DNA of 64,000 bases from an uncultured Spirochaetales bacterium. GTDB taxonomy: Bacteria > Spirochaetota > Spirochaetia > Sphaerochaetales > Sphaerochaetaceae. The DNA lies in assembly GCA_949283305.1 (NCBI GenBank), contig CASDRU010000010.1, positions 124,001 through 188,000 of the forward strand, written 5' to 3'. This document shows, one piece after another, positions 1 to 64,000 of the stretch (position 1 is its first letter; every line of letters starts with the position of its first letter). The position numbers and the translations under genes are program-made. Below the pieces are notes generated by a model. That model worked only from the letters and a program-made list of their open reading frames with translations. It searched no databases and was not told the origin of the DNA.

Positions 1-608
1 AAGATATCATAAAGATCTGCCAGGAGGCAAGGAAATATGACTTTGCTTCTGTGTGTGTCAATTCATACTGGGTGTCTCTGGCAAAAGAAGAGCTTAGGGG
101 AACTGACGTTAAGGTTTGCACAGTCGTTGGCTTTCCTCTTGGTGCGATGAGCACAAAAGCAAAGGCTTTTGAAGCAGAGAATGCCGTAAAGGACGGAGCC
201 GATGAGATTGACATGGTGATAAACATCGGAGAGGTTAAAGAAAAGAATGATGAAGCTGTCTATAACGATATTCTCGCTGTAAGAAAGGCCTGTGAAGGAA
301 AAGTGCTGAAAGTCATCATCGAGACATGTCTTCTTGATGATGAGGAAAAGGTAAGGGCCTGCCTCTTGTCAGAAAAGGCCGGGGCGGATTTTGTCAAGAC
401 AAGCACAGGGTTTTCCACGGGCGGAGCAACGGCAGAAGATGTAGCCCTTATGAGAAAGACCGTGTCTGACAAAGTGAAAGTGAAAGCATCCGGAGGAGTA
501 AGAAGCTATGAGGATGCAATTAAGATGATTGATGCGGGAGCAAGCCGCCTGGGAGCTTCAAGCGGAGTCAAGATCATGATGCATGAGGTGTCAGATGCCG
601 CGTATTGA
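1..608 (+). CDS. deoC: Deoxyribose-phosphate aldolase, 5' end missing
   Basis: Cytosolic class I aldolase that splits 2-deoxyribose-5-phosphate into acetaldehyde and glyceraldehyde-3-phosphate at the end of deoxynucleoside breakdown. The reading frame is open from base 3, so the true start lies left of the window; about 20-30 N-terminal residues are missing, judged by the usual 215-225 residue length. Visible family signatures are ASVCVN near the N-terminus, VKTSTGF with the Schiff-base lysine, and VKASGGVR with the second active-site lysine, followed by a short RLGASSG phosphate-binding stretch. The stop codon overlaps the start region of the next gene, a thymidine-kinase-like protein, which fits a deoxynucleoside salvage operon continuing in from the left. 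Confidence 0.96.
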
Positions 609-1737
609 GACCAAGAGGGACAGCGAGGATTTTCTCAAGTCCCTCGGTTTTCCGACAATTGATGTCCATGAGACATTCACACATTTTGATTTCACTCTTC
701 CTGGCCGCCGTGTACTCCTGATTGGCCCTATGGGAAGCGGAAAGACAGAGTTTGCCGCACGCGTATGGCGTGATGCGGCCATTGCCCAGAAAAAGAGCGA
801 CAAGGTCAAAGCTCTCACAAGCACAGGACTTCTGGACAGGAGAAATGTATTCTTCATTCGCAGCCAGATAGACGGCGTGCGCTTTACTGAGTATCCGGAA
901 GATGCCCTCTGCTACAGAAGCGGATATGTCAGATGCGGAGAAAACATTGCCAGGATAAAGGATTCCTTCGGTCTTGAGGAAGTAATCCGTGACAATCCTA
1001 CAGTCGGAACATTCATCATCGATGAGGCTTCCTTTTTTGATGAGCGCCTTGCATATGTGGTGAGAAACTATTCTCTTGAGAAAGGATGCATGTTCATATT
1101 CCCGACTCTGATTCTTAATTTCAGGAGGGATATATTCAACTCCACTGCAAGGCTGATGCTTGATATCGCAACGGATGTGATTCCCCTTACTGCTTACTGT
1201 GAGCATCCTGACTGCATGGATTCTGCATTCTATACATACCGCTATTACAGCGTGGACGGGCAGGAGTGTCCCGCGCTCTATTTTGATCCGCTTATCATAG
1301 TAGGGGGAGACAGGGAGAAGGATGGCTCTCTTGAGCCCAACTATGCCTCCAGATGTGACCGCCATCACTATCTTCCTGGAAAGGAATACACGTTCTTCAC
1401 TCTCAAGCCTCTTGGAGAGGAGGCGGGAAGGGGAAATGTGAAACCTCTTTATAACGAAATAGAAGCTCTTTGCTACAACATTCAGGCTTCAGCTCTTGCA
1501 AAGAACCTTACCCAGCGTTACAGGTGTGAGGATGAAGGAGAGAAATATCTCAATTCCCTCCGTCCGAAATATATTGCTGAAAAGGCTCTGTGCTATCTCT
1601 TCAGTGAGCAGAACCTGATTTCCGAGACCCTGCTGCAGAAAATCGTATTTGATCTCAAGCTTGACTGCGCTTATATGGAGAAGACCCTTTGCGACAACAG
1701 GCATCCTGTGTCCTTTGATCAGGGCCTGCTTCTCTGA
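595..1737 (+). CDS. Type II thymidine-kinase-like protein with long C-terminal extension
   Basis: The first two thirds look like a type II (TK1) thymidine kinase. A P-loop GPMGSGKT lies near residue 45, a Walker B-like FIIDEASFF near 145, and a zinc lasso (Cys-x4-Cys, then VGGDRE and [11 protein letters not shown]) spans roughly residues 200-260. TK1 enzymes are about 190-200 residues; this one is about 380, with an insertion in the middle and some 110 C-terminal residues I do not recognise. Two starts are possible, 583 and 595; I prefer 595 because GAGGTG lies five bases upstream of it. The gene overlaps deoC, which supports a role in thymidine or deoxynucleoside metabolism. Kinase activity itself is inference: the lasso and P-loop are present, but the spacing is unusual. 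A hairpin follows the stop. Confidence 0.75.
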
Positions 1738-1768
1738 CAAAAAAACCGGAGACTTGAAAATCTCCGGT
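1738..1768 (-). terminator. Intrinsic terminator between convergent genes, strongest for eda
   Basis: Stem ACCGGAGA (1745-1752) pairs with TCTCCGGT (1761-1768) around an 8-base loop. Read on the minus strand the stem is followed by a run of seven T, a good terminator for the aldolase gene that ends at 1790. On the plus strand the T run is broken, so it is weaker for the kinase-like gene. Confidence 0.85.
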
Positions 1769-1789
1769 CTGACTTTGTCTTGCAATCTC

Positions 1790-2752
1790 TTATTTCACCA
1801 GATGGAAAGCAAAGCCTGCAAGTTCTTCATTGAAATATGCGACTTTTGTGTTTCCTTTGGCATCTTTGGAAACAGTTGACTCGTTGACAGTAAAGCCCTT
1901 GTTCTTGAGGAAGTATATTGTCCTGTCGACATCATAGCAGCGGAATGCGATATGACCGTTGGTACCAAGATACATCTTCTTCATAAGCTCAACGTCCTTG
2001 TTCATGAAGATTGATGAGTTTCCTTCATTGATCTCAAGGCCGAGCTTTGCAAAGTCAGAAGCAGCCTCTGATGCTGCCTTTGCATCCGGAAGGTTGATTC
2101 CGATGTGTGCCAGGCTTATTCCCTGGAGCTTGATTACAGCTTCCTTGCACAGTCTTGTGATCTCATCGAACCTGTCGTTTGCGATTAGGTCGCTCTTGAC
2201 CATCCAAGACCCTCCGATTGCAAGCACGTTCGGGCACTTTGCATATTCAGGAAGGTTGTTGATGTTTATTCCTCCTGTTGTCATGAATTTGACCTGAGAG
2301 AACGGGCCTGAGAGGTCCTTGAGCATCGCAACGCCGCCGGATGCTTCTGAAGGGAAGAACTTGAGGACATCAAGTCCGTATGAAAGTCCTCTTTCTATCT
2401 CGCTTGGAGTTGCAACTCCAGGAACGACCGGGATATTGTGGCTGAGGCACCACTGGACAGTCTCAGGATTGAAGCCAGGGCTCACGATGAATCTTGCTCC
2501 TGCATTCACAGCCTTCTCTGCAAGCTTGGCATTGATTACAGTTCCGGCTCCGACAAGCATCTCAGGATAAGCCTTTGTCATTCTTCTGATTGCCTCTTCA
2601 GCGGCATCGGTTCTGAATGTCACTTCTGCGCATGGAATTCCGCCGTCAATCATAGCCTTTGCAAGGCGTTCTGCCTTGCTTGCATCATCGATTTTTACAA
2701 CAGGAACAAGTCCTATATCATGAAAGGTCTTGAAAAGCTCTTCTTTTGTCAT
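1790..2752 (-). CDS. eda: KDPG/KHG aldolase with C-terminal VOC-like domain
   Basis: Splits 2-keto-3-deoxy-6-phosphogluconate into pyruvate and glyceraldehyde-3-phosphate, the last step of galacturonate breakdown. Residues 1-210 form the class I aldolase barrel: Glu43 in AEVTFRT and the Schiff-base Lys131 in VLKFFPSE are both present, with GAGTV and TTGGI phosphate-binding loops. The family is normally about 205-215 residues. Here about 105 more follow, starting at SLAHIGINL and containing GHIAFRCYDVD, which read as one vicinal-oxygen-chelate (glyoxalase-like) module; its function is unknown. The gene is divergent from the KDG kinase gene and shares an intergenic operator with it. An AGGAG site precedes the ATG at 2752. 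Confidence 0.93.
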   Translation of the reverse strand: MTKEELFKTFHDIGLVPVVKIDDASKAERLAKAMIDGGIPCAEVTFRTDAAEEAIRRMTKAYPEMLVGAGTVINAKLAEKAVNAGARFIVSPGFNPETVQWCLSHNIPVVPGVATPSEIERGLSYGLDVLKFFPSEASGGVAMLKDLSGPFSQVKFMTTGGININNLPEYAKCPNVLAIGGSWMVKSDLIANDRFDEITRLCKEAVIKLQGISLAHIGINLPDAKAASEAASDFAKLGLEINEGNSSIFMNKDVELMKKMYLGTNGHIAFRCYDVDRTIYFLKNKGFTVNESTVSKDAKGNTKVAYFNEELAGFAFHLVK

Positions 2753-2776
2753 TTTCTTTCTCCTATTTTTTTCATA

Positions 2777-2805
2777 AGTATAACACCGGGAAAAAAGAAA
2801 TGGAA
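2777..2805 (-). promoter_or_regulatory. Predicted promoter of eda
   Basis: Extended -10 TGTTATACT (minus strand, 2785-2777) lies about 24 bases upstream of the eda start, leaving room for the AGGAG site. The -35 position 17 bases further up (TTCCAT, 2805-2800) is poor, so the TG extension probably compensates. Confidence 0.5.
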
Positions 2806-2819
2806 TAGAGATTTTATAA

Positions 2820-2838
2820 AATGAAACGATGTTTCATT
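2820..2838. promoter_or_regulatory. Palindromic operator between eda and kdgK (KdgR-like)
   Basis: AATGAAACGATGTTTCATT is an 8+3+8 inverted repeat in the divergent intergenic region. The core TGAAAC-N3-GTTTCA recurs exactly at 10960-10974 in front of the uxa operon. It resembles operators bound by IclR-family KdgR repressors of pectin and uronate genes. The candidate regulator is the IclR protein encoded at 5776-6543. Confidence 0.75.
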
Positions 2839-2854
2839 ATTTTTAATTTCTTTG

Positions 2855-2883
2855 TTGACTTATACTTTTTTTGAAAATAGAAT
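2855..2883 (+). promoter_or_regulatory. Predicted sigma-70 promoter of kdgK
   Basis: TTGACT (2855-2860), a 17-base spacer and TAGAAT (2878-2883) place the transcript start near 2890. This also argues against translation from the ATG at 2891 and for the ATG at 2909. The palindrome at 2820-2838 ends 16 bases upstream of the -35. Confidence 0.8.
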
Positions 2884-2908
2884 GAGATAGATGAACAGGA
2901 GGAAATCA

Positions 2909-3943
2909 ATGTCCAACAAGTATGTAACATTCGGAGAAATCATGCTTCGCCTTAGAAGCAACGAAAGAGAGAGACTTTTCCAGAAGCCGGAGCTCGAGGC
3001 TACATTCGGAGGCGGAGAGGCTAACGTGGCAGTATCTCTTTCAATATTCGGAGAGGATGCAGAGTTTGTGTCAGCTCTTCCAGACAATGCCGTGGGTGAG
3101 GCAGCAGAGCGCGAGCTCATGAAGTATGGGGTCAAGACAAGCCACATAAACAAAGTCAAGGGATCAAGGCTTGGAATCTATTATCTTGAAACTGGAGCAA
3201 ACCAGCGCCCGTCACTGGTCGTATACGACAGAGCTAATTCAGCAATTGCAGAGGCAAAGGCAGCAGACTTCAATTTCTCAGAAATAATGAAAGGTGCAAC
3301 ATGGTTCCATACAACAGGAATCACACCGGCAATCAGTCAGGGTGCTGCAGACAGCGCACTTGAGGCAATGAAGGAAGCAAAGAAGGCTGGAGCAACAGTA
3401 TCAATCGACCTGAATTACAGAAAGAAGCTCTGGAACTATGGAAAGAAGGCACCGGAAGTGATGAGAGAGCTAGCAAAGTATGCAGATGTTCTCATTGCAA
3501 ACGAGGAAGATATCCAGAAGTGCCTCGGAATAGAAGCTGACAGTGATGTCACAAAGGGAGAGCTCAATACAAAGGTATATGAGGATCTCTGTGCAGAAGT
3601 AAGAAAGCAGTTCCCGAATGTGAAGTATATCGCAGTCACACTCAGAGAAAGCAAGAGCGCAGATTACAACGGCTGGTCAGCAGCACTTTCCACACCGGAA
3701 GGCTTCTACCTCTCAAGACACTATGACATTACGAACATTGTCGACAGAGTAGGAGGAGGAGACTCTTTTGCAGCTGGTATCATCTATGCTCTCAGCCACT
3801 ACGAGGACAAGCAGTACTGCATCAATTTCGCAGTCGCATCCAGCTGTCTCAAGCATTCAATCAGCGGAGATTTCAATCTCACAAGACTCAGCGAGGTCGA
3901 GGCACTCTGCAAGGGTGATGGATCTGGAAGAGTTCAGCGCTGA
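2909..3943 (+). CDS. kdgK: 2-keto-3-deoxygluconate kinase (PfkB family)
   Basis: A 344-residue PfkB/ribokinase-family sugar kinase. The N-terminal GGGEANVA loop and the C-terminal signature VGGGDSFAAG, whose aspartate is the catalytic base, are both present. With KDPG aldolase encoded divergently and the uxa genes nearby, the substrate is most likely 2-keto-3-deoxygluconate. A longer reading frame begins at 2891, but AGGAGG at 2896-2901 is well placed for the ATG at 2909, and the predicted transcript starts too close to 2891. Codon choice is strongly biased (many GCA, ACA, CTC), as in well-expressed genes elsewhere in the window. A terminator follows directly. Confidence 0.9.
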   Translation: MSNKYVTFGEIMLRLRSNERERLFQKPELEATFGGGEANVAVSLSIFGEDAEFVSALPDNAVGEAAERELMKYGVKTSHINKVKGSRLGIYYLETGANQRPSLVVYDRANSAIAEAKAADFNFSEIMKGATWFHTTGITPAISQGAADSALEAMKEAKKAGATVSIDLNYRKKLWNYGKKAPEVMRELAKYADVLIANEEDIQKCLGIEADSDVTKGELNTKVYEDLCAEVRKQFPNVKYIAVTLRESKSADYNGWSAALSTPEGFYLSRHYDITNIVDRVGGGDSFAAGIIYALSHYEDKQYCINFAVASSCLKHSISGDFNLTRLSEVEALCKGDGSGRVQR

Positions 3944-3962
3944 TGGATTTTTCTTGTCAGAA

Positions 3963-3991
3963 AGGGCGGATTTGATCTCCGCTCTTTTTTT
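3963..3991 (+). terminator. Intrinsic terminator after kdgK
   Basis: Stem AGGGCGGA (3963-3970) and TCCGCTCT (3978-3985) with a 7-base loop, followed by a run of T to 3991. It separates kdgK from the ABC exporter. Confidence 0.88.
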
Positions 3992-3998
3992 GTCTCAA

Positions 3999-4027
3999 TT
4001 GCCCAGTTTTCTTTTCTTTGTCATAAT
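3999..4027 (+). promoter_or_regulatory. Predicted promoter giving a leaderless exporter mRNA
   Basis: TTGCCC (3999-4004), a 17-base spacer and CATAAT (4022-4027). Only six bases separate the -10 from the ATG at 4034, so transcription should start at or next to the start codon. There is no Shine-Dalgarno sequence. Confidence 0.6.
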
Positions 4028-4033
4028 TAAGCC

Positions 4034-5779
4034 ATGCATGAACGTAAAAAAAGCCAGCTGAAAGTTTTCTTCTCGTATTTCCGTCCGCACTGGAAGCTTT
4101 TTGCTCTCGATCTCTCCTGCGGACTGCTTGTTTCCATAATAGACCTTCTCTTTCCTTCAGTCTCGAGATGGTGCTTATATACCCTTCTTCCTGAAAATGC
4201 ATTTGGCGCTTTCTGGCGCGTGATGCTTATCGTGCTTGTTGCATATCTCATCAGGACAGCTCTTTCATACATCGTATGGTCGCGCGGACACTATTTCGGC
4301 ATAAGGGTAGAGGCTGATATGAGAAGGGATCTCTTTGCGCACATGCAGAGTTTGAGCTATGAATACTATGATGCAAACCGCACAGGACAGCTGATGAGCC
4401 GTCTTACAACGGATTTGTTTGATATATCGGAGCTTGCCCATCATGGACCGGAGGATGTTTTTGTATCCTGCGTCACGATAATAGGCTCCCTAATCATCAT
4501 GTTCACTATCGAGCCGCGTCTTGCTCTTGTGCTTGCCCTCATGATACCGCTCTTTTTTGCCATCATCTGGCAGTTCCGCCGCCAGATGAGCCGGGCATCA
4601 AAGAGGGTCAAGGTGACGACGGCGAATATAAATGCTGATTTCGAGGCTGGAGTATCCGGAATGAAGACAGCAAAGGCGTTTGCCAATGAGGACCTCGAGA
4701 TGAGGAAATTCAATGAGGCAAATGATTCATACAGGAACAGCAAGAAGGACTTTCACCGGGCAATGGGCAAATTCAACTCCACCATGGAATTCTTCACCTG
4801 CATGCTCTCTGTTGTTGTAATCGCTGTTGGAGGAGTTCTCATAATGAGCGGGGACATGAATGTCATTGATCTTGTCACATTCTCTCTTTATGTGAGCGTC
4901 TTTGTAACTCCAGTGAGGAGGCTTTCAACGCTTTCAGAGCTTCTGGCAAACGGATTTGCAGGGCTTTCCCGCTTTTTTGAGATCATGCATACAGAGCCGA
5001 GCCTCAAAGATGCAGAGGATGCATCTGCGCTCTCTTCATGCAATGGAGACATAGACATAGAGGATGTCAGCTTCTCTTATTTCAATCACCCGGAAGTGCT
5101 TCATGATGTCAACCTCAAAATCAAAAGCGGAGAAACGATTGCATTTGTAGGCCCTTCCGGAGGGGGAAAGACAACACTCTCGCGCCTTATTCCCCGCTTT
5201 TATGATGTCACTCAGGGAAGCATAAAGATAGATGGAATTGATGTAAGGAAGATAAAGCAGGAGTCCCTTCATGAAAAGATAGGAGTAGTCCAGCAGGATG
5301 TGTTCCTTTTCCCTGCAACGATAATGGAGAATATCCGCTATGGAAAAGAGGATGCAACTGATGAAGAGGTTGCCGAAGCTGCAAGAAAGGCAGAGATTTT
5401 TGATGATGTGATGGCCATGCCGGACGGCTTCAATTCTCAGGCAGGAGAGCGAGGAGTGCTGCTTTCTGGAGGACAGAAGCAGAGGATATCGATTGCCCGC
5501 ATTTTCCTCAAAAATCCTCCTGTTCTTATTCTTGATGAGGCTACAAGCGCGCTTGACAGCGTGACTGAAGCCAGAATTCAGGAGACTTTTGACAAGCTTG
5601 CAAAGGGAAGAACCACGATAATAATCGCACACAGGCTCTCAACAGTCAGGAATGCTGACAAGATAGCTGTCATAGACAAGGGAAGAATCATTGAATACGG
5701 AAGCCATGATGAGCTTATAAAGAAAGACGGAGAATATGCGGCATTGATCAGAGCTCAGGCTTTCAAGGGAGATATCTAG
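4034..5779 (+). CDS. ABC exporter, fused permease and ATPase
   Basis: A 581-residue half-transporter of the MsbA/LmrA type in the inner membrane, expected to act as a dimer. Residues 1-310 hold about six membrane segments. The C-terminal ATPase has GPSGGGKTT near residue 372, the signature LSGGQKQR near 476, Walker B VLILDEATSALD and the H-loop IIIAHRLST. Substrate cannot be told from sequence; members export lipids, peptides or drugs. It lies inside the galacturonate block but on its own promoter, after a terminator, so a link to uronates is unproven. No partner half-transporter gene is adjacent, so a homodimer is likely. The 3' end overlaps the IclR gene by four bases on the opposite strand. 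Confidence 0.92.
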   Translation: MHERKKSQLKVFFSYFRPHWKLFALDLSCGLLVSIIDLLFPSVSRWCLYTLLPENAFGAFWRVMLIVLVAYLIRTALSYIVWSRGHYFGIRVEADMRRDLFAHMQSLSYEYYDANRTGQLMSRLTTDLFDISELAHHGPEDVFVSCVTIIGSLIIMFTIEPRLALVLALMIPLFFAIIWQFRRQMSRASKRVKVTTANINADFEAGVSGMKTAKAFANEDLEMRKFNEANDSYRNSKKDFHRAMGKFNSTMEFFTCMLSVVVIAVGGVLIMSGDMNVIDLVTFSLYVSVFVTPVRRLSTLSELLANGFAGLSRFFEIMHTEPSLKDAEDASALSSCNGDIDIEDVSFSYFNHPEVLHDVNLKIKSGETIAFVGPSGGGKTTLSRLIPRFYDVTQGSIKIDGIDVRKIKQESLHEKIGVVQQDVFLFPATIMENIRYGKEDATDEEVAEAARKAEIFDDVMAMPDGFNSQAGERGVLLSGGQKQRISIARIFLKNPPVLILDEATSALDSVTEARIQETFDKLAKGRTTIIIAHRLSTVRNADKIAVIDKGRIIEYGSHDELIKKDGEYAALIRAQAFKGDI

Positions 5780-6543
5780 AGGCTGTAGCCCATTACTGAT
5801 GAAATCTCGTTTGCACATCGCTTTATCTTGTGCATGATGTTTTCAAAATTATCCTTGTCAAAGCGGAATGTCGGCCATGAGACGCTTATTGCTGCAATGA
5901 CTTCTCCATCCTGATTGAAAACAGGGCTTGCTATGCACATTATGCCTTCTTCATGCTCTTCATCATCTACAGAGTATCCTCTGTCCCTGATCCTTTCCAG
6001 CTCTTCTTTCAGGGCATTTTTGCTTCTTATTGATTTTGCTGTAAAAGGAACAAGAGTGTTGCGCAAAAGGTATTCATCAAGCTCGCTGTCACTCATCCTG
6101 GAGAGGAAAATCTTGCCAATTGCTGTGCAATAGAGCGGAATGCTCTTGCCGACTCTGGAATACATTCTGAGCGTGTATTTGGATTCTTCCTTCAAAACAT
6201 ATACTGCAGCATCCCCTTCAAGGATTCCCATATGGCATGTTTCTTTCAGCTCATCAGAAAGTTCTTTCAGATAAGAGGATGCTGTGCTGATGAGGTCGAT
6301 ATGGGAAAGGCTTCTTGATCCCACAGAAAACATCTTGAGTGTAAGGCAGTAGCAGTCAGATGAGTCCTTGTATACATAGCCAAGATTGACAAGAGTTGAA
6401 AGGAAGCGGAGAAGAGTAGCCTTCGGCAGCCCTGTTTCCCGGCTCAAAGATTCAAGATTCACGCTCTTTTTGTATGAGAGGGTTTCAAGAATAGATATGG
6501 TTCTCAGTACTGCGTTTGTCTGTTTCTCTGCTTCCTTTGCCAT
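5776..6543 (-). CDS. IclR-family transcriptional regulator, probable uronate repressor
   Basis: A 255-residue IclR protein. A winged helix-turn-helix occupies roughly residues 10-70 (ESLSRETGLPKATLLRFLSTL) and an IclR effector domain follows, with GKIFLSRM and a C-terminal VAAISVSWP stretch. It is the last gene of the uxaB-uxaA-uxaC operon, three bases after uxaC, so it would be autoregulated with its targets. Two copies of a TGAAAC-N3-GTTTCA palindrome upstream of uxaB and between eda and kdgK are its probable sites, by analogy with KdgR. The ligand, perhaps KDG or a uronate, is inferred. Confidence 0.88.
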   Translation of the reverse strand: MAKEAEKQTNAVLRTISILETLSYKKSVNLESLSRETGLPKATLLRFLSTLVNLGYVYKDSSDCYCLTLKMFSVGSRSLSHIDLISTASSYLKELSDELKETCHMGILEGDAAVYVLKEESKYTLRMYSRVGKSIPLYCTAIGKIFLSRMSDSELDEYLLRNTLVPFTAKSIRSKNALKEELERIRDRGYSVDDEEHEEGIMCIASPVFNQDGEVIAAISVSWPTFRFDKDNFENIMHKIKRCANEISSVMGYSL

Positions 6544-6546
6544 CTC

Positions 6547-7950
6547 TCAGTCCTCAAAATAGTTCTTAGCGTTGTTGAAGGAAATGTCCTCAACTATTTT
6601 GCCCAGGTACTCCTCATCGTAAGGAACAAGCCCACTCTCAGCCCATCCTCCGATCACATTGGATAGGATTCTTCTGAAGTACTCATGGCGCGGATAGGAG
6701 AGGAAGCTTCTGCTGTCTGTGAGCATTCCTACAAAACGGGGAAGTGTTCCTAGGTTTGCGAAGACTTTAAGCTGCTCCTCCATACCATCCTTATGGTCGC
6801 AGAACCACCATGCGGATCCCATCTGCACACGGGCAGGAGTCTTTCCTTCATAACAGCCTATGAGTGTCATGATGGAGTAGTAATCCTTCGGGTTGAGCGA
6901 ATAAAGGATTGTCTTTGGAATGCTGTTGCTCTCGCTGAGTGCGGAGAAGAAAACAGAAATTCCTTTTGCAAGGCACTCATCATATGATGCATCAAAGCCA
7001 GTGTCCGCACCAAGAAGATCAAATGCCTTTCTGTTGTTGTCCCTGATTGCGGCAAAATGGAGCTGCATTGCGATGTTTCTCTCGTTATATGCCTTTGCAA
7101 GATTGAAGAGGATATATGTCCTGTATGCATCGGTTTCTGTGTCAGTAAGCTCATTTCCCTTCATCTTCTTTTTGAAGACCTTGTCCACATCTTCTGTGCT
7201 CCAGAATGTATGCGGGCATGTCATGAGTGCGTGATCCGATGCCCTGCATCCTGCCTTTTTGAAATAGTCAAGACGGATTATGAGAGCCTTAAGCACATCC
7301 TCAACGCCTGAGATGGCAACGCCGCTGACCTGTGAGAGCTTTTCTATATATGAAGCATAATCTGCCTTGTCGATATTGATGGCCTTGTCCGGGCGATATG
7401 AAGGAAGAACCTTTGCAGGGCATTTGCCTTCTTTCTTGATTATCTTGTGGTATTCAAGATCATCTGCAGGATCATCAGTCGTTCCGACTGCATATACATT
7501 GAATTTCTTCATTATGCCGAATACAGAAAGATCCGGATCATTCTGGAATTTCTCATTTGCCTCTTTATAGATCTTCTCAGCTGTCTTTCTTGAGAACACA
7601 TCAGTGATATTGAAATATCTCTGAAGCTCAAGATGTGTCCAGTGATAGAGTGGGTTTCCAATCAGGTTCTCCATTGTCTCTGCCCATGCATAGAACTTCT
7701 TGTACGGGTCTGCATCCTTTCCGGTAATCAGGCTTTCATCGATTCCTGTCCATCTCATCTGTCTCCATTTGTAGTGGTCTCCGCCAAGCCATGCATCTGT
7801 TATTGTTGTGAATCTTTTGTCTGCAGCTATCTCCTGAGGAATCAGGTGACAGTGATAGTCGAAAATAGGCATCTTGGCAGCATGGTCATGATAAAGACGC
7901 TGAGCCATTTCTGTCTCAAGAAGAAAATTCTCGTCCATAAATTTTTTCAT
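6547..7950 (-). CDS. uxaC: Glucuronate/galacturonate isomerase
   Basis: First step of uronate breakdown: isomerises D-galacturonate to tagaturonate, or D-glucuronate to fructuronate. The 467-residue length is that of the UxaC family. The amidohydrolase-type metal motif DYHCHL near residue 35, WTHLELQRYF, RLDYFKKAGCRASDHAL and FVGMLTDSRSFLSYPRHEYFRR are all family hallmarks. The start overlaps the end of uxaA by four bases, and the gene precedes the IclR regulator. No mannonate branch genes (uxuA, uxuB) are visible, so galacturonate is the likelier substrate here. Confidence 0.96.
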   Translation of the reverse strand: MKKFMDENFLLETEMAQRLYHDHAAKMPIFDYHCHLIPQEIAADKRFTTITDAWLGGDHYKWRQMRWTGIDESLITGKDADPYKKFYAWAETMENLIGNPLYHWTHLELQRYFNITDVFSRKTAEKIYKEANEKFQNDPDLSVFGIMKKFNVYAVGTTDDPADDLEYHKIIKKEGKCPAKVLPSYRPDKAINIDKADYASYIEKLSQVSGVAISGVEDVLKALIIRLDYFKKAGCRASDHALMTCPHTFWSTEDVDKVFKKKMKGNELTDTETDAYRTYILFNLAKAYNERNIAMQLHFAAIRDNNRKAFDLLGADTGFDASYDECLAKGISVFFSALSESNSIPKTILYSLNPKDYYSIMTLIGCYEGKTPARVQMGSAWWFCDHKDGMEEQLKVFANLGTLPRFVGMLTDSRSFLSYPRHEYFRRILSNVIGGWAESGLVPYDEEYLGKIVEDISFNNAKNYFED

Positions 7951-9458
7951 AATGTAACACCATCCTTGAATATAGAAATTTCTGAATATCCGTTAATCTC
8001 ATTTTTAACCAATACTTCACCGTTTGCAACTTTTATTATCAGGTTGATGAAGTCAATGAGCACACTCTGGCTGTCCTCTCTTAGAATTCGGGATGCATCA
8101 AAGTCAATCCAGTCCTTCTTCTTTCTTGCAAGCTCTTCGTTTGTTGCAATCTTTATTGTAGGAACAGGAGCGCCAAGAGGAGTTCCTCTTCCTGTTGTAA
8201 ACAGGATGATGTGAGCTCCTGCAGCTGTTTCTGCTGTTGTGCTTACAATGTCATTTCCGGGTCCTGTAAGGAGATTGAGGCCTGTTTTTCTCACTCTTTC
8301 TCCATAAGAGAGGATATCTGTTACAGGAGCATCGCCTCCTTTCTGGACACAGCCGAGTGACTTGTCTTCAAGAGTGCTGATTCCACCTGCCTTGTTTCCA
8401 GGGCTCGGGTTTTCGTAAACACTCTGGCCGTGGGATGTAAAGTACGACTTGAAGCCGTTGATCATGGAAACCAGAGCTGAAAACACTTCCTCGCTTTCTG
8501 CTCTGTTCATGAGCATCTGCTCAGCTCCGAACATCTCTGGAACCTCGCTCATGATCATTGTTCCGCCCATCGCTGTGATCTCATCCGTGAATCTTCCGAC
8601 AAGAGGGTTTGCCGTGATGCCTGAAAGTCCGTCTGAGCCCCCGCATTTTGCGGCAACAACAAGGCGTGATAAAGAGTCCGGGCTTCTTCTGTCATCCTTC
8701 ATCACATCGGCAATCTCTTTCAGTATCTTCCTTCCTTCTTCCTCTTCATCCTCAACGTCCTGGCATGTAAGAAAGCGCACACGACGGGGATCCACAGGGC
8801 CAAGATACTCTTTGAAGGATGAAGGCGTGTTGTTCTCACATCCAAGAGAAAGCACGAGCACTCCTCCCGCATTTGGGTGATGCACCAGATCAGCAAGAAT
8901 CTTTCTTGTGTTCTCATGATCATCTCCAAGCTGAGAGCATCCGAACGGGTGCGTGTAAGCATGCACTTTGTCAGCAACACTGAGGTTCTCATTGCCCCAT
9001 TTCTCAAGGCGCTTTGCTATCTCATTGACACATCCTACCGTCGGAATGATCCAGAGAGAGTTCCTGATGGCAATCCTTCCGTCCTTTCTGTGATAGACAT
9101 TGATTGCAGGCACGTCAGATATCTCAGTTTTTCTTTTCTCAAAACGCTCCATGCATTTTCTGCTCTCTAGTGGAGAAAATGAGTATTCTCCGCTTTCAGC
9201 AAGCTTTGTCCTTATGTTGTATACATGGGCTGCAGATCCTTTTTTTATCTCTTCAGTTGCATAACCGATGGGGTAGCCGTATTTTATTACATCCTCTCCG
9301 CTTTTGATATCGCAAAGCGCAATCTTGTGTCCTCTTGTTATCGGACTTGTTATTGTTATGGCAGTTCCGTCTTCAAGAGATATGACATCCCCCTTTGCAA
9401 GGTCAGCAAGGGCAACAGCGACGTTGTCCCTGCTGTTTATCCTGATTATCTTCTTCAT
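7947..9458 (-). CDS. uxaA: Altronate dehydratase
   Basis: Dehydrates D-altronate to 2-keto-3-deoxygluconate, the substrate of KdgK. The 503-residue protein has the N-terminal SAF domain (residues 1-95, containing KGDVISLEDG) followed by the large catalytic UxaA/GarD domain. HPFGCSQLGDDHENT, VLSLGCENNT, AAKCGGSDGLSGI and LLTGPGNDIVSTT are present, with cysteines that may hold an iron cofactor. The single-gene full-length form is typical. It overlaps both neighbours by four bases (uxaB upstream, uxaC downstream), indicating translational coupling. Confidence 0.96.
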   Translation of the reverse strand: MKKIIRINSRDNVAVALADLAKGDVISLEDGTAITITSPITRGHKIALCDIKSGEDVIKYGYPIGYATEEIKKGSAAHVYNIRTKLAESGEYSFSPLESRKCMERFEKRKTEISDVPAINVYHRKDGRIAIRNSLWIIPTVGCVNEIAKRLEKWGNENLSVADKVHAYTHPFGCSQLGDDHENTRKILADLVHHPNAGGVLVLSLGCENNTPSSFKEYLGPVDPRRVRFLTCQDVEDEEEEGRKILKEIADVMKDDRRSPDSLSRLVVAAKCGGSDGLSGITANPLVGRFTDEITAMGGTMIMSEVPEMFGAEQMLMNRAESEEVFSALVSMINGFKSYFTSHGQSVYENPSPGNKAGGISTLEDKSLGCVQKGGDAPVTDILSYGERVRKTGLNLLTGPGNDIVSTTAETAAGAHIILFTTGRGTPLGAPVPTIKIATNEELARKKKDWIDFDASRILREDSQSVLIDFINLIIKVANGEVLVKNEINGYSEISIFKDGVTL

Positions 9459-10939
9459 TTTATAACCCTTTTGATTGCTTCCTTCATTCCTTGTGTGTAA
9501 ATAAGCTCAAGATAGGAGGAAACAGTATCAGCAAGTCCTTCTCTTTCTGTGAGGTCTTCTCCCCAGAAGGAAACATTTGAAAGCACCTTCTCTGTTTTGA
9601 TCCGTGCTTCTTCCTTTCTGTCCTTGTATGATGCCTTGTTGAGAGTGCAGAAGAAGGTCAGCACTTCTGGTGAGTCCTTATGAGAATACTCTCCTTTTTC
9701 CCTGTAACTAATCATCGCTCCATCCCTGATTTCCTTTCCGTTGTAGAAAGCAATAAGGGATGCAAGAGAGAAGGAGAGAACAGGAGGGACCTTCTTCTCT
9801 TTTTCCATGTAGATTGTAAGACTTGGCAGATCCCTTGTCTTGAACTTGCTCACGCTGTTAAGGCTTATTGAGCTCAGCATGTGCTTGACAGAGGGATTCT
9901 GGAATCTCTTTAACACATCGCGTGCATAGCTTTCAAGCTCACTCCTGCTGCCATCCATGCTCTTTATTATTTCTGAAAAGAGTCCCTTTTCCATGAAGGA
10001 TGAGATTACCCCAGAGTCCATGCATTCTTTTATTGTATCCAGGCCATAGAGCATGGCGGTAAGCACTGTCATCGTATGAGTGCCGTTCAAGATGCGGACC
10101 TTTCTTGTCCTGTAGAATGTCATGTCAGGAGTCCATACAACACCTTCCCCTGTCTTTGAAAGCGGGATTTCATCATCAAAGCTCTTTTCCTTGTACTCAA
10201 TTGCCCAGAAAAGGAAGCGTTCTGCCGCATCAAGAAGATTGTCCTCATAGCCAAGAGCAGTGCAAAGCTCCTTTGCCCTCTCTCTCGGGTATCCTGGAAC
10301 AATCCTGTCGACAAGACTGTTGCAGAAATGGCAGGCTGTCTCGACCCAGGAAATGAAGGAGGAAGGAAGATTCCACCTTCTTGCATGAGCGATCACGTAT
10401 TTTTTCAGCATGTCCCCGTTCTTGTCGATAAGCTCGCATGGGATGAAAACAAGGCCCTTGCTCTCGTCTCCTTTGAAATATGTGTATCTTCTGTAAAGGA
10501 AAGCTGCAATCTTTGCAGGAAATGACGACTGTGGCCTGTCCTCAAGATTATCGCTCTCACAATATGTTATTCCTGCTTCTGTGGTGTTGCTGAAAATGAA
10601 ACGGAGATCAGCGCTCTCTGCATATGAGATGTATTCATCATAATCCTTATAGGGATTGATGCATCCGAGCACAGATGTGATTTTCCTCATCTCTTCTTTT
10701 TCCTTTCCATTCTCATCCACTGCAGAAAGGATTGTGGTGTAGTATCCATCCTGTGCGTTGATCATGTCGCTCATTCCATTTTCAAGCGGCTGCACCATCA
10801 TCACAGATGAATTGAAATCTGTTTTCTCGTTCATGATGTCGACAAGCCAGTCGACAAAGGCCCTCAGGAAGTTGCCTTCTCCGTACTGAAGAATACGTAC
10901 CGGTCTTTCTTTTCTGCTGCTGCAATCCTTGATGTTCAT
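9455..10939 (-). CDS. uxaB: Tagaturonate reductase
   Basis: NAD-dependent reductase that converts tagaturonate to altronate; a member of the mannitol dehydrogenase family. Visible marks are ILQYGEGNFLRAFVDWLVD (Rossmann entry), NTTEAGI, the catalytic-helix region KVRILNGTHTM and a C-terminal helical domain. The open frame extends to 11002, but translation from 10939 is preferred: AAGGAGAG lies just upstream of that ATG, and the promoter and operator occupy 10960-11002, inside the longer frame. At 494 residues it has family length. It is the first gene of the uxaB-uxaA-uxaC-iclR operon. Confidence 0.93.
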   Translation of the reverse strand: MNIKDCSSRKERPVRILQYGEGNFLRAFVDWLVDIMNEKTDFNSSVMMVQPLENGMSDMINAQDGYYTTILSAVDENGKEKEEMRKITSVLGCINPYKDYDEYISYAESADLRFIFSNTTEAGITYCESDNLEDRPQSSFPAKIAAFLYRRYTYFKGDESKGLVFIPCELIDKNGDMLKKYVIAHARRWNLPSSFISWVETACHFCNSLVDRIVPGYPRERAKELCTALGYEDNLLDAAERFLFWAIEYKEKSFDDEIPLSKTGEGVVWTPDMTFYRTRKVRILNGTHTMTVLTAMLYGLDTIKECMDSGVISSFMEKGLFSEIIKSMDGSRSELESYARDVLKRFQNPSVKHMLSSISLNSVSKFKTRDLPSLTIYMEKEKKVPPVLSFSLASLIAFYNGKEIRDGAMISYREKGEYSHKDSPEVLTFFCTLNKASYKDRKEEARIKTEKVLSNVSFWGEDLTEREGLADTVSSYLELIYTQGMKEAIKRVIK

Positions 10940-10959
10940 ATGCTCTCCTTTTTCATATT

Positions 10960-10974
10960 TGAAACATAGTTTCA
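10960..10974. promoter_or_regulatory. Palindromic operator on the uxa promoter (KdgR-like)
   Basis: TGAAAC-ATA-GTTTCA, a 6+3+6 perfect inverted repeat identical in its arms to the site at 2820-2838. It lies immediately downstream of the uxa -10 and covers the expected transcript start, the position of a repressor site. Confidence 0.8.
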
Positions 10975-11002
10975 TTTTAGGATCAGAAGGGTGAACCGTC
11001 AA
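10974..11002 (-). promoter_or_regulatory. Predicted promoter of the uxaBAC-iclR operon
   Basis: On the minus strand TTGACG (11002-10997), a 17-base spacer and TAAAAT (10979-10974). The transcript would begin around 10967, inside the palindromic operator, leaving a short leader with AAGGAGAG before uxaB. Confidence 0.8.
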
Positions 11003-11063
11003 TTTCTTTTTGCCTTTTTTCTTCTTTTTTTTCCTTTTTTAGGCATCTGTACGGATATTGAGC

Positions 11064-11093
11064 TTTACATATGATTTATCCATCTTTTATTCT
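11064..11093 (+). promoter_or_regulatory. Predicted promoter giving a leaderless acyltransferase mRNA
   Basis: TTTACA (11064-11069), an 18-base spacer and TATTCT (11088-11093). Eight bases separate the -10 from the ATG at 11102 and no ribosome binding site is present. A long pyrimidine-rich stretch (about 11006-11039) lies just upstream. Confidence 0.55.
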
Positions 11094-11101
11094 TTTCCTG
11101 T

Positions 11102-12307
11102 ATGAAAGCTGAAAAATACAAATGGCCACCGGCCATGAAATATCTGCTTCTTCCCTTTTACGGGACCTACCTTAAAAGAAAATACGGGCTTACTCTGGTT
11201 TCAGATGATGAAAAGAGTCTGGATATCCTTTTAGAGAAAGGGGGAGGTCTCGTATTCTCCAATCATGTCCACACACTTGATCCGTTTCTGATCAGCGCGG
11301 TATTTCCATATCATATAAGATGGGTCGCGGGTGCTTATCTTTTCAAGATGAAGGCAGTCGGATACCTGTTGAGAAACTGGGTCGGATGCATAAGCAAGAG
11401 TCAGGGGAAAAACGACCTTGGAACAATCAGGGCAATAAAAAATGCTCTTGAGGAGAATACGATAGTCGGGGTATTCCCCGAGGGCACCAGAAGCTGGGAC
11501 GGGGAGATGATGGACATCACCACAGGCTCTGCGAAAATCATGAAGATTTTCCGCCGCCCTGTGGTAATCATCAACATCGAAGGCGGCTACAACAGAAAGC
11601 CCCGCTGGGCAAAGAGTGACAGAAAAGGGAATATAACAATAAGGGTCAAAAGGATACTCAGCTGTGAAGAACTTGAAGAAATGAGCATCTCGGATGTGGA
11701 GGCTGTTTTAAGAGAGAATCTCTCTTTCTCATCCTCCTCCTGGCAGAAAGAAAACAGGATGCCTTTTGAAGGAAGAAAAAGGGCAGAAGGAATTGAGCGT
11801 CTTCTTTATTACTGTCCATACTGCCTTTCTGCAGGCACAGTCAGCAGCAATGGGAACATGATTGCCTGTTCATCCTGCAAGACGAGTGCAGAAGTCTCAG
11901 TTTATGATGAGATAATCTCTGAAGACGGCATGATGAGCGAGAGAGATGCTCATATAAGGGCAAGAGAGGAGCTTGAGAGGAACATAGGGAAAAATGACGG
12001 CTCTCTGCTTTTCCCTCCGGAAAGGGGAATACTTTTTCAAAAAGAAGAGAAGGGAAGGCTTGTCAAGCTCTCATCTTCATTTATATTCTCAATGACAGCA
12101 GGCTCTATCAGTTTCTCTTTTTCCAACCATAAAGAGGGAGCGGGTGAAATATCCTTTCCTTTTTCTGAGATTTCAGCCCTTGTAATCAACGCCAGACAGT
12201 CCGTTGAATTCACACATATGAAAAACACATACCGTTTCCGCCTTGAGGAGACAAAGAGTCCCCTGAAGGTCTTTGACGCGTATTGCATAATCAGAGGAGG
12301 TAACTGA
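11102..12307 (+). CDS. PlsC-type acyltransferase with C-terminal zinc-ribbon region
   Basis: Residues 40-220 are a 1-acylglycerol-phosphate acyltransferase domain: the catalytic His55-x4-Asp60 in SNHVHTLDPF and the substrate loop VFPEGTRSW near residue 127. This class acylates lysophosphatidate at the inner membrane. PlsC proteins are usually 200-260 residues; this is 401. The extension begins with CPYC near residue 236 and a second CSSC pair near 257-260, a zinc-ribbon pattern, and ends in a beta-rich region of about 110 residues I do not recognise. It is the first gene of a three-gene operon and its stop overlaps the start of the next gene by one base, with GGAGGT ahead for coupling. Confidence 0.82.
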   Translation: MKAEKYKWPPAMKYLLLPFYGTYLKRKYGLTLVSDDEKSLDILLEKGGGLVFSNHVHTLDPFLISAVFPYHIRWVAGAYLFKMKAVGYLLRNWVGCISKSQGKNDLGTIRAIKNALEENTIVGVFPEGTRSWDGEMMDITTGSAKIMKIFRRPVVIINIEGGYNRKPRWAKSDRKGNITIRVKRILSCEELEEMSISDVEAVLRENLSFSSSSWQKENRMPFEGRKRAEGIERLLYYCPYCLSAGTVSSNGNMIACSSCKTSAEVSVYDEIISEDGMMSERDAHIRAREELERNIGKNDGSLLFPPERGILFQKEEKGRLVKLSSSFIFSMTAGSISFSFSNHKEGAGEISFPFSEISALVINARQSVEFTHMKNTYRFRLEETKSPLKVFDAYCIIRGGN

Positions 12308-13719
12308 TGGATTTTTCCTACATAATCCATTTCGGAATCATTTCAGCAGCACTGCTTCTCGGTGCTTTCCTGAGGAGCAGAATCCGTTTTCTGCAGAAGT
12401 ATCTGATTCCTTCATCGATAATCGGAGGATTCGTTCTTCTTTTCTTCTACAACTATGCAGCTCCGCATTTGAATCTGAATTCAGATTTTCTCGGTGATCT
12501 TGTCTATCATCTGTTGAACATATCATTCATAGCTATGATGCTCAGGACTCCGGAAGAGAAGAAAGTCAGGAAGTCCAGAGTAATAGGAGAGACTGTTGTC
12601 TCAACTGTCGCGCAGTACGGACTGCAGTGCACATTCGGTCTCATTGTTGCAATTGTCCTGATATTCACAGTCATGCCTGATCTTTCTCCCGCAATAGGAC
12701 TTTCTCTTCCTCTCGGCTTTGAGCTCGGGCCCGGACAGGCATATTCCATGTCCCTTCCATGGGAGGCAATGGGCTTTGAGGGCGCAACCAGTGTAGGCCT
12801 TGCAATGGCGGCAATAGGCTTTGTTGTCGGCTCAATCGGCGGAGTGATTCTCATCAATATAGGAATCCGCAAGGGCTGGGTGGATGAAAGCCTGAGAGAT
12901 AAGATAAACAGGGGAGAGACAAGAAGCGGCTTCTTAAAAAGAGAGCATCAGAGAGAAGGCTCCAGGATAACGACTGATGGAGAAAGCCTTGATACGCTTT
13001 CCTATCATATTGCCCTGATAATGGTCACCTATCTGATTTCATGGGCTCTTCTGAGCTTCATTTCATATCTGCTTTCATTTATCGGAGCAATGGGTGTGCA
13101 GCTTGCGGACTCGCTCTGGGGCGTCAATTTCATATTCAGTGTGTTCTGTGCTTCATTTGTGCGGGCCATAATGACAAAGGCAGGCATTTCATACACAATC
13201 GACAACCATAGTCTGAACAGGATAAACGGACTTTCTGTGGACCTTACTGTTACAAGCTGTCTAGGCGCTATCAGTCTGACTGCGATAAGCATCTACTGGC
13301 TCCCGATAACTCTTCTTTCCGTTGTAGGAATATTCATTACGATGTTCCTGACCCCGTATTACTGCGCAAGGCTCTATGATGATCACAAGTTTGAGAGGAC
13401 TCTTGTACTGATTGGAACCGCAACAGGGACACTGCCTACAGGACTGTCCCTTCTGCGTGTGGTGGACCCGGATTTCGAGACACCGGCAGCCACTGACTAT
13501 GTGTATGCATCCTCAATCGTGTTCTTCCTCGTCATTCCTCTGATTCTCCTGATCAATCTTCCTCAGCTCAGTGTTTCAGGAGGAAGCTGGTATCTTCTTT
13601 ATATAATGCTTGCAGTCACAGCACTCTATACTGTTTTGTGCACTGTTGCCTATTTCCTTTATGCAGGAAAAAGAGCAAGAATAAAGAAGAGGGTTTTCTT
13701 CTTGACAGACAATGAGTGA
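12307..13719 (+). CDS. Sodium/glutamate symporter-like membrane protein (GltS family)
   Basis: A 470-residue integral membrane protein with about ten to twelve hydrophobic segments in two halves joined by a charged loop near residues 195-225. The N-terminal pattern AALLLGAFLRSRIRFLQKYLIPSS (residues about 14-37) and the repeated glycine-rich re-entrant stretches match the GltS fold. The first loop reads GFELGPGQA in place of the usual GGHGTA of glutamate carriers, so the substrate may differ. It follows the acyltransferase with a TGATG overlap and overlaps the acetyltransferase by eight bases. Sodium-coupled uptake of an organic anion is inferred from the family only. Confidence 0.75.
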   Translation: MDFSYIIHFGIISAALLLGAFLRSRIRFLQKYLIPSSIIGGFVLLFFYNYAAPHLNLNSDFLGDLVYHLLNISFIAMMLRTPEEKKVRKSRVIGETVVSTVAQYGLQCTFGLIVAIVLIFTVMPDLSPAIGLSLPLGFELGPGQAYSMSLPWEAMGFEGATSVGLAMAAIGFVVGSIGGVILINIGIRKGWVDESLRDKINRGETRSGFLKREHQREGSRITTDGESLDTLSYHIALIMVTYLISWALLSFISYLLSFIGAMGVQLADSLWGVNFIFSVFCASFVRAIMTKAGISYTIDNHSLNRINGLSVDLTVTSCLGAISLTAISIYWLPITLLSVVGIFITMFLTPYYCARLYDDHKFERTLVLIGTATGTLPTGLSLLRVVDPDFETPAATDYVYASSIVFFLVIPLILLINLPQLSVSGGSWYLLYIMLAVTALYTVLCTVAYFLYAGKRARIKKRVFFLTDNE

Positions 13720-14407
13720 TGAAAAGGTTATAGCGGCAATTGAGGCATTTGACAAGGATAGCAATGAGGACATCATTGCGCTGATTAAGGAAAAAAGTGG
13801 AGAAATCCTCCACTTTTCCTCATCCGGTGTGATTGTGCGCCACAAAGCCGGCACATCATATGTCCTTCCCTTCGATGAGAGCACAGCGCTTTTTCCATAT
13901 ATTGATGAAGAATCTTCTCTTTTCAGTGTGCGTGGCGATGTTTTTGCAAAAAAGATGCTGACTCATTTTTCTCTTGAGATGAGCGAGCCCTGCTATTTTT
14001 ATATATACAGGGGAGAGAGAAAGGATGTTGATGAGACACTCTTTTTCCCCATCCCTCTTTCTGATGCCGCTCTTGTTGCCTCCCAGTACCATCATCACTC
14101 GGATCTGCAGAGTATAGAGAGAGCCATAAATGAAAACAGGATTTTCGGTCTCTATGAAAACAGCAAACTCGTTGCTTTCTCCGGTTTTCATGAGGAGGGA
14201 TCGATGGGAATGCTCGAAGTGTTTCCCTCCCATCGGAGAAAGGGATACGGAATAAGGATGGAGGAGTACGTGATCAACAGGGCAATGGAGCTTGGCCGCA
14301 TTCCCTTCTGCGATGTTTACATTTCAAATGCAGCAAGCGCGGCATTGCAGGAAAAACTCTCTCTTGAGCGTGCAAAATCTCTTCACTGGTGGATGTGGAG
14401 AAAGTAA
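13712..14407 (+). CDS. GNAT-family N-acetyltransferase
   Basis: A 231-residue protein whose C-terminal half is a GNAT domain: GMLEVFPSHRRKGYG near residue 170 carries the acetyl-CoA-binding Arg-x2-Gly-x-Gly loop, followed by YISNAASAALQEKLSL. The N-terminal 130 residues do not match anything I recognise and may bind the substrate. It is the last gene of the acyltransferase/symporter operon and overlaps the symporter gene by eight bases. Substrate unknown. Confidence 0.8.
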   Translation: MSDEKVIAAIEAFDKDSNEDIIALIKEKSGEILHFSSSGVIVRHKAGTSYVLPFDESTALFPYIDEESSLFSVRGDVFAKKMLTHFSLEMSEPCYFYIYRGERKDVDETLFFPIPLSDAALVASQYHHHSDLQSIERAINENRIFGLYENSKLVAFSGFHEEGSMGMLEVFPSHRRKGYGIRMEEYVINRAMELGRIPFCDVYISNAASAALQEKLSLERAKSLHWWMWRK

Positions 14408-14528
14408 TTTTGTTGCATTTTGTTTTTTACCCTGTCAGATAGTGATATTCTGTTGTAAAACTGTTGTGAAAACAGAATTTCAAAAATTTTTTGTTGCAAA
14501 AATCATGAATATTATAATTCTTTGTTGC
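14408..14528 (+). repeat. Five TGTTGC/TGTTGT repeats upstream of the BMP gene
   Basis: TGTTGC at 14411, 14492 and 14523 and TGTTGT at 14451 and 14462, all in the same direction in an AT-rich region. Three are within TTTGTTGC. They lie 65-180 bases upstream of the BMP promoter and could be activator or repressor sites. No matching regulator is recognisable nearby. Confidence 0.4.
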
Positions 14529-14587
14529 TAAAGAAATAACAAACCAGACAATTATTTATTCCTGCTCAGCATTTCTTTCTCTTTTGT

Positions 14588-14616
14588 TTGACACATACAG
14601 ATAGTGCCTGTAGAAT
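14588..14616 (+). promoter_or_regulatory. Strong sigma-70 promoter of the nucleoside uptake operon
   Basis: TTGACA (14588-14593), a 17-base spacer and TAGAAT (14611-14616). The transcript would start near 14623, giving a short leader with AGGAG before the ATG at 14647. The near-consensus match fits the strong codon bias of the gene. Confidence 0.88.
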
Positions 14617-14646
14617 TAAGGCATAAACGCTAAACAGGAGTACATA

Positions 14647-15756
14647 ATGAAGAAATTATTTGCAGTTTTACTCGCTCTTGTAGTGGTCTTCTCATTCGCA
14701 TCCTGCTCAAAGGATGAAGCCGCTACAACTACAACAGCATCATCATCTACAACAACTACTACAGCTGTAGCAGAGAAAGAAGAGCCTCTCAAGCTCGGTA
14801 TGGTTACAGATGCAGGAACAATCGATGACAGATCCTTCAACCAGGGAACATATGAAGGCGTTGTCAAGGCAGCAGAGGAGCTCGGTCTTGAGTCAACATA
14901 CCTCCGCCCGGCAGGAACAACAACAACTGACTACCTTACAGCTATCTCTGATCTCTATGACCAGGGTTACCGCTTCATCGCTTGCCCAGGTTACCTTTTT
15001 GTAGAAGCTGTTACTCAGGCTCAGGAGATGTATCCGGACCTCAAGATTATCATCATCGACGATCCTCTTGCATCAGGAATCGGAGAGAACACAGTTGCTA
15101 TCACATTCAGAGAGCATGAGGCAGGATTCCTTGCAGGAGTTGCAACAGCACTCAAGCTCGGTGAAGGCGAAGTCGGCTTTGTTGGCGGACTTGAGATTCC
15201 GGCAGTCCAGAAGTTCAACTGGGGATTCCAGCAGGGTGTTGCATATGCAAACGAGAATATGGGAACAGACATTGCAATGAATGCTAATAATTTCGTATAT
15301 TCCGGTTCATTTGCAGATCTCGCGCTCGGACAGCAGCTTGCAACAGCAATGTATGACTCAGGAGTCGATGCAATCTTCGCAGCAGCTGGAGGCACAGGTG
15401 TCGGAGTTATCAACGAGGCAAAGAACAGAAGACTTTCCGGCAGCGATGTATGGGCAATCGGAGTTGACGTTGACCAGTACTCAGTAGGAGACATGGGAAA
15501 CGGTGAGTCCTGTATCCTTACAAGTGCTATGAAAGATGTTGCTGGCGTTGCTTACGACCAGGCAGTTGCAGCAGCAAATGGCACATACAAAGGTGGCGTG
15601 CACATCGAGCTCGGTATTGCTGAAGACAGAGCAGGTATTCCTGCATCCAACCCGAACCTCACACCAGAGATCGAGGAGCAGGTTGCTCAGGTTGTTGATC
15701 TCATCAAGGCTGGAGAGATCACAATCCAGGCAACAGGCGATGGCCTCATCAAATAA
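14647..15756 (+). CDS. BMP-family purine nucleoside-binding lipoprotein (TmpC/PnrA-like)
   Basis: Extracytoplasmic solute receptor of a nucleoside ABC importer. Residues 1-20 are a lipoprotein signal ending in the lipobox FASC, so Cys20 should be lipidated. A Thr/Ser/Ala-rich linker (residues 25-42) tethers the binding domain, which opens with LKLGMVTDAGTIDDRSFNQG and has the family motifs FREHEAGFLAGV and DVDQYS. In Treponema the homologue PnrA (TmpC) binds purine nucleosides. The two permeases, ATPase and purine nucleoside phosphorylase that follow support the same role. Codon use is strongly biased, suggesting high expression. A hairpin directly after the stop would keep the receptor in excess over the membrane components. 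Confidence 0.94.
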   Translation: MKKLFAVLLALVVVFSFASCSKDEAATTTTASSSTTTTTAVAEKEEPLKLGMVTDAGTIDDRSFNQGTYEGVVKAAEELGLESTYLRPAGTTTTDYLTAISDLYDQGYRFIACPGYLFVEAVTQAQEMYPDLKIIIIDDPLASGIGENTVAITFREHEAGFLAGVATALKLGEGEVGFVGGLEIPAVQKFNWGFQQGVAYANENMGTDIAMNANNFVYSGSFADLALGQQLATAMYDSGVDAIFAAAGGTGVGVINEAKNRRLSGSDVWAIGVDVDQYSVGDMGNGESCILTSAMKDVAGVAYDQAVAAANGTYKGGVHIELGIAEDRAGIPASNPNLTPEIEEQVAQVVDLIKAGEITIQATGDGLIK

Positions 15757-15776
15757 GAGAATCTGACTGTTATTAT

Positions 15777-15803
15777 GGCCGCCCGTAAAGAGGCGGCCTT
15801 TTT
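15777..15803 (+). terminator. Terminator/attenuator between receptor and ABC genes
   Basis: GGCCGCC (15777-15783) and GGCGGCC (15792-15798) with loop CGTAAAGA, followed by five T. Partial read-through would explain differential expression of the receptor and the transporter genes. Confidence 0.88.
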
Positions 15804-15839
15804 GGATAAACCGCGCGATGCGCTCTCATTGGAGAAAAA

Positions 15840-17360
15840 ATGAGTCATGTAATTGAGATGATTGGAATCCGAAAGGAATTTCCGGGCATAGTTGCCAACG
15901 ATAACATCACACTGCAGGTCGAGGAAGGGGAGATTCATGCAATTCTTGGAGAAAACGGAGCTGGAAAAAGCACGTTGATGAGCATTCTCTTTGGACTCTA
16001 TCGCGCAGACAGGGGAGTGATAAAGGTAAGGGGAAAGGAAGTTGACATATCAAGCCCCAATGATGCCTTCTCCCTCGGAATCGGTATGGTGCACCAGCAT
16101 TTCCAGCTTGTGCATAATTTCACAGTCGCAGAAAACATCATTCTTGGAAAGGAAGGCGGATTTGTATATGACATAAAGACCGCCAGCAAGAAAATCAAGG
16201 AAATATCTGACCGTTATGGACTGTCCATAGATCCTGACATGGTCATCGAGAACATAACAGTAGGAATGCAGCAGAGGGTTGAGATACTCAAGATGCTTTA
16301 CCGAGATGCTGACATCCTCATATTTGATGAGCCTACAGCAGTCCTTACTCCTCAGGAGATTGAGGAGCTGATTGAGATCATGAAGAATCTTGCAAGAGAA
16401 GGCAAGTCAATAATACTGATTACTCATAAGCTTGAGGAAATCAAGGCAGTTGCAGAGCGCTGCACAATCATCAGAAGAGGAAAGCTCATCAGCGTTGTTG
16501 ATGTCAAGAGCACTTCTGCCTCCGATATGGCTGCTCTGATGGTAGGCCGTCCTGTGAACTTCAAGACAGAGAAGAAGGAAAGCAAACCAGGAGAGACAGT
16601 TCTTGAAATCAGGAATCTGAATGTGATGAACAACAAGAAAGTCCTCGGGGTAAAGGATTTCTCTCTTTCTGTCCGACGTGGGGAGATAATAGGCATTGCC
16701 GGAGTTGACGGCAATGGACAGAGCGAGCTGGTTGAGGCAATAACCGGACTGAGAAAAGTCGAGAGCGGGAACATCATTTTCTGCAATAAGGACATCACGC
16801 ATGCTTCCATTGAAGAAAGAAACGAGATGGGCCTTGGCCATATTCCTGAAGACAGGCAGAAAAGAGGTCTTATTCTCGCATCCCCCCTTACTACAAACTT
16901 TGTTATAAAAGAGTTCTATAAGAAACCATATTCCTCAAGAGGAATACTGCACAGCAGCGAGATCGAGAGCTACAGCCAGAAGATTGTGGACAAGTTCGAT
17001 GTCAGAAGCGGAGAGGGAATCCATTCTCTTGCCGGAAAGCTCAGCGGCGGAAACCAGCAGAAGGCAATCATCGGAAGAGAGGTTGCGGCAGATCCTGAAC
17101 TCCTGATTGCTGTTCAGCCCACGCGCGGTCTCGATGTAGGAGCAATCGAGTTCATCCATAAAGAGCTTGTCAAGGAAAGGGACAGCGGCAAGGCGGTCCT
17201 GCTTGTTTCATTCGAGCTTGATGAGATATTCAATCTGTCTGACAGGATTGCAGTAATGAATGCTGGCCGTCTTATTGATATTGTGGATACAAAGGATACC
17301 GATGAGCATAAGGTCGGCCTGATGATGGCTGGAATCAAGAAGGAGGAGAAAGGTGAATAA
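15840..17360 (+). CDS. Nucleoside ABC importer ATPase, two nucleotide-binding domains
   Basis: A 506-residue double ATPase of the type that powers BMP-dependent nucleoside uptake (YufO/NupO-like; RbsA-related). The first domain is intact: GENGAGKST, IGMVHQHFQL, VGMQQRVEILK and ILIFDEPTAVL. The second is degenerate in the way usual for this family: GVDGNGQSE for the P-loop, signature LSGGNQQK, and a Walker B AVQPTRGLD in which glutamine replaces the catalytic glutamate. It follows the receptor gene and overlaps the first permease by eight bases. It would sit on the inner face of the membrane. Confidence 0.94.
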   Translation: MSHVIEMIGIRKEFPGIVANDNITLQVEEGEIHAILGENGAGKSTLMSILFGLYRADRGVIKVRGKEVDISSPNDAFSLGIGMVHQHFQLVHNFTVAENIILGKEGGFVYDIKTASKKIKEISDRYGLSIDPDMVIENITVGMQQRVEILKMLYRDADILIFDEPTAVLTPQEIEELIEIMKNLAREGKSIILITHKLEEIKAVAERCTIIRRGKLISVVDVKSTSASDMAALMVGRPVNFKTEKKESKPGETVLEIRNLNVMNNKKVLGVKDFSLSVRRGEIIGIAGVDGNGQSELVEAITGLRKVESGNIIFCNKDITHASIEERNEMGLGHIPEDRQKRGLILASPLTTNFVIKEFYKKPYSSRGILHSSEIESYSQKIVDKFDVRSGEGIHSLAGKLSGGNQQKAIIGREVAADPELLIAVQPTRGLDVGAIEFIHKELVKERDSGKAVLLVSFELDEIFNLSDRIAVMNAGRLIDIVDTKDTDEHKVGLMMAGIKKEEKGE

Positions 17361-18588
17361 GAAAATGATAAACAAGCCGCTTGAGGCCAGAAAGGCTTCT
17401 TCCCTTCTTGTAAGTCTTTCTGCTGTCTTTCTCGGGGTAGTGGCAGGAGCTCTCTTGATACTTCTGATTGGAAAGAATCCTGTCACCGGCTTTGACAAGA
17501 TATTGTTCGGTGCACTTTCAAACGTGAGAAGAATTGGCAATACACTTGGCATGTCTACTCAGCTGATTCTCATCGGCCTGTCTGTTGCTTTTGCATTCAA
17601 GACAGGACTTTTCAATATCGGGGCATCCGGGCAGATGCTCATGGGAGGAATAACGGGCAGCATTCTTGCATACTATCTTCCTCTGTCAATGCCAAGGCCG
17701 CTTTATCTTGCTGTTATAATAGTGGCTTCAGCTCTTGTAGGTGCCTTCTGGGGCTTCATATCAGGATTTCTGAAAGCCAAGTTCAATGTGCATGAAGTCG
17801 TATCGACAATCATGCTCAACTGGACTGCATACTGGCTGGTATACGACTGGATCCAGCGCTTTATTGTAGATCCGACGATTGTCGTAAAATCAAAGCCTAT
17901 TGAGACTGCACATACGCTGAGAGCGGACTGGATAACCGATCTGACAAAGTTCTCCACGCTCAATTATGGCTTTCTCATAGCGATAATAGCATGTGTGGTG
18001 ATCTGGTTCATACTTGCTAAGACAACGCTCGGCTTCAGGCTGAAGGCTGTCGGATCAAACAGGTTCTGCGCCGAGTATGCCGGAATCAAGGTGAACAGGG
18101 CCATCATGATATCCATGGCAGTTGCGGGTGCGCTAGCAGGACTTGCAGGACTTACATATTATTGCGGCTATTCGAACATCATGGAGATGGGAAAGATGCC
18201 TAATGAAGGATTTGACGGTATTGCCGTTGCCCTTCTCGGAAACTGTTCTCCTCTCGGTGTCTTCTTCGCAGCAATATTCTTCGGTATTCTCAAGATGGGA
18301 AGAGGAAGTCTTGCAGCAACAGGAATTCCGACAGAGATTGCAGACACTATCATAGCAACAATAATCTATTTCACAGCAACAAATGTTATCCTTGCGAACT
18401 TCTGGAACATGCTTTTCAAGAAAAGCTATGAAAAGAAGGAAGATGCAATCGCTCTTGCCCTTGAAAAACAGGGAAAAAAGGATACAGACATCTCAACGCT
18501 GGATAAAAATGAGAGAAACAATCTCATAAAAGAAGGTAAAAAGCTTTTGAAAGCAGAAAAAGATAAGAAAAAGAAGGAGGCAAAGTAA
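17353..18588 (+). CDS. Nucleoside ABC importer permease 1
   Basis: A 411-residue inner-membrane permease of the BPD_transp_2 type (YufP-like), with about eight to ten membrane segments. Family stretches are LIGLSVAFAFKTGLFNIG, GQMLMGG, STIMLNWTAYWL and AGALAGLAGL. The start is a GTG at 17353: AGGAGG lies eight bases upstream, whereas the ATG at 17365 is too far away. The last 50 residues form a lysine/glutamate-rich cytoplasmic tail, longer than usual. The stop overlaps the next ATG. Confidence 0.92.
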   Translation: MNKKMINKPLEARKASSLLVSLSAVFLGVVAGALLILLIGKNPVTGFDKILFGALSNVRRIGNTLGMSTQLILIGLSVAFAFKTGLFNIGASGQMLMGGITGSILAYYLPLSMPRPLYLAVIIVASALVGAFWGFISGFLKAKFNVHEVVSTIMLNWTAYWLVYDWIQRFIVDPTIVVKSKPIETAHTLRADWITDLTKFSTLNYGFLIAIIACVVIWFILAKTTLGFRLKAVGSNRFCAEYAGIKVNRAIMISMAVAGALAGLAGLTYYCGYSNIMEMGKMPNEGFDGIAVALLGNCSPLGVFFAAIFFGILKMGRGSLAATGIPTEIADTIIATIIYFTATNVILANFWNMLFKKSYEKKEDAIALALEKQGKKDTDISTLDKNERNNLIKEGKKLLKAEKDKKKKEAK

Positions 18589-19538
18589 TGGAAGTCTGGT
18601 CTGTAATAACAAGTATAATTCCTGCGGCAATCGCATATACGATGCCTCTTCTGATGGGAGCTCTCGGAGGGCTTTACTCTGAGAGAAGCGGTGTGACGAA
18701 CCTCTGTATAGAAGGCCTTATGCTCACAGGGTGCTTTGCATCTGCGACAGTGATCTATATATTGCAGAGTGCAGGCTTCAGCTACACAGGCGCGATAGTG
18801 ATCGGAATCCTTGCCGCAATGGCTGCAGCTGCTCTTCTTTCAGTTCTGCATGCTGTTGCAGCAATCAATTTGAAGAGCAATCAGGTCATATCTGGAACAG
18901 CAATAAACATGCTTGCAACTGCACTCACGCTCTTTCTTGCCCAGACAATAACAGGAAGCGGAAACGTGACAGTGCTGCGCGGTATCGTCCGTCAGGACAT
19001 ACCCGTTCTTTCAAAGATTCCTTTAATCGGTCCTCTTCTTTTTACAAGAACATACTGGACAACATGGATCTGCCTTGTAATCTGGGCATTAAGCTACTTC
19101 CTTCTTTACAAGACAAGTTTCGGTCTCAGGCTCAGAGCCTGCGGCGAGCACCCGTCAGCTGTTGCCTCTGCCGGAATAAACGTACACAGAATGCGTTATA
19201 CCGGAGTTCTTCTTTCCGGGCTTCTGTCAGGGCTTGGAGGGGCATGCATACTTGCCACCTATGCGGGAGAATACAACTCAACAAGCGGAATCAACGGACT
19301 GGGATTCCTGGCAATTGCCGCTCTCATTTTCGGACAGTGGAAACCGCTTGGAATTCTTGCCTCCACATTCTTCTTCGGAATCTGTATGACGATTGCAAAC
19401 ATGGGAAGGGTCATTCCAGTATTCCAGGGAATCCCTACAGGCTATCTCGGCATATTCCCTTATGTGGCAACTTTGATTGCACTTGTTGTATCTAGCAAGA
19501 AGAGTGCGGCTCCTCTTGCATCCGGAGAGCCATTCTAG
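18588..19538 (+). CDS. Nucleoside ABC importer permease 2
   Basis: A 316-residue permease (YufQ-like), the partner of the preceding one. Marks are MGALGGLYSERSGVTNLCIEG, LKSNQVISGTAINMLA, FGLRLRACGEHPSAVASAGI and GLGFLAIAALIFGQWKPLG. It starts at the stop of permease 1 and is followed 43 bases later by the phosphorylase gene. Confidence 0.93.
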   Translation: MEVWSVITSIIPAAIAYTMPLLMGALGGLYSERSGVTNLCIEGLMLTGCFASATVIYILQSAGFSYTGAIVIGILAAMAAAALLSVLHAVAAINLKSNQVISGTAINMLATALTLFLAQTITGSGNVTVLRGIVRQDIPVLSKIPLIGPLLFTRTYWTTWICLVIWALSYFLLYKTSFGLRLRACGEHPSAVASAGINVHRMRYTGVLLSGLLSGLGGACILATYAGEYNSTSGINGLGFLAIAALIFGQWKPLGILASTFFFGICMTIANMGRVIPVFQGIPTGYLGIFPYVATLIALVVSSKKSAAPLASGEPF

Positions 19539-19581
19539 ATGATGGCACTTGCCGGTTTATAAGAAAAGAGGAGAAAAAGAA

Positions 19582-20403
19582 ATGACAGAACTTGAGAAAA
19601 TAAAAGAGAGTGCTCAATACATCAAAAGCCAGATTGGATCATTCAAACCGGAGATAGCAATAGTTCTCGGTTCAGGTCTTGGAGAGCTTGCTGATGAGAT
19701 TGAGAGACCTGTAGTGCTTGAATACAAGAAGATACCGCGCTTTCCTGTCTCCACTGTTCCAGGCCACAAGGGAAGGCTTGTGTTTGGAAAGCTTGGAGGA
19801 AAGGATATTGTCGCAATGCAGGGCCGCTTCCATACCTATGAGGGCTATATGATGAGAGAAGTGGTTTATCCGATCCGCACATTCAAAGTGCTTGGCATAG
19901 AGAATCTTCTTCTTACGAATGCGGCCGGATGTGTCAATGCCAGCTGGAATGCAGGAGATCTGATGCTCATAACAGACCATATCAAGCTTGCCAGCGATAA
20001 TCCGTGCAGGGGAGAGAATATGGATGAGATGGGACCCAGATTCTTCGATATGAGCACAGCATATGACAAGAGTCTCTGTGCCCTTGCAAGGGAAGTTGCG
20101 AAAGAAAAGGGAATAACACTGAGAGAGGGAGTCTACATGCTCTTCACAGGACCTTCCTTCGAGACACCGGCAGAAGTGCGCCTTGCCAGAATCCTCGGTG
20201 CAGATGCAGTTGGAATGTCCACTGTTCCTGAAGCAATAGCGGCATCGCATATGGGAATGAGAACGCTCGCATTCAGCTGTCTGACCAATATGGCAAGCGG
20301 AATTCTTGACAGAAAGCTCAATCATGAAGAGGTTTTGGAGACTGGAGAAAGAGTCAAGGACAGCTTCCAGGCTCTTGTTAAGGAAGTTGTCAGAAGATGG
20401 TAA
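19582..20403 (+). CDS. Purine nucleoside phosphorylase
   Basis: Cleaves inosine, guanosine and their deoxy forms with phosphate, feeding imported nucleosides into base salvage and pentose metabolism. A 273-residue trimeric-type enzyme (PunA/PNP family): IVLGSGLGELADEI phosphate loop, VAMQGRFHTYEGY, LTNAAGCVN, FETPAEVR and VGMSTVPEAIAA are all in order. A longer frame opens at 19549, but an AGGAG nine bases before 19582 supports the shorter start. Its place after the nucleoside permeases agrees with the function. It overlaps the cupin gene by seven bases. Confidence 0.95.
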   Translation: MTELEKIKESAQYIKSQIGSFKPEIAIVLGSGLGELADEIERPVVLEYKKIPRFPVSTVPGHKGRLVFGKLGGKDIVAMQGRFHTYEGYMMREVVYPIRTFKVLGIENLLLTNAAGCVNASWNAGDLMLITDHIKLASDNPCRGENMDEMGPRFFDMSTAYDKSLCALAREVAKEKGITLREGVYMLFTGPSFETPAEVRLARILGADAVGMSTVPEAIAASHMGMRTLAFSCLTNMASGILDRKLNHEEVLETGERVKDSFQALVKEVVRRW

Positions 20404-20813
20404 GGTCAGAAGAGATAATAAAAAGGTATTCTCTTATTCCACTTGAAAACGAGGGAGGATATTTTTCCTTCCTCTCATCCTTTGGAAATGATGCAGGATG
20501 CATTTTCTATCTGATTACAAAAAATTCATTTTCTTCTCTTCATGCACTGAAAAATGATGAGGTCTGGTTTTTCCTTGAAGGAGGAAATGCTGAGCAGGTC
20601 ATCTATGAGAACGGAGAAAGAAGTGTAAGAGTGCTTGGGAAGGACAGCAGATTCTCCCTTGTAAGGAAGAATTGTTTTCAGGCAACACGGCTGCTTGATG
20701 GCGATTATGCTCTCTTTTCCACAGTCATGTCCCCGCGCTACAACGCCAGCGATTATATCACGCCATCTTCTTTGTTCTTATCATCTCATCCGGAGGCAGA
20801 AGAGCTGTTATGA
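20397..20813 (+). CDS. Cupin_5 (DUF985)-type protein
   Basis: A 138-residue single beta-barrel protein. RYSLIPLENEGGYF, FYLITKNSFSSLHAL, NDEVWFFLEGG and a closing TVMSPRYNASDYI match the cupin_5 pattern, which in other proteins begins with L-x-P-x-x-EGGYF and ends with VAPGF-x-x-DF. Members bind small molecules; the biochemical role is not established. It overlaps the phosphorylase by seven bases and the SDR gene by four, so it is translated as part of the nucleoside operon. Confidence 0.75.
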   Translation: MVRSEEIIKRYSLIPLENEGGYFSFLSSFGNDAGCIFYLITKNSFSSLHALKNDEVWFFLEGGNAEQVIYENGERSVRVLGKDSRFSLVRKNCFQATRLLDGDYALFSTVMSPRYNASDYITPSSLFLSSHPEAEELL

Positions 20814-21466
20814 AAGTTCTTATAACAGGTGCCCTTTCTAATCTGGGGCTTGAGATAGCAAGAGTGTTCTATGAACACGGTTTTGAGGTTTACGGAACGA
20901 GCAGAAAAGAAAGGGCTTTTGAATACGGAAAAATTCTTCCTCTTGATTTCTCATGCCCTGATTACTCTGTTCTTGATGAGATTGAAGAGTGTGATGTTCT
21001 TGTAAACAATGCCGGGATATTCACCGAGGGAAAGACTGGAAGCCTAAGTGCAGAAGATTTTGATTCTGTGATAGATGTCAACATAAAGGGACTGTATCAT
21101 GTTACTGAAAGGATGCTTCCTCTTTTGAAGAAAAGCAATGGCTCGATTGTGAATATATCGAGCATGAATGCAATGCATCCCGGATTCGGACTTACCAGTC
21201 ATTATGACGGCTCAAAAGGATTTGTGTCCTCTTTCACCAAAAGCCTTGCTTCAGAGACCGGCCTCCGTGTCAATGCTGTATGCCCGGGACTCATAAGAGC
21301 ACCCCGTCTTGAGGGCACGGAGCTTGAGAAGGTTTTCTCTTCCCACTCGGTCAGAAAGAAGATGATGGAAGCTGAAGAGATTGCGGAACTTGTATATTTT
21401 CTTGCTGTAAGCCAGGGTATTTACGGTCAGAGCATTATAATAGATAATGGTTATAGCCTTTTATGA
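20810..21466 (+). CDS. Short-chain dehydrogenase/reductase
   Basis: A 218-residue SDR. The nucleotide-binding TGALSNLG at residues 6-13 departs slightly from TGxxxGxG, but NNAG near residue 65, NISSMNAMHP with the catalytic serine, YDGSK (Tyr-x3-Lys) and VCPGLI are intact. Substrate unknown. ATGA overlaps on both sides show tight coupling with the cupin and phosphoesterase genes. Confidence 0.88.
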   Translation: MKVLITGALSNLGLEIARVFYEHGFEVYGTSRKERAFEYGKILPLDFSCPDYSVLDEIEECDVLVNNAGIFTEGKTGSLSAEDFDSVIDVNIKGLYHVTERMLPLLKKSNGSIVNISSMNAMHPGFGLTSHYDGSKGFVSSFTKSLASETGLRVNAVCPGLIRAPRLEGTELEKVFSSHSVRKKMMEAEEIAELVYFLAVSQGIYGQSIIIDNGYSLL

Positions 21467-22137
21467 GCAAAATCAAGATTCTGTGCATCTCTGATGCAAC
21501 CGATGCCCTTATTTATTCCACAAATGCACCGGTCAGATATGCAGATGTCGACTTCGTCATCTCCGCAGGTGATCTGCCGCTGAGGTATTATGACTATATC
21601 CAGACAATTTTAAAGAAGGATGTCTATTACGTTTATGGCAATCATAATCTTGAGGGCTTCAGGGCTCAGATGAAGGGAAGGACCACAGTCGGCAATACGT
21701 TTACTTATCAGAGTCCTGTAACGTATGACGGGTTCTTTCTGGATGGAAAGATTGTTTATCTGAAAAAATATGATCTTCTCATCGGTGGACTGGGAGGATC
21801 GATGCATTATAACGGCGGGGACAGCCAGTACACTGAAAGCCAGATGAGAGCCCGTATGATCAGAATGGTTCCTCGCCTGATTTACAACAAGATGAGATAC
21901 GGCCGCTATCTCGATATCCTCATAACGCATGCTCCGCCCTATAAAATCGGGGATGGAGAGGATCTTTGTCATAAGGGATTCTCGTCTTTTCTGCGTTTCA
22001 TGGAAAAAGTCAGACCCAGCTATCTTCTGCACGGTCATGTGCACCTAATAGACATGAACGACAAAAGGGAAACGAAATATGAGGATACGACGGTAATCAA
22101 TGTATATAAGAACTATATTCTGGAAATAGAAAGGTGA
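21463..22137 (+). CDS. Metallophosphoesterase
   Basis: A 224-residue calcineurin-like phosphoesterase. SAGDLPLRYYDY, YGNHNLEGF, ITHAPPYKIGD and LHGHVHLID supply the metal-binding motifs in order. The first motif, usually D-x-H, reads ISDATDAL, so one ligand may be missing or supplied differently. Substrate unknown. It sits between the SDR gene (4-base overlap) and the ParB-fold gene. Confidence 0.88.
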   Translation: MSKIKILCISDATDALIYSTNAPVRYADVDFVISAGDLPLRYYDYIQTILKKDVYYVYGNHNLEGFRAQMKGRTTVGNTFTYQSPVTYDGFFLDGKIVYLKKYDLLIGGLGGSMHYNGGDSQYTESQMRARMIRMVPRLIYNKMRYGRYLDILITHAPPYKIGDGEDLCHKGFSSFLRFMEKVRPSYLLHGHVHLIDMNDKRETKYEDTTVINVYKNYILEIER

Positions 22138-22141
22138 GCAT

Positions 22142-23032
22142 ATGGATATTGCACAGGAAGATTTTTCAAGAGCAAAGAAGAAGGCAAAACTTCAGAGTCT
22201 GTTTTATGCAATTACCAGGAAAAACCCTGATCTGCTCTCATTTTATGAGGTTACAAGCATAATAAAGCCCAAAAGTGAGACATACAAGGGAATGCAGACC
22301 ATTCCTGTTGAGAAAATAATCGGGAGCGAAGGCCGCTATCATGATTTCTCAGCAGCGTTCTATCCCAAGCGCGAGATGCTTAGAAACAGGTGGGAGAGTG
22401 TGGACAGGGCAAGACTGAGCGATGTGATCCTTCCTCCCATTTCTGTTTTCTCAATCGGGGGATATTATTTTGTCAGAGACGGCAATCACCGTGTCAGCGT
22501 CGCAAAAGCGCAGGGTGTTGAGTTTATTGATGCAGAGGTTGTGGAGCTGGACTCCCAGATAGAGCTTGAGGAAGGGCTGACGATGAAGGCCTTGAAGAAG
22601 CGCCTGGTTGCATATGAGCGGGATGAGTTCATAAAGCAGTACAAGCCGACATTCCTTCCAATGAGCGAGATATACTTCACAAGCCCCGGAGCTTATCCAG
22701 AGATGGTAAGCCATATCCTTGTGCATAAATATTACATAAACCAGAATAAGAGCAAGGAAATCTCATTTGAGCAGGCGGCTGTTTCATGGTACAAGAATGT
22801 CTATAAGGTCATCGTTGACGAGATTACAGAGCACCATATCCTTGCGCTCTTTCCGGGGCATACGAAAGGAGATATGTATCTGTGGCTTGTAAGGCTCTGG
22901 GATGATCTGAAAAGAAACAGGAAGGACAACTCCGTGTCAGTTGATGAGGCTGCCCACATAATGAGGAAGAGGGCCAGACACGGAGTGGTCAGACGATATA
23001 TCTCGTATTTCTTCTCAAGATTCTTTAAGTAG
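22142..23032 (+). CDS. ParB/sulfiredoxin-fold protein
   Basis: A 296-residue protein. Residues 85-135 contain ILPPISVFSIGGYYFVRDGNHRVSVAKAQG, the ParB-type nucleotide-binding core with the DGNHR motif. The rest is helical with many basic residues and no evident DNA-binding helix-turn-helix, so this is not a chromosome-partition ParB. Related proteins occur next to unrelated genes in spirochaetes; function is unknown. It is the last gene of the nine-gene nucleoside run, and its 3' end overlaps the convergent flavodoxin gene by 18 bases. Confidence 0.7.
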   Translation: MDIAQEDFSRAKKKAKLQSLFYAITRKNPDLLSFYEVTSIIKPKSETYKGMQTIPVEKIIGSEGRYHDFSAAFYPKREMLRNRWESVDRARLSDVILPPISVFSIGGYYFVRDGNHRVSVAKAQGVEFIDAEVVELDSQIELEEGLTMKALKKRLVAYERDEFIKQYKPTFLPMSEIYFTSPGAYPEMVSHILVHKYYINQNKSKEISFEQAAVSWYKNVYKVIVDEITEHHILALFPGHTKGDMYLWLVRLWDDLKRNRKDNSVSVDEAAHIMRKRARHGVVRRYISYFFSRFFK

Positions 23033-23569
23033 GCTTGCTGCAGTGGAGGCAAAGCGTTTTGCCACCTCCTCAAGCTCCTGGCCCGGGCGGCTTGGCATCA
23101 TCAGGCCATCTTTATGGGTATACTGAGGAAAATCCACGGCATAAAGGCCCATCATGGCAGCCCAGCTGTCTGTTGCTTCTATTGCATCCAGAGCGTCTTT
23201 ATGGCTGTATGTGCTTGTGGCAAAGGAATAATAGAGCTTTCCTTCAAGTTCCCTGCTCTCAAAGAGATCCGCAGTATTGTCAAGGAAGGTCTTGAATTCT
23301 GCACTCGGCATTCCAAAACGTGAAGGGAGGCCGAACATAATGAGGTCTGCGCTTCTCAGCTTCTCGTTGTTTGCAACCGGCAGTTCTTCAATTTCCTCGT
23401 AGTATTCATTTACATCGTTCCTGTCTGCGGCAAGCACATGCAGATCGCTGTCAAGAATCCTGTAAAGTCTTGTATCCACACCTTCAAGAGCAAGCGCTTC
23501 TTTGAAGGATCTTGCTATAAGATAAATGTTCCCTCCAATTGAGTGGAATATGATATTGCATCTCATCAT
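23015..23569 (-). CDS. Flavodoxin/WrbA-like NAD(P)H:quinone oxidoreductase
   Basis: A 184-residue flavodoxin-fold protein. The N-terminal FMN phosphate loop is HSIGGNIYLIA, followed by DLIMFGLPSRFGMPSAEFKTF (residues about 75-95) and a YSFATSTYSH segment over the flavin, as in WrbA. A role in two-electron quinone reduction is inferred from the family. AAGGAG precedes two adjacent ATG codons, of which 23569 is the first. Confidence 0.82.
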   Translation of the reverse strand: MMRCNIIFHSIGGNIYLIARSFKEALALEGVDTRLYRILDSDLHVLAADRNDVNEYYEEIEELPVANNEKLRSADLIMFGLPSRFGMPSAEFKTFLDNTADLFESRELEGKLYYSFATSTYSHKDALDAIEATDSWAAMMGLYAVDFPQYTHKDGLMMPSRPGQELEEVAKRFASTAASLLKES

Positions 23570-23622
23570 TGTCTCCTTTGAATAAATTATAAAATGAGAT
23601 GATTCTTAAAGAAAGGAAAATA

Positions 23623-24396
23623 TCAGCAGAAAGCGGAGTAAATTCCATCTTCCTCTTCAAGATGTACCTTTCTCTCATATAGCAGGCTGAGGTTCTTCTG
23701 AGTAAGCACCTCATCCTTTTTCCCGTCCAGAAAGATCTGGCCGTTCTTTACAGCTATCACTCTTTTGACCTCCGGAAGGATTTCAGACAGTTCATGAGTG
23801 ACCATTATGACAGTGCTTTCCTTTGTGTATGAGCGCACAAGCTCCCTGAAATCTGCTCTTGAAGGAAAATCAAGTGCGCTTGTTGCCTCATCTAGAAGAA
23901 GCAGCGATGGCTTTGTGATATTGGCCCTTGCAAGCAGGATTCTCTTCAGCTCTCCGCTTGAGAGTGTATTTACAGGTCTGTTTTTCTTGTCAAGCATACC
24001 GACTCTGTCAAGCTCATGCTCTGCTTTACTGTAATCCTCTTTTTTAACAACATGATGGAAATCAAAGCCGAGAGAGGAGTAGAGGGCTGAGCAGACAATA
24101 TCAATGGCTCTGTATCCTGTGTTTATGAAATCCGCTTCTGTCTGACTTACAATGGATACTCTTTTTCTGAGCTCGCTTGTGATCCAGCGCTCAGAGCCCA
24201 GAATGACATTGCGGTAATCATCTTTTTTAAGTGGATAAACTGAGCGGTAGAGCACGTTGATCAGAGTGCTTTTCCCCGCGCCGTTCGGCCCTATTATGGC
24301 AATATGTTCGCCTTCTTTGCTTTTAAAGCTCACATTATCAAGGATGATCTTGCCTTCCCGTCGTACTGTTGCATTCTCAAGTGATATGAAGTCCAT
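23623..24396 (-). CDS. Stand-alone ABC ATPase
   Basis: A 257-residue cytoplasmic ATPase of the ModF/YlmA kind: GPNGAGKSTL near residue 36, Q-loop VSQTEADF, a signature LSSGELKR with serine in place of the first glycine, Walker B LLLLDEATSALD and H-loop VTHELSE. No permease or binding protein gene is next to it. It may work with a distant partner or be a non-transport ATPase. A TAATAT hexamer (24408-24403) ends six bases before its ATG, with no ribosome site, suggesting a leaderless mRNA. Confidence 0.85.
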   Translation of the reverse strand: MDFISLENATVRREGKIILDNVSFKSKEGEHIAIIGPNGAGKSTLINVLYRSVYPLKKDDYRNVILGSERWITSELRKRVSIVSQTEADFINTGYRAIDIVCSALYSSLGFDFHHVVKKEDYSKAEHELDRVGMLDKKNRPVNTLSSGELKRILLARANITKPSLLLLDEATSALDFPSRADFRELVRSYTKESTVIMVTHELSEILPEVKRVIAVKNGQIFLDGKKDEVLTQKNLSLLYERKVHLEEEDGIYSAFC

Positions 24397-24473
24397 AGAA
24401 CAATATTAAGACATTCTCTCGCTGAAAAAAACATAAACAATGCAAGAATGTGCCTATTAACCTCCTTTTTTTA

Positions 24474-24482
24474 TGGTAGAAT
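24474..24482 (+). promoter_or_regulatory. Predicted extended -10 giving a leaderless hexomutase mRNA
   Basis: TGG-TAGAAT, an extended -10 with no clear -35, ends seven bases before the ATG at 24490. No Shine-Dalgarno sequence is present. Confidence 0.5.
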
Positions 24483-24489
24483 TAATGCT

Positions 24490-26292
24490 ATGAAATATTT
24501 CGACAGAACCACAGGTTTTACAATAGCAGATCCGACAATCAACCCTGTAAAGGGACTTACATGCACAAAGGAAGATGTTCTCAAATCTCTTGAGGGCTAT
24601 ATTCTTTCAGCCTCAGGATGGCGTGCTGTCTTTGCAGAGAGCAAAGAAGATGAAGATGATACGAAAAAGGTCAGAATAGAAGATCTGGTAATCACAGAGG
24701 CTGCCACAGAGACATTTATCGAGTATCTTGGAGTTCCTCGTCCGAGAATCCTGATTGGAGTCGATGCGCGCCCTACAGGGCAGGTCCTATGCGATGTGGC
24801 TGTCAGGACTCTTTTGTCCCTCGGCTGTGAGGTCACTCATCTCTTTTTTGCCGCGGCTCCGGAGATTATGGCATATTCAAATGCCGGCTTTGACGGTTTC
24901 TTCTATATTTCCGCAAGCCATAACCCGATAGGTCATAATGGATTCAAGTTCGGAGTAGATGGTGGAGTTTACAACAAAAGCATCATTGACAAGATTATTC
25001 CCATGTTCCTTGAGAAGGTGAACAGGGACGATATTGTCTCTCATGCGATAAAAGTCATCAGCGAAGCAGATCCAGATATCTATGCTGAGGTCCTGATGAA
25101 GCATGATGATGACAAGATAAGGGCTTTTGATTACTACCGCCAGTTCGTGCTGCGCATTGCAACAGCACATAAGCTTTTCAGGATTCCTTTTGGAATTGTC
25201 GCAGAGATGAACGGATCGGCAAGAAGTGCAAGTATAGATATTCCTTATCTTAACAAGATGGGGGCCAAGGTGTGGGCTGTCAACGCTCAGCCAAGGCAGG
25301 TTGCCCATGCCATTGTCCCGGAAGGAGAGAATCTTGAGCTTTGCAGGAAAACGCTTGAGGAGATTCATAAAAAGGACAGTGATTATATTCTCGGCTATGT
25401 TCCTGACAATGATGGGGACAGAGGCAACTTTGTCTATATGAAGCATTCCGAAGGAAGGGCAGACATACTGAATGCCCAGGAAGTTTTTGCTCTTGTTGCC
25501 CTGATAGACCTTGCTCATCAGGTCATGGCCGGAGATAAGAGGCCGGCAATCGCCGTGAACGGGCCGACGAGCAATATAATCGATGAGATAGCATCCCGCC
25601 TTGGGGCAAAGGTGTTCCGTTCCGATGTCGGAGAAGCCAATGTAGTCACGCTTGCAGAGAAGCTCAGGAGTGAAGAAGGCTACCAGGTGCATATCTGTGG
25701 AGAAGGAAGCAACGGAGGAAACATCACGCACCCTGCAAAGGTCCGAGATCCGATGAACTCAATAATGAGCATAGCAAAGCTTTATTCAATTGACGGACTT
25801 TACAGCTTCATATGCTCTAAATTCGGTATCAAGGACTGTGAGCATGTGTCCATAGAGAATGTCATAAATGCTCTTCCACGCTTTACTACGACCCCTGCTT
25901 TCAGCAAGGATGCGGTCATGAGGATAAAGAGTACGGATTTCGATGCTCTCAAGCTCGAGTATGAGAGAATATTCCTTTCTGAGGTCGATTCATATCTTAA
26001 GGACGGTATTGCACAGTACGAGGTCCATCAGATTGAAGGAATAAAGGAGCAGATAGGACTTGGCCCTGAGTTCAGAAACAATCCGTCAAGCGGAGGCTAT
26101 AAGGTGATATTCACTGACAGCGATGGAAATTTTGTCGCATACATCTGGCTCAGCAAGTCAAAGACGGAGCCTGTGATGAGAGTAATGGCGGATGTGAAGG
26201 GAGATAACAAGGCTCTTCACGACAGGCTGCTTTCCTGGCAGAGAAGTCTTGTTCTGCGTGCAGATGATGCTGTAATGGCAAAAAAACAGTGA
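24490..26292 (+). CDS. Phosphoglucomutase/phosphomannomutase family protein
   Basis: A 600-residue alpha-D-phosphohexomutase that moves phosphate between C1 and C6 of a hexose. The active-site phosphoserine loop ISASHNPIGHNG is near residue 141, the metal loop DNDGDRGN near 306, and the sugar-binding GEGSNGG near 410. C-terminal phosphate-binding sequence includes SGGYKVIF. It is longer than bacterial Pgm/ManB (about 450-580). An earlier in-frame ATG exists at 24448, but the TAGAAT promoter element lies inside that frame, and homology begins at 24490. Confidence 0.88.
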   Translation: MKYFDRTTGFTIADPTINPVKGLTCTKEDVLKSLEGYILSASGWRAVFAESKEDEDDTKKVRIEDLVITEAATETFIEYLGVPRPRILIGVDARPTGQVLCDVAVRTLLSLGCEVTHLFFAAAPEIMAYSNAGFDGFFYISASHNPIGHNGFKFGVDGGVYNKSIIDKIIPMFLEKVNRDDIVSHAIKVISEADPDIYAEVLMKHDDDKIRAFDYYRQFVLRIATAHKLFRIPFGIVAEMNGSARSASIDIPYLNKMGAKVWAVNAQPRQVAHAIVPEGENLELCRKTLEEIHKKDSDYILGYVPDNDGDRGNFVYMKHSEGRADILNAQEVFALVALIDLAHQVMAGDKRPAIAVNGPTSNIIDEIASRLGAKVFRSDVGEANVVTLAEKLRSEEGYQVHICGEGSNGGNITHPAKVRDPMNSIMSIAKLYSIDGLYSFICSKFGIKDCEHVSIENVINALPRFTTTPAFSKDAVMRIKSTDFDALKLEYERIFLSEVDSYLKDGIAQYEVHQIEGIKEQIGLGPEFRNNPSSGGYKVIFTDSDGNFVAYIWLSKSKTEPVMRVMADVKGDNKALHDRLLSWQRSLVLRADDAVMAKKQ

Positions 26293-26354
26293 TTTTTTGC
26301 TTTAAACGCTGTTTCTTTGATTGATATCTGAAAAAAAGTGTGTAAAAATTAGCT

Positions 26355-26441
26355 TACCAAGGCGTACTGATTGTCTTTGCATACGTCTGGTGCCCCGAAA
26401 GGGATAAGGAGGTTGCCGCTGCAAGTTCAGCGGTTTTTTTT
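26355..26441 (+). ncRNA. Candidate structured small RNA with own promoter and terminator
   Basis: TTGATA (26321-26326), 16 bases and TAAAAA (26343-26348) predict a start near 26355. Three hairpins follow. The first pairs 26356-26366 with 26382-26391 (ACCA-AGGCGTA with TACGTCT-GGT, one bulge, 15-base loop). The second is CCC-GAAA-GGG (26394-26403), a GNRA tetraloop. The third is CCGCTG (26416-26421) with CAGCGG (26428-26433) followed by eight T. Between the last two lies an exposed AAGGAGG. There is no SRP, 6S or tRNA signature and I recognise no riboswitch class. It may be a free RNA or an attenuated leader for the lipoprotein gene at 26480. Confidence 0.55.
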
Positions 26442-26479
26442 GTAACCTTTGCCTTTTTTTGTTGTTTCTAGATTTGCAT

Positions 26480-27136
26480 ATGAGAAAACTTCTTTTTCCT
26501 CTTGTTATTTCATTACTTCTTTTTTCATGCACTTCTACAGGTGATTTTGTCCCGCCTCACTCAGCCCTTGATGTCAAGATAGAAGAGAGCATCAGCGTTG
26601 AGGAAGAAAAAGAAGAAGTTTCAGCTCCTGTATTTTCAGGCGAGGTGGAGATAGCCGCTGAGACTGAAGAAGAGACTGCTGAGACAGAAGAGGAGAAAGA
26701 AGAATCTGCTATAGCAGAACAAGTGGAAGAAATTTCTGTTAACGATGACAGTGCCAAAGAAGAAGTGCCATCTGAGGAAGCTCCAGAGAGCGTCAAAGAA
26801 GAAGATGTGGCAGAAAGTCCTTCTGTCGCTGAGGCTGAGGAAGCAGATATAACAGGCAATGATGTTTCTCAAATCGGGCTTGACAGCAAAGCTGATGAGA
26901 TAATGCTCACATCTTTCATAATGGCAGCAGTCATGGTGCTTATCGTATCTCTTTCCACGATAATCAGGAGCAACAGCACAAGAAGAATGCCTGTGCTAAT
27001 TTCCATAGTCCTTGCATTGCTTTTTACAGCAATACCGATGATAGCATCAGTCATAATAAGCGGATGGAATAACCTTTATTATGCTTATCTTGTCCTCTTG
27101 CTCACATTCTTCATAATCAGGGGAAAGAAGAACTAG
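26480..27136 (+). CDS. Acidic lipoprotein with C-terminal membrane segments
   Basis: A 218-residue protein of unknown function. Residues 1-17 are a lipoprotein signal ending LLFSC. Residues 30-130 are highly acidic and low in complexity, mostly Glu, Ser, Val and Ala. The C-terminal 80 residues form three hydrophobic segments (starting SFIMAAVMVLIVSLST, then VLISIVLALLFTAIPMI, then YYAYLVLLLTFFII) and end in RGKKN. A lipid anchor plus membrane spans is unusual. An earlier TTG at 26459 is less likely because homology to signal peptides begins at 26480. It follows the candidate small RNA and overlaps the ROK gene by four bases tail to tail. Confidence 0.7.
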   Translation: MRKLLFPLVISLLLFSCTSTGDFVPPHSALDVKIEESISVEEEKEEVSAPVFSGEVEIAAETEEETAETEEEKEESAIAEQVEEISVNDDSAKEEVPSEEAPESVKEEDVAESPSVAEAEEADITGNDVSQIGLDSKADEIMLTSFIMAAVMVLIVSLSTIIRSNSTRRMPVLISIVLALLFTAIPMIASVIISGWNNLYYAYLVLLLTFFIIRGKKN

Positions 27137-28113
27137 AACTTTTCTGCCTTCTTTATGAGGTCCAGCATTCTTTTCTTGTAGAAGAATGTGTCGAGAGCGA
27201 TGATGGCTGAGCCTTCAATTTCTCCTCTTTGAGAACAAGCGCATCTTATCTCCATGCCTCCTGTTAAACTGTTCACTCTGTTTTTAAGAGTCAAAAGCAT
27301 ATTCTGGCAAAGCAGGGAAAGGCTTCCCATGAGAATAACTGCATCTATATTGAGGACCATGCATGCAGATGCTATCTTGTCAGCAACGCTGAGTATGTAG
27401 TCCACATTCTCTTCATCCTTCTGGGAAAAAAGGGATGATGAGGTGGTGCCTTTTCTCCTTGAGATGCTTTTTATGCTTTCAAATCCCTCAAACAGAGGAT
27501 CAAGCTTCATAAATGAGCTACCGCCGTAAAGTGCTGATGGCTCATCATCAAGGTCTACAAAGAGAAGTCTGTCTTCCTCCTTTTTCATTTTCTCTCTTTC
27601 GTTGACGCATCTTGCGGTTATGGGAGAGACGGAAATGGAGGGAAAGCTGATCTGGCTGAAGAAAAATGAAAGATCCTCATCCGTTGCCGCAACCATGCCG
27701 TAAATCTTCTCGCTGTCGTTTTTTATGATTCTTTTCAGCGATTGCTGGAAATTTTCTGAAAGGGTCTTTCTCTCAAGTCCTCTGGAAAAGCGTTCGAGTC
27801 TTATGGTTTTCCCAAGGGTATCTGATGCAGCCAGATAGCAGCCTGTTTTATCGAGTGTCATTGAAAGCACGATGCCGGATGCCCTGTTGATTTCAAGCAA
27901 TGTCCCAGGACGTCCTGAAGAATAGAAGATCTTGCTGCTCTCCTTGACCAGTCCTTCCTTTATGAGTGCATCGACAATTTCTGATATAGAAACTTTATTC
28001 AAAAGAAGATATCTGCTGAGTTCTGCTCTTGTCGGGCTTTCCAGACTCTTTATTGCAGAGAGAACCTTCAGCTTGTTTATCTTTCTGGCATTGTCCGGTT
28101 TAGAGAAATCCAT
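27133..28113 (-). CDS. ROK-type transcriptional regulator, divergent sugar domain
   Basis: A 326-residue protein with a MarR-like winged helix at residues 10-70 (SPTRAELSRYLLLNKVSISEIVDALIKEG) and GRPGTLLEI, the usual link into a ROK domain. The ROK part is weak: the DxGxT phosphate motif and the CxCGxxGC zinc site are not visible, so it may no longer bind sugar in the normal way. Target unknown; the divergent neighbour is htpG. An extended -10 TGC-TACTCT lies six bases before the ATG. Confidence 0.72.
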   Translation of the reverse strand: MDFSKPDNARKINKLKVLSAIKSLESPTRAELSRYLLLNKVSISEIVDALIKEGLVKESSKIFYSSGRPGTLLEINRASGIVLSMTLDKTGCYLAASDTLGKTIRLERFSRGLERKTLSENFQQSLKRIIKNDSEKIYGMVAATDEDLSFFFSQISFPSISVSPITARCVNEREKMKKEEDRLLFVDLDDEPSALYGGSSFMKLDPLFEGFESIKSISRRKGTTSSSLFSQKDEENVDYILSVADKIASACMVLNIDAVILMGSLSLLCQNMLLTLKNRVNSLTGGMEIRCACSQRGEIEGSAIIALDTFFYKKRMLDLIKKAEKF

Positions 28114-28119
28114 AAGAAA

Positions 28120-28128
28120 AGAGTAGCA
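28120..28128 (-). promoter_or_regulatory. Predicted extended -10 of the ROK gene
   Basis: On the minus strand TGC-TACTCT (28128-28120) ends six bases before the ATG at 28113, with no ribosome binding site, consistent with leaderless transcription. Confidence 0.5.
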
Positions 28129-28155
28129 GAAAAAGAGGCAAAATGGAATCTTCTC

Positions 28156-28184
28156 TTGCCTGATTGCTTCTTTCTGCTTATTTT
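28156..28184 (+). promoter_or_regulatory. Predicted promoter of htpG
   Basis: TTGCCT (28156-28161), 17 bases, TATTTT (28179-28184), then a leader with GAGGAG before the ATG. I see no CIRCE heat-shock operator. Confidence 0.5.
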
Positions 28185-28205
28185 CTAATGCTGAGGAGAT
28201 AATTT

Positions 28206-30080
28206 ATGTCACAGAAAAAATTCAAGACAGAAGTTGCGGATTTGCTTAAGCTCATAATCCATTCATTATACTCAAACAAGGAGATTTTTCTCAGGGAGCT
28301 TATATCTAACTCTTCTGATGCTATAGACAAGCTCAAATACCTTTCACTTACAGACGGCTCTCTCAAAGGCTATTCTTTTGACCCGAGAATCCAGCTTTCA
28401 TTTGATGAGGAGAAGAAGACTCTGACAATAAGCGATAACGGTATTGGAATGAATGAGGATGACCTTAACAACAACCTTGGAACGATTGCTTCCAGCGGAA
28501 CAAGGAAATTCCTTGAAAGCCTGAGCGATGAGCAGAAAAAAGACAGTAATCTGATAGGCCAGTTCGGAGTAGGTTTCTATTCTGCTTTCATGGTTGCAGA
28601 GAAAATAGAGGTCGTTACAAGAAAAGCCGGAGAAGAAGAGGCATATAAGTGGACAAGTGACGGAAGAAGCGGTTATGAGATTGAAAAGGCAGAGAGAAGC
28701 GAGCAGGGAAGCACCATAACACTTTTCATGAACAGTGATTCAACAAGTTTCCTTAACCGCTATGAGCTTGAACGCCTCATAAAGAAATATTCAGATTATG
28801 TTGCTTATCCGATTTATCTTGAATATGAGAAAACAAATTACAATTACGAGAAAAAGGATGAAAAGGGTGAGCCGGAAAAGACAGTTGAGCACAAGAATGA
28901 GCAGATAAACTCAGCAATAGCTCTCTGGAGAAAGAGCAAGAGCTCGATCAAGGAAGAGGAATACAAGGATTTTTACAAGAACAACTGGTATGACTCAGAA
29001 GATCCTCTTTTCTATATGCACAGCAAGGTTGAGGGGGCAACTGAGTACACAACACTTTTCTATATTCCTCAGCATGCTCCGTTTGATATGAACTATGCGG
29101 ATTACAAGCCGGGCGTGAAGCTTTATGTCAAGAGAGTATACATTACAGATGATGACAAGGAGCTTCTTCCTGTCTACCTGCGCTTTGTCAGAGGCATAAT
29201 CGACAGTGAGGACCTGCCGCTCAATGTATCCAGGGAGATCCTTCAGGAAAACAGGATCATGGCAAGCATCAGAAGCTCATCTGTCAAAAAGATTCTTGGA
29301 GAGTTCAAGAAGATTAGTGAGAACAATCCTGAGCTTTATGATAAGTTCATCAAAGAGTACAACCGCCCGCTGAAGGAAGGACTTTACTCGGATTATGCAA
29401 ACAGGGATGCCCTGTTGGCCCTTGTGCGGTATCATTCAAGCTCAGAGGACGGATATGTCTCTCTTCAGAAGTACAAAGAGAGGATGAAGGAAGGCCAGAA
29501 GAGCATATATTATATCTCTGGAGGAAGCCTTGATACCCTTAAATCCTCACCGCTCATTTCCTCATATACGGAAAAGGGATACGAGGTTCTCATCATGGAT
29601 GATGATATTGATGAGATTGTGCTTACTTCCCTTTATGAATATGAAGGTCTGCCTTTCAAGGCAATCAATAAGACAGGTGCTCTTGATGAGATAAAGGATG
29701 AGAATGATGACAAGCTCAAGGAAGAGAAGAAGGCCGTTGCCGAGAAGGTGAAGAAGGCTCTTGGAGACAAAGTCAAGGATGTTGTCATCTCAAGCCGCCT
29801 TGATTCCTCAGTCTCATCCTGCATCCTCATGGATGAGAATGATCCTTCAGTACAGATGCAGCGTCTCATGAAGCAGATGGGAAATGAAGGAATTGAAGTC
29901 AAGCCTATTCTTGAGATAAACCCGAAGAGCCCTGTTATAAACAAGGTTGAGGCAAGCGAGGATGAGGAGTACGTGAAAGCAGTTTCAGAGGTGCTTCTTG
30001 ATCAGGCGCTCCTTCAGGAAGGCGTCATGATAAAAGATGCTCTTGCTTTTGCAAAGAATCTTACTAGACTGCTTGGCTGA
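28206..30080 (+). CDS. htpG: Hsp90-family molecular chaperone HtpG
   Basis: ATP-dependent cytosolic chaperone that works as a dimer on late folding intermediates. The 624-residue protein has the N-terminal GHKL ATPase: SLYSNKEIFLRELISNSSDAIDKL (residues about 18-41, with the catalytic Glu and the Asn), ISDNGIGM and GQFGVGFYSAFMV. The middle domain has LPLNVSREILQ with the conserved arginine. The C-terminal dimerisation region ends without an MEEVD tail, as in bacteria. A terminator follows directly. Confidence 0.97.
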   Translation: MSQKKFKTEVADLLKLIIHSLYSNKEIFLRELISNSSDAIDKLKYLSLTDGSLKGYSFDPRIQLSFDEEKKTLTISDNGIGMNEDDLNNNLGTIASSGTRKFLESLSDEQKKDSNLIGQFGVGFYSAFMVAEKIEVVTRKAGEEEAYKWTSDGRSGYEIEKAERSEQGSTITLFMNSDSTSFLNRYELERLIKKYSDYVAYPIYLEYEKTNYNYEKKDEKGEPEKTVEHKNEQINSAIALWRKSKSSIKEEEYKDFYKNNWYDSEDPLFYMHSKVEGATEYTTLFYIPQHAPFDMNYADYKPGVKLYVKRVYITDDDKELLPVYLRFVRGIIDSEDLPLNVSREILQENRIMASIRSSSVKKILGEFKKISENNPELYDKFIKEYNRPLKEGLYSDYANRDALLALVRYHSSSEDGYVSLQKYKERMKEGQKSIYYISGGSLDTLKSSPLISSYTEKGYEVLIMDDDIDEIVLTSLYEYEGLPFKAINKTGALDEIKDENDDKLKEEKKAVAEKVKKALGDKVKDVVISSRLDSSVSSCILMDENDPSVQMQRLMKQMGNEGIEVKPILEINPKSPVINKVEASEDEEYVKAVSEVLLDQALLQEGVMIKDALAFAKNLTRLLG

Positions 30081-30097
30081 AATTAATGTAAATTTAG

Positions 30098-30123
30098 ATG
30101 GGAGCACTGCTCCCATATTTTTT
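30098..30123 (+). terminator. Intrinsic terminator after htpG
   Basis: ATGGGAGC (30098-30105) pairs with GCTCCCAT (30109-30116) around ACT, followed by A and six T. Confidence 0.88.
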
Positions 30124-30136
30124 ACAAGGACGAATT

Positions 30137-30943
30137 ATGGTAGAAATAAGCTTTGAATCCATTCTGACGGCTATTTTAGATCGCGCGCTTGCAGTTGTAG
30201 TCATAATTCTTGTGACACTTGTTGTCACCAAGCTCGTAAAGAGTTTTTTTTTACGTCTTGCAAGGAATAGCACAAGGGTGTCCCCTTTGATATGCTCTGT
30301 AGTCAGGAAGACAATTAATTTCATTCTCTGGGTATGCACCACGATTTCTCTTTTATATGTTTTCGGAATAAACGTAACACCGATTATAACAGGACTCGGA
30401 GTTACAGGAGTCGTTCTTGGTTTTGCTCTTCAGGAGTCTGTTTCATCCTTTTTCAGCGGATTTCTCATTGCTGTTACAAATCCGTTCAGAATCGGCGATT
30501 ATGTTGACATCGACTCTGTAAGCGGTACAGTTGTCTCTATGGATCTGCTGAGTGTCACTTTAGGAGGTGCAGACAACAGAAAGATAACACTTTCGAACAA
30601 AACAGTGTGGGGGAGCGTAATAGTCAACTATTCAGATATAGAAAAGAGAAGGATGGACATGGTTGTCCAGGTTGCCTATAACAGCGATATAGATAAGGTC
30701 AAGCAGGTGATAAAAGGCCTCATTTCATCATATCCTGAAATCCTTGAGAATCCTGCGCCTGTTGTAGAACTCAGCAAGCTCAATGACTCTTCGCTTGATT
30801 TCGTTGTCCGTCCATGGGTGAAGCCTGAAAATTACTGGCCGGTCTACTGGAGGTTCCAGCAGGATATAGTCGAGGCTCTTAGAAAAGAGAATATCGAAAT
30901 CCCGTATGACAAGCTGGATGTGAATATAATCAGCAAGAGCTGA
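30137..30943 (+). CDS. mscS: Small-conductance mechanosensitive channel (MscS family)
   Basis: Inner-membrane channel that opens under membrane tension to release solutes in hypo-osmotic shock. The 268-residue length suits the minimal MscS type. Three N-terminal spans lead into the pore helix GLGVTGVVLGFALQESVSSFFSG, then the beta domain FRIGDYVDID and VSMDLLSVTLGGADNRKITLSN, and an alpha/beta C-terminal cage. An earlier ATG at 30098 lies inside the htpG terminator, so the start at 30137, with AAGGA upstream, is preferred. Confidence 0.93.
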   Translation: MVEISFESILTAILDRALAVVVIILVTLVVTKLVKSFFLRLARNSTRVSPLICSVVRKTINFILWVCTTISLLYVFGINVTPIITGLGVTGVVLGFALQESVSSFFSGFLIAVTNPFRIGDYVDIDSVSGTVVSMDLLSVTLGGADNRKITLSNKTVWGSVIVNYSDIEKRRMDMVVQVAYNSDIDKVKQVIKGLISSYPEILENPAPVVELSKLNDSSLDFVVRPWVKPENYWPVYWRFQQDIVEALRKENIEIPYDKLDVNIISKS

Positions 30944-30951
30944 AAATGTTG

Positions 30952-30982
30952 ATGGGCAGGATTTCCTGCCCATTTGTTTTTT
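30952..30982 (+). terminator. Intrinsic terminator after mscS
   Basis: ATGGGCAGG (30952-30960) and CCTGCCCAT (30965-30973) with a 4-base loop and a T-rich tail. It lies between convergent mscS and rlmE. Confidence 0.88.
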
Positions 30983-30989
30983 CTATATA

Positions 30990-31589
30990 TTATTTTTTAT
31001 TCAGTCCAATGAGAAAAATCTCAAAGCTGTCATCACGTGATGCCTTTGGCTTGAAGGCTTTTGCTTTCTCAAAGATTGTTCTCATGTTCTTGAGAATAAC
31101 CTCCTGGCCTCCTCCCTGGAAAATCTTTATAACAAGGTTGCCGCCTTTCTTGAGCTGCTCCTGAGCAAGCATGAGGACATTCTCAGCCAGAGCTTCGCTT
31201 CTTGTTGTGTCCACAGTGCGGTTGCCTGTTGTCATAGGAGCGGCATCGCTTATTATCGCATCATATGGGCCAAGCTCAACAAGACGTGCTCTTACCTGAA
31301 CGCTGAATGCATCCCCTGTTATTTCTGTGACTGTAGGGGGAACAGGTGAGAGATTGAGAGGGTTGAGATCGCATGAGACAATTCTTCCGTTGCCTTTTAT
31401 GAGCATTCTGTGCGTATAAAGAGTCCACGATCCTGGGGCAGCTCCAACATCAAGGACAGTGTCTCCAGGTTTGATTATCCTGTGATTCTGATTGATTTCC
31501 TCAAGCTTGTAAACACTTCTTGCGGGGTAACCTTCCTTATGTGCTTTCTGAGTATATGAGTCTGCTTTGTCCCGTCTTGAATTTGCCAT
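30990..31589 (-). CDS. rlmE: 23S rRNA 2'-O-ribose methyltransferase RlmE (FtsJ)
   Basis: Methylates the ribose of U2552 in the A-loop of 23S rRNA on the assembled large subunit, using S-adenosylmethionine. The 199-residue protein has the SAM motif LDVGAAPGSWT and a complete K-D-K-E tetrad: Lys in RSVYKLEEI, Asp in IISDAAPMTTGN, Lys in LVIKIFQGG and Glu in DSFEIFLIG. A TAAACT hexamer lies six bases upstream of the ATG without a ribosome site. A 10-base-pair hairpin with a T run on this strand lies just upstream. Confidence 0.96.
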   Translation of the reverse strand: MANSRRDKADSYTQKAHKEGYPARSVYKLEEINQNHRIIKPGDTVLDVGAAPGSWTLYTHRMLIKGNGRIVSCDLNPLNLSPVPPTVTEITGDAFSVQVRARLVELGPYDAIISDAAPMTTGNRTVDTTRSEALAENVLMLAQEQLKKGGNLVIKIFQGGGQEVILKNMRTIFEKAKAFKPKASRDDSFEIFLIGLNKK

Positions 31590-31613
31590 AGAAAAAGTTT
31601 AATAAAAATGCAG

Positions 31614-31661
31614 AAAATAAAAAAGCATCGTCAGTAATGGGTGGGAGAAATCTGACGATGC
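31614..31661 (-). terminator. Perfect 10-bp hairpin with T tract upstream of rlmE
   Basis: GCATCGTCAG (31625-31634) and CTGACGATGC (31652-31661) are perfect arms around 17 bases. On the minus strand the stem is followed by TTTTTTATTTT, a terminator form, and the loop reads ATTTCTCCCACCCATTA, rich in C and complementary to Shine-Dalgarno sequence. It could end a minus-strand transcript coming from the region between pullulanase and rlmE. Confidence 0.7.
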
Positions 31662-31725
31662 AATATAATCTGTTGCTCTGAATATTTCAATGCAAAACCC
31701 ATGCCAGCTGTAGTTTTTGGGTAAA

Positions 31726-31768
31726 TGTGAAGAAAATTCACAATAAAAGGTGTGAATATTTTTCACAC
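31726..31768. repeat. Twin palindromes TGTGAA-N5-TTCACA
   Basis: Two perfect inverted repeats, 31726-31742 and 31752-31768 (the second extends to GTGTGAA/TTCACAC, 31750-31768), with centres 25 bases apart. They resemble operator halves of CRP-type (TGTGA/TCACA) and Rex-type (TTGTGAA/TTCACAA) regulators, but the inner spacing is one base different from either. They could also be RNA hairpins in a minus-strand transcript. Confidence 0.6.
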
Positions 31769-31783
31769 TGTGCATTATTTGCG

Positions 31784-31811
31784 CAATAAAGAAGGCGCCG
31801 TTTTGGCGCCT
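31784..31811 (-). terminator. Probable terminator of the add-pullulanase operon
   Basis: AGGCGCC (31793-31799) and GGCGCCT (31805-31811) with a 5-base loop; on the minus strand TCTTTATT follows. It lies about 70 bases after the pullulanase stop. The T tract is imperfect, so read-through is possible. Confidence 0.6.
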
Positions 31812-31881
31812 GTTATGCTAAAAAAGGAGGTTGAAAAAACTGTTTGCTCTGTAACCATAAACATGCAACAAGCATGCCAAG

Positions 31882-33792
31882 TCAGCGGGCAAGCAGGACC
31901 ACCTCCTGGCCATGAGAAGAGAGAGTACCGCTTGTCTCCTCTTTTGAATCCATATAATCTGAGCGTTCTCCGTCAAGAAGCTTGAAATATGTTCCATCCA
32001 GTTTCACGCTGGTGTTTCCGTCTCCGAAATAGAAAATGACTATTTCTTTATAAGGGCTGTCTCCGCTGTTGTCCAAAGTGATCTTTATTGTTTTCTTTGC
32101 CAGAATCTGGAAGTCCTTCAGCCTTTCTTTTGCCTTGTTGCTCTTGTCATAAAGGGCAGGAAGAGATTTTCTGAGTCTTATGAGTCCTTTATAGTAGTCG
32201 ACAAGTTCCTTTGCCTTTCTGGCTCTCACCCAGTCAAACCTGTTTATGTAAAGAGGGGAGTTGTATGTGTTCTTTATTCCAATCTTTGTTCTGGCGCATT
32301 CTTCACCAGAGAGAAAGAACAGGCTTCCCTGCATCGTGAAATAGAGTGCTGCGGCAAAGCGGTTTGCTCTGAGCGTTGTCTTTTCAAGGCCCAGGAAGTT
32401 CTCTTTCGGGTCTACTGTGAGTGTGAGCTTGTCCCACAGACACCAGTCATCGTGGCTTGAGACATAGCTTATTGTCTGGCTTGGAGCTTTTGTCCTGAAA
32501 TGCCAGTCTCCGATGCTCCATCCTGTGACAGCATGTTTCAGCAAGTTGAGATCTACGCTTCCCCCGTTTGCAAATCCGCTTGCAGTGCTTTCGAAATTGC
32601 TTCCTTTTATCAGGTCCCTTGTGGTATCGCAGAAGGCACCTATGTTCTCATCAAGAAGCACAAGTGCATTGCGGTCAGCAAGCTGGAAACCTTCTTTCAC
32701 GCTTGTTCCTGCAGCGCCCCAGGGCTCTCCGTACATGAGCTTTTCTCCTTTTCCGTAGCGCTCATCCAGCTTTGCCCTTATATCATTCAGAAGTCCTGTA
32801 TCAAGAAGACCCATCAGATCAAAGCGGAAACCATCCATGTGGTATTCCTCAGCCCAGTAGAGAACGGATGAGAGTATGTATTTATGCACCATCGGACGCT
32901 CTGATGCTATGTCGTTGCCGCATCCGGATCCGTTTGATGCGCTCCCGTCTGCATTCTGGCGGTAAAAGTACCATGGCTCTGACTTGAAAAGGCATGAATC
33001 CAGATGGTAAGTATGGTTGTAAACCACATCCATGATAACTCTTATGCCTTCATCATGCAGGGCTTTGATCATGCTCTTGAGTTCTTTGATCCTGACTTCT
33101 CCATGAATCGGATCCGATGAATAGGATCCTTCTGGAACGTTGAAGTTGTCAGGGTCATAGCCCCAGTTGAAATGCTCATCAGAGCCAAGCTCATCTACGG
33201 ATGCAAAATCATATACTGGCATGAGCTGGACATGTGTCACTCCAAGGTCTTTCAGGTAGGATAGCCCTGTTTTCTGGCTGCTGTCATTCAAAAGCACAGT
33301 GTTCTTCTCTGTAAGTCCCAGATATTTTCCTTTGTTCTCTTCCTTGATTCCGTTGAAACGCTGATATGTGAAATCCTTTACATGAAGTTCATAGATGATG
33401 TTTTCATTCTGCTTTTCAGGAGCCTTGTCATTCTCCCATCCTTCAGGATCTGTCTTTCTCAAATCGATTATAAGACTTCTTTTTCCGTTTGGACCTGTTG
33501 CCACTGAGTATGGATCCTGAAACTCATACTCAACTCCTCCTGTGACAATCGTGTATGTGTAATAAGTGCCTTCAAGGTTTCTGTTTACAGAAAGCTCGTA
33601 AACGCCATCTGCCTTTCCCGTCATGTACATTCTGTCATGACGCTGGGAGAAATATCCATCCTCAAAGAAATTCACCGCAGCCTGTGTCGCACTTGGTGCC
33701 CACAGCCTGAACACTGTTCTGTCTTTTTCTAACTTGAATCCAAGTTTGCCATTATATACAGGCCAGTTCTCGAACCGGTCAACATTTGCCAT
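31882..33792 (-). CDS. pulA: Type I pullulanase (GH13)
   Basis: Hydrolyses alpha-1,6 branches in glycogen, pullulan or limit dextrins. The 636-residue protein has an N-terminal CBM48-like domain (TVFRLWAPSATQAAVNFFEDG, residues about 27-47), the type I pullulanase signature FNWGYDPDNFNVPEGSYSSDP (about 213-233), and the four GH13 regions: DVVYNHTYH, GFRFDLMGL with the nucleophile aspartate, YGEPW with the acid/base glutamate, and VSSHDDW. There is no signal peptide, so it should act in the cytosol on glycogen or imported dextrins. It follows adenosine deaminase by 17 bases, with AAGGA as ribosome site; the pairing is functionally odd. Confidence 0.95.
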   Translation of the reverse strand: MANVDRFENWPVYNGKLGFKLEKDRTVFRLWAPSATQAAVNFFEDGYFSQRHDRMYMTGKADGVYELSVNRNLEGTYYTYTIVTGGVEYEFQDPYSVATGPNGKRSLIIDLRKTDPEGWENDKAPEKQNENIIYELHVKDFTYQRFNGIKEENKGKYLGLTEKNTVLLNDSSQKTGLSYLKDLGVTHVQLMPVYDFASVDELGSDEHFNWGYDPDNFNVPEGSYSSDPIHGEVRIKELKSMIKALHDEGIRVIMDVVYNHTYHLDSCLFKSEPWYFYRQNADGSASNGSGCGNDIASERPMVHKYILSSVLYWAEEYHMDGFRFDLMGLLDTGLLNDIRAKLDERYGKGEKLMYGEPWGAAGTSVKEGFQLADRNALVLLDENIGAFCDTTRDLIKGSNFESTASGFANGGSVDLNLLKHAVTGWSIGDWHFRTKAPSQTISYVSSHDDWCLWDKLTLTVDPKENFLGLEKTTLRANRFAAALYFTMQGSLFFLSGEECARTKIGIKNTYNSPLYINRFDWVRARKAKELVDYYKGLIRLRKSLPALYDKSNKAKERLKDFQILAKKTIKITLDNSGDSPYKEIVIFYFGDGNTSVKLDGTYFKLLDGERSDYMDSKEETSGTLSSHGQEVVLLAR

Positions 33793-33809
33793 AAAATTTT
33801 CCTTCAGAA

Positions 33810-34892
33810 TCAGGATATGCCATATTCTTCTCTTATCTCCTGATATCTTTTCTTTATAACGTCGTAGATAATCTTTATCTTTCTCTCATGATGTATGAAA
33901 GCACTTTTCATCGCATTGATTGTGATCTTTTCCAGATCTCGCAGAGACAGGCCGTATTCCCTTGCAGCTATGATCATCTCATTAGTCAGATTCGTGTCGC
34001 TCATAAGGCGGTTGTCAGAGCAGAGAAAGACACGGAAGCTGTTCTTGAAGAAAACAGGGAATGGATGGTCTTGGTACGATTCGCACGCTCCTGTTCCAAC
34101 GTTGCTGGTAAGGCACATTTCAAGAGGTATTCTCCTGTCTTGGACAAAATGCGCAAGGCTTCCCATTTTCTTTATCCTTCCATCCTCGATGAGCATGTCC
34201 TCAGTAAGTCTTACCCCATGTCCGATTCTGTGAGCTCCGCAGATCTGGATTGCCTGCCATATGGACTCCGTTCCAAAAGCTTCTCCTGCATGGATAGTGA
34301 TATTGAAATTCTGTCTTCTTATGTAATTGAAAGCTTCCAGATGCTTTTTCGGCGGATGCCCCGATTCATCTCCTGCGATATCGAAACCGACCACGCCTTT
34401 TTCCCTGAATGCAACAGCAAGCTCCGCTATTTCAAGGGTATTCTCTGGTCTTTCGTTGCGCATAGCGCATAAAATCAGGCCGAACTGTACTCCATATTCC
34501 TTTCTTCCCTGATCAAGTCCTTTCAAAACTGCCTGGACAACTTCTTCAAGATTAAGACCTTTCTGTGTGTGAAGAGCAGGTGCAAAGCGGAGCTCTGCAT
34601 ACACCACGTTTTCTTTGCTGTAATCCTCCATGGCTTCTCTTGCAATGCGCACAAGAGCTTCCTTTGTCTGCATGACAGCTGTTGTATATTTGAATGTCTC
34701 AAGATAGAGAGATAATGATTTTTTCTTGCATCCTTCTATGAACCAGGCTTTGAGCGCAGCTGGGTCTGTCTCTGGAAGGGTGATGCCTTCTTTCTCTGCC
34801 AGCTCCATTATTGTACTGATTCTCAAGCCTCCATCCAGGTGGTCATGCAGTTCAACTTTCGGAGCTTTCTTTATAATCTCGTTTGTCAGCAT
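33810..34892 (-). CDS. add: Adenosine deaminase
   Basis: Converts adenosine or deoxyadenosine to inosine or deoxyinosine with a bound zinc ion. The 360-residue protein has the metal motif His16-x-His18 in ELHDHLDGG, HAGEAFGTES with the zinc histidine and catalytic glutamate, AHRIGHGVRL, and LCSDNRLMS with the metal aspartate (usually TDNP-x-x-S). The product can feed the purine nucleoside phosphorylase encoded at 19582. It heads a two-gene operon with pullulanase. Its TATAAT ends six bases before the ATG. Confidence 0.95.
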   Translation of the reverse strand: MLTNEIIKKAPKVELHDHLDGGLRISTIMELAEKEGITLPETDPAALKAWFIEGCKKKSLSLYLETFKYTTAVMQTKEALVRIAREAMEDYSKENVVYAELRFAPALHTQKGLNLEEVVQAVLKGLDQGRKEYGVQFGLILCAMRNERPENTLEIAELAVAFREKGVVGFDIAGDESGHPPKKHLEAFNYIRRQNFNITIHAGEAFGTESIWQAIQICGAHRIGHGVRLTEDMLIEDGRIKKMGSLAHFVQDRRIPLEMCLTSNVGTGACESYQDHPFPVFFKNSFRVFLCSDNRLMSDTNLTNEMIIAAREYGLSLRDLEKITINAMKSAFIHHERKIKIIYDVIKKRYQEIREEYGIS

Positions 34893-34898
34893 AGTTAG

Positions 34899-34926
34899 AT
34901 TATAGCCTGAAATGCTTGCTTCTCAA
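34899..34926 (-). promoter_or_regulatory. Predicted promoter giving a leaderless add mRNA
   Basis: Minus strand TTGAGA (34926-34921), 16 bases, consensus TATAAT (34904-34899), then six bases to the ATG at 34892. No ribosome binding site. This is the clearest leaderless example in the window. Confidence 0.72.
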
Positions 34927-34952
34927 AGAGAATTGTTAAGAGAGATTTAAAC

Positions 34953-34970
34953 CAATATTTTTTAATATTG
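34953..34970. repeat. AT-rich inverted repeat upstream of the ankyrin gene
   Basis: CAATATT and AATATTG flank TTTT. It lies between the add and ankyrin promoters and could be an operator; no regulator is suggested. Confidence 0.4.
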
Positions 34971-35027
34971 TCCTGATAATTGCTCTCAGTGTTTAGATTT
35001 ATTTAGTAAAAAACATGGATGAACATA

Positions 35028-35056
35028 TTTACAAAAAAAAATATTAGATATAAATT
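35028..35056 (+). promoter_or_regulatory. Predicted promoter of the ankyrin gene
   Basis: TTTACA (35028-35033), 17 bases, TAAATT (35051-35056); an alternative TATAAA begins two bases earlier. AGGAG then precedes the ATG at 35077. Confidence 0.45.
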
Positions 35057-35076
35057 CATATTCAGGAGTTTGAAAT

Positions 35077-35589
35077 ATGGCAAAATCTAAAGAATCACTT
35101 AACAAGAAATTACTCACTCTTGCAATCACAGCAACAAAGGCAAGAGAGATCAAAGACATCATCGATCAGGGTGCGGATGTCAACGCACACAATGAATGGG
35201 GTCTTACACCTGTAATGCTTGCTGCTCAGTACAACCACTCTGTAGTTGTGCTCAACGCACTCATTCAGGCAGGAGCAGACATTCACGAAGCAGAGCCAAA
35301 GTACCGCTCTAATTCACTTCATCTTGCAGCAAACAGCAGCAAGAATCCAAAAGTGATTGAGGCTCTTCTTGCAGCAGGTGCAAACATCGATGCAAGAAAC
35401 TACCTTGGCGAGACAGCTCTCATCATGGCTGTAAACAGCAACCCTGAGACAAAGATTACAACACAGCTCATCAAGAGCGGTGCAGATGTCAATGCATGTG
35501 ATTATCAGGGACACAGTGTTCTTGACTATGCAAAGAATGCAAAGAGAACATATGTGATCAACCTTCTCAAAGAGAACGGTGCAAACTGA
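35077..35589 (+). CDS. Ankyrin-repeat protein
   Basis: A 170-residue protein made of about four ankyrin repeats. Recognisable units start at AREIKDIIDQGADVNAHNEWG, LTPVMLAAQYNHS, NSLHLAANSSKNPKVIEALLAAGANIDARN and LGETALIMAVNSNPE. There is no signal peptide or enzymatic domain, so it is probably a cytosolic protein-interaction scaffold. It forms its own transcription unit with a promoter and strong terminator. Codon choice is strongly biased, similar to the BMP receptor gene, which suggests abundance. Partner unknown. Confidence 0.88.
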   Translation: MAKSKESLNKKLLTLAITATKAREIKDIIDQGADVNAHNEWGLTPVMLAAQYNHSVVVLNALIQAGADIHEAEPKYRSNSLHLAANSSKNPKVIEALLAAGANIDARNYLGETALIMAVNSNPETKITTQLIKSGADVNACDYQGHSVLDYAKNAKRTYVINLLKENGAN

Positions 35590-35613
35590 CAGTCGGTGTG
35601 TTTCTGACTGAAG

Positions 35614-35638
35614 CCTGGCGTAAAAGCCAGGTTTTTTT
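35614..35638 (+). terminator. Intrinsic terminator after the ankyrin gene
   Basis: CCTGGC (35614-35619) and GCCAGG (35626-35631) with loop GTAAAA, then seven T. Confidence 0.9.
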
Positions 35639-35641
35639 AAT

Positions 35642-35668
35642 AAAAAAGGGGATGCTCTGAGGCATCCC
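35642..35668 (-). terminator. Intrinsic terminator after proS
   Basis: GGGATGC (35649-35655) and GCATCCC (35662-35668); on the minus strand six T follow. It stands back to back with the ankyrin terminator. Confidence 0.88.
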
Positions 35669-35689
35669 TCCTGTGCTTTGCAATCTTTC

Positions 35690-37447
35690 TCAGTCTTCAA
35701 GTTCCTTATTGATGATTCCATCCTCGATTTTCTTTTCTTCTTTTGCAATCTCTCTCTTGATGTCATCAATCATGGTATCAAGACTGTAGCTTGTAACTTC
35801 TCCGTTTGAACGGATCCTTACTTCAACCTTTCCTTCCTTTATGCTCTTGTTTCCAAGAGTTATCCTCAAAGGAACGCCGATGAGGTCTGCGTCTGCGAAC
35901 TTGACACCGGCAGATTCCTTCCTGTCATCATAAAGCACCTCGATTCCTTCAGCTATGAGCTTGTCGTAGATGGAATCTGCAAGCTCTGTATCCTTTATGA
36001 GGGATACAAGGTGAACCTGATAAGGAGCAACGGAGATAGGCATCTTGAGGCCGCCCTCATCATTGTATTCCTCTGCCACACAGGCAAGGAGTCTTCCTAT
36101 TCCGATTCCATAGCATCCCATTATAACAGGCTTTCTTGTACCGTCCTCATCCTGATATTCACACTTCATTGCCTGGCTGTACTTTGTTCCGAGCTGGAAG
36201 ATGTTTCCAATCTCAACACCCTTGCTGGCATCAAGGGGTGAGCCGCAGTGCGGGCACTTGTGTCCGCTTCTTGCGCTTGCTATGTCTTTCACCGTTCCCT
36301 TGAAGTCCCTTCCGTAGTTGGTGTTCATCAGGTGATAGCCATCTTCGTTAGCTCCCGCAACAAGGTTGTTTGACTCGCTGATGCTGTCGTCTACTATGAG
36401 TATGAAATCTCCTTTTGCTCCAATCGGGCTTGCAAAGCCTGGAATCATGCCGCACTCTCTGATTTCTTCATCGTGAGCTGGTCTGATCTCGTTTGCTCCC
36501 GCAGCGTGCTGCAGCTTTGCCTCCTCGACATCAAGATCTCCGCGGATCAAGGCAACGATGAGACGGGATTTTTCTTCGTTGTTCTCATCTGTGAAGGCGC
36601 CAACCATGAACACGGCCTTGCATGTGTCGCTTTCCTTGATGTTTAAAAGCGCGCAGAGTTCCTCGATTGTCTTTGCATCTGGCGTGGCGACCTTCTGGAT
36701 GGCCTTCATCTCTTCTTTCTTGTAATCCTTTTTGAATGATGCGACCTGGCGGTTTGCTGTATATCCGCATTCTGGACATGTTATAATCGTGTCTTCTCCG
36801 ATTGGAGAAAGATACATGTATTCATGTGCGACGCTTCCGCCCATCATTCCTGTATCTGATTTCACTGCGATTGCAGGGAGTGCACAGCGTGAGAAAATCC
36901 TGAAGTATGCCTTGTACTGATTCCTGTAGCTCTTTTCCAGCCCTTCCTGGGTACGGTCAAAAGAGTAGGCATCCTTCATCGTGAATTCCCTTACTCGGAT
37001 AAGGCCTGCCCTAGGGCGCGGATCATCACGGAATTTTGTCTGGATCTGGTATACTGTCACCGGAAGACGCTTGTAGCTGTCAATCTCATCACGGGCAATT
37101 GTAGTGCATGCTTCCTCATGAGTCATCGCGAGGACCATGTCCCGTCCTGTTCTGTCCTCAAAGCGCGCAAGTTCCTTGTCTATTGAGTAGTATCTTCCGC
37201 TTTCCTTCCATATATCTGCAGGATTGACAAGAGGCATCTGGATTTCCTCGCATCCGATTCTGTTCATCTCCTGTCTGACTATATTTTCTATTTTCCTGAT
37301 ACTTCTCAGACCAAGTGGAAGCAGGGAGAAGATTCCCGCTCCGAGCTGCTTGATATACCCTGCACGCAGCAGATATTCATAGCCTTTGCTGTCTGCTCCG
37401 TTGGGGGCTTCTCTGAGTGTTCTGGAAAACATTTTTGACATTCTCAT
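35690..37447 (-). CDS. proS: Prolyl-tRNA synthetase (bacterial type with editing insertion)
   Basis: Charges tRNA-Pro. The 585-residue class II enzyme has motif 1 (LPLGLRSIRKIENIVRQEM), motif 2 (TKFRDDPRPRAGLIRVREFTMKDAYSF, residues about 136-162) and motif 3 (GCYGIGIGRLLA). An INS/YbaK-like editing domain lies between motifs 2 and 3 (about residues 230-390), and the C-terminal anticodon-binding domain contains VLYDDRKESAGVKFADADL. A GAGGAG site lies 11 bases upstream of the ATG at 37447, and another ATG follows two codons later. Confidence 0.97.
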   Translation of the reverse strand: MRMSKMFSRTLREAPNGADSKGYEYLLRAGYIKQLGAGIFSLLPLGLRSIRKIENIVRQEMNRIGCEEIQMPLVNPADIWKESGRYYSIDKELARFEDRTGRDMVLAMTHEEACTTIARDEIDSYKRLPVTVYQIQTKFRDDPRPRAGLIRVREFTMKDAYSFDRTQEGLEKSYRNQYKAYFRIFSRCALPAIAVKSDTGMMGGSVAHEYMYLSPIGEDTIITCPECGYTANRQVASFKKDYKKEEMKAIQKVATPDAKTIEELCALLNIKESDTCKAVFMVGAFTDENNEEKSRLIVALIRGDLDVEEAKLQHAAGANEIRPAHDEEIRECGMIPGFASPIGAKGDFILIVDDSISESNNLVAGANEDGYHLMNTNYGRDFKGTVKDIASARSGHKCPHCGSPLDASKGVEIGNIFQLGTKYSQAMKCEYQDEDGTRKPVIMGCYGIGIGRLLACVAEEYNDEGGLKMPISVAPYQVHLVSLIKDTELADSIYDKLIAEGIEVLYDDRKESAGVKFADADLIGVPLRITLGNKSIKEGKVEVRIRSNGEVTSYSLDTMIDDIKREIAKEEKKIEDGIINKELED

Positions 37448-37471
37448 AGTACGAAATTCTCCTCAAAAGCC

Positions 37472-37500
37472 ATTAAATCATAAATTCATTTTCTTAACAA
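37472..37500 (-). promoter_or_regulatory. Predicted promoter of proS
   Basis: Minus strand TTGTTA (37500-37495), 17 bases, TTTAAT (37477-37472). Its -35 occupies the same bases as the -35 of the divergent promoter, so the two may compete. Confidence 0.5.
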
Positions 37501-37522
37501 TCAGAAAAGTATATGTTATTCT
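37494..37522 (+). promoter_or_regulatory. Predicted promoter giving a leaderless mRNA for the aldolase-like gene
   Basis: TTAACA (37494-37499), 17 bases, TATTCT (37517-37522) with a TGT extension, then six bases to the ATG at 37529. Confidence 0.65.
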
Positions 37523-37528
37523 GGATAC

Positions 37529-38137
37529 ATGAAGGCTCAGAGCGCAAAAGCAGCACTTGTACAGCAGGTTGTTTCATTCACCAGAAGATGTTTTGATAAA
37601 GGTTATTTCAATACTTTCAGAGGAGAAATATCGATTAAGAGCGAAGGGTACTTCATTGTCAACAGACCGGAGATTCCACGCTTTGACATAACAGAACAGG
37701 ATGTAAGCACATTTGATATCTATACAGGGGAAATTCTTGAAAACGGTATAAGGTTTCCAGTGAATGTTCACCGTGTAATATACGAAATAAGGAGCGATAT
37801 AGAATGTGTGTTCTACGCTCCTCTTGCATCCCTCCCATTCCTTTCTTCTGAGACAGGGGAAATACAGACAGCCTTTACGGAAGAAACCTCTGTTATGCTC
37901 AAGAATATAAAGAGAATTCCATACCAGAAGAGCAATTCTCTTTCTCTGGCAGAGACAGTAAGGGAAGCATGTGTTGACACAGATATAATAATTATTGACA
38001 ATCTTGGCGTGGTGGTTCTAGGTCCCTCTCCTGCAGTCGCATATTACAAGCTTGAGCTTCTGGATGCGGTTGCGAAACTGAATATTTTCAACAGGGGAGG
38101 GGTATTGCCCAAGCTTAAGTTTATTAAGACCAAATAA
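37529..38137 (+). CDS. Class II aldolase/adducin-like protein lacking metal ligands
   Basis: A 202-residue protein with the overall pattern of the class II aldolase/adducin domain: DKGYFNTFRGEISIKSEGYF, ITEQDVSTFDIYTGE and VHRVIYEIRSDIECVF. In active members the last stretch continues His-Thr-His, two of the zinc ligands. Here it reads Tyr96-Ala-Pro98, and the preceding catalytic glutamate region is Val-Asn-Val, so the metal site is absent. His81 of the HxxIY part remains. It is probably not a working aldolase; a binding or regulatory role is possible. Split transketolase genes follow 15 bases downstream. Confidence 0.65.
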   Translation: MKAQSAKAALVQQVVSFTRRCFDKGYFNTFRGEISIKSEGYFIVNRPEIPRFDITEQDVSTFDIYTGEILENGIRFPVNVHRVIYEIRSDIECVFYAPLASLPFLSSETGEIQTAFTEETSVMLKNIKRIPYQKSNSLSLAETVREACVDTDIIIIDNLGVVVLGPSPAVAYYKLELLDAVAKLNIFNRGGVLPKLKFIKTK

Positions 38138-38152
38138 ATTTTAGGAGCGCAT

Positions 38153-38986
38153 ATGGATAAAGCCAGACTAGAAGGTTTGAAGAAAGAGGCCCTTGATGCC
38201 AGAAGAAAGACGATAAGATGCATTTCTTCATTCGGCAGCGGGCATATCGGCGGATCTATGTCAGTAATAGAGGTCCTTACATACCTCTATTATGCGGAAA
38301 TGAGAATTGACCCTTCCCGCCCCGACTGGCCTGAGCGTGACCGCCTTGTTCTCTCAAAAGGACATAGCGGACCTGCTCTCTATGCAATCCTTGCCAAGAA
38401 AGGATATTTTGATGAAAGCCTGCTGATGACTCTGAATCAGGGCGGAACCACCCTTCCAAGCCATGTGGACATGCTCAAGACTCCCGGCATTGATTTTACA
38501 GCAGGATCTCTCGGGCAGGGGATTTCTGCCGCACTCGGCATCGCATGCGCACAGCGTGTGAATGGCTGGGACAGCTGGACATATGCTATTGTGGGAGATG
38601 GAGAGAGCCAGGAAGGAGAAGTATGGGAAGCTGCAGAGGATGCAGCTGCATGGAAGGTTGACAACCTCATAGCATTCACTGACATGAACGGTGCGCAGCT
38701 TGACGGATACACAGACTCCATTGTTCCCATGCATATGATGAAAGAGCGCTATGAGACATTCGGATGGGATACATATGAGATTGACGGACACTCATTCGAG
38801 ATGCTGGAAGAGGCAATAAAGAAAGCAAAAACAGTAAAAGGCAAACCCCATATGATAATCCTCAACACGCAGAAGAGCCGTGGTTATATTCCTGGCGAGG
38901 GGATTGAAAACAACCATTCAATGAGCATTGACAGCGCAAAGGCTGATGAGGCAATCAGGATGCTGGAAGAGAGGGAAGGTGTATGA
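38153..38986 (+). CDS. Transketolase, N-terminal (ThDP-binding) subunit
   Basis: A 277-residue protein equal to the first half of transketolase. It has GSGHIGGSMSVIEVL, the LSKGHSGPALYA segment, and the thiamine-diphosphate motif GDGESQEGEVWEAAEDAAAWKVDN near residue 146, then HSMSID at the end. The second half is the next gene, with which it overlaps by four bases. Together they transfer two-carbon units in the non-oxidative pentose phosphate pathway. TAGGAG precedes the ATG. Confidence 0.93.
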   Translation: MDKARLEGLKKEALDARRKTIRCISSFGSGHIGGSMSVIEVLTYLYYAEMRIDPSRPDWPERDRLVLSKGHSGPALYAILAKKGYFDESLLMTLNQGGTTLPSHVDMLKTPGIDFTAGSLGQGISAALGIACAQRVNGWDSWTYAIVGDGESQEGEVWEAAEDAAAWKVDNLIAFTDMNGAQLDGYTDSIVPMHMMKERYETFGWDTYEIDGHSFEMLEEAIKKAKTVKGKPHMIILNTQKSRGYIPGEGIENNHSMSIDSAKADEAIRMLEEREGV

Positions 38987-39933
38987 TGAAAGATGCACAT
39001 TGCTACAATCATTACAGAGAGACAGTTATCGGGGCAGTAGTGGACCTTGCCAAAGAACACAAGGATATAGTTTTCCTTGATGCAGACCTTTCTTCGTGCA
39101 TTACCAGCACAACATTCAAAAAGGAATTCCCTTCCCGTTTCTTCAATGCAGGAATCGCGGAGGCGAACATGGCCGCTGTAGCCGGAGGCATGGCATCTGC
39201 AGGCCTTACTCCATTTATCCATAGCTTTGCATGCTTTGCAACAAGGCGGGCTTATGACCAGATACTTATCAGCATAGGATATACAAACCGCACAGTGCAC
39301 ATCATAGGAAGCGATCCAGGAATAGTTGCACAGTACAACGGTGGAACCCATATGCCTTTTGAGGACATTGCTCTGATGCGGCAGGTCCCTTCTTTCGTGA
39401 TAATCGAACCAAGTGATGCCCAGAGCCTCTATGCACTTACTCAGCAGGTGTATTTCAACGGAAAACCAAGTTATATCAGAACACCGAGGAAAGGAATAAG
39501 CTTCCGCTATTCAGCCGATGATGAGATAAAGCTTGGAAAGGCAATCGAGCTTGCAGACGGATCTGATGTGGCTTTGGTTGCAACGGGAGTCCTCATGGTG
39601 GATCTCGCGGTTGAGACAAAGGAAGAGCTTGAGAAAAGAGGGATAAAGGCTACAGTCATTGACTGGCATACAGTCAGGCCTATGGATACTGAGACTCTTG
39701 ACAGGATTGCAGCAAGATGTGGCCGTGTCATCGTCATGGAGAACGGACGCTATGCAGGTGGAGTGGGAGAGTCAATTGCCGCATACTATGCAGCAAACTC
39801 CCCGGTCAAGATGGATTTTTTGAGCATAAAAGATGAATATGGTCAGGTCGGACCACTTTCCTATCTGAAAGAGGCATACGGATTCACGCTTCCTGCAATG
39901 CTCCAGAAAGTGGAGAACATTCTGGCAAGATGA
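38983..39933 (+). CDS. Transketolase, C-terminal (pyrimidine-binding) subunit
   Basis: A 316-residue second half of transketolase: VVDLAKEHKDIVFLDADLSS, FFNAGIAEANMAAVAGGMASAG with the catalytic glutamate, HMPFEDIALMR, and the C-terminal Rossmann-like domain VALVATGVLMVDLAVETKEEL. It forms a heteromer with the preceding subunit. Its end overlaps the DUF6062-type gene by four bases. Confidence 0.93.
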   Translation: MMKDAHCYNHYRETVIGAVVDLAKEHKDIVFLDADLSSCITSTTFKKEFPSRFFNAGIAEANMAAVAGGMASAGLTPFIHSFACFATRRAYDQILISIGYTNRTVHIIGSDPGIVAQYNGGTHMPFEDIALMRQVPSFVIIEPSDAQSLYALTQQVYFNGKPSYIRTPRKGISFRYSADDEIKLGKAIELADGSDVALVATGVLMVDLAVETKEELEKRGIKATVIDWHTVRPMDTETLDRIAARCGRVIVMENGRYAGGVGESIAAYYAANSPVKMDFLSIKDEYGQVGPLSYLKEAYGFTLPAMLQKVENILAR

Positions 39934-40670
39934 AGATCCAGCTTGAGACGATTCCTGTATGGGATGCACTTAAAAAAGATGATGAGTGCTTTATCTGTTC
40001 TTTGATGAAGGAAGCAGAGGATGATGCTGTAAGCTATTATCTTTCCTCTGCCATCATGACGCCGGAAGTGAGGATAAAGACAAATACATACGGATTCTGC
40101 CATCATCACATGCATCTTCTCTCTGAAGGCAAGAAGGCTCAGGCCCTGGCTCTCATGATGGACACATATTATGATGAGAATAAAAGGATATTCTCTCCTT
40201 TCTATGAGAAAATACTCTCAAGCGGAAGAGCTTCAAAAATAGAAAAAACAGCATCTTCTCTCTTTTCTTCCTACCATGAGAGGGAAAAAGGATGTCTGGT
40301 GTGTCAGAGGATGAATGAACGTCTTGAGCGGTATCTTTTCACTCTCTGCACTCTTTTCCTTGAGGATTCTGAATTTAAAAAAGCATTCAAGGAAAGCAAG
40401 GGATTATGCATACATCATACAGAAAAACTCTTTGAAGTGGGCAAAGATGTCATGAAAGGGGATGCGCTTGTTGATTTCTATCACACTCTAGTTACTCTCA
40501 TGCGAGATAATCTGGACAGAGTCCAGAAAGATGATCAGTGGCTGACTCAGAAATACAAGAGCGAGAATAAAGACAAGAGCTGGAACGGATGCGAGGATGC
40601 GGCAAACAGGGCTGTTGATAAATTCACTTCAGCATGCAGGGTTCTTGATGAGAGCAGGATCAAGTCTTAG
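39930..40670 (+). CDS. DUF6062-type protein with two cysteine/histidine clusters
   Basis: A 246-residue cytosolic protein of unknown function. It holds two copies of the same pattern: Cys20-x2-Cys23 with Cys57-His-His-His60, and Cys122-x2-Cys125 with Cys160-x-His162-His163. Each CFIC or CLVC pair lies at a helix start and each CxHH follows about 35 residues later, so each set could bind a metal or an iron-sulphur cluster. The N-terminal IPVWDAL matches DUF6062 proteins. It is translationally coupled to transketolase. The 3' end overlaps the convergent gene by 11 bases. Confidence 0.72.
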   Translation: MKIQLETIPVWDALKKDDECFICSLMKEAEDDAVSYYLSSAIMTPEVRIKTNTYGFCHHHMHLLSEGKKAQALALMMDTYYDENKRIFSPFYEKILSSGRASKIEKTASSLFSSYHEREKGCLVCQRMNERLERYLFTLCTLFLEDSEFKKAFKESKGLCIHHTEKLFEVGKDVMKGDALVDFYHTLVTLMRDNLDRVQKDDQWLTQKYKSENKDKSWNGCEDAANRAVDKFTSACRVLDESRIKS

Positions 40671-41160
40671 TTTTTTTCTTTGACGAGAAAAGAAGACCTT
40701 CCTTGCTGTCCTCATCAAGCAGTACACGCTTGAGCATCTTGTCCTCAAATGAGTCCAAATAGTAATGGATATAATCCACATAATCTTTTTCGCATCTGTA
40801 AATGAGGACATAGTCCTTTTCTTTCAGTATTGAGAAAGCCAGCGTCAGATTCGGTTTATATGCAAGATGGAAAGCCCGTGTTTTTCTTTTTCCCTCTTCA
40901 GAAAGATAGTCTTTTGATAAAAACAGAGCAAAATCGATATTCCCTTTTCTGTCCCAGATCACCAGATCTGCTCCGAGTATGGATGTATCGACATTGTTTC
41001 CTTCTTCAAGGCTCTCGCTCAAATAAAGAGAAATCCTGTTTATCACCGTTTCTTTTCTGTATTTCATCTCAAGAAGCTCCTCATCATATTTGAAAAGCCT
41101 TTTGAGCGCACCTTTGAAATATCCGAAAGTATCTATGTTCTCTTCTCTTTTTCCTTTCAT
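40660..41160 (-). CDS. Hypothetical protein downstream of osmC
   Basis: A 166-residue charged protein that I do not recognise. The central part, LGADLVIWDRKGNIDFALFLSKDYLS, has the feel of a PD-(D/E)xK-like or restriction-type core with Asp and Lys in beta strands, but the match is too weak to call. The C-terminus ends in lysine-rich SSKKKTKT. Its start overlaps the end of the OsmC gene by four bases, so the two are co-translated. Confidence 0.6.
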   Translation of the reverse strand: MKGKREENIDTFGYFKGALKRLFKYDEELLEMKYRKETVINRISLYLSESLEEGNNVDTSILGADLVIWDRKGNIDFALFLSKDYLSEEGKRKTRAFHLAYKPNLTLAFSILKEKDYVLIYRCEKDYVDYIHYYLDSFEDKMLKRVLLDEDSKEGLLFSSKKKTKT

Positions 41161-41531
41161 GAAAAGCTCACCTCAAGATGCATTTTGCTTACTTTCTTTA
41201 TCGTCTGGAATATGGAACATTTTTCTGAGGCGAGGATGAATGACTTTTCAAACTTCTCTCTGCTGCTCGCTCCTTTTGCCAGGACATGCAGATAAGTGTT
41301 TTCAAGAAAAGTCGGTTCCTCCTGCCTTTTCTCTCCGCGGACGGTTATATCAACACTGTCGAACGTGAGATCCTCATCCTTGATTGACATGAATGTCGAA
41401 TAAAGGCATCCAGAGAGAGCTCCTAACAGATATTCATATGGTCCGCTTGTTTGAGTGAAGTCAAACTCACGTCCGATTGAATTCTCAAAGTATCTCCGTT
41501 CTTTTGAAAAATGTGCCTCTATTTCTCTCAT
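41157..41531 (-). CDS. OsmC/Ohr-family protein
   Basis: A 124-residue OsmC-fold protein, in which two reactive cysteines reduce organic peroxides. Cys42 in LLGALSGCLYSTF and a second cysteine in LASEKCSIFQTI occupy the family positions. GPYEYLLGALSGC is the usual pre-cysteine helix. Its -10 (TAATAT) ends six bases before the ATG, with TTAATT 17 bases upstream. Confidence 0.85.
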   Translation of the reverse strand: MREIEAHFSKERRYFENSIGREFDFTQTSGPYEYLLGALSGCLYSTFMSIKDEDLTFDSVDITVRGEKRQEEPTFLENTYLHVLAKGASSREKFEKSFILASEKCSIFQTIKKVSKMHLEVSFS

Positions 41532-41537
41532 ATAAGA

Positions 41538-41566
41538 ATATTAGCATAAAAGGAGATGGAAATTAA
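41538..41566 (-). promoter_or_regulatory. Predicted promoter giving a leaderless osmC mRNA
   Basis: Minus strand TTAATT (41566-41561), 17 bases, TAATAT (41543-41538), then six bases to the ATG at 41531. It fills the gap after the flavoprotein gene. Confidence 0.6.
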
Positions 41567-41573
41567 TCTATTT

Positions 41574-42716
41574 TTATTTTCCTTGGGAGAGTCTTTTCCC
41601 AATATCCAGGCAGGCAAGCGCGGCAGAGGAGAATGCAAATGTCAGGCTGTATCCGCCGCAGATGGCATCCACATCCATTATTTCTCCGGCAAAATACAGG
41701 TTTTCCACAATCCTTGAACGCATGCTTTTGCTGTCGATTTCCTTTGTCTTCACGCCTCCGCGGCTGCTCATCGCGCTTTTTCCATCAACAGAGGCAGATA
41801 TTTTAAAGTTTTTGACCGAGCTTATTATTTTCCTCTCTTCCTCTTTTGTCAGCTCCGCGCTTTTTTTATCTAGGATTCTCCTCTCAATAAGGACTGAAAG
41901 GAGAGAGGAGGGAAGAGGGACTACATTCCTCACTTCCTTTGCACACCTGTTTATTGCAAGTTCTTCATCAGGGAGAAAGTCTATCGTTATTTCTTCCTTT
42001 TGCCTTAGATAGCGCGAGAAGTTTTCTGCAACAGGTCCTCCGAACCCTGATGGCGTGATTACAGCAGAACCTTTCAATGATCCTTCCTTTCCTTTGATTG
42101 CTAGAGCAACTGTGATTCCTGATGCTGCTGAGAAGTCGATATTTGTCTTTATTCTTGAAAGTGCAGGGGTTAAGGGTATTACCGTATGCCCGAGTTTTTT
42201 CAGAATAGGGCATATTGATCCGTCACTTCCTGTTTTAGGAAAGCTGTTTCCTCCAGCAGCGACAATGACATATCTGGAAGTGTAGGAATTCTTATCTGTG
42301 CGCACAATGAAAAGGCCGTCTTTCTTTGTTATGTCAACAACTTTCTCTGAGTATATTATCTGCCCTGCGTTATCGAGGAGGGCAGACAGGACTGTACTGC
42401 TTTTCCCGCTTGCGGGGAACACCTTCCCGTTTTCGCTGACGCAGGAAGGCACATGGAGCCTTTTTTCAAAGAAGGAGATTATTTTCTCGGGAGGGAAATT
42501 GTATATCGCCCTTTTGACGAAATTCTTCTTATCGTAATATGCAGAGCATGTTTCTTCTGCATTTCCCAGGTGAGTGAAATTGCATTTCCCTCCACCTGTG
42601 AGAAGAAGTTTTTCTCCTGCCCTCTCATTCCTCTCAATGACAATTGCCTCAGGCTTCAAGAGCACTGAGGCAAATAGTCCGGAGGCACCTCCTCCGATTA
42701 TGATGACATCTTTCAT
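41574..42716 (-). CDS. YhiN/HI0933-family flavoprotein
   Basis: A 380-residue FAD-dependent oxidoreductase of unknown substrate. The N-terminal dinucleotide motif DVIIIGGGASGLFASVLL, ERNERAGEKLLLTGGGKCNFTH, YVIVAAGGNSFPKTGSDGS and the C-terminal FAGEIMDVDAICGGYSLTFAFSSAALA are hallmarks of the HI0933 family. It starts on the last base of aspS, so the two genes are coupled, with no functional link known. Confidence 0.93.
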   Translation of the reverse strand: MKDVIIIGGGASGLFASVLLKPEAIVIERNERAGEKLLLTGGGKCNFTHLGNAEETCSAYYDKKNFVKRAIYNFPPEKIISFFEKRLHVPSCVSENGKVFPASGKSSTVLSALLDNAGQIIYSEKVVDITKKDGLFIVRTDKNSYTSRYVIVAAGGNSFPKTGSDGSICPILKKLGHTVIPLTPALSRIKTNIDFSAASGITVALAIKGKEGSLKGSAVITPSGFGGPVAENFSRYLRQKEEITIDFLPDEELAINRCAKEVRNVVPLPSSLLSVLIERRILDKKSAELTKEEERKIISSVKNFKISASVDGKSAMSSRGGVKTKEIDSKSMRSRIVENLYFAGEIMDVDAICGGYSLTFAFSSAALACLDIGKRLSQGK

Positions 42717-44503
42717 CAGTCTTTTTTCTTCACTACTGCAAGGCCCAGCTCATCAAGCTGCTTCTTTTCGACCTCGCTCGGGCAGTCATCCATCGGACAG
42801 AGGGCTGCTGTATTCTTCGGGAATGCGATTACTTCCTTGATTGACTGCTGCTTTGCGATGATCATGCACAGCCTGTCAATTCCCGGTGCGATTCCTCCAT
42901 GCGGTGGAGGCCCGAATTTGAATGCATCAAGAAGAAATCCGAAGCGCTCCTGTGCAACATCATCCGGGAAGTTGCAGATTCTGAATATGCGCTTCTGAAG
43001 CTCAATGTCATGGATTCTTATCGATCCGCTTGCAAGCTCGTAGCCGTTAAGGACAAGATCATAGAGATCTCCCTTTACAGCACCCGGATTGCTTTCAAGA
43101 GTATCAAGATATTCGACCTGAGGCATGCTGAACATATGGTGTGCAGCTTCCCAGTGCCCTTCATCCTCATTGTATTCAAAGAGCGGGAAGTCGATGATCC
43201 AGCAGAATGCAAAGCTGTTCTCGTCAATGAGATGAAGATCCGCACCAAGCTTGTTTCTCACAGCTGCCAGACTGTTTGCACATTTCTTTGCATTCTCGTG
43301 AGCTACAAGGAGAATAACATCCCCGTCCTTGGCTCCTGTTGCTGAGAGAACTTCCTCTTCAAGGCCGGCAAAGTATTTTGATACGCCGCCTGAGAGTTTT
43401 CCTTCATCAACCTTCATCCAGGCAAGACCTTTTGCTCCATAGATCTTTGCCGCGCTTTCAAGCTCAGAAAGATACTTTCTTGTATACTCATGACCTTCTG
43501 TCTTCGGAGCGACGATATATCTTACCGTGCCGCCTGCTGAGAGCGTTTCAGTAAATGCATTGAAGCTGCTCTTTGATGCAAACTGCGATGCATCGTTAAT
43601 TAAAAGGTCAAAGCGGAGATCAGGCTTGTCTGTTCCGTATTTATCCATCGCTTCCTGATATGTAAGTCTCTTGAAGTGCGCAGGGATATCAACACCTACA
43701 ACATTCTTGAAGACGTAATTGAAGAGATCTTCAATGAGAAGCAGCACATCGTCTCTCTTTACAAAACTCATCTCGATATCCAGCTGAGTGAACTCAAGCT
43801 GTCTGTCCCCACGCGGATCCTCATCTCTGTAGCATCTTGCAATCTGGAAGTACTTGTCAAAACCAGAGACCATGAGAATCTGCTTGTAAAGCTGTGGAGA
43901 CTGAGGGAGTGCAAAGAACTTGCCAGGATATATTCTTGAAGGCACCAGGAAGTCCCTTGCTCCTTCAGGTGTGCTCTTTACAAGAGTCGGAGTCTCGATT
44001 TCATAGAAATCTGTCTTGTAGAAGAATTCTCTTATCGCCTTGACTATCTCATGGCGTAGCCTGATTCTCTTCTGCATTCCTGTTGTTCTTAAATCGAGGA
44101 ATCTGTATTTGAGCCTCAGATCCTCTCGTGCTGAGTTCTCGTCATCGATCATGAATGGCAGGGTTGCACATTCAGAGAGGATTTCTATTTTCTCAGCCTT
44201 TACTTCTATCTCTCCCGTCTCCATGTCTTCATTGATCATGTTGTCCGGTCTTTTTCTAACAATGCCCTTTACTGCCACACAGTACTCCATCTTGAGCTTT
44301 GAAGCTGTTTCCTGTGTTTCCTTGTCCGCATCGTCTTCCACGACGACCTGGGTCTCTCCGTATCTGTCGCGGAGGTTTATGAAATGAAGTGCACCGTGGT
44401 TCCTGTTCTTGTGAACCCAGCCGTTGAGGATGACAGTCTTTCCTTCATCTTCTTTTCTGAGCTGTCCACATGTGGCGTTTCTCTGCATGAATGATTCTTC
44501 CAT
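42716..44503 (-). CDS. aspS: Aspartyl-tRNA synthetase (bacterial type)
   Basis: Charges tRNA-Asp, and tRNA-Asn if the enzyme is non-discriminating. The 595-residue class IIb enzyme has the N-terminal OB-fold (KTVILNGWVHKNRNHGALHFINLRDR, residues about 19-44), motif 1-2 region (TPTLVKSTPEGARDFLVPSR, FQIARCYRDEDPRGDRQLEFTQ), the bacterial GAD insertion, and motif 3 (GGIAPGIDRLCMI). AGGAG precedes the ATG at 44503. A 7-base-pair hairpin sits just upstream of that site. Confidence 0.97.
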   Translation of the reverse strand: MEESFMQRNATCGQLRKEDEGKTVILNGWVHKNRNHGALHFINLRDRYGETQVVVEDDADKETQETASKLKMEYCVAVKGIVRKRPDNMINEDMETGEIEVKAEKIEILSECATLPFMIDDENSAREDLRLKYRFLDLRTTGMQKRIRLRHEIVKAIREFFYKTDFYEIETPTLVKSTPEGARDFLVPSRIYPGKFFALPQSPQLYKQILMVSGFDKYFQIARCYRDEDPRGDRQLEFTQLDIEMSFVKRDDVLLLIEDLFNYVFKNVVGVDIPAHFKRLTYQEAMDKYGTDKPDLRFDLLINDASQFASKSSFNAFTETLSAGGTVRYIVAPKTEGHEYTRKYLSELESAAKIYGAKGLAWMKVDEGKLSGGVSKYFAGLEEEVLSATGAKDGDVILLVAHENAKKCANSLAAVRNKLGADLHLIDENSFAFCWIIDFPLFEYNEDEGHWEAAHHMFSMPQVEYLDTLESNPGAVKGDLYDLVLNGYELASGSIRIHDIELQKRIFRICNFPDDVAQERFGFLLDAFKFGPPPHGGIAPGIDRLCMIIAKQQSIKEVIAFPKNTAALCPMDDCPSEVEKKQLDELGLAVVKKKD

Positions 44504-44516
44504 TTTTCTGCTCCTG

Positions 44517-44533
44517 AGCTGATGTTATCAGCT
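44517..44533. promoter_or_regulatory. Palindrome next to the aspS ribosome binding site
   Basis: AGCTGAT-GTT-ATCAGCT, perfect 7-base arms. In the aspS mRNA it would be a hairpin ending two bases before CAGGAG; it could also be a DNA operator shared with the divergent cutC gene. Confidence 0.5.
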
Positions 44534-44560
44534 TTAGTGAAAAAATAAAACTGTCACTCT

Positions 44561-44588
44561 TTGTTTTGCTTGATCCTGATGTTAGAAT
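44561..44588 (+). promoter_or_regulatory. Predicted promoter giving a leaderless cutC mRNA
   Basis: TTGTTT (44561-44566), 16 bases, TAGAAT (44583-44588) with a TGT extension, then six bases to the ATG at 44595. Confidence 0.65.
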
Positions 44589-44594
44589 TTCAGT

Positions 44595-45335
44595 ATGTCT
44601 GATTACAAAATTGAAGTATGTCTGGAAAGTGTTGAGAGTGTGAAGCGCAGCAAGAATGCGGGTGCTAACCGTGTGGAGCTCTGCTCTGATCTGTTCCAAG
44701 GAGGACTGACTCCTTCTCTCGGGACAGTGAGAAGAGCAAAGAAGGTCGGTATCCCTCTCAGCTGCATGATACGTCCCCGTGGCGGTGATTTCTGCTATAC
44801 GGATGAGGAATTTGAGGTAATGAAGGAAGATCTCCTTGCTTTCAAGCAGGAAGGAGTTTATTCAGTGGTGTTCGGCATACTGAATGCCGATGGAAGCGTG
44901 GATAAAAAAAGGTGCAGAGAGCTGCTTGAGCTTGCACGTCCAATGCGTGTTACATTCCATCGTGCCTTCGATATGTCCCGCAATCTTTCAGAAGCCCTTG
45001 AGGACATCATCTCCCTTGGCTTTGACAGAATACTCACAAGCGGCGGGGAGGCAAGCGTGATGGAAGGGCTGCTCATGCTTGAGAAGCTCATCCGGCAGGC
45101 AGGGGACAGAATCATAATCATGCCAGGGGCCGGCATCAAGAGCAGGAATTTTGAATACATTTCATCCCATCTCAATGCAAAAGAGTATCATGTGCATCCC
45201 ACTGAAGCTCTTGAGTCAGAGATGATATATCGCCCCTCCCATATTTTCATGGGAGGAGTGCTGCGTGAAAGTGAGTATTCGAGAGTGGAAGTAAGCGAAA
45301 GCGGCCTTGCTTTCTTCACATCCAGGAAGAGGTAG
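44595..45335 (+). CDS. cutC: CutC-family protein
   Basis: A 246-residue TIM-barrel protein. IEVCLESVESVKRSKNAGANRVELCSDLFQGGLTPSLG (residues about 5-42), MIRPRGGDFCYTDEE, VTFHRAFDM and ILTSGGEASVMEG are CutC hallmarks. The family was linked to copper handling, but the true reaction is not settled. It is transcribed alone and its end overlaps carB by 20 bases on the other strand. Confidence 0.93.
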   Translation: MSDYKIEVCLESVESVKRSKNAGANRVELCSDLFQGGLTPSLGTVRRAKKVGIPLSCMIRPRGGDFCYTDEEFEVMKEDLLAFKQEGVYSVVFGILNADGSVDKKRCRELLELARPMRVTFHRAFDMSRNLSEALEDIISLGFDRILTSGGEASVMEGLLMLEKLIRQAGDRIIIMPGAGIKSRNFEYISSHLNAKEYHVHPTEALESEMIYRPSHIFMGGVLRESEYSRVEVSESGLAFFTSRKR

Positions 45336-48300
45336 GAAGTTCTCTGGCAATCGTGTGCTTTTTCTGAAGGTACTTGATGGCCTCCAGTGCGGCGCTTGCG
45401 GCACTGGTTGTTGTAGTGTAGGAAATATGTGCCCTGATTGCCTCTGTCCTTATAGCATCATCGCTGTTCTGTGAATGGAATCCCATAGGTGTGTTGATCA
45501 CTAGGCTGACATTCTTTGCTCTTATCTGGTCAGTTATGTTCGGCCTTCCTTCATGCACCTTCAGCACTATATCTGTCAGAAGTCCCATGTCAAAGAGATC
45601 GCGTGCTGTTCCCTTTGTCGCCAGCACATCAAAGCCGAGCATAATAAGCTCCTTGACAATCGGGGCGATTGTAGACCTGTCCTTCTTGTTCACGCTGACG
45701 ATTATCCTTCCTCCTGAAGGAAGAATGTTGTTTGCTGCTTCCTGGCTTTTCAGATATGCTTCTCCAAACGTTCTTCCCATGCCCATTACCTCGCCTGTGC
45801 TCCTCATCTCAGGGCCGAGCGCCGGATCGACATTCTGGAAACGGTCAAAGGAGAATACAGCTTCTTTTATTGCCCATCCTGTCTGACATTTTCCTGTGGC
45901 AATCTCTTCATCCTCTTTGACAAGTCCAATCTCCTTCAGGCTCTTTCCCTCAAACACCCTTACAGCGTTTTCTATGATGTTTACGCCGCTTGCCTTGCTT
46001 ATAAAGGGAATTGTCCGGCTTGCTCTTGGGTTGACCTCTATTATATAGAGTTTGCCGTCTTTTTCTGCAAACTGGATGTTCATGAGTCCTCTTATGTTCA
46101 GCTCTCTTGCAAGTGCAAGGGTTGCATTCTTCATCTCATCGATTATCTCTTTCTTGCTCTTATATGGAGGAAATACTGCCGCACTGTCTCCGCTGTGGAT
46201 GCCAGCAGCTTCTATGTGCTGCAGGATTCCTGCAATATATACATCCTTTCCGTCAGACAGAGCATCAAGATCATATTCAAAAGCATCTTCCAGAAACTGG
46301 TCTACAAGTACAGGATGATTCTGATCAATCTGGATTGTTAGATTGTCAAAATACTCTTCAAGTCCCTTTTTGTCATATGCGATGAACATGCTCCTTCCTC
46401 CGAGTACGAAAGAAGGTCTCATGAGCACTGGATATCCTATCTCCTCAGCCTTGACGAAGGCTTCTTCTCTGGAATGTGCCATTCTGTTTTCAGGCTGCCT
46501 GAGACCAAGTTTTTTCACAAGGAGCGAAAAAAGCTCCCTGTCTTCAGTCATGTCAATGCTCCTTAGGCTTGTTCCGACAATTTCTGCTCCTGCCTTCTCA
46601 AGCTCTGCTGCCATATTGAGAGGTGTCTGTCCTCCAAGCTGGAGCACGACACGACGGCATTTTTCCTTTCTCATTATCTGGATGACGCTCTCGCTTGTGA
46701 GTGGTTCAATGTACAGGCGATCTGATGTGTTGTAGTCCGTTGAAACAGTCTCAGGATTGCTGTTCACCATGATTGTTTTTTTACCCATTGCTCTGTATGC
46801 AAGGCTTGAGAGTGTGCAGCATGTATCGAATTCAAGTCCCTGTCCGATACGGTTAGGACCGCTGGCTATTATAATCACCGCATCATCTCCAAGGGGCTCT
46901 CCTTCATCTTCTTCACCGTATGTAAGATAGCCGTACGGAGTCACAGCTTCAACTTCGCCTGCAGAAGTGTCAACAAAATGAAGGGATGCTTCAGCTTTGT
47001 ATGGCAGAGTGTCAAGAGAGGCAAGCTGGGCTATTCTCTTGTCGCTCATGCCGTTTTTCTTTGCTTCAAGATACACATCCTCATCAAGGCTGGTTTCTAT
47101 TTTGTCATCAAGCTCTGCCTGCTGTTTAAGAGCTTCAAGGAAATAGATGTCATAGCCGGATTTCATGCTGAGATCCTCAAGGTCAGTATCCCTGTTCTTC
47201 TTTATCTTTGTGTACAGGGCAAGGAATCTGAGAGGATGTGCAGAGCGCGATAAGAGTTCAATGTCATATTTATTCTCATCAAGCTCTACAATACCTTCCT
47301 TTTTCTGTTCAATCGATCTGAAAGCCTTATTCAGCGCTTCATTGAGGGTCCTGCCAAGTGCGAGTGCTTCTCCTACGCTCCTCATCTGGGTGCCGAGTGC
47401 AGAAGCCTTCAAGGGAAATTTCTCAAGCTCGAAACGGGGAACCTTAAGTGCAACATAGTCAAGAGCAGGCTCAAAGCAGGAGACGCTCGTGCCTGTAATC
47501 TCATTGATAATCTCATCAAGCGTATAGCCGACAGCAAGCTTTGCGGAAATCCTTGCAATAGGATATCCTGTTGCCTTGCTTGCAAGAGCAGAGGACCTTG
47601 ATACTCTGGGATTCATCTCAATGACTATCATCCTTTTATGGTCAGGAGAGATGGCGAACTGGACATTGCTTCCTCCGCAGTCAACTCCGACAGCGCGCAG
47701 GATGTCGATGCTTGCATTTCTCATCCTCTGGTATTCCCTGTCAGTAAGCGTCTGAGCAGGAGCCACTGTTATGCTGTCTCCTGTATGCACTCCCATCGGA
47801 TCTATGTTCTCAATGGAGCAGACAATTATCGCATTGTCTTTTTTATCCCTCATGACCTCCATCTCGAATTCTCTCCAGCCAATGAGGGATTCTTCAATCA
47901 GGATTTCGTGCACAGGAGATGCTGCGAGCGCTGCTTCGACAAGAGGAATGAATTCATCTTCTGTCTTTGCAATTGATCCTCCCATTCCACCAAGGGTGAA
48001 TGACGGTCTTATTATCAGAGGAAGTCCTATTTCTTTTTTTATCCTTATGGCATCCTCTGCTGAGTATGCGATGCCGCTTTTTGCGCTTTCAAGACCAAGA
48101 GAGGATATTATTTCCTTGAATTTGCCTCTGTCCTCAGCTTTCTCGATAGCTTCTGTGGATGCTCCTATTACCTTGACTCCATATTTTTCAAGAAGGCCTT
48201 CTTTTTCAAGCTGCATCGTCAGATTGAGCGCTGTCTGCCCTCCCATTGTGGAGAGTACAGCATCGGGAGCAACCTGCATGAATATGCTTTCTATGTATTT

Positions 48301-48510
48301 GGTCTCAAGAGGTTCCATGAATATATGGTCAGCCAGGCCCGGGGTAGTCATCACGGTAGCTGGGTTGGGATTTATGAGAGACACTTCATATCCCTCTTCT
48401 TTCAGTGCCCTTACTGCCTGCACTCCCGAGTAGTCAAATTCACAAGCCTGTCCGATTACAATCGGACCGCTTCCTATAACAAGTATGTGCTTAATATCAT
48501 CTCTTCTCAT
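45316..48510 (-). CDS. carB: Carbamoyl-phosphate synthase large subunit
   Basis: Makes carbamoyl phosphate from bicarbonate, ammonia and two ATP for pyrimidine and arginine synthesis. The 1064-residue protein has two ATP-grasp halves. The first begins ILVIGSGPIVIGQACEFDYSG and has FTLGGMGGSIA; the second begins VIIIASGPNRIGQGLEFDTCC and has FVLGGRSMFIA. The C-terminal MGS-type regulatory domain starts near IIVSVNKKDRSTIAPIVKEL. It overlaps carA by four bases and is ahead of nothing else on this strand. Confidence 0.97.
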   Translation of the reverse strand: MRRDDIKHILVIGSGPIVIGQACEFDYSGVQAVRALKEEGYEVSLINPNPATVMTTPGLADHIFMEPLETKYIESIFMQVAPDAVLSTMGGQTALNLTMQLEKEGLLEKYGVKVIGASTEAIEKAEDRGKFKEIISSLGLESAKSGIAYSAEDAIRIKKEIGLPLIIRPSFTLGGMGGSIAKTEDEFIPLVEAALAASPVHEILIEESLIGWREFEMEVMRDKKDNAIIVCSIENIDPMGVHTGDSITVAPAQTLTDREYQRMRNASIDILRAVGVDCGGSNVQFAISPDHKRMIVIEMNPRVSRSSALASKATGYPIARISAKLAVGYTLDEIINEITGTSVSCFEPALDYVALKVPRFELEKFPLKASALGTQMRSVGEALALGRTLNEALNKAFRSIEQKKEGIVELDENKYDIELLSRSAHPLRFLALYTKIKKNRDTDLEDLSMKSGYDIYFLEALKQQAELDDKIETSLDEDVYLEAKKNGMSDKRIAQLASLDTLPYKAEASLHFVDTSAGEVEAVTPYGYLTYGEEDEGEPLGDDAVIIIASGPNRIGQGLEFDTCCTLSSLAYRAMGKKTIMVNSNPETVSTDYNTSDRLYIEPLTSESVIQIMRKEKCRRVVLQLGGQTPLNMAAELEKAGAEIVGTSLRSIDMTEDRELFSLLVKKLGLRQPENRMAHSREEAFVKAEEIGYPVLMRPSFVLGGRSMFIAYDKKGLEEYFDNLTIQIDQNHPVLVDQFLEDAFEYDLDALSDGKDVYIAGILQHIEAAGIHSGDSAAVFPPYKSKKEIIDEMKNATLALARELNIRGLMNIQFAEKDGKLYIIEVNPRASRTIPFISKASGVNIIENAVRVFEGKSLKEIGLVKEDEEIATGKCQTGWAIKEAVFSFDRFQNVDPALGPEMRSTGEVMGMGRTFGEAYLKSQEAANNILPSGGRIIVSVNKKDRSTIAPIVKELIMLGFDVLATKGTARDLFDMGLLTDIVLKVHEGRPNITDQIRAKNVSLVINTPMGFHSQNSDDAIRTEAIRAHISYTTTTSAASAALEAIKYLQKKHTIARELPTSSWM

Positions 48511-49610
48511 TTTGCAAGCTCCAGGAATTCATCGAATATCCACTCTCCATCAAGAGGGCCGGGTGCGCCTTCTGGATGAAACTGCACGCTCTTTATCCTC
48601 AGCGATGGAGAAGTGAGAGCCTCAACTGATGAGTCGTTTGCGTTTCTCATCCATACGCATACGCCGGGAGGAAGAGTGTTCTCATCGGTTGCGAATATGT
48701 GGTTCTGGCTTGTAACGAAAGTCCTGCCAGTAAAAACATCCCTGACCGGCTGGTTTGCTCCGTGATGGCCGAATTTCATCTTATATGTCTTTGCACCGAG
48801 GGCAAGTGTTATCAGCTGGTGACCAAGACATATGCCGCAAAGAGGAACCTTTCCTATCAGCTCTTTTACCGTATCAACACTTGCTCCAAGACTTTCTGGA
48901 TCTCCAGGACCGTTTGAAAGAAAGACGAGATCCGGCTTTGCTTCAAGAATCTCTTTGCTTCCTGCTTCCTTGTTGAATACACTCAGCCTTGCATTTCTTT
49001 TATATAGATTGTCCAGTATGCTTTCTTTTATGCCATAGTCTATGACTGCTATGTTAATTTCTGCGTCTTTTCTGGCCTTCTCTCGCGAACTTGACGTTGC
49101 GGGATTTACTATACTCTCTTTCACCGCCACAGTTTTTATCAGATCAATCTGGCTTGTGGAAGGGTAGGATGAAAGAAGCTTTTCTGCATCCTCTCTCATG
49201 TCTTCTGTGAAGATTACAGCATTCATCGCCCCGTGTTCTCTGATGTGGATTGTCATTGCTCTGGTGTCAGCCTCTTCAAAGCCTGTGATGCTGTTCTTCT
49301 TTAAAAAGGCATCGAGAGAGATTCTGCCTGGTGCTGTTTTTCCTCTGTAGAGCTTTTTTACAACAAGAGCAGTGGCTTTTATGTCACTGCTCTCATTATC
49401 TGAAATATCTATGATTCCATAATTCCCGATCATAGGGGAAGTGAGGATTACAATCTGTCCCTTATAGGACGGATCAGTCAGTATTTCCTGATATCCCGGT
49501 GTTCCTGTATTGAATACAGCCTCTGCAATAACTGGAGATAAGACAGGTGCTCCGAACAGCACTCCCTTAAACTCCTTTCCGTCCTTAAACTTTAAAATAC
49601 CTTTATTCAT
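48507..49610 (-). CDS. carA: Carbamoyl-phosphate synthase small subunit
   Basis: Glutaminase subunit that passes ammonia to CarB. The 367-residue protein has the N-terminal CarA domain (GILKFKDGKEFKGVLFG) and the class I amidotransferase domain: nucleophile in PLCGICLGHQLI, and the His/Glu pair in SVQFHPEGAPGP. The frame extends upstream to 49688, but the promoter lies inside it and homology begins at the ATG 49610. Only about 10 leader bases precede it and no ribosome site is evident. Confidence 0.95.
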   Translation of the reverse strand: MNKGILKFKDGKEFKGVLFGAPVLSPVIAEAVFNTGTPGYQEILTDPSYKGQIVILTSPMIGNYGIIDISDNESSDIKATALVVKKLYRGKTAPGRISLDAFLKKNSITGFEEADTRAMTIHIREHGAMNAVIFTEDMREDAEKLLSSYPSTSQIDLIKTVAVKESIVNPATSSSREKARKDAEINIAVIDYGIKESILDNLYKRNARLSVFNKEAGSKEILEAKPDLVFLSNGPGDPESLGASVDTVKELIGKVPLCGICLGHQLITLALGAKTYKMKFGHHGANQPVRDVFTGRTFVTSQNHIFATDENTLPPGVCVWMRNANDSSVEALTSPSLRIKSVQFHPEGAPGPLDGEWIFDEFLELAK

Positions 49611-49626
49611 AGCTGAGTCCGCAATG

Positions 49627-49655
49627 AGTGTAAGGGTTAAGACATGCTTTTTCAA
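49627..49655 (-). promoter_or_regulatory. Predicted promoter of carAB
   Basis: Minus strand TTGAAA (49655-49650), 17 bases, TACACT (49632-49627). The transcript would begin near 49620, ten bases before carA, with no Shine-Dalgarno sequence. Confidence 0.65.
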
Positions 49656-49715
49656 GACAGCAGAAAGAAAAACACCATAATGCAACAAAGAATTTATTTT
49701 CTGCTTTGAAAATAA

Positions 49716-50108
49716 TCAGCTGTTGCTGTTGTTGAACCTTTCGTCCCAGTCCTTTTCCTTGTCGAACATCCTGCTTTCCATTTCCTCGACCTTGCGCTTT
49801 AAGTCCTGATACTCTTTTTCAAGATCCTCTGTGGATCTTTCTTCCCATTTCGCATCCTCGTATTTAGCACGTCCGTTAAACGATCGGCCGCCACCTTTCT
49901 CCTCATAGATCACATCATCCTCTCTCTGGGCAGGAAGTGCCACCGCAAGAATCAGATATATCGCCAGGCCTGGAAACACTCCGGTAAAGAGAATAATGAG
50001 GAAAATGATCACTCTCATCGTGTCTGCCGGCAGGTCTCTCCATTCTGCAAATCCTGTAACAACTCCCATAACCGGTCCGCGCGGGCTTCTGGTCCATTTC
50101 TTTGTCAT
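49716..50108 (-). CDS. pspC: PspC-domain membrane protein with coiled-coil tail (first psp operon)
   Basis: A 130-residue inner-membrane protein. Residues 1-62 are a PspC domain: RSPRGPVMGVVTGFAEW, then RVIIFLIILFTGVFPGLAIYLILAVALP spanning the membrane. A 65-residue charged tail follows, with a predicted helix (TEDLEKEYQDLKRKVEEMESRM) that could form a coiled coil. In proteobacteria PspC senses envelope stress and binds PspA. It is the third gene of pspA-pspB-like-pspC and overlaps the middle gene by four bases. Confidence 0.88.
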   Translation of the reverse strand: MTKKWTRSPRGPVMGVVTGFAEWRDLPADTMRVIIFLIILFTGVFPGLAIYLILAVALPAQREDDVIYEEKGGGRSFNGRAKYEDAKWEERSTEDLEKEYQDLKRKVEEMESRMFDKEKDWDERFNNSNS

Positions 50109-50422
50109 TTTCTTTCCTCTTTCTCCTTAAGTATCGTATCGATGTTGTCTATCCTTTTTTCAAGATCTTCTATGCCTTTGATGATGGCCTCTCTTTTTAT
50201 TCTCTCGTTCTGCTGAGAAAAAGAGCGGTCTTCTTTTCCTTTACGCTTCTTTTTATCCTTCTTGTCAATGTAGCTGTATGTTCCTGGCTCATAGCCTTTA
50301 TCCATCTCCATCTTGCGGAGTGCTGCCATTGTCTTCATCTTCTTCATCTTGTAGCTGTAGTACATTCCGAAAAGACAGAATAAAAAGCCGAATGTAACTA
50401 ATACGATAAGCAAGTCTGACAT
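50105..50422 (-). CDS. PspB-like small membrane protein
   Basis: A 105-residue protein with one N-terminal membrane span (LLIVLVTFGFLFCLFGMYYS) followed by a basic linker and a C-terminal helix (IKGIEDLEKRIDNIDTILKEK) with heptad spacing. This span-plus-coil layout and the position between pspA and pspC match PspB, although the sequence is too diverged for a firm assignment. It overlaps both neighbours by one to four bases. Confidence 0.6.
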   Translation of the reverse strand: MSDLLIVLVTFGFLFCLFGMYYSYKMKKMKTMAALRKMEMDKGYEPGTYSYIDKKDKKKRKGKEDRSFSQQNERIKREAIIKGIEDLEKRIDNIDTILKEKEERK

Positions 50423-51060
50423 TATCTTTCCACCTTCTTCTTCAGCTCCTCGAGCTCTTTTTCAATTTCTTCGTCTTCTTCCATCTTCTGGAATTTCTCG
50501 TCTGCAGAAGTCCTGCGTCGCATTTCATTTTCAGCATTCATCCTGTCAATCTTCTCTTCCATGTCTGAGAATCTCTGGTCAAAGTCGGCAGAGCCTGTCA
50601 CGCTGCTTTTCCTCTCGTTCTCAGCCCTTTCCTGCCTTTCTCTGAGTATCCTGAGCTTTGACTTGGCACTCTGCATCTTTTCTTCAAGAGTCTCGATTTC
50701 TTTCTTTGTTTCCTCAATTGTAGCTTTCATCTGCTCAAGCAGGAGATTTATTCTGTCTATCTCGCCCTTGGCCTTTCTTTTCTCAACAAGAGCTTCCCTT
50801 GCAAGATCTTCTCTTTTCTTTTCAACTGCAAGCATTGCACGGGATGCCCAGCGGGAGAAAGCGTTTTCCGCTTCCTTTTTCTTTCTTTCAAGCTTTATCT
50901 CTTCAGCCATCCTTCCTGCGCAGTTGCTTTTAAGTTCGATCAGAGTGTCTTCCATTTCCTGTATCATCAGGCGAAGCATTTTCTCCGGATCTTCCGCTTT
51001 GTCCAAAATTGCGTTTATGTTTGAGTTGACAATATCCATGAATCTTGAAAATATGCTCAT
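50422..51060 (-). CDS. pspA: PspA/IM30-family membrane-stress protein (copy 1)
   Basis: A 212-residue, nearly all-helical protein that in other bacteria coats damaged membranes and, when not doing so, inhibits PspF. It opens with FSRFMDIVNSNINAILDKAEDPEKMLRLMIQEMEDTLIELK (residues about 4-44), the membrane-binding helix and DPEK motif of the family, and continues as long coiled coils. It heads the first psp operon behind a sigma-54 promoter. A second PspA is encoded at 52413-53069. Confidence 0.93.
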   Translation of the reverse strand: MSIFSRFMDIVNSNINAILDKAEDPEKMLRLMIQEMEDTLIELKSNCAGRMAEEIKLERKKKEAENAFSRWASRAMLAVEKKREDLAREALVEKRKAKGEIDRINLLLEQMKATIEETKKEIETLEEKMQSAKSKLRILRERQERAENERKSSVTGSADFDQRFSDMEEKIDRMNAENEMRRRTSADEKFQKMEEDEEIEKELEELKKKVER

Positions 51061-51082
51061 CCTTTTCTCCTCACTTTCATAA

Positions 51083-51100
51083 ATGCAAAGAGCATGCCAA
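51083..51100 (-). promoter_or_regulatory. Sigma-54 promoter of psp operon 1
   Basis: Minus strand TTGGCATG-CTCT-TTGCAT (51100-51083), matching the TGGCAC-N5-TTGC -24/-12 pattern. The start would be near 51073 and GAGGAG precedes pspA. The same element recurs at 53095-53112. Confidence 0.88.
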
Positions 51101-51172
51101 GGATGATTCTACATTAAAATGGATGTTTTTTCACGAATTTTATGTATATTTTGATGTAAAATTATGCCTTAA

Positions 51173-51189
51173 ATGGTAAAATTTACCAT
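51173..51189. promoter_or_regulatory. PspF-type upstream activator palindrome 1
   Basis: ATGGTAAA-A-TTTACCAT, 8-base perfect arms, ending one base before the pspF ATG. Its centre is about 84 bases upstream of the -24 element of psp operon 1. The same core is at 53165-53179. It also contains TGG-TAAAAT, an extended -10 seven bases from pspF, so binding should repress pspF itself. Confidence 0.8.
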
Positions 51190-52188
51190 ATGAAAGGAGA
51201 TGCAAATACAAGCGCCGGAATAGGTGAAAGTGAGATTTATCTTGATTTTCAGGCAAAAGTGAGCCGAGTTGCACGTATTGACCGGCCGGTTCTCCTGATT
51301 GGAGAGAGAGGAACGGGAAAGGAGATAGCGGCAAGAAGGATTCACTATCTGTCTCCGCGGTGGCAGAAACCTCTGGTTACAGTAAACTGTGCATCCCTTC
51401 CCCAGAGTCTGATTGAATCAGAGCTTTTCGGATATGAAAAGGGAGCGTTCACAGGAGCATATCAGACAAGAAAGGGAAGGTTTGAGGAGGCAGAGGGCGG
51501 AACACTGTTTCTGGATGAGATTGCCCTGATTCCCCTGGAGGTTCAGGAGAAAATACTGAGAGTCGTTGAATATGGAACTTTTGAGCGTGTCGGCTCTTCG
51601 GTGACTCATGAGACGGATGTCAGGATAGTCGGAGCTACAAACCAGAATCTTCTTCAGCTTGCAAATGAGGGGAAATTCAAGATGGATCTTTTAGACCGTC
51701 TCAGTTTTGAGGTCCTTTTCCTTCCACCCTTGCGCCTGAGGGGAAATGACATTCTTCTTCTTGCTTCCTATTTTTCTTCCCGCATGGCCTATGAATGCGG
51801 CAAGGATGTGCCGAGGCTGAATGAAGAAGTGCAGCAAAAGCTCCTTTCTTACTCTTGGCCAGGTAATGTCAGAGAACTCAAGAATGTAATAGAACGTGCG
51901 GTTTACCAGGAAGAAGGGAATGTGATTAAGAATCTGAATTTTCATCCCTTTGATAATCCGTATGATGGGAAAAGCGCAGAGAATGATACGGAAAATAGCG
52001 GACTAGACCTTTTTTCATATAACCTTTGTGATTTAGAAAAAGCACATGAGGACCTTGATCTTGCTTTTCTCTCACGCGCTCTTGAAAAAAGCGGAGGCAA
52101 TCAGAGAAAAGCAAGCGAGGAAATGGGAATCACCTATGATTCATTCAGGGGGCTGTACAGAAAATACAAGGACAGGATAAAAAAATGA
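51190..52188 (+). CDS. pspF: Sigma-54-dependent activator PspF
   Basis: A 332-residue AAA+ enhancer-binding protein without a receiver domain. Walker A is GERGTGKE (38-45); the sigma-54-contacting loop GAFTGA is at 85-90; Walker B GGTLFLDE ends at Glu110; the C-terminal Fis-type helix-turn-helix is at about 285-330 (GGNQRKASEEMGITYDSFRGLY). Trp58 in YLSPRWQ aligns with the tryptophan by which PspA inhibits PspF in E. coli. It lies between two psp operons that read away from or towards it, each with a matching upstream palindrome. Its own mRNA is probably leaderless. Confidence 0.92.
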   Translation: MKGDANTSAGIGESEIYLDFQAKVSRVARIDRPVLLIGERGTGKEIAARRIHYLSPRWQKPLVTVNCASLPQSLIESELFGYEKGAFTGAYQTRKGRFEEAEGGTLFLDEIALIPLEVQEKILRVVEYGTFERVGSSVTHETDVRIVGATNQNLLQLANEGKFKMDLLDRLSFEVLFLPPLRLRGNDILLLASYFSSRMAYECGKDVPRLNEEVQQKLLSYSWPGNVRELKNVIERAVYQEEGNVIKNLNFHPFDNPYDGKSAENDTENSGLDLFSYNLCDLEKAHEDLDLAFLSRALEKSGGNQRKASEEMGITYDSFRGLYRKYKDRIKK

Positions 52189-52208
52189 GCACCACAGGAA
52201 TATGGTGC
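52179..52208 (-). terminator. Terminator of psp operon 2, overlapping the pspF end
   Basis: GCACCA (52189-52194) and TGGTGC (52203-52208); on the minus strand the stem is followed by CAT and seven T. Part of it lies in the last pspF codons. Confidence 0.8.
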
Positions 52209-52215
52209 CCAACTT

Positions 52216-52413
52216 TCAGAATTTCTCATCAGGAGGAAGAATTATTGCCAGAAGAAGATATATGAATGCCACAGGAAAGAATCCGGATGAGAAGAGTGCG
52301 ATGAGTGCAAGAATCCTTATGAGTCCCACACTGAGGCCGCTCCAGTTGCTGAGGCCCTGGCATACACCCAGAATGAGGCCGCGTCGGGATCTTCTGAGTT
52401 TTTCTCTTTCCAT
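52216..52413 (-). CDS. Minimal PspC-domain protein (second psp operon)
   Basis: A 65-residue protein that is only a PspC domain: RRGLILGVCQGLSNW, then one or two hydrophobic stretches (RILALIALFSSGFFPVAFIYLLLAIILP). It lacks the coiled-coil tail of the copy at 49716. It starts on the last base of the second pspA. Confidence 0.88.
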   Translation of the reverse strand: MEREKLRRSRRGLILGVCQGLSNWSGLSVGLIRILALIALFSSGFFPVAFIYLLLAIILPPDEKF

Positions 52414-53069
52414 TACACATCTCCTTTTTTAAGCTCTTCAAGCTCTCTTTCAATCTCTTCGTCTCTCTCAAGATCTGAGAAAGTTGCTCCCTTTTCCTTT
52501 CTTATGTCGCTGTAATTCATATCGGCTTCTCTTTCCCAGCGCTCGATTTTTGCTTTAAGTTCCTCAAGCCGCCTGGAATAATCAGAAGTCTCTGAAACAT
52601 TTGCCTTCCTGCTTACCTTGACTCTTTCCTTTGCTATTCTTGCCCTGTTCTTCAGCGTGATGCTGGTCTCTTTGAGCTCGCTGAGCTTTTTCTTTGCCTC
52701 AGCAAGGTTTTCAGAAAGGCTTAAAATCATCTTTTCCAGCTCTGCAACATTGTTTTTTGCCATTGTGAGCCTCTCAGTCAGCTCTCTTTTATTAAGCAGT
52801 GCCTCCTTTGCCATGTCATCGAGGTTCTTTTTCGCAGCAAGGCGTGCCCTTTCTGCCCAGCGTTTGATTTCTTCATTAAGCTCAGAGCATTTCTTTTCAA
52901 GAATGCTTTTTTCCGCACTCTTGTCTGTCAGCATGCCTTTCATCTCTGCAACAGCATCCTCAAGCTGCCTGATAGACAGGTCGATCATCTTCTCAGGATC
53001 CTCCATCCTGTCAAGCGCTGAGTTGATATTGGATGAGATAATGTCTTTCATTCTTTTAAAAACGTTCAT
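52413..53069 (-). CDS. PspA/IM30-family membrane-stress protein (copy 2)
   Basis: A 218-residue paralogue of the PspA at 50422. It opens NVFKRMKDIISSNINSALDRMEDPEKMIDLSIRQLEDAVAEMK (residues about 2-44) with the same membrane helix and DPEK motif and continues as coiled coil. The frame runs back to 53090, but AGGAG five to six bases upstream supports the ATG at 53069, and the sigma-54 promoter lies just above. Whether this copy also inhibits PspF is unknown. Confidence 0.92.
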   Translation of the reverse strand: MNVFKRMKDIISSNINSALDRMEDPEKMIDLSIRQLEDAVAEMKGMLTDKSAEKSILEKKCSELNEEIKRWAERARLAAKKNLDDMAKEALLNKRELTERLTMAKNNVAELEKMILSLSENLAEAKKKLSELKETSITLKNRARIAKERVKVSRKANVSETSDYSRRLEELKAKIERWEREADMNYSDIRKEKGATFSDLERDEEIERELEELKKGDV

Positions 53070-53094
53070 TTGTTTTCTCCTTACACACATGAAT

Positions 53095-53112
53095 TTGCAA
53101 AGAGCATGCCAA
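53095..53112 (-). promoter_or_regulatory. Sigma-54 promoter of psp operon 2
   Basis: Minus strand TTGGCATG-CTCT-TTGCAA (53112-53095), identical to the first psp promoter except for its last base. Confidence 0.88.
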
Positions 53113-53164
53113 GGATGAAAAACGGGGTAAAATGGCAGAAATAAACATGGTGAAAGTCAAAATA

Positions 53165-53179
53165 TGGTAAATTTTACCA
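53165..53179. promoter_or_regulatory. PspF-type upstream activator palindrome 2
   Basis: TGGTAAA-T-TTTACCA, centred about 62 bases upstream of the -24 element of psp operon 2 and about 40 bases upstream of the rsmI -10. It shares its 7-base arms with 51173-51189. Confidence 0.8.
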
Positions 53180-53191
53180 ATTTACATTCTC

Positions 53192-53220
53192 TTGTATGCT
53201 TTCTCCTAAAAAACTAGAAT
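53192..53220 (+). promoter_or_regulatory. Predicted promoter giving a leaderless rsmI mRNA
   Basis: TTGTAT (53192-53197), 17 bases, TAGAAT (53215-53220), then eight bases to a GTG at 53229. The longer frame from the ATG at 53196 would include this promoter. Confidence 0.6.
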
Positions 53221-53228
53221 CTGAGACT

Positions 53229-53930
53229 GTGAGTACTTTATATATGGTTGCAACCCCGATCGGGAACCTTGAGGATATAACGCTGAGGGCGCTTGATGTG
53301 CTCAAAAGCGTTGATGTCATAGCATGTGAGGATACAAGGCACACAGGAAATCTTCTTTCTCATTTTGATATAAGGAAGAAGACAATTTCATGTCATGCAC
53401 ATAATGAGGACAATTCTAAGAAGGGAATACTTGCTCTTCTTGACCAGGGACTTTCTGTTGCATATTGCTCGGATGCAGGAACTCCATGTCTTTCAGACCC
53501 GGGAGCCCGCCTTGTTGAATACATAAGGACAAATTCTTCTCATGAAATTGTTCCTCTTCCTGGGGCAAACAGCGCGGCTACTTTAATCAGCTGTGCGGGA
53601 AATATCGGGAAGTCATTTCATTTTGAGGGATTCCTGCCTGTCAAGAGCGGAAGGAGATTAAAGAGGCTTGCTGAGCTTATTGGCAGAAAAGAGGCTTTTG
53701 TCATCCTTGAGTCCCCGTACAGGGTCATAAAGACGCTTGGAGAAGTGGAGAAAATAGATCCTTCTTTAAAATGCGTGATAGGGCGCGAGATGACGAAGCA
53801 GTTTGAGGAAATAAGAAGCGCAAGCGTCTGTGAAATGCTTAAAATGCTCTCAGAGCGGGATTCTATCAAAGGTGAGTTCACCATTGTCATTGCTCCAGGA
53901 GATGAGGATGATCAGACTGAAGAAGATTAA
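53229..53930 (+). CDS. rsmI: 16S rRNA ribose methyltransferase RsmI
   Basis: Methylates the 2'-OH of C1402 of 16S rRNA with S-adenosylmethionine. About 233 residues from the preferred GTG start, which gives the usual family beginning STLYMVATPIGNLEDITLRA. CEDTRHTGNLL, YCSDAGTPCLSDPGARLV and LPGANSAATLISCAG are RsmI signatures. The C-terminal part found in longer members is short here. An ATG at 53196 would add 11 residues. The 3' end overlaps the next methyltransferase gene. Confidence 0.93.
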   Translation: MSTLYMVATPIGNLEDITLRALDVLKSVDVIACEDTRHTGNLLSHFDIRKKTISCHAHNEDNSKKGILALLDQGLSVAYCSDAGTPCLSDPGARLVEYIRTNSSHEIVPLPGANSAATLISCAGNIGKSFHFEGFLPVKSGRRLKRLAELIGRKEAFVILESPYRVIKTLGEVEKIDPSLKCVIGREMTKQFEEIRSASVCEMLKMLSERDSIKGEFTIVIAPGDEDDQTEED

Positions 53931-54678
53931 GAGCCTGAAAGAAAGGGTGCAGATGAGAAAATGCGCCGATGTCTTCTTCATGGCGTCAAAAGGGCAGATT
54001 TCCGATGAGCTTGATGATATTTTCTTGTACTACCTTACTCTTATTGATCCTGTATATCAAAAGAAGGCTGAAAAAGCCTTTCGTGACAAAAGATATTCTG
54101 ATCTCTATTACATGAATCTTGAAATTCTTGGAGAGAGTGTGGCTGACTGGGATTTCTTTGATGAGAAGGCATCTCTTGATGCATCCCGAAGGACAGTTCT
54201 TGATCACTTTCTTTATCTTGATGGAATACGAAGTCCATATAACACCGGCTCCATTTTCCGCAGTGCAGATGCTTTTGGAGTGAAAAAGATATTCCTGCGT
54301 CCTCTTTCTGCATCACCGCTTCATGAGAGAGCGCGCCGCACCAGCATGGACACTGTGAATGTCGTTGAGTGGGAAGAAAAGGAGCTTTCAGATATTCATG
54401 ATCTTCCTGTATTTGCACTTGAGCTTGGAGGAATGGATATCTGGTCATTTGAATTCCCTGAGCGGGCTTTGTGCGTAATCGGAAGCGAGGAGGAGGGCAT
54501 AAGTAGCTCTTCGCGCAAGAGAGCCGAAGAAAGCCTTGGGCTTGTATCCATCCCCATGCTCGGAGCAAAGGGCTCTGTCAATGTCGCATCTGCTGCAGCA
54601 ATACTTCTTGCTCTCTGGGCTAATTCTTCACGGATGAGGAACAGATTTTCTTCAGACGGTCCTCAATTATCCTGTTGA
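53908..54678 (+). CDS. SpoU/TrmH-family RNA 2'-O-methyltransferase
   Basis: About 256 residues. The C-terminal SPOUT domain has motif 1 LDGIRSPYNTGSIFRSADAFG, motif 2 CVIGSEEEGIS and motif 3 SIPMLGAKGSVNVASAAAILL, forming the knot that binds SAM. The N-terminal 100 residues are helical and unlike standard TrmH. AGGAG six bases upstream supports the ATG at 53908; the open frame extends to 53830. Target RNA unknown. It overlaps rsmI by 23 bases and the convergent protease gene by 59 bases. Confidence 0.85.
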   Translation: MIRLKKIKSLKERVQMRKCADVFFMASKGQISDELDDIFLYYLTLIDPVYQKKAEKAFRDKRYSDLYYMNLEILGESVADWDFFDEKASLDASRRTVLDHFLYLDGIRSPYNTGSIFRSADAFGVKKIFLRPLSASPLHERARRTSMDTVNVVEWEEKELSDIHDLPVFALELGGMDIWSFEFPERALCVIGSEEEGISSSSRKRAEESLGLVSIPMLGAKGSVNVASAAAILLALWANSSRMRNRFSSDGPQLSC

Positions 54679-56503
54679 ATGAGCCGCTTTTGAATATTCC
54701 CTTCTCGTTTCTCTCGCTTCTTTCAAGTCCTGAAAGAAGTTCAAATCCTTCATCAATGTCATCGATTGCCCAGATATGGAACAGTCCCTTGCTCACTGCA
54801 TCCTCAACCTCATAAGGAAGGATAAGAGAAGAGATGTTCTCCTTTGGAATTATGACTCCCTGCTTTCCTGTAAGAGAAAAGCATTTGCAAGCGTTATAGA
54901 ATCCTTCTATTTTCTCATTTACAGCACCCACCACCTGGAGCTTCCCCATCTGGTTGACAGAACCTGTAACGGCAATGTCCTGCCTGATCGGTATTTCCCC
55001 GATGGCAGAAAGCAGTGCGTAGAGCTCTGCAGAAGATGCACTGTCTCCGTCTATTTCTGCATAGCTCTGCTCAAAGCAGATTCCTGCATAAAGCGAGAGA
55101 GGAAAGAAGCGTGCATAGCGGTGACGCAGGTACCCTTCGAGTATCAACAGGCCCTTGTCATGAATTCCTCCGGAAAGTCCAGCCTCATGCTCGATGTTTA
55201 TTATTCCCTCATTTCCTGGACTGACCGTTGCTGTAATCACGCTCGGAGTCCCGAAGCTTGAAAGCCCCCTGTCCATCACGGCAAGTGCATTTACGACTCC
55301 CACCGCTTTCCCATCAAGCTGGACAAGGAGCTCGCCGTCTCTGATTTCTTTGTTGATTTTTTCCTCAGTAAGTGCGGAAAGCTTGTTGCGTCTCAGTATT
55401 GCATTCTTGACGTCACAGCCTTCGACAGAGTCCTTTCTTTCAGCCATGGCAAGAAGATTGGCTTCTGCAAGAAGATCTCCAAGGACTCCGAGCTCTGTTG
55501 TTAAGCTCATACGGTTTTCTGAAAACCAGGAAGAGTATCTGAGAAGTTCTCTGAATGCTGAGTTTTTTATAGGAAGCATATCTTTTGAAATTTTTTTCAG
55601 ATAGCTCACCGTTCCTCTTATGTTCTCATAGTTTCTCTTCATCTGATAATCGAATTCAGGGTTTATCTTGAACAACTTCAAAAACATCTCATCTTTTGCA
55701 GAAAGATAATCAAAGGTCTCATCGCTGCCGGTGAGAATGACTTTCACGCGCTCATTTACGGGTTCTGGCGTGCAGGTTTTTATCAGTTCGCCTTTCACGC
55801 TGTCGGATAAAAGAGCCTCCTCTGTCATTGTTATGTAGCGTTTGAGACTTGTGTAAAGACCTTTTTCCTTCACTAGCTCGTTCGCGTTTATCACAAGGTA
55901 GCCGCCGCTTGCCTGCTGATAGAATCCCGTGCGGATTGAAAGATGCTCAGCCTTTGCTTTCACCATGAAACCGAAAAGGGCATCGTGCGAAGGATGCGTG
56001 ACGATTATCAGGGGGCGCTCGTCGCTCTGGCTTCTGTCGAGAATTATGTTTATCCTGAAACAGGCGCTGTCTTTTGTCCTCTCAAGAGAAGAAAGGAATG
56101 AGATAATCTTTTTGTCGCTGTACTTTTTCTTCAGCTCAGACAGTTCGAGTCTGCCGTTCTCAACTTCCTCAAGCTGTTTCTGAAAGAGCACAGCTCCTCC
56201 CTTTTCAAATGTAAGCAGAAGGGGAGATGAGGGATTGCTACTGTTGTATGCATAAGCATGATCCTTTAAGCGGGATGTGTCTTTCACATACTCGCGTGCG
56301 ACCATTTTTATCGCACTGAGCCTAGCTGTTCCCTCTTCTCCTGAGACGAACATGTTATAGCCATCCCTTTCTGTTGCAAAACCAAGGCGCAGAGCTTCAA
56401 TGGCTCTTTCCTGGCCGACAATTTCATCCCTGATTTCAATATCGGAATAATCCGTATCCTCAAAAGCAAGTGCAAGGTCTTCCTTTCTAAGCTCTTTTAT
56501 CAT
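54620..56503 (-). CDS. Lon-family ATP-dependent protease (LonC/AAA_32 type)
   Basis: A 627-residue protein with an N-terminal AAA region whose P-loop is degenerate (VSGEEGTARLS) and a C-terminal Lon protease domain. The catalytic serine in EIDGDSASSAE near residue 486 and the lysine in VVGAVNEKIEG are 43 residues apart, the same spacing as in E. coli Lon (Ser679, Lys722). ATPase activity is uncertain. The ATG at 56503 is preferred over a TTG nine bases earlier because TTGCCC-17-TAGAAT ends eight bases upstream. Confidence 0.88.
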   Translation of the reverse strand: MIKELRKEDLALAFEDTDYSDIEIRDEIVGQERAIEALRLGFATERDGYNMFVSGEEGTARLSAIKMVAREYVKDTSRLKDHAYAYNSSNPSSPLLLTFEKGGAVLFQKQLEEVENGRLELSELKKKYSDKKIISFLSSLERTKDSACFRINIILDRSQSDERPLIIVTHPSHDALFGFMVKAKAEHLSIRTGFYQQASGGYLVINANELVKEKGLYTSLKRYITMTEEALLSDSVKGELIKTCTPEPVNERVKVILTGSDETFDYLSAKDEMFLKLFKINPEFDYQMKRNYENIRGTVSYLKKISKDMLPIKNSAFRELLRYSSWFSENRMSLTTELGVLGDLLAEANLLAMAERKDSVEGCDVKNAILRRNKLSALTEEKINKEIRDGELLVQLDGKAVGVVNALAVMDRGLSSFGTPSVITATVSPGNEGIINIEHEAGLSGGIHDKGLLILEGYLRHRYARFFPLSLYAGICFEQSYAEIDGDSASSAELYALLSAIGEIPIRQDIAVTGSVNQMGKLQVVGAVNEKIEGFYNACKCFSLTGKQGVIIPKENISSLILPYEVEDAVSKGLFHIWAIDDIDEGFELLSGLERSERNEKGIFKSGSFNRIIEDRLKKICSSSVKN

Positions 56504-56511
56504 AGATAACA

Positions 56512-56540
56512 ATTCTATAAAAGTGGATGAATAAGGGCAA
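56512..56540 (-). promoter_or_regulatory. Predicted promoter giving a leaderless protease mRNA
   Basis: Minus strand TTGCCC (56540-56535), 17 bases, TAGAAT (56517-56512), then eight bases to the ATG at 56503. Confidence 0.65.
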
Positions 56541-56543
56541 TCC

Positions 56544-56552
56544 TGCTATAAT
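56544..56552 (+). promoter_or_regulatory. Predicted extended -10 of the nif3 operon
   Basis: TGC-TATAAT, an extended consensus -10, eight bases before the ATG at 56561. It lies back to back with the protease promoter; the two start codons are only 57 bases apart. Confidence 0.62.
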
Positions 56553-56560
56553 CATCAGGT

Positions 56561-57316
56561 ATGAAAGTAAAGGAACTTGCTGACAAACTATATTTTATGC
56601 TTGAGGCTGATAAGTTTGACGATATATCCCTCAACGGACTACAGATTGCTTCATCTGACAAGGAAGCAAAGCGCGTTGCATTCGCAGTTGATGCAAAGCT
56701 TGACACAATTTATGAAGCTGCAGAGAAGGGCGCAGATATGCTTGTAGTGCACCATGGGCTTTTCTGGGGTAAGCCAATTGCAGTTGTCAATGAGCACTAC
56801 AACAGGGTGAAAAAAGCTCTTGATGCCGATATGGCCCTCTTTGCAATGCACCTTCCGCTTGATGCACATCCTCTTTTCGGGAACAATGCCCAGATGGCAC
56901 TCGCTCTCGGGATGACAAGCTATGATCCGTTTGGAGAGTATCATGGCAATAAAATAGGATATAAGGGAAAGCTCCCGTTCCCGATGAGCTGTGCAGAAGT
57001 TGCACGCCTTCTGGGCTTTGACTATGAGAACGGGCTTAGGATACTCTCTTTTGGAAAGGATATGGTCGAGAGCGTTGGAATAATTTCCGGCGGTGCTGCC
57101 TGGGATGTGGTTGATGCCATCAAGGAGGGCCTGGACCTTTATATAACAGGAGAAGCCTGTCATGAGATTTTCCCGATAGTGAAGGAGAACAACATGAACA
57201 TGATAGCAGGCGGTCACTATAAGAGTGAAGTGTTCGGAGTAAAGGCTCTCATGCGCTATGTTGAAAAAGAATATGGCATCGAGACCTTCTTTATTGATAG
57301 CCCATCAGGCCTATGA
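56561..57316 (+). CDS. Nif3-like dinuclear metal protein
   Basis: A 251-residue Nif3/DUF34 protein, a toroidal hexamer with two metals per subunit. SLNGLQIASSDKEAKRVAFAVDA, MLVVHHGLFWG with the metal histidines, MHLPLDAH, GGAAWDVVDAIKEGLDLYITGEA and GGHYKSEVFGV match the family. Function is not established (possible roles include cofactor repair). It overlaps lspA by four bases. Confidence 0.93.
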   Translation: MKVKELADKLYFMLEADKFDDISLNGLQIASSDKEAKRVAFAVDAKLDTIYEAAEKGADMLVVHHGLFWGKPIAVVNEHYNRVKKALDADMALFAMHLPLDAHPLFGNNAQMALALGMTSYDPFGEYHGNKIGYKGKLPFPMSCAEVARLLGFDYENGLRILSFGKDMVESVGIISGGAAWDVVDAIKEGLDLYITGEACHEIFPIVKENNMNMIAGGHYKSEVFGVKALMRYVEKEYGIETFFIDSPSGL

Positions 57317-57813
57317 AGAACATGAAACTGTTTATTCCTGCCATTATTGTGATATTGTTGGACCAGACAACTAAGATTCTGGTCGACACTTTCATTCCTA
57401 TCGGGACAACAAGATATTCACTCTTTGGCGACTTCCTGCGAATAGTGCATGTCAGAAATGACGCTGTGGCATTTTCCATCGGTTCCTCTTTTGACCCGCT
57501 GGTCAAAGTCGTTCTTTTCATAATCCTTCCTCTTGTTGTCCTGACTTTCGTAGCACTGTTCATGGTCAGGGAAAAGGACATCTCACAATTTCAGAGGACT
57601 CTTCTTTCTCTCCTGATCGGAGGAGGAATCGGCAACCTGATTGACAGGATTTTCCGTCATATGAGCGTTGTTGATTTCATAAGCACGAATAACTACGGGC
57701 TTTTCGGTATGGACAGATTTCCTACATACAACATAGCAGATGCATCTGTTGTGATTTCTGTTATACTTTTATTCATAACATTCTTTTTCAGGAAAAAGGA
57801 GAACAAAAACTGA
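57313..57813 (+). CDS. lspA: Lipoprotein signal peptidase II
   Basis: Cleaves signal peptides from lipidated prolipoproteins in the inner membrane. The 166-residue protein has four membrane segments and the aspartyl dyad in GGIGNLIDRI and FPTYNIADASVVI, plus VHVRNDAVAFSIG, a variant of the usual RNxGAAF loop. It would process the several lipoproteins of this genome, including the BMP receptor. It is coupled to nif3. Confidence 0.95.
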   Translation: MKNMKLFIPAIIVILLDQTTKILVDTFIPIGTTRYSLFGDFLRIVHVRNDAVAFSIGSSFDPLVKVVLFIILPLVVLTFVALFMVREKDISQFQRTLLSLLIGGGIGNLIDRIFRHMSVVDFISTNNYGLFGMDRFPTYNIADASVVISVILLFITFFFRKKENKN

Positions 57814-58125
57814 ATGGATAACAAAAAAAGAAATACATGGATATTCATGGTCGTGGCCACACTTGTGAACATAATCCTGATGATAGCATGTGCTTTTGTC
57901 GGTGTTCTTGTATGGGCACTTCTTCTCAGGATTTTCCCGGAAAACCAGACTGTCATGTCTTTAGGCCTGATTCTTGTGCTTGTCTTTGCTCTTCTTGGCT
58001 CGTTTTTCATATATAACCGTCTTGTGGCATTTGTCCTTGACAAGTTCAAGCTGGAAGACAAGATGGAGCCTATATTCAGGAAAAAGAGCAGAAAGGCAAA
58101 AAACAGAGAAGAGGAACAGAGTTGA
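57814..58125 (+). CDS. Small two-span membrane protein
   Basis: A 103-residue protein of unknown function with two membrane spans (WIFMVVATLVNIILMIACAF and LGLILVLVFALLGSFFIY) and a basic C-terminal tail ending KKSRKAKNREEEQS. It begins right after the lspA stop and its stop overlaps the next TTG start, so all four genes from nif3 on form one operon. Confidence 0.75.
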   Translation: MDNKKRNTWIFMVVATLVNIILMIACAFVGVLVWALLLRIFPENQTVMSLGLILVLVFALLGSFFIYNRLVAFVLDKFKLEDKMEPIFRKKSRKAKNREEEQS

Positions 58126-59093
58126 GATACGTCTCCAGTGACAAAATCCTTGGTGCATCCTGGTATTCTTTGAATGAAAGCGAGCTTTTTTCTGACAGGC
58201 TCTTCTTTTCCAGGATGAGATATCCTTCAATAGTCCTTCCTGAGGATTCTCCGGATGGAAGCTATCATATGTTCACATCATCTTTTTTCTTTCTGAACCA
58301 CTACACATCCACAACAGCCCTTGAATGGAAGAAGAAGGACTTCTTTTCCCCGTATACACATTCTCCGCAGCTTTACAGAGAAGGGGGTGTATACTATATG
58401 CTCAGCGAGTCTCATGACCGCCAGATGGAGAGCAGGAAGACAAAGGATGTCACTAAAAGAGGATCGAAGATATATCTCTCTCAAAGTAGCGATCTGGATA
58501 AATGGACTGAAGAGTCTGTGGTGCTTGATGCAAAGAAGATAAGCCAGGCATCATTCAGGCAGAGGCCAAGCAGAATCTATGGAGCTCATATTGTCCCATG
58601 GAACGGCAGATACAGGATTTATTTCGGAGCTGGCGATGTGTGTCTTTTTGACAGCAAGGTAAAGGTGTCGAGTGTTCTCATGTATGCAGAAAGCCAGTTC
58701 ATAGAAGGCCCATACAAAGTCAATGCCCAGCCCGTTCTTTCAATTGCGCCGGATTCTGCTTACATGAGCCTTGCTGTAGGACACTGCTTTGTCTATCCCT
58801 GCTCTGATGCTCTTGTCCTCATAGCCGCAAGCCAGTATTTCGACAAAAAAGAGAAAAGAAGCCGCTCTGCACTGCTTCTGTTCATAAGCAGGGACGGAAA
58901 TGAGTTTTCATTTGTCCGCCCTCTTTTCTTTCTTCCTGATACTCCGTGGGCTAATGTCGCTCTTACAAGCAGCTGTCTGATATATGTTGCAGAAGATGAT
59001 TCATTCTATCTCTATTACACTGCAAGCGGCAGGAGAAAAAGAATGCTTCCTAAAACAGAATGCATGGGGCTCCTGATTGGACGATGCCTTTGA
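58122..59093 (+). CDS. Five-bladed beta-propeller (glycosidase-like) protein
   Basis: A 323-residue protein with repeated strand patterns like those of GH43/GH32/GH130 propellers: YPSIVLPEDSPDGSYHMFTSS, SPQLYREGGVYYMLSES, RIYGAHIVPWNGRYRIYFGAG, and CLIYVAEDDSFYLYYTAS. I cannot place the catalytic acids, so activity and substrate are open; an acidic D in SPDGSYH or E in EGPYKVN might serve. No signal peptide is visible. The start is a TTG at 58122 that overlaps the previous stop; GAGGA lies just upstream. Confidence 0.65.
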   Translation: MRYVSSDKILGASWYSLNESELFSDRLFFSRMRYPSIVLPEDSPDGSYHMFTSSFFFLNHYTSTTALEWKKKDFFSPYTHSPQLYREGGVYYMLSESHDRQMESRKTKDVTKRGSKIYLSQSSDLDKWTEESVVLDAKKISQASFRQRPSRIYGAHIVPWNGRYRIYFGAGDVCLFDSKVKVSSVLMYAESQFIEGPYKVNAQPVLSIAPDSAYMSLAVGHCFVYPCSDALVLIAASQYFDKKEKRSRSALLLFISRDGNEFSFVRPLFFLPDTPWANVALTSSCLIYVAEDDSFYLYYTASGRRKRMLPKTECMGLLIGRCL

Positions 59094-59171
59094 GAAATTT
59101 GAAAATTGTAAAATCATGACATTATTTCTTAATATTTCCCAAAATATGTGGTATCTTATTTCTAGAGAGAA

Positions 59172-60542
59172 ATGAAGGATATCGCGATATACCTCAAAGA
59201 GGAAAAAGATAAAGAAGATCTCATAAAGTCATTTTCCCAGCTGGAGCTGGATTTCTCCTATGTCTGCATCTCTTCGTCCCAGCAGCTTCTTTCGGAGCTG
59301 GATAAGAACAAAGAAAGCCTTGTTTTCATGGATATAGACATGCTTGAGATGTCGAACTTCCTTCTTGAGGCCTCGATAAACAGGGTGAGCCCTGATACAA
59401 GGGTGATTTATCTGGTGCCTGTAAAGGACTATGCATATCTGTCTGTTGCCCTGGCAAGATCAGGAATTAACTATATTTTGAAGCCATACAGCCTCATCAG
59501 TCTTGAAATGTGCCTGTCAAAGGTGTTTGAAAGAAAGGGTGTCAGCATACACAGAAGCCAGTTTGAAAACGACATGGCAAGCCAGAATCTTTTCCATCTT
59601 CTGCGCAACGGAAGCGGAAAAATCAGTTTTTCAAAAGCCATGATAATGATGGCTGAGGTCAAGTCTGAGGAGTACAGGCATATTTTCATTGAGAAGTTTC
59701 TTGCTCTTGATGGCGCTTTTTCTTATGGTGACAAGGACAACGTGGTGTTTCTCTTCACGGATTTCTCTTCTTCTGAGATAAGGAATGTCTATGTGAATCT
59801 TGATGAGGAAGTAAGAAAGTCTGCTGTGCTTGCATTCTCTCCTGTATTTGAAAAGGAGAGCCAGTGCCAGAGTGCGGCATTCATTGCGTTTTCGAATCTG
59901 AGCCAGAATCCATTTTCCAAGAAAAGGGAGGAAGAGCCAGGAACGCTCGAAGAGGAAATAGGGCTTTATATGAGGCAGAAAAAGAACATTCTCTCTTCTC
60001 TTGACACTGTCTTTTCGTTCCTCTCTTTCATCTCATCATCATTCTTATTTACGAAACTCATAATACTGAATGTGCTGTCATCCCTTGATTCCTCCCTGCC
60101 GCTGCGAAGAATCCAGTGTTCTGATTCTTTTCCTGCCCTTTATGATGCATCCTTTGAGTGCGCCAGAATGGCAAAAGAGCACGAAAAGAGAGAAAAAGGT
60201 GGAGCTAAGGCCATCGCTGGAAATCTGAAGGCTGAGGTGGCACAATATATAGAGCAGAACTATGACAGGGAAATATCGCTGGATGAGATAGCGCAGAAGA
60301 TGGGCTACAGCACTACATATTTCTCAAAGCTCTTTGCCAGGATATTCGGTATAAGCTTTTCGCAGTATCTGGTGGAATACAGAATAAAGAAAGCAAGCGA
60401 GCTGCTCCTTTCCTCCAATATGCCTGTATCTGCTGTTGCACGATCAACAGGATTCTATGATTCATCGTATTTTGTAAACACTTTCAAGAAAATAAAGGGA
60501 CTCACTCCAAGAAAATTCCGTTCAGAGGGGGTCTTGGCTTGA
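59172..60542 (+). CDS. AraC-type regulator with degenerate receiver domain
   Basis: A 456-residue protein. Residues 1-120 follow the receiver fold, with VFMDIDM (Asp54 or Asp56) and ILKPY (Lys104), but the paired acidic residues normally next to the first strand are missing (IAIYLKEEKD), so phosphorylation is doubtful. A long helical middle follows. Residues 350-456 are an AraC helix-turn-helix pair: EISLDEIAQKMGYSTTYFSKLFARIFG and VARSTGFYDSSYFVNTFKK, ending TPRKFR. No histidine kinase gene is adjacent. It overlaps the GntR gene by four bases. Confidence 0.85.
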   Translation: MKDIAIYLKEEKDKEDLIKSFSQLELDFSYVCISSSQQLLSELDKNKESLVFMDIDMLEMSNFLLEASINRVSPDTRVIYLVPVKDYAYLSVALARSGINYILKPYSLISLEMCLSKVFERKGVSIHRSQFENDMASQNLFHLLRNGSGKISFSKAMIMMAEVKSEEYRHIFIEKFLALDGAFSYGDKDNVVFLFTDFSSSEIRNVYVNLDEEVRKSAVLAFSPVFEKESQCQSAAFIAFSNLSQNPFSKKREEEPGTLEEEIGLYMRQKKNILSSLDTVFSFLSFISSSFLFTKLIILNVLSSLDSSLPLRRIQCSDSFPALYDASFECARMAKEHEKREKGGAKAIAGNLKAEVAQYIEQNYDREISLDEIAQKMGYSTTYFSKLFARIFGISFSQYLVEYRIKKASELLLSSNMPVSAVARSTGFYDSSYFVNTFKKIKGLTPRKFRSEGVLA

Positions 60543-61195
60543 AGGAAACAGCACAGGACAAGGCTTACAGCATACTGAAAGAAAGAATTCTGTCGCTCTC
60601 CCTTGCTCCCGGCACAGTGATTTCCACAAGAGAGACAGCGCTTTCCCTTGCCCTTGGCATAACTCCTACAAGAGAAGCCCTGATAAGGCTTGAAAGGGAA
60701 GGTCTGATAGAGATAAAGCCACAGAAGGAAATCCAGGTGACCAGGATAAAAAGAGACCGTGTGGCAACTGAGCGTTTTTTACGTGAGACCCTGGAATCCG
60801 GTGTCTTTGATATTTTCCTTGACAGGAAGAGCACAGCTGATCTGATAGAGCTTGATTCCCTCATCGCCCGTCAGGCCGAGGCAATGGCGGAAGGGGATAA
60901 CCAGAGGCTGTTTGATCTGGACAATCTCTTTCATTCCATATTCTTCAGCTCTGCATCAATGATCTCTCTTTTCAAGGTGATTGAGGAAAACAGTCCAAAT
61001 TATTCCCGCCTGCGCCTTCTTTCTCTTAATGCAGAAGGAATTGCTGAGGGTGTGATAACAGATCATATAAACATCCTGAGGGCCCTGGAGACGGATGATG
61101 TGAGCGCTGCAAGAAGCCTGCTGAAGAATCATCTTGTCAAATGCGACAGTACCTACGGCATCATAACAGAGCTTTTCCCTGCTTTCCTTGAATAA
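60539..61195 (+). CDS. GntR-family regulator (FCD type)
   Basis: A 218-residue protein with an N-terminal winged helix (AYSILKERILSLSLAPGTVISTRETALSLALGITPTREALIRL, residues about 8-50) and a helical FCD effector domain (DLDNLFHSIFFSSA and LLKNHLVK carry the usual metal/ligand region). The TTG start at 60539 overlaps the AraC stop. Its likely site is the ATTTGTT-CTA-AACAAAT palindrome at 61407 in front of the transporter gene. The ligand is unknown. Confidence 0.88.
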   Translation: MKETAQDKAYSILKERILSLSLAPGTVISTRETALSLALGITPTREALIRLEREGLIEIKPQKEIQVTRIKRDRVATERFLRETLESGVFDIFLDRKSTADLIELDSLIARQAEAMAEGDNQRLFDLDNLFHSIFFSSASMISLFKVIEENSPNYSRLRLLSLNAEGIAEGVITDHINILRALETDDVSAARSLLKNHLVKCDSTYGIITELFPAFLE

Positions 61196-61406
61196 TTGTA
61201 ATTTCTTGACATGCTCCATGCTCTGAAAGCCTCTCTGATTCTTTGACAACAAGGAGGAAAACAGCGTTTAAGCAGGAAGGTTATTACTATTTAAACCTTG
61301 ATTCAAGAAGTATTTAATGATGATTTTCGTCTCTGATCAAAAAAATGCGTCAAAGCCCTTATTTTTTTCTGTACAGCTTATATTTTGTGTGATACGATAC
61401 TAATAT
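61196..61406 (+). other. Intergenic stretch with no recognised gene
   Basis: About 210 AT-rich bases between the GntR gene and the operator. It contains a 6-base inverted repeat AAGGTT/AACCTT (61277-61299) and CTGTACAG near 61370. I see no convincing promoter or RNA. Confidence 0.5.
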
Positions 61407-61423
61407 ATTTGTTCTAAACAAAT
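61407..61423. promoter_or_regulatory. GntR-like palindromic operator before the transporter gene
   Basis: ATTTGTT-CTA-AACAAAT, 7-base perfect arms, about 60 bases upstream of the transporter start. TTGT/ACAA half-sites are common for FCD-type GntR regulators, and one is encoded just upstream. The promoter itself is not clear; TACACT at 61434-61439 may be its -10. Confidence 0.65.
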
Positions 61424-61482
61424 TTATCTTATTTACACTACTGGGGTGGTATGCCCCGCTTTTACACTTATTGGAGGGTAAA

Positions 61483-62871
61483 ATGGTCGAAATTATTTTC
61501 GGTATCATCATGATTGCATCCTTCATCGGCATGGTCCTTTATTGTGTCAAGGGACTTAACCTGATGGTCGGATTCTTCCTGATGGCAACACTCTGGACAG
61601 TGCTCTCTCTCATCGGTAACGCATTTGTTCCAAACGAACAGGTTATTGCTCACATGGGTGAAGGCGGAATAATGGATGCTATCAAGTATGTATTTGCAGA
61701 TGGTCCTGCATCATACTCATCATCCATTCTCGTAAACGTCTTCTTCGGAGCATTCTTCGGAAGAGTACTTGTTGACACAGGTATTGCTGCAACACTTATC
61801 AGAAAGGTTGTTGAGCTTGGCGGAGACAAGCCAAAGATCACAATGACTCTTCTCTGTATCGTTACAGCAGTCATCTTCATGTCAATGACAGGTATCGGAC
61901 CGGTTATCTCAATTGCAGTTATCGTTCTCCCGATTCTTCTTTCTCTCGGTATTCCTGCACCTGTTGCAATGTTCAGCTTCATGGGTTCAATCATGGCTGG
62001 TATCTTTGGAAACATTGTCAACTTCGCACAGTATCAGGGAATCTTTGCAGGATTCGTTCCAGAAGCAGCTGACTACATCTACCAGGATTATTTCCGCGTA
62101 GGTCTCATCGCAATGGTCGTATCCCTTGTTGTAGTACTCGTTGTAAGCTTCCTCTTCCTCTCAAAGAAGAAGAACAGTCATGCATGGGCAGCAACAGCTC
62201 CTCAGGGTGCAGCAGACAATGCTCCATGGTATTCATGGATTGCAGTTATCCTTCCGGTCATCGGCGTTGTAACAATCAACTTCCCGATTATCCCGGGCTT
62301 CATCGTAGCCGGCGTGTATGCACTCCTTACAACAGGAAAGCTTCGCGGTGGTTATAAGGAAATCTGCCGTCTCTTTGCAAAGCTCTTCACAGACGGAACA
62401 ATCGACATTGCTCCGATGGTAGGCTTCCTTCTCACACTTGCTATGTTCAACAACGCAGCAACATTCGCATCCCCGTACTTCACAGCAATCCTTGGTGGAA
62501 TCATCCCGACAACACCAATCGTACTTGCTATCATGTTCGGTGTCCTCACAGTTCTCGGCTTCTTCCGCGGACCAATGAACCTCGTAGGATGCGGTACAGC
62601 TATCCTCGCTGTTGTCGTAGCAGTATTCAACGCTTCTGCAACACCGGCAGCAACAATGATTGGATTCCTCTATCCTCTCTTTGCTATCACAACAATCGCA
62701 CCGCAGCATCTTGACATCACACAGAGCTGGGTTGCATGGGGCTTCGGTTATACAAAGGTTTCTACAAAGGACTACATGAAGATGAGCATTCCTACAGGCT
62801 GGATTATCGGTCTTGTCATGTGTGTCATCGTATACTTCATGTATGTATCCGGAACACTTATCATGGCTTAA
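61483..62871 (+). CDS. Ion-transporter-superfamily permease (organic acid or hydantoin-type substrate)
   Basis: A 462-residue inner-membrane protein with about eleven to twelve membrane segments. The repeated half pattern, LVNVFFGAFFGRVLVDTGIAATLIRKV then TGIGPVISIAVIVLPILLSLG, and again GPMNLVGCGTAILAVVVAVF, is that of GntP/CitM-like carriers. GGAGG five bases upstream supports the ATG at 61483 over a TTG at 61471. Heavy codon bias implies strong expression. Its neighbours, a GntR regulator and a hydantoinase/oxoprolinase subunit, suggest it imports the substrate of that enzyme; this is inference. Confidence 0.75.
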   Translation: MVEIIFGIIMIASFIGMVLYCVKGLNLMVGFFLMATLWTVLSLIGNAFVPNEQVIAHMGEGGIMDAIKYVFADGPASYSSSILVNVFFGAFFGRVLVDTGIAATLIRKVVELGGDKPKITMTLLCIVTAVIFMSMTGIGPVISIAVIVLPILLSLGIPAPVAMFSFMGSIMAGIFGNIVNFAQYQGIFAGFVPEAADYIYQDYFRVGLIAMVVSLVVVLVVSFLFLSKKKNSHAWAATAPQGAADNAPWYSWIAVILPVIGVVTINFPIIPGFIVAGVYALLTTGKLRGGYKEICRLFAKLFTDGTIDIAPMVGFLLTLAMFNNAATFASPYFTAILGGIIPTTPIVLAIMFGVLTVLGFFRGPMNLVGCGTAILAVVVAVFNASATPAATMIGFLYPLFAITTIAPQHLDITQSWVAWGFGYTKVSTKDYMKMSIPTGWIIGLVMCVIVYFMYVSGTLIMA

Positions 62872-62894
62872 CTGCCTGAATATCAATCTATTAA

Positions 62895-62916
62895 AGGGGA
62901 CGCGTAAACGTCCCCT
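62895..62916 (+). terminator. Hairpin between transporter and hydantoinase genes
   Basis: AGGGGACG (62895-62902) and CGTCCCCT (62909-62916) with loop CGTAAA. The following sequence is only moderately T-rich (TCTTGGTCTTTATTT), so it is either a weak terminator or an mRNA-stabilising hairpin. Confidence 0.65.
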
Positions 62917-62948
62917 CTTGGTCTTTATTTAAAAACAGGAGTCTCTTA

Positions 62949-64000
62949 TGGCAAGAAGTGTCAGAATGGGTATAGACGTAGGTGGAACCCACACAAAAGC
63001 AGTCGCAATCGATAACGAAACACATGAGATTATCGGAAAATCTTCAGTCAAGACAACACATGATGACAAGCGCGGTGTAGCAGCCGGAGTCGTCAAATCA
63101 TTTGAAAACTGTCTTAAGGAAAACAACATCAAGCCTGAGGATGTTATTTTCGTAGCACATTCCACAACACAGGCAACAAACGCCCTCATTGAAGGAGACG
63201 TTGCAAAAGTCGGAGTCCTTGGCATGGCAAAGGGAGGCCTTGAGTCATTCCTTGCAAAGCGCCAGACAAGGCTTGCAGATATTGATCTTGGAAACAGCAA
63301 GAAAATCAGCATTGTCAATGACTTCCTCTCAACAAAGAAGATGACAGATGACGATGTTGAGAAATCACTCGATAAATTACAGGCTGACGGAGCACAGGTC
63401 ATTGTATCATCAATGGCATTCGGTGTAGATAACGGAGAGCCTGAGAAACTTGTATATGAAGCAGCTACAAAGAGAAATCTTCCTACAACCATGGCCAGCG
63501 ACATCACAAAGCTCTATGGTCTTACAAGAAGAACAAGAACAGCTGCAATCAACGCATCAATCCTTCCTAAGATGCTCGATACAGCAAACAGCACAGAGGC
63601 ATCTGTAAGGGAAGCTGGTGTCACAGTTCCTCTTATGATCATGAGAGGAGACGGCGGAGTCATGGAAATCTCCGAGATGAAGAAGCGCCCGGTTCTCACA
63701 ATGCTTTCCGGACCTGCTGCATCAGTCATGGGTTCTCTCATGTATCTGAGAGCAAGTAACGGTGTTTACTTTGAAGTAGGCGGTACAACGACAAATATCG
63801 GAGTCATCAAGAACGGCCGTCCTGCAATTGACTATTCAATTGTCGGAGGACATGCAACATATATCTCTTCTCTTGATGTCCGCGTTCTCGGTGTTGCCGG
63901 AGGATCAATGGTAAGGGCAAACAAGAGCGGAGTAGTGGATGTCGGTCCGAGAAGTGCGCATATTGCAGGTCTTGACTATGCAGTATTCACAGATCCGGAG
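62949..64000 (+). CDS. Hydantoinase/oxoprolinase-family protein, 3' end missing
   Basis: The first 350 residues of a HyuA-like ATP-dependent hydrolase subunit; the gene runs past the window edge. The ASKHA-type ATP site begins MGIDVGGTHTKAVAID; VAHSTTQATNALIEGDV and SGPAASVMG follow, and FEVGGTTTNIG is the second phosphate loop. Family members open 5-oxoproline, hydantoins or related rings, usually with a second subunit that would lie further right. AGGAG precedes the ATG. Codon bias is strong and like that of the transporter upstream. Confidence 0.92.

Follow-up and report, generated by a model that had tools for sequence, protein, structure and literature searches.

The Staphylococcus aureus small RNA SprF1 binds ribosomes via a purine-rich stretch, competes with mRNA loading and attenuates initiation (PMC8938821). 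The BbsR14-type small RNAs in Bartonella have anti-Shine-Dalgarno loops (PMC7717549). CsrB, RsmZ and McaS present GGA unpaired between hairpins, usually at several sites. The locus described here, from a member of the genus Candidatus Ornithospirochaeta, resembles all of these in part. SprF1 is the nearest reported mechanism, as both are small RNAs with an exposed purine-rich stretch, for which a ribosome contact is reported in SprF1 and proposed here. However, SprF1 acts as a type I antitoxin and carries the stretch at its 5' end, whereas the stretch at our locus precedes the terminator and no toxin gene partner is seen; the likeness is one of proposed mechanism. As in BbsR14, the RNA is short and structured and has a notable motif from the Shine-Dalgarno/anti-Shine-Dalgarno pair, although with the opposite polarity: BbsR14 has UUCCUCCUAA, while the spirochaete RNA has AAGGAGGUU. 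The small SRP RNA (RF00169) is similar in length, about 90-100 nt, and the copy studied here shares a GNRA loop with it, but the locus encodes three hairpins rather than a single long hairpin. An SRP identity was rejected on the grounds of the different fold, the lack of an Rfam match and the presence of the SRP RNA of this genome elsewhere in contig C10.

The locus lies within the window, by which we mean the whole 64 kb stretch of DNA analysed, and comprises the following features:

26321..26326, forward strand: -35 promoter element TTGATA, read from the sequence
26344..26349, forward strand: -10 promoter element AAAAAT, placed by comparison with relatives, spacer of 17
26355..26441, forward strand: predicted small RNA transcript of about 87 nt, with the start inferred from the -10 element
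26355..26392, forward strand: bulged hairpin P1 with single-base bulges A26360 and C26367, from compensatory changes
26370..26379, forward strand: apical loop of P1, 10 nt, AUUGUCUUUG, from alignments
26394..26403, forward strand: hairpin P2, CCC-GAAA-GGG with a GNRA loop, from folding and from pairs kept in relatives
26404..26414, forward strand: single-stranded linker AUAAGGAGGUU, nearly invariant across the family
26406..26412, forward strand: Shine-Dalgarno-like AAGGAGG, not followed by a start codon at 4-9 nt
26415..26441, forward strand: intrinsic terminator GCCGCUG-CAAGUU-CAGCGGU, from sequence, folding and compensatory changes in relatives
26441..26446, forward strand: TGTAAC, probable -35 element of a distinct promoter serving the lipoprotein gene, from comparison of congeners by eye
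26480..27136, forward strand: downstream lipoprotein gene, separately transcribed, listed for context only

A sequence-only reading of this DNA had proposed a candidate small RNA with a promoter, a bulged hairpin, a GNRA hairpin, an AAGGAGG motif and a terminator with eight T, and every one of these elements is present. It had also placed the RNA between phosphohexomutase and lipoprotein genes, which agrees with our assignments: one neighbour belongs to the PGM/PMM family, and the other has a signal and a lipobox by eye, with no match in Pfam. The terminator hairpin spans positions 26415-26434, and the eight T in all occupy positions 26434-26441. At the place equivalent to the -35 element, the relatives contain TTTGCA or TTTACA, with a promoter spacing of 16-18. 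The -10 element could alternatively be read as TAAAAA (26343-26348, spacer 16). However, AAAAAT at 26344-26349 with its 17-base spacer appears to be the best placement, the corresponding hexamer being AAGAAT in the sister genome and GATAAT, GACAAT or AATAAT in other congeners. The -10 element is located 53-81 nt ahead of the core in nearly all members scored.

No family in Rfam 15, including 6S, SRP, tmRNA and riboswitches, matched the window at the gathering score, nothing meaningful was obtained around the locus at E<=10, and the homologs in other genera and families were likewise without a match. This accords with the earlier statement that the RNA is not an SRP RNA, 6S RNA, tRNA or known riboswitch. 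Among open-licence PMC papers we found none on this RNA and no transcriptome paper for the group. The RNA is thus undescribed in the sources searched and absent from Rfam.

Folding of the single sequence was unremarkable (z = -1.49), with 14 of 200 shuffles folding equally well, and the case for the RNA therefore rests on comparison. The low z is also what would be expected if promoter-like, hairpin and terminator sequences had been assembled by chance, an explanation that is refuted by the comparative data, namely covariation and class-wide recovery by independent models, and that we consider hardly credible. MAFFT and RNAalifold applied to the raw genus alignment missed P1 owing to misalignment, so that we turned to flank swapping and covariance alignment. 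When the P1 flanks were paired with their own partners, the mean energy was -12.5 kcal/mol, as compared to -6.0 kcal/mol when the partners were swapped between species; the segments were cut by hand, independently of the model-fitted alignment. In an alignment of 50 distinct family sequences, which leans to structure since it was fitted to the covariance model, standard pairs made up 90.1% of the pair cells versus 71.3% in shuffles. Cells changed on both sides numbered 207 versus 72 in shuffles, a level reached by none of 500 shuffles of these 50 sequences. In this alignment, helices 1-3 correspond to P1 and helix 4 to P2, the pairs of which are kept with double changes in relatives. The terminator stem is also compensated, for example as CCACTAG/CTAGTGG. 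The family pattern of the P1 loop is roughly AUNGNYCYWG with a closing U-A or C-G pair, while the P2 loops in the relatives are longer than and different from the GNRA loop of the window copy. The compensatory changes that the sequence-only reading had looked to in the stem at 26356-26391 were thus found, both by the flank swap and by the pair count, and the stems are kept in relatives.

These comparisons indicate that the interval 26321-26441 is a complete, real small-RNA gene that is predicted to be non-coding, structured and conserved. As in stand-alone bacterial small RNAs, the structure is kept by compensatory changes and the RNA has a predicted promoter and a predicted terminator of its own. 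The kept position of the promoter and the co-varying terminator stem add to the compensatory changes in bearing out the candidate.

Within its own genome, the window locus is the only strong match. A DNA search of 100 relatives identified the core in about 20 congeners. Together with covariance model R1, which also recovers the window locus, it raises the number of sampled congeners with the RNA to at least 34 of 48, several of the remainder being outside the covariance-model search. The named matches include Candidatus Ornithospirochaeta avicola, which is a near-identical sister, as well as Ca. O. stercorigallinarum. At the level of the order, the 14-mer AAGGAGGTTGCCGC is present in 48 of 139 genomes, including a few coding or chance matches, as compared to six for the reversed control. 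Members were read by eye in eight genera of the family (g1, g3, g5, g12, g49, g50, g51 and g55), of which we tentatively take g3 to be Sphaerochaeta.

Two further covariance models were built from distant members only. Model R2, based solely on g3 and g51, two other genera of the family, matches the window copy (E = 0.003 for its genome), most core-bearing congeners and members of the families f3, f4 and f17. Model R3, based solely on these three other spirochaete families, has the linker AAAAGGGGGUURCCGC and the P1 loop UACCGGA. It finds copies in g3, g5 and g51, and the window copy is its best match within the 64 kb (E = 0.016). Pairs co-vary in both the R2 set and the outer-family R3 set. 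The linker AAGGAGGUU is nearly invariant, with AAAAGGGGGUU as its counterpart in the outer families, and across the family its conservation exceeds that of the loops and of most stems. The sequences thus suggest an RNA family of the class Spirochaetia, and probably an old regulator. Weak model matches in family f24 that were inspected resemble coding sequence or plain terminators and were not counted. Three exact-core matches outside the spirochaetes (L051, L057 and L059) lack such a context and were treated as chance, and the viral contigs searched contained no match.

The gene neighbourhood is partly shared between families. In f17, the RNA adjoins homologs of the window genes at 21463-23569, which encode a metallophosphoesterase, a protein with a weak DUF4032 match and a flavodoxin-like protein, and in two f17 genomes it is located directly upstream of htpG, which in the window is found at 28206-30080. 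The synteny, with the RNA between the flavodoxin-like gene and htpG, thus reaches other families, which supports common descent and a putative ancestral place next to htpG. Later insertions vary. The lipoprotein gene follows the RNA in most core-bearing Ornithospirochaeta, while the next gene is a convergent regulator (MarR/ROK-like) in g3 and part of g12, and mutarotase-like, RpiB-like and other genes are located 3' of the RNA in further lineages. The breadth of conservation, the identification of AAGGAGGUU as the most conserved part and the synteny near htpG in other families go beyond the sequence-only reading.

The frequent position of the RNA immediately 5' of the lipoprotein gene and in the same orientation raises the question of whether it is a cis-acting leader, riboswitch-like or an attenuator, in which the hairpins would serve as the aptamer and the terminator as the switch. 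That the upstream genes vary while the lipoprotein gene stays downstream, and that htpG follows directly in the two f17 genomes, is in line with this. However, the next gene is convergent in g3 and g12 and differs elsewhere, so that no constant downstream gene in the same orientation is found, and L039 retains the RNA without the lipoprotein gene. Furthermore, a separate promoter-like sequence follows the terminator, with the TGTAAC hexamer kept in several congeners (by eye), and no conserved antiterminator pairing was seen. We consider a leader unlikely and rejected it, as the differing neighbours and the convergent next gene in several lineages point to a stand-alone RNA. In all, the comparison of genomes provides a predicted promoter and terminator of its own, conservation, and independence of the downstream gene; expression, ribosome binding and an effect on translation are what we infer. 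As a separate observation, the lipoprotein gene has a weak Shine-Dalgarno sequence (-2.9 kcal/mol), and promoter-like sequence is located very near its ATG (26441-26480), so that its mRNA may be leaderless.

The most conserved part of the RNA resembles a Shine-Dalgarno sequence. The calculated duplex between AAGGAGG and the 16S rRNA tail is -12.3 kcal/mol, as compared to a median of -7.8 kcal/mol for 55 gene starts of the window. The tail ...GGATCACCTCCTTT comes from the three other genera of the family in which it was readable, that of this genus being absent from the assemblies searched. Despite differences in the linker, such as AAGGAGGUU and AAAAGGGGGUU, the calculated pairing remains at -11.4 to -15.8 kcal/mol, and the linker change from A to G leaves the same U of the tail engaged, now in a G-U pair. 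The strong motif would also suit a short leader-peptide mRNA translated from AAGGAGG. However, no ATG, GTG or TTG is located 4-9 nt past the motif in any of 66 members, and in the 13 members with a start codon at 10-12 nt, it is placed inside the terminator hairpin. For lack of a start codon at the proper spacing, a leader peptide was rejected as highly improbable. The modelled stretch is exposed, complementary to the 16S tail and without a start codon, as a SprF1-like mechanism would require.

The putative mechanism is that two co-varying hairpins and the terminator hairpin hold the unpaired purine stretch AAGGAGGUU open, which would then pair with the anti-Shine-Dalgarno tail of the 16S rRNA, ACCUCCUU. 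Without a start codon, the RNA would occupy 30S subunits with no start of translation and compete with mRNA, and initiation would be lowered or biased. P1 may serve as a second contact or as a stability element. By analogy with SprF1, we tentatively favour this ribosome contact, while giving it somewhat less than an even chance, and the idea raised in the sequence-only reading, mimicry of a ribosome contact by the bare AAGGAGG, is the one we find most plausible at present, although not proven. Purine-rich stretches pair well with the anti-Shine-Dalgarno sequence anyway, and 7.6% of shuffled linkers reach the same pairing energy. The mean unpaired probability of the motif was calculated as 0.91 without the U tail and 0.49 with it. 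Pairing with 16S accounts neither for the conserved UU nor for the 5' half of the terminator stem, and a 30S decoy that acts globally would need a very high abundance. A pseudoknot between the P1 loop and the linker (UUCUUG with CAAGGA) is tempting in single sequences but is not supported across 38 sequences: the register varies, and the pairing is -3.9 kcal/mol versus -3.1 kcal/mol with shuffled loops.

The main rival, close behind the 30S contact, is pairing with CCUCC-bearing RNAs. The RNA would then be a trans-acting base-pairing small RNA or a sponge, with AAGGAGGUU as a seed for mRNAs with CCUCC or for a small RNA with an anti-Shine-Dalgarno-like loop. We regard this as a serious possibility that has less than even odds in its favour. 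The anatomy is that of ordinary base-pairing small RNAs, with an exposed conserved seed before the terminator hairpin, and UUGCC is conserved past the eight bases within reach of 16S pairing, which points to a partner of greater length. The opposite, anti-Shine-Dalgarno-like loops exist, as in BbsR14 of Bartonella (PMC7717549). However, in a target search of four genomes restricted to exact 10-mers, the CAACCUCCUU sites did not recur at gene starts. With mRNA targets sought by exact CAACCTCCTT, no gene start recurred, and the sole gene found in two genomes is a match in the middle of the coding sequence. The excess of CAACCTCCTT over the reversed control may represent ordinary Shine-Dalgarno sequences on the other strand. 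Neither 16S pairing nor pairing with an mRNA or small RNA accounts for the conserved UUGCC and the conserved P1 loop.

CsrA and Hfq are common protein partners of such RNAs. Searches with Pfam models identified Hfq in none of the 48 congeners, although the positive controls were detected, which speaks against base pairing of the Hfq-dependent type. The linker ACAAGGAGGU resembles the CsrA site consensus, ACARGGAUGU, which could make it the site of a protein-binding decoy, for CsrA or another protein. However, CsrA was also identified in none of the 48 genomes, while the control search finds the genes of E. coli, B. subtilis and T. maritima. In contrast to the several sites usual in CsrB, RsmZ and McaS, there is a single linker here, and its counterpart in the outer families, AAAAGGGGGUU, lacks GGA. 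Despite the resemblance to the consensus, a CsrA sponge was thus rejected, and a protein decoy in general is doubtful. RNA regulation in the genus presumably uses other chaperones or none, and we count the failure to detect either protein in the 48 congeners in favour of a ribosome contact.

Extending the 30S contact to a physiological role is more speculative. The RNA might represent a start-codon-less Shine-Dalgarno mimic of the Spirochaetia, with exposed AAGGAGGUU loading 30S subunits and tuning initiation globally, which is possible but less likely than not. The ancestral place beside htpG is the reason for considering a link to protein-folding stress. The RNA is found in gut commensals and in many further spirochaetes, which belong to eight genera of this family and to three other families. 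In a genus without detectable Hfq or CsrA, the part of it with the strongest conservation is a Shine-Dalgarno sequence without anything to translate. To our knowledge, few small RNAs have been traced across a whole bacterial class, and few have been described in spirochaetes outside Borrelia and Leptospira. If 30S binding is true, the RNA would parallel the SprF1 mechanism in a chromosomal, vertically inherited form, and if RNA-RNA pairing is true, it would be a conserved model for pairing without the Hfq or CsrA chaperones. On either reading, the alignment and the covariance models make it directly testable.

Several variants of the RNA were observed. In the outer families f17, f3 and f4 (L219-L229), the P1 loop UACCGGA or UGCCGGA is strongly conserved and the linker is GCAAAAGGGGGUURCCGC, and this version could be studied as a separate RNA family. 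A subclade (L071, L074, L079, L080, L082 and L084-L088) is marked by an additional U in its linker, AAGGAGGUUUGCC, and by a broken U-tract, GGUGAUUUUUU (GGUAAUUUU in L074), and its RNA is located in other gene neighbourhoods, next to mutarotase-like and other genes. A second type within the genus (L044, L050, L054, L055 and L056) has a short P1, UUGCAG/CUGCAA, in which a purine loop, GAAAGGA or GAAGGGA, replaces the conserved pyrimidine-bearing loop. Finally, the MAG CO.O77.metabat-bins.102 contains two copies of the RNA (L035 and L058), each with its own lipoprotein gene, and is probably a mixed bin rather than a case of true duplication.
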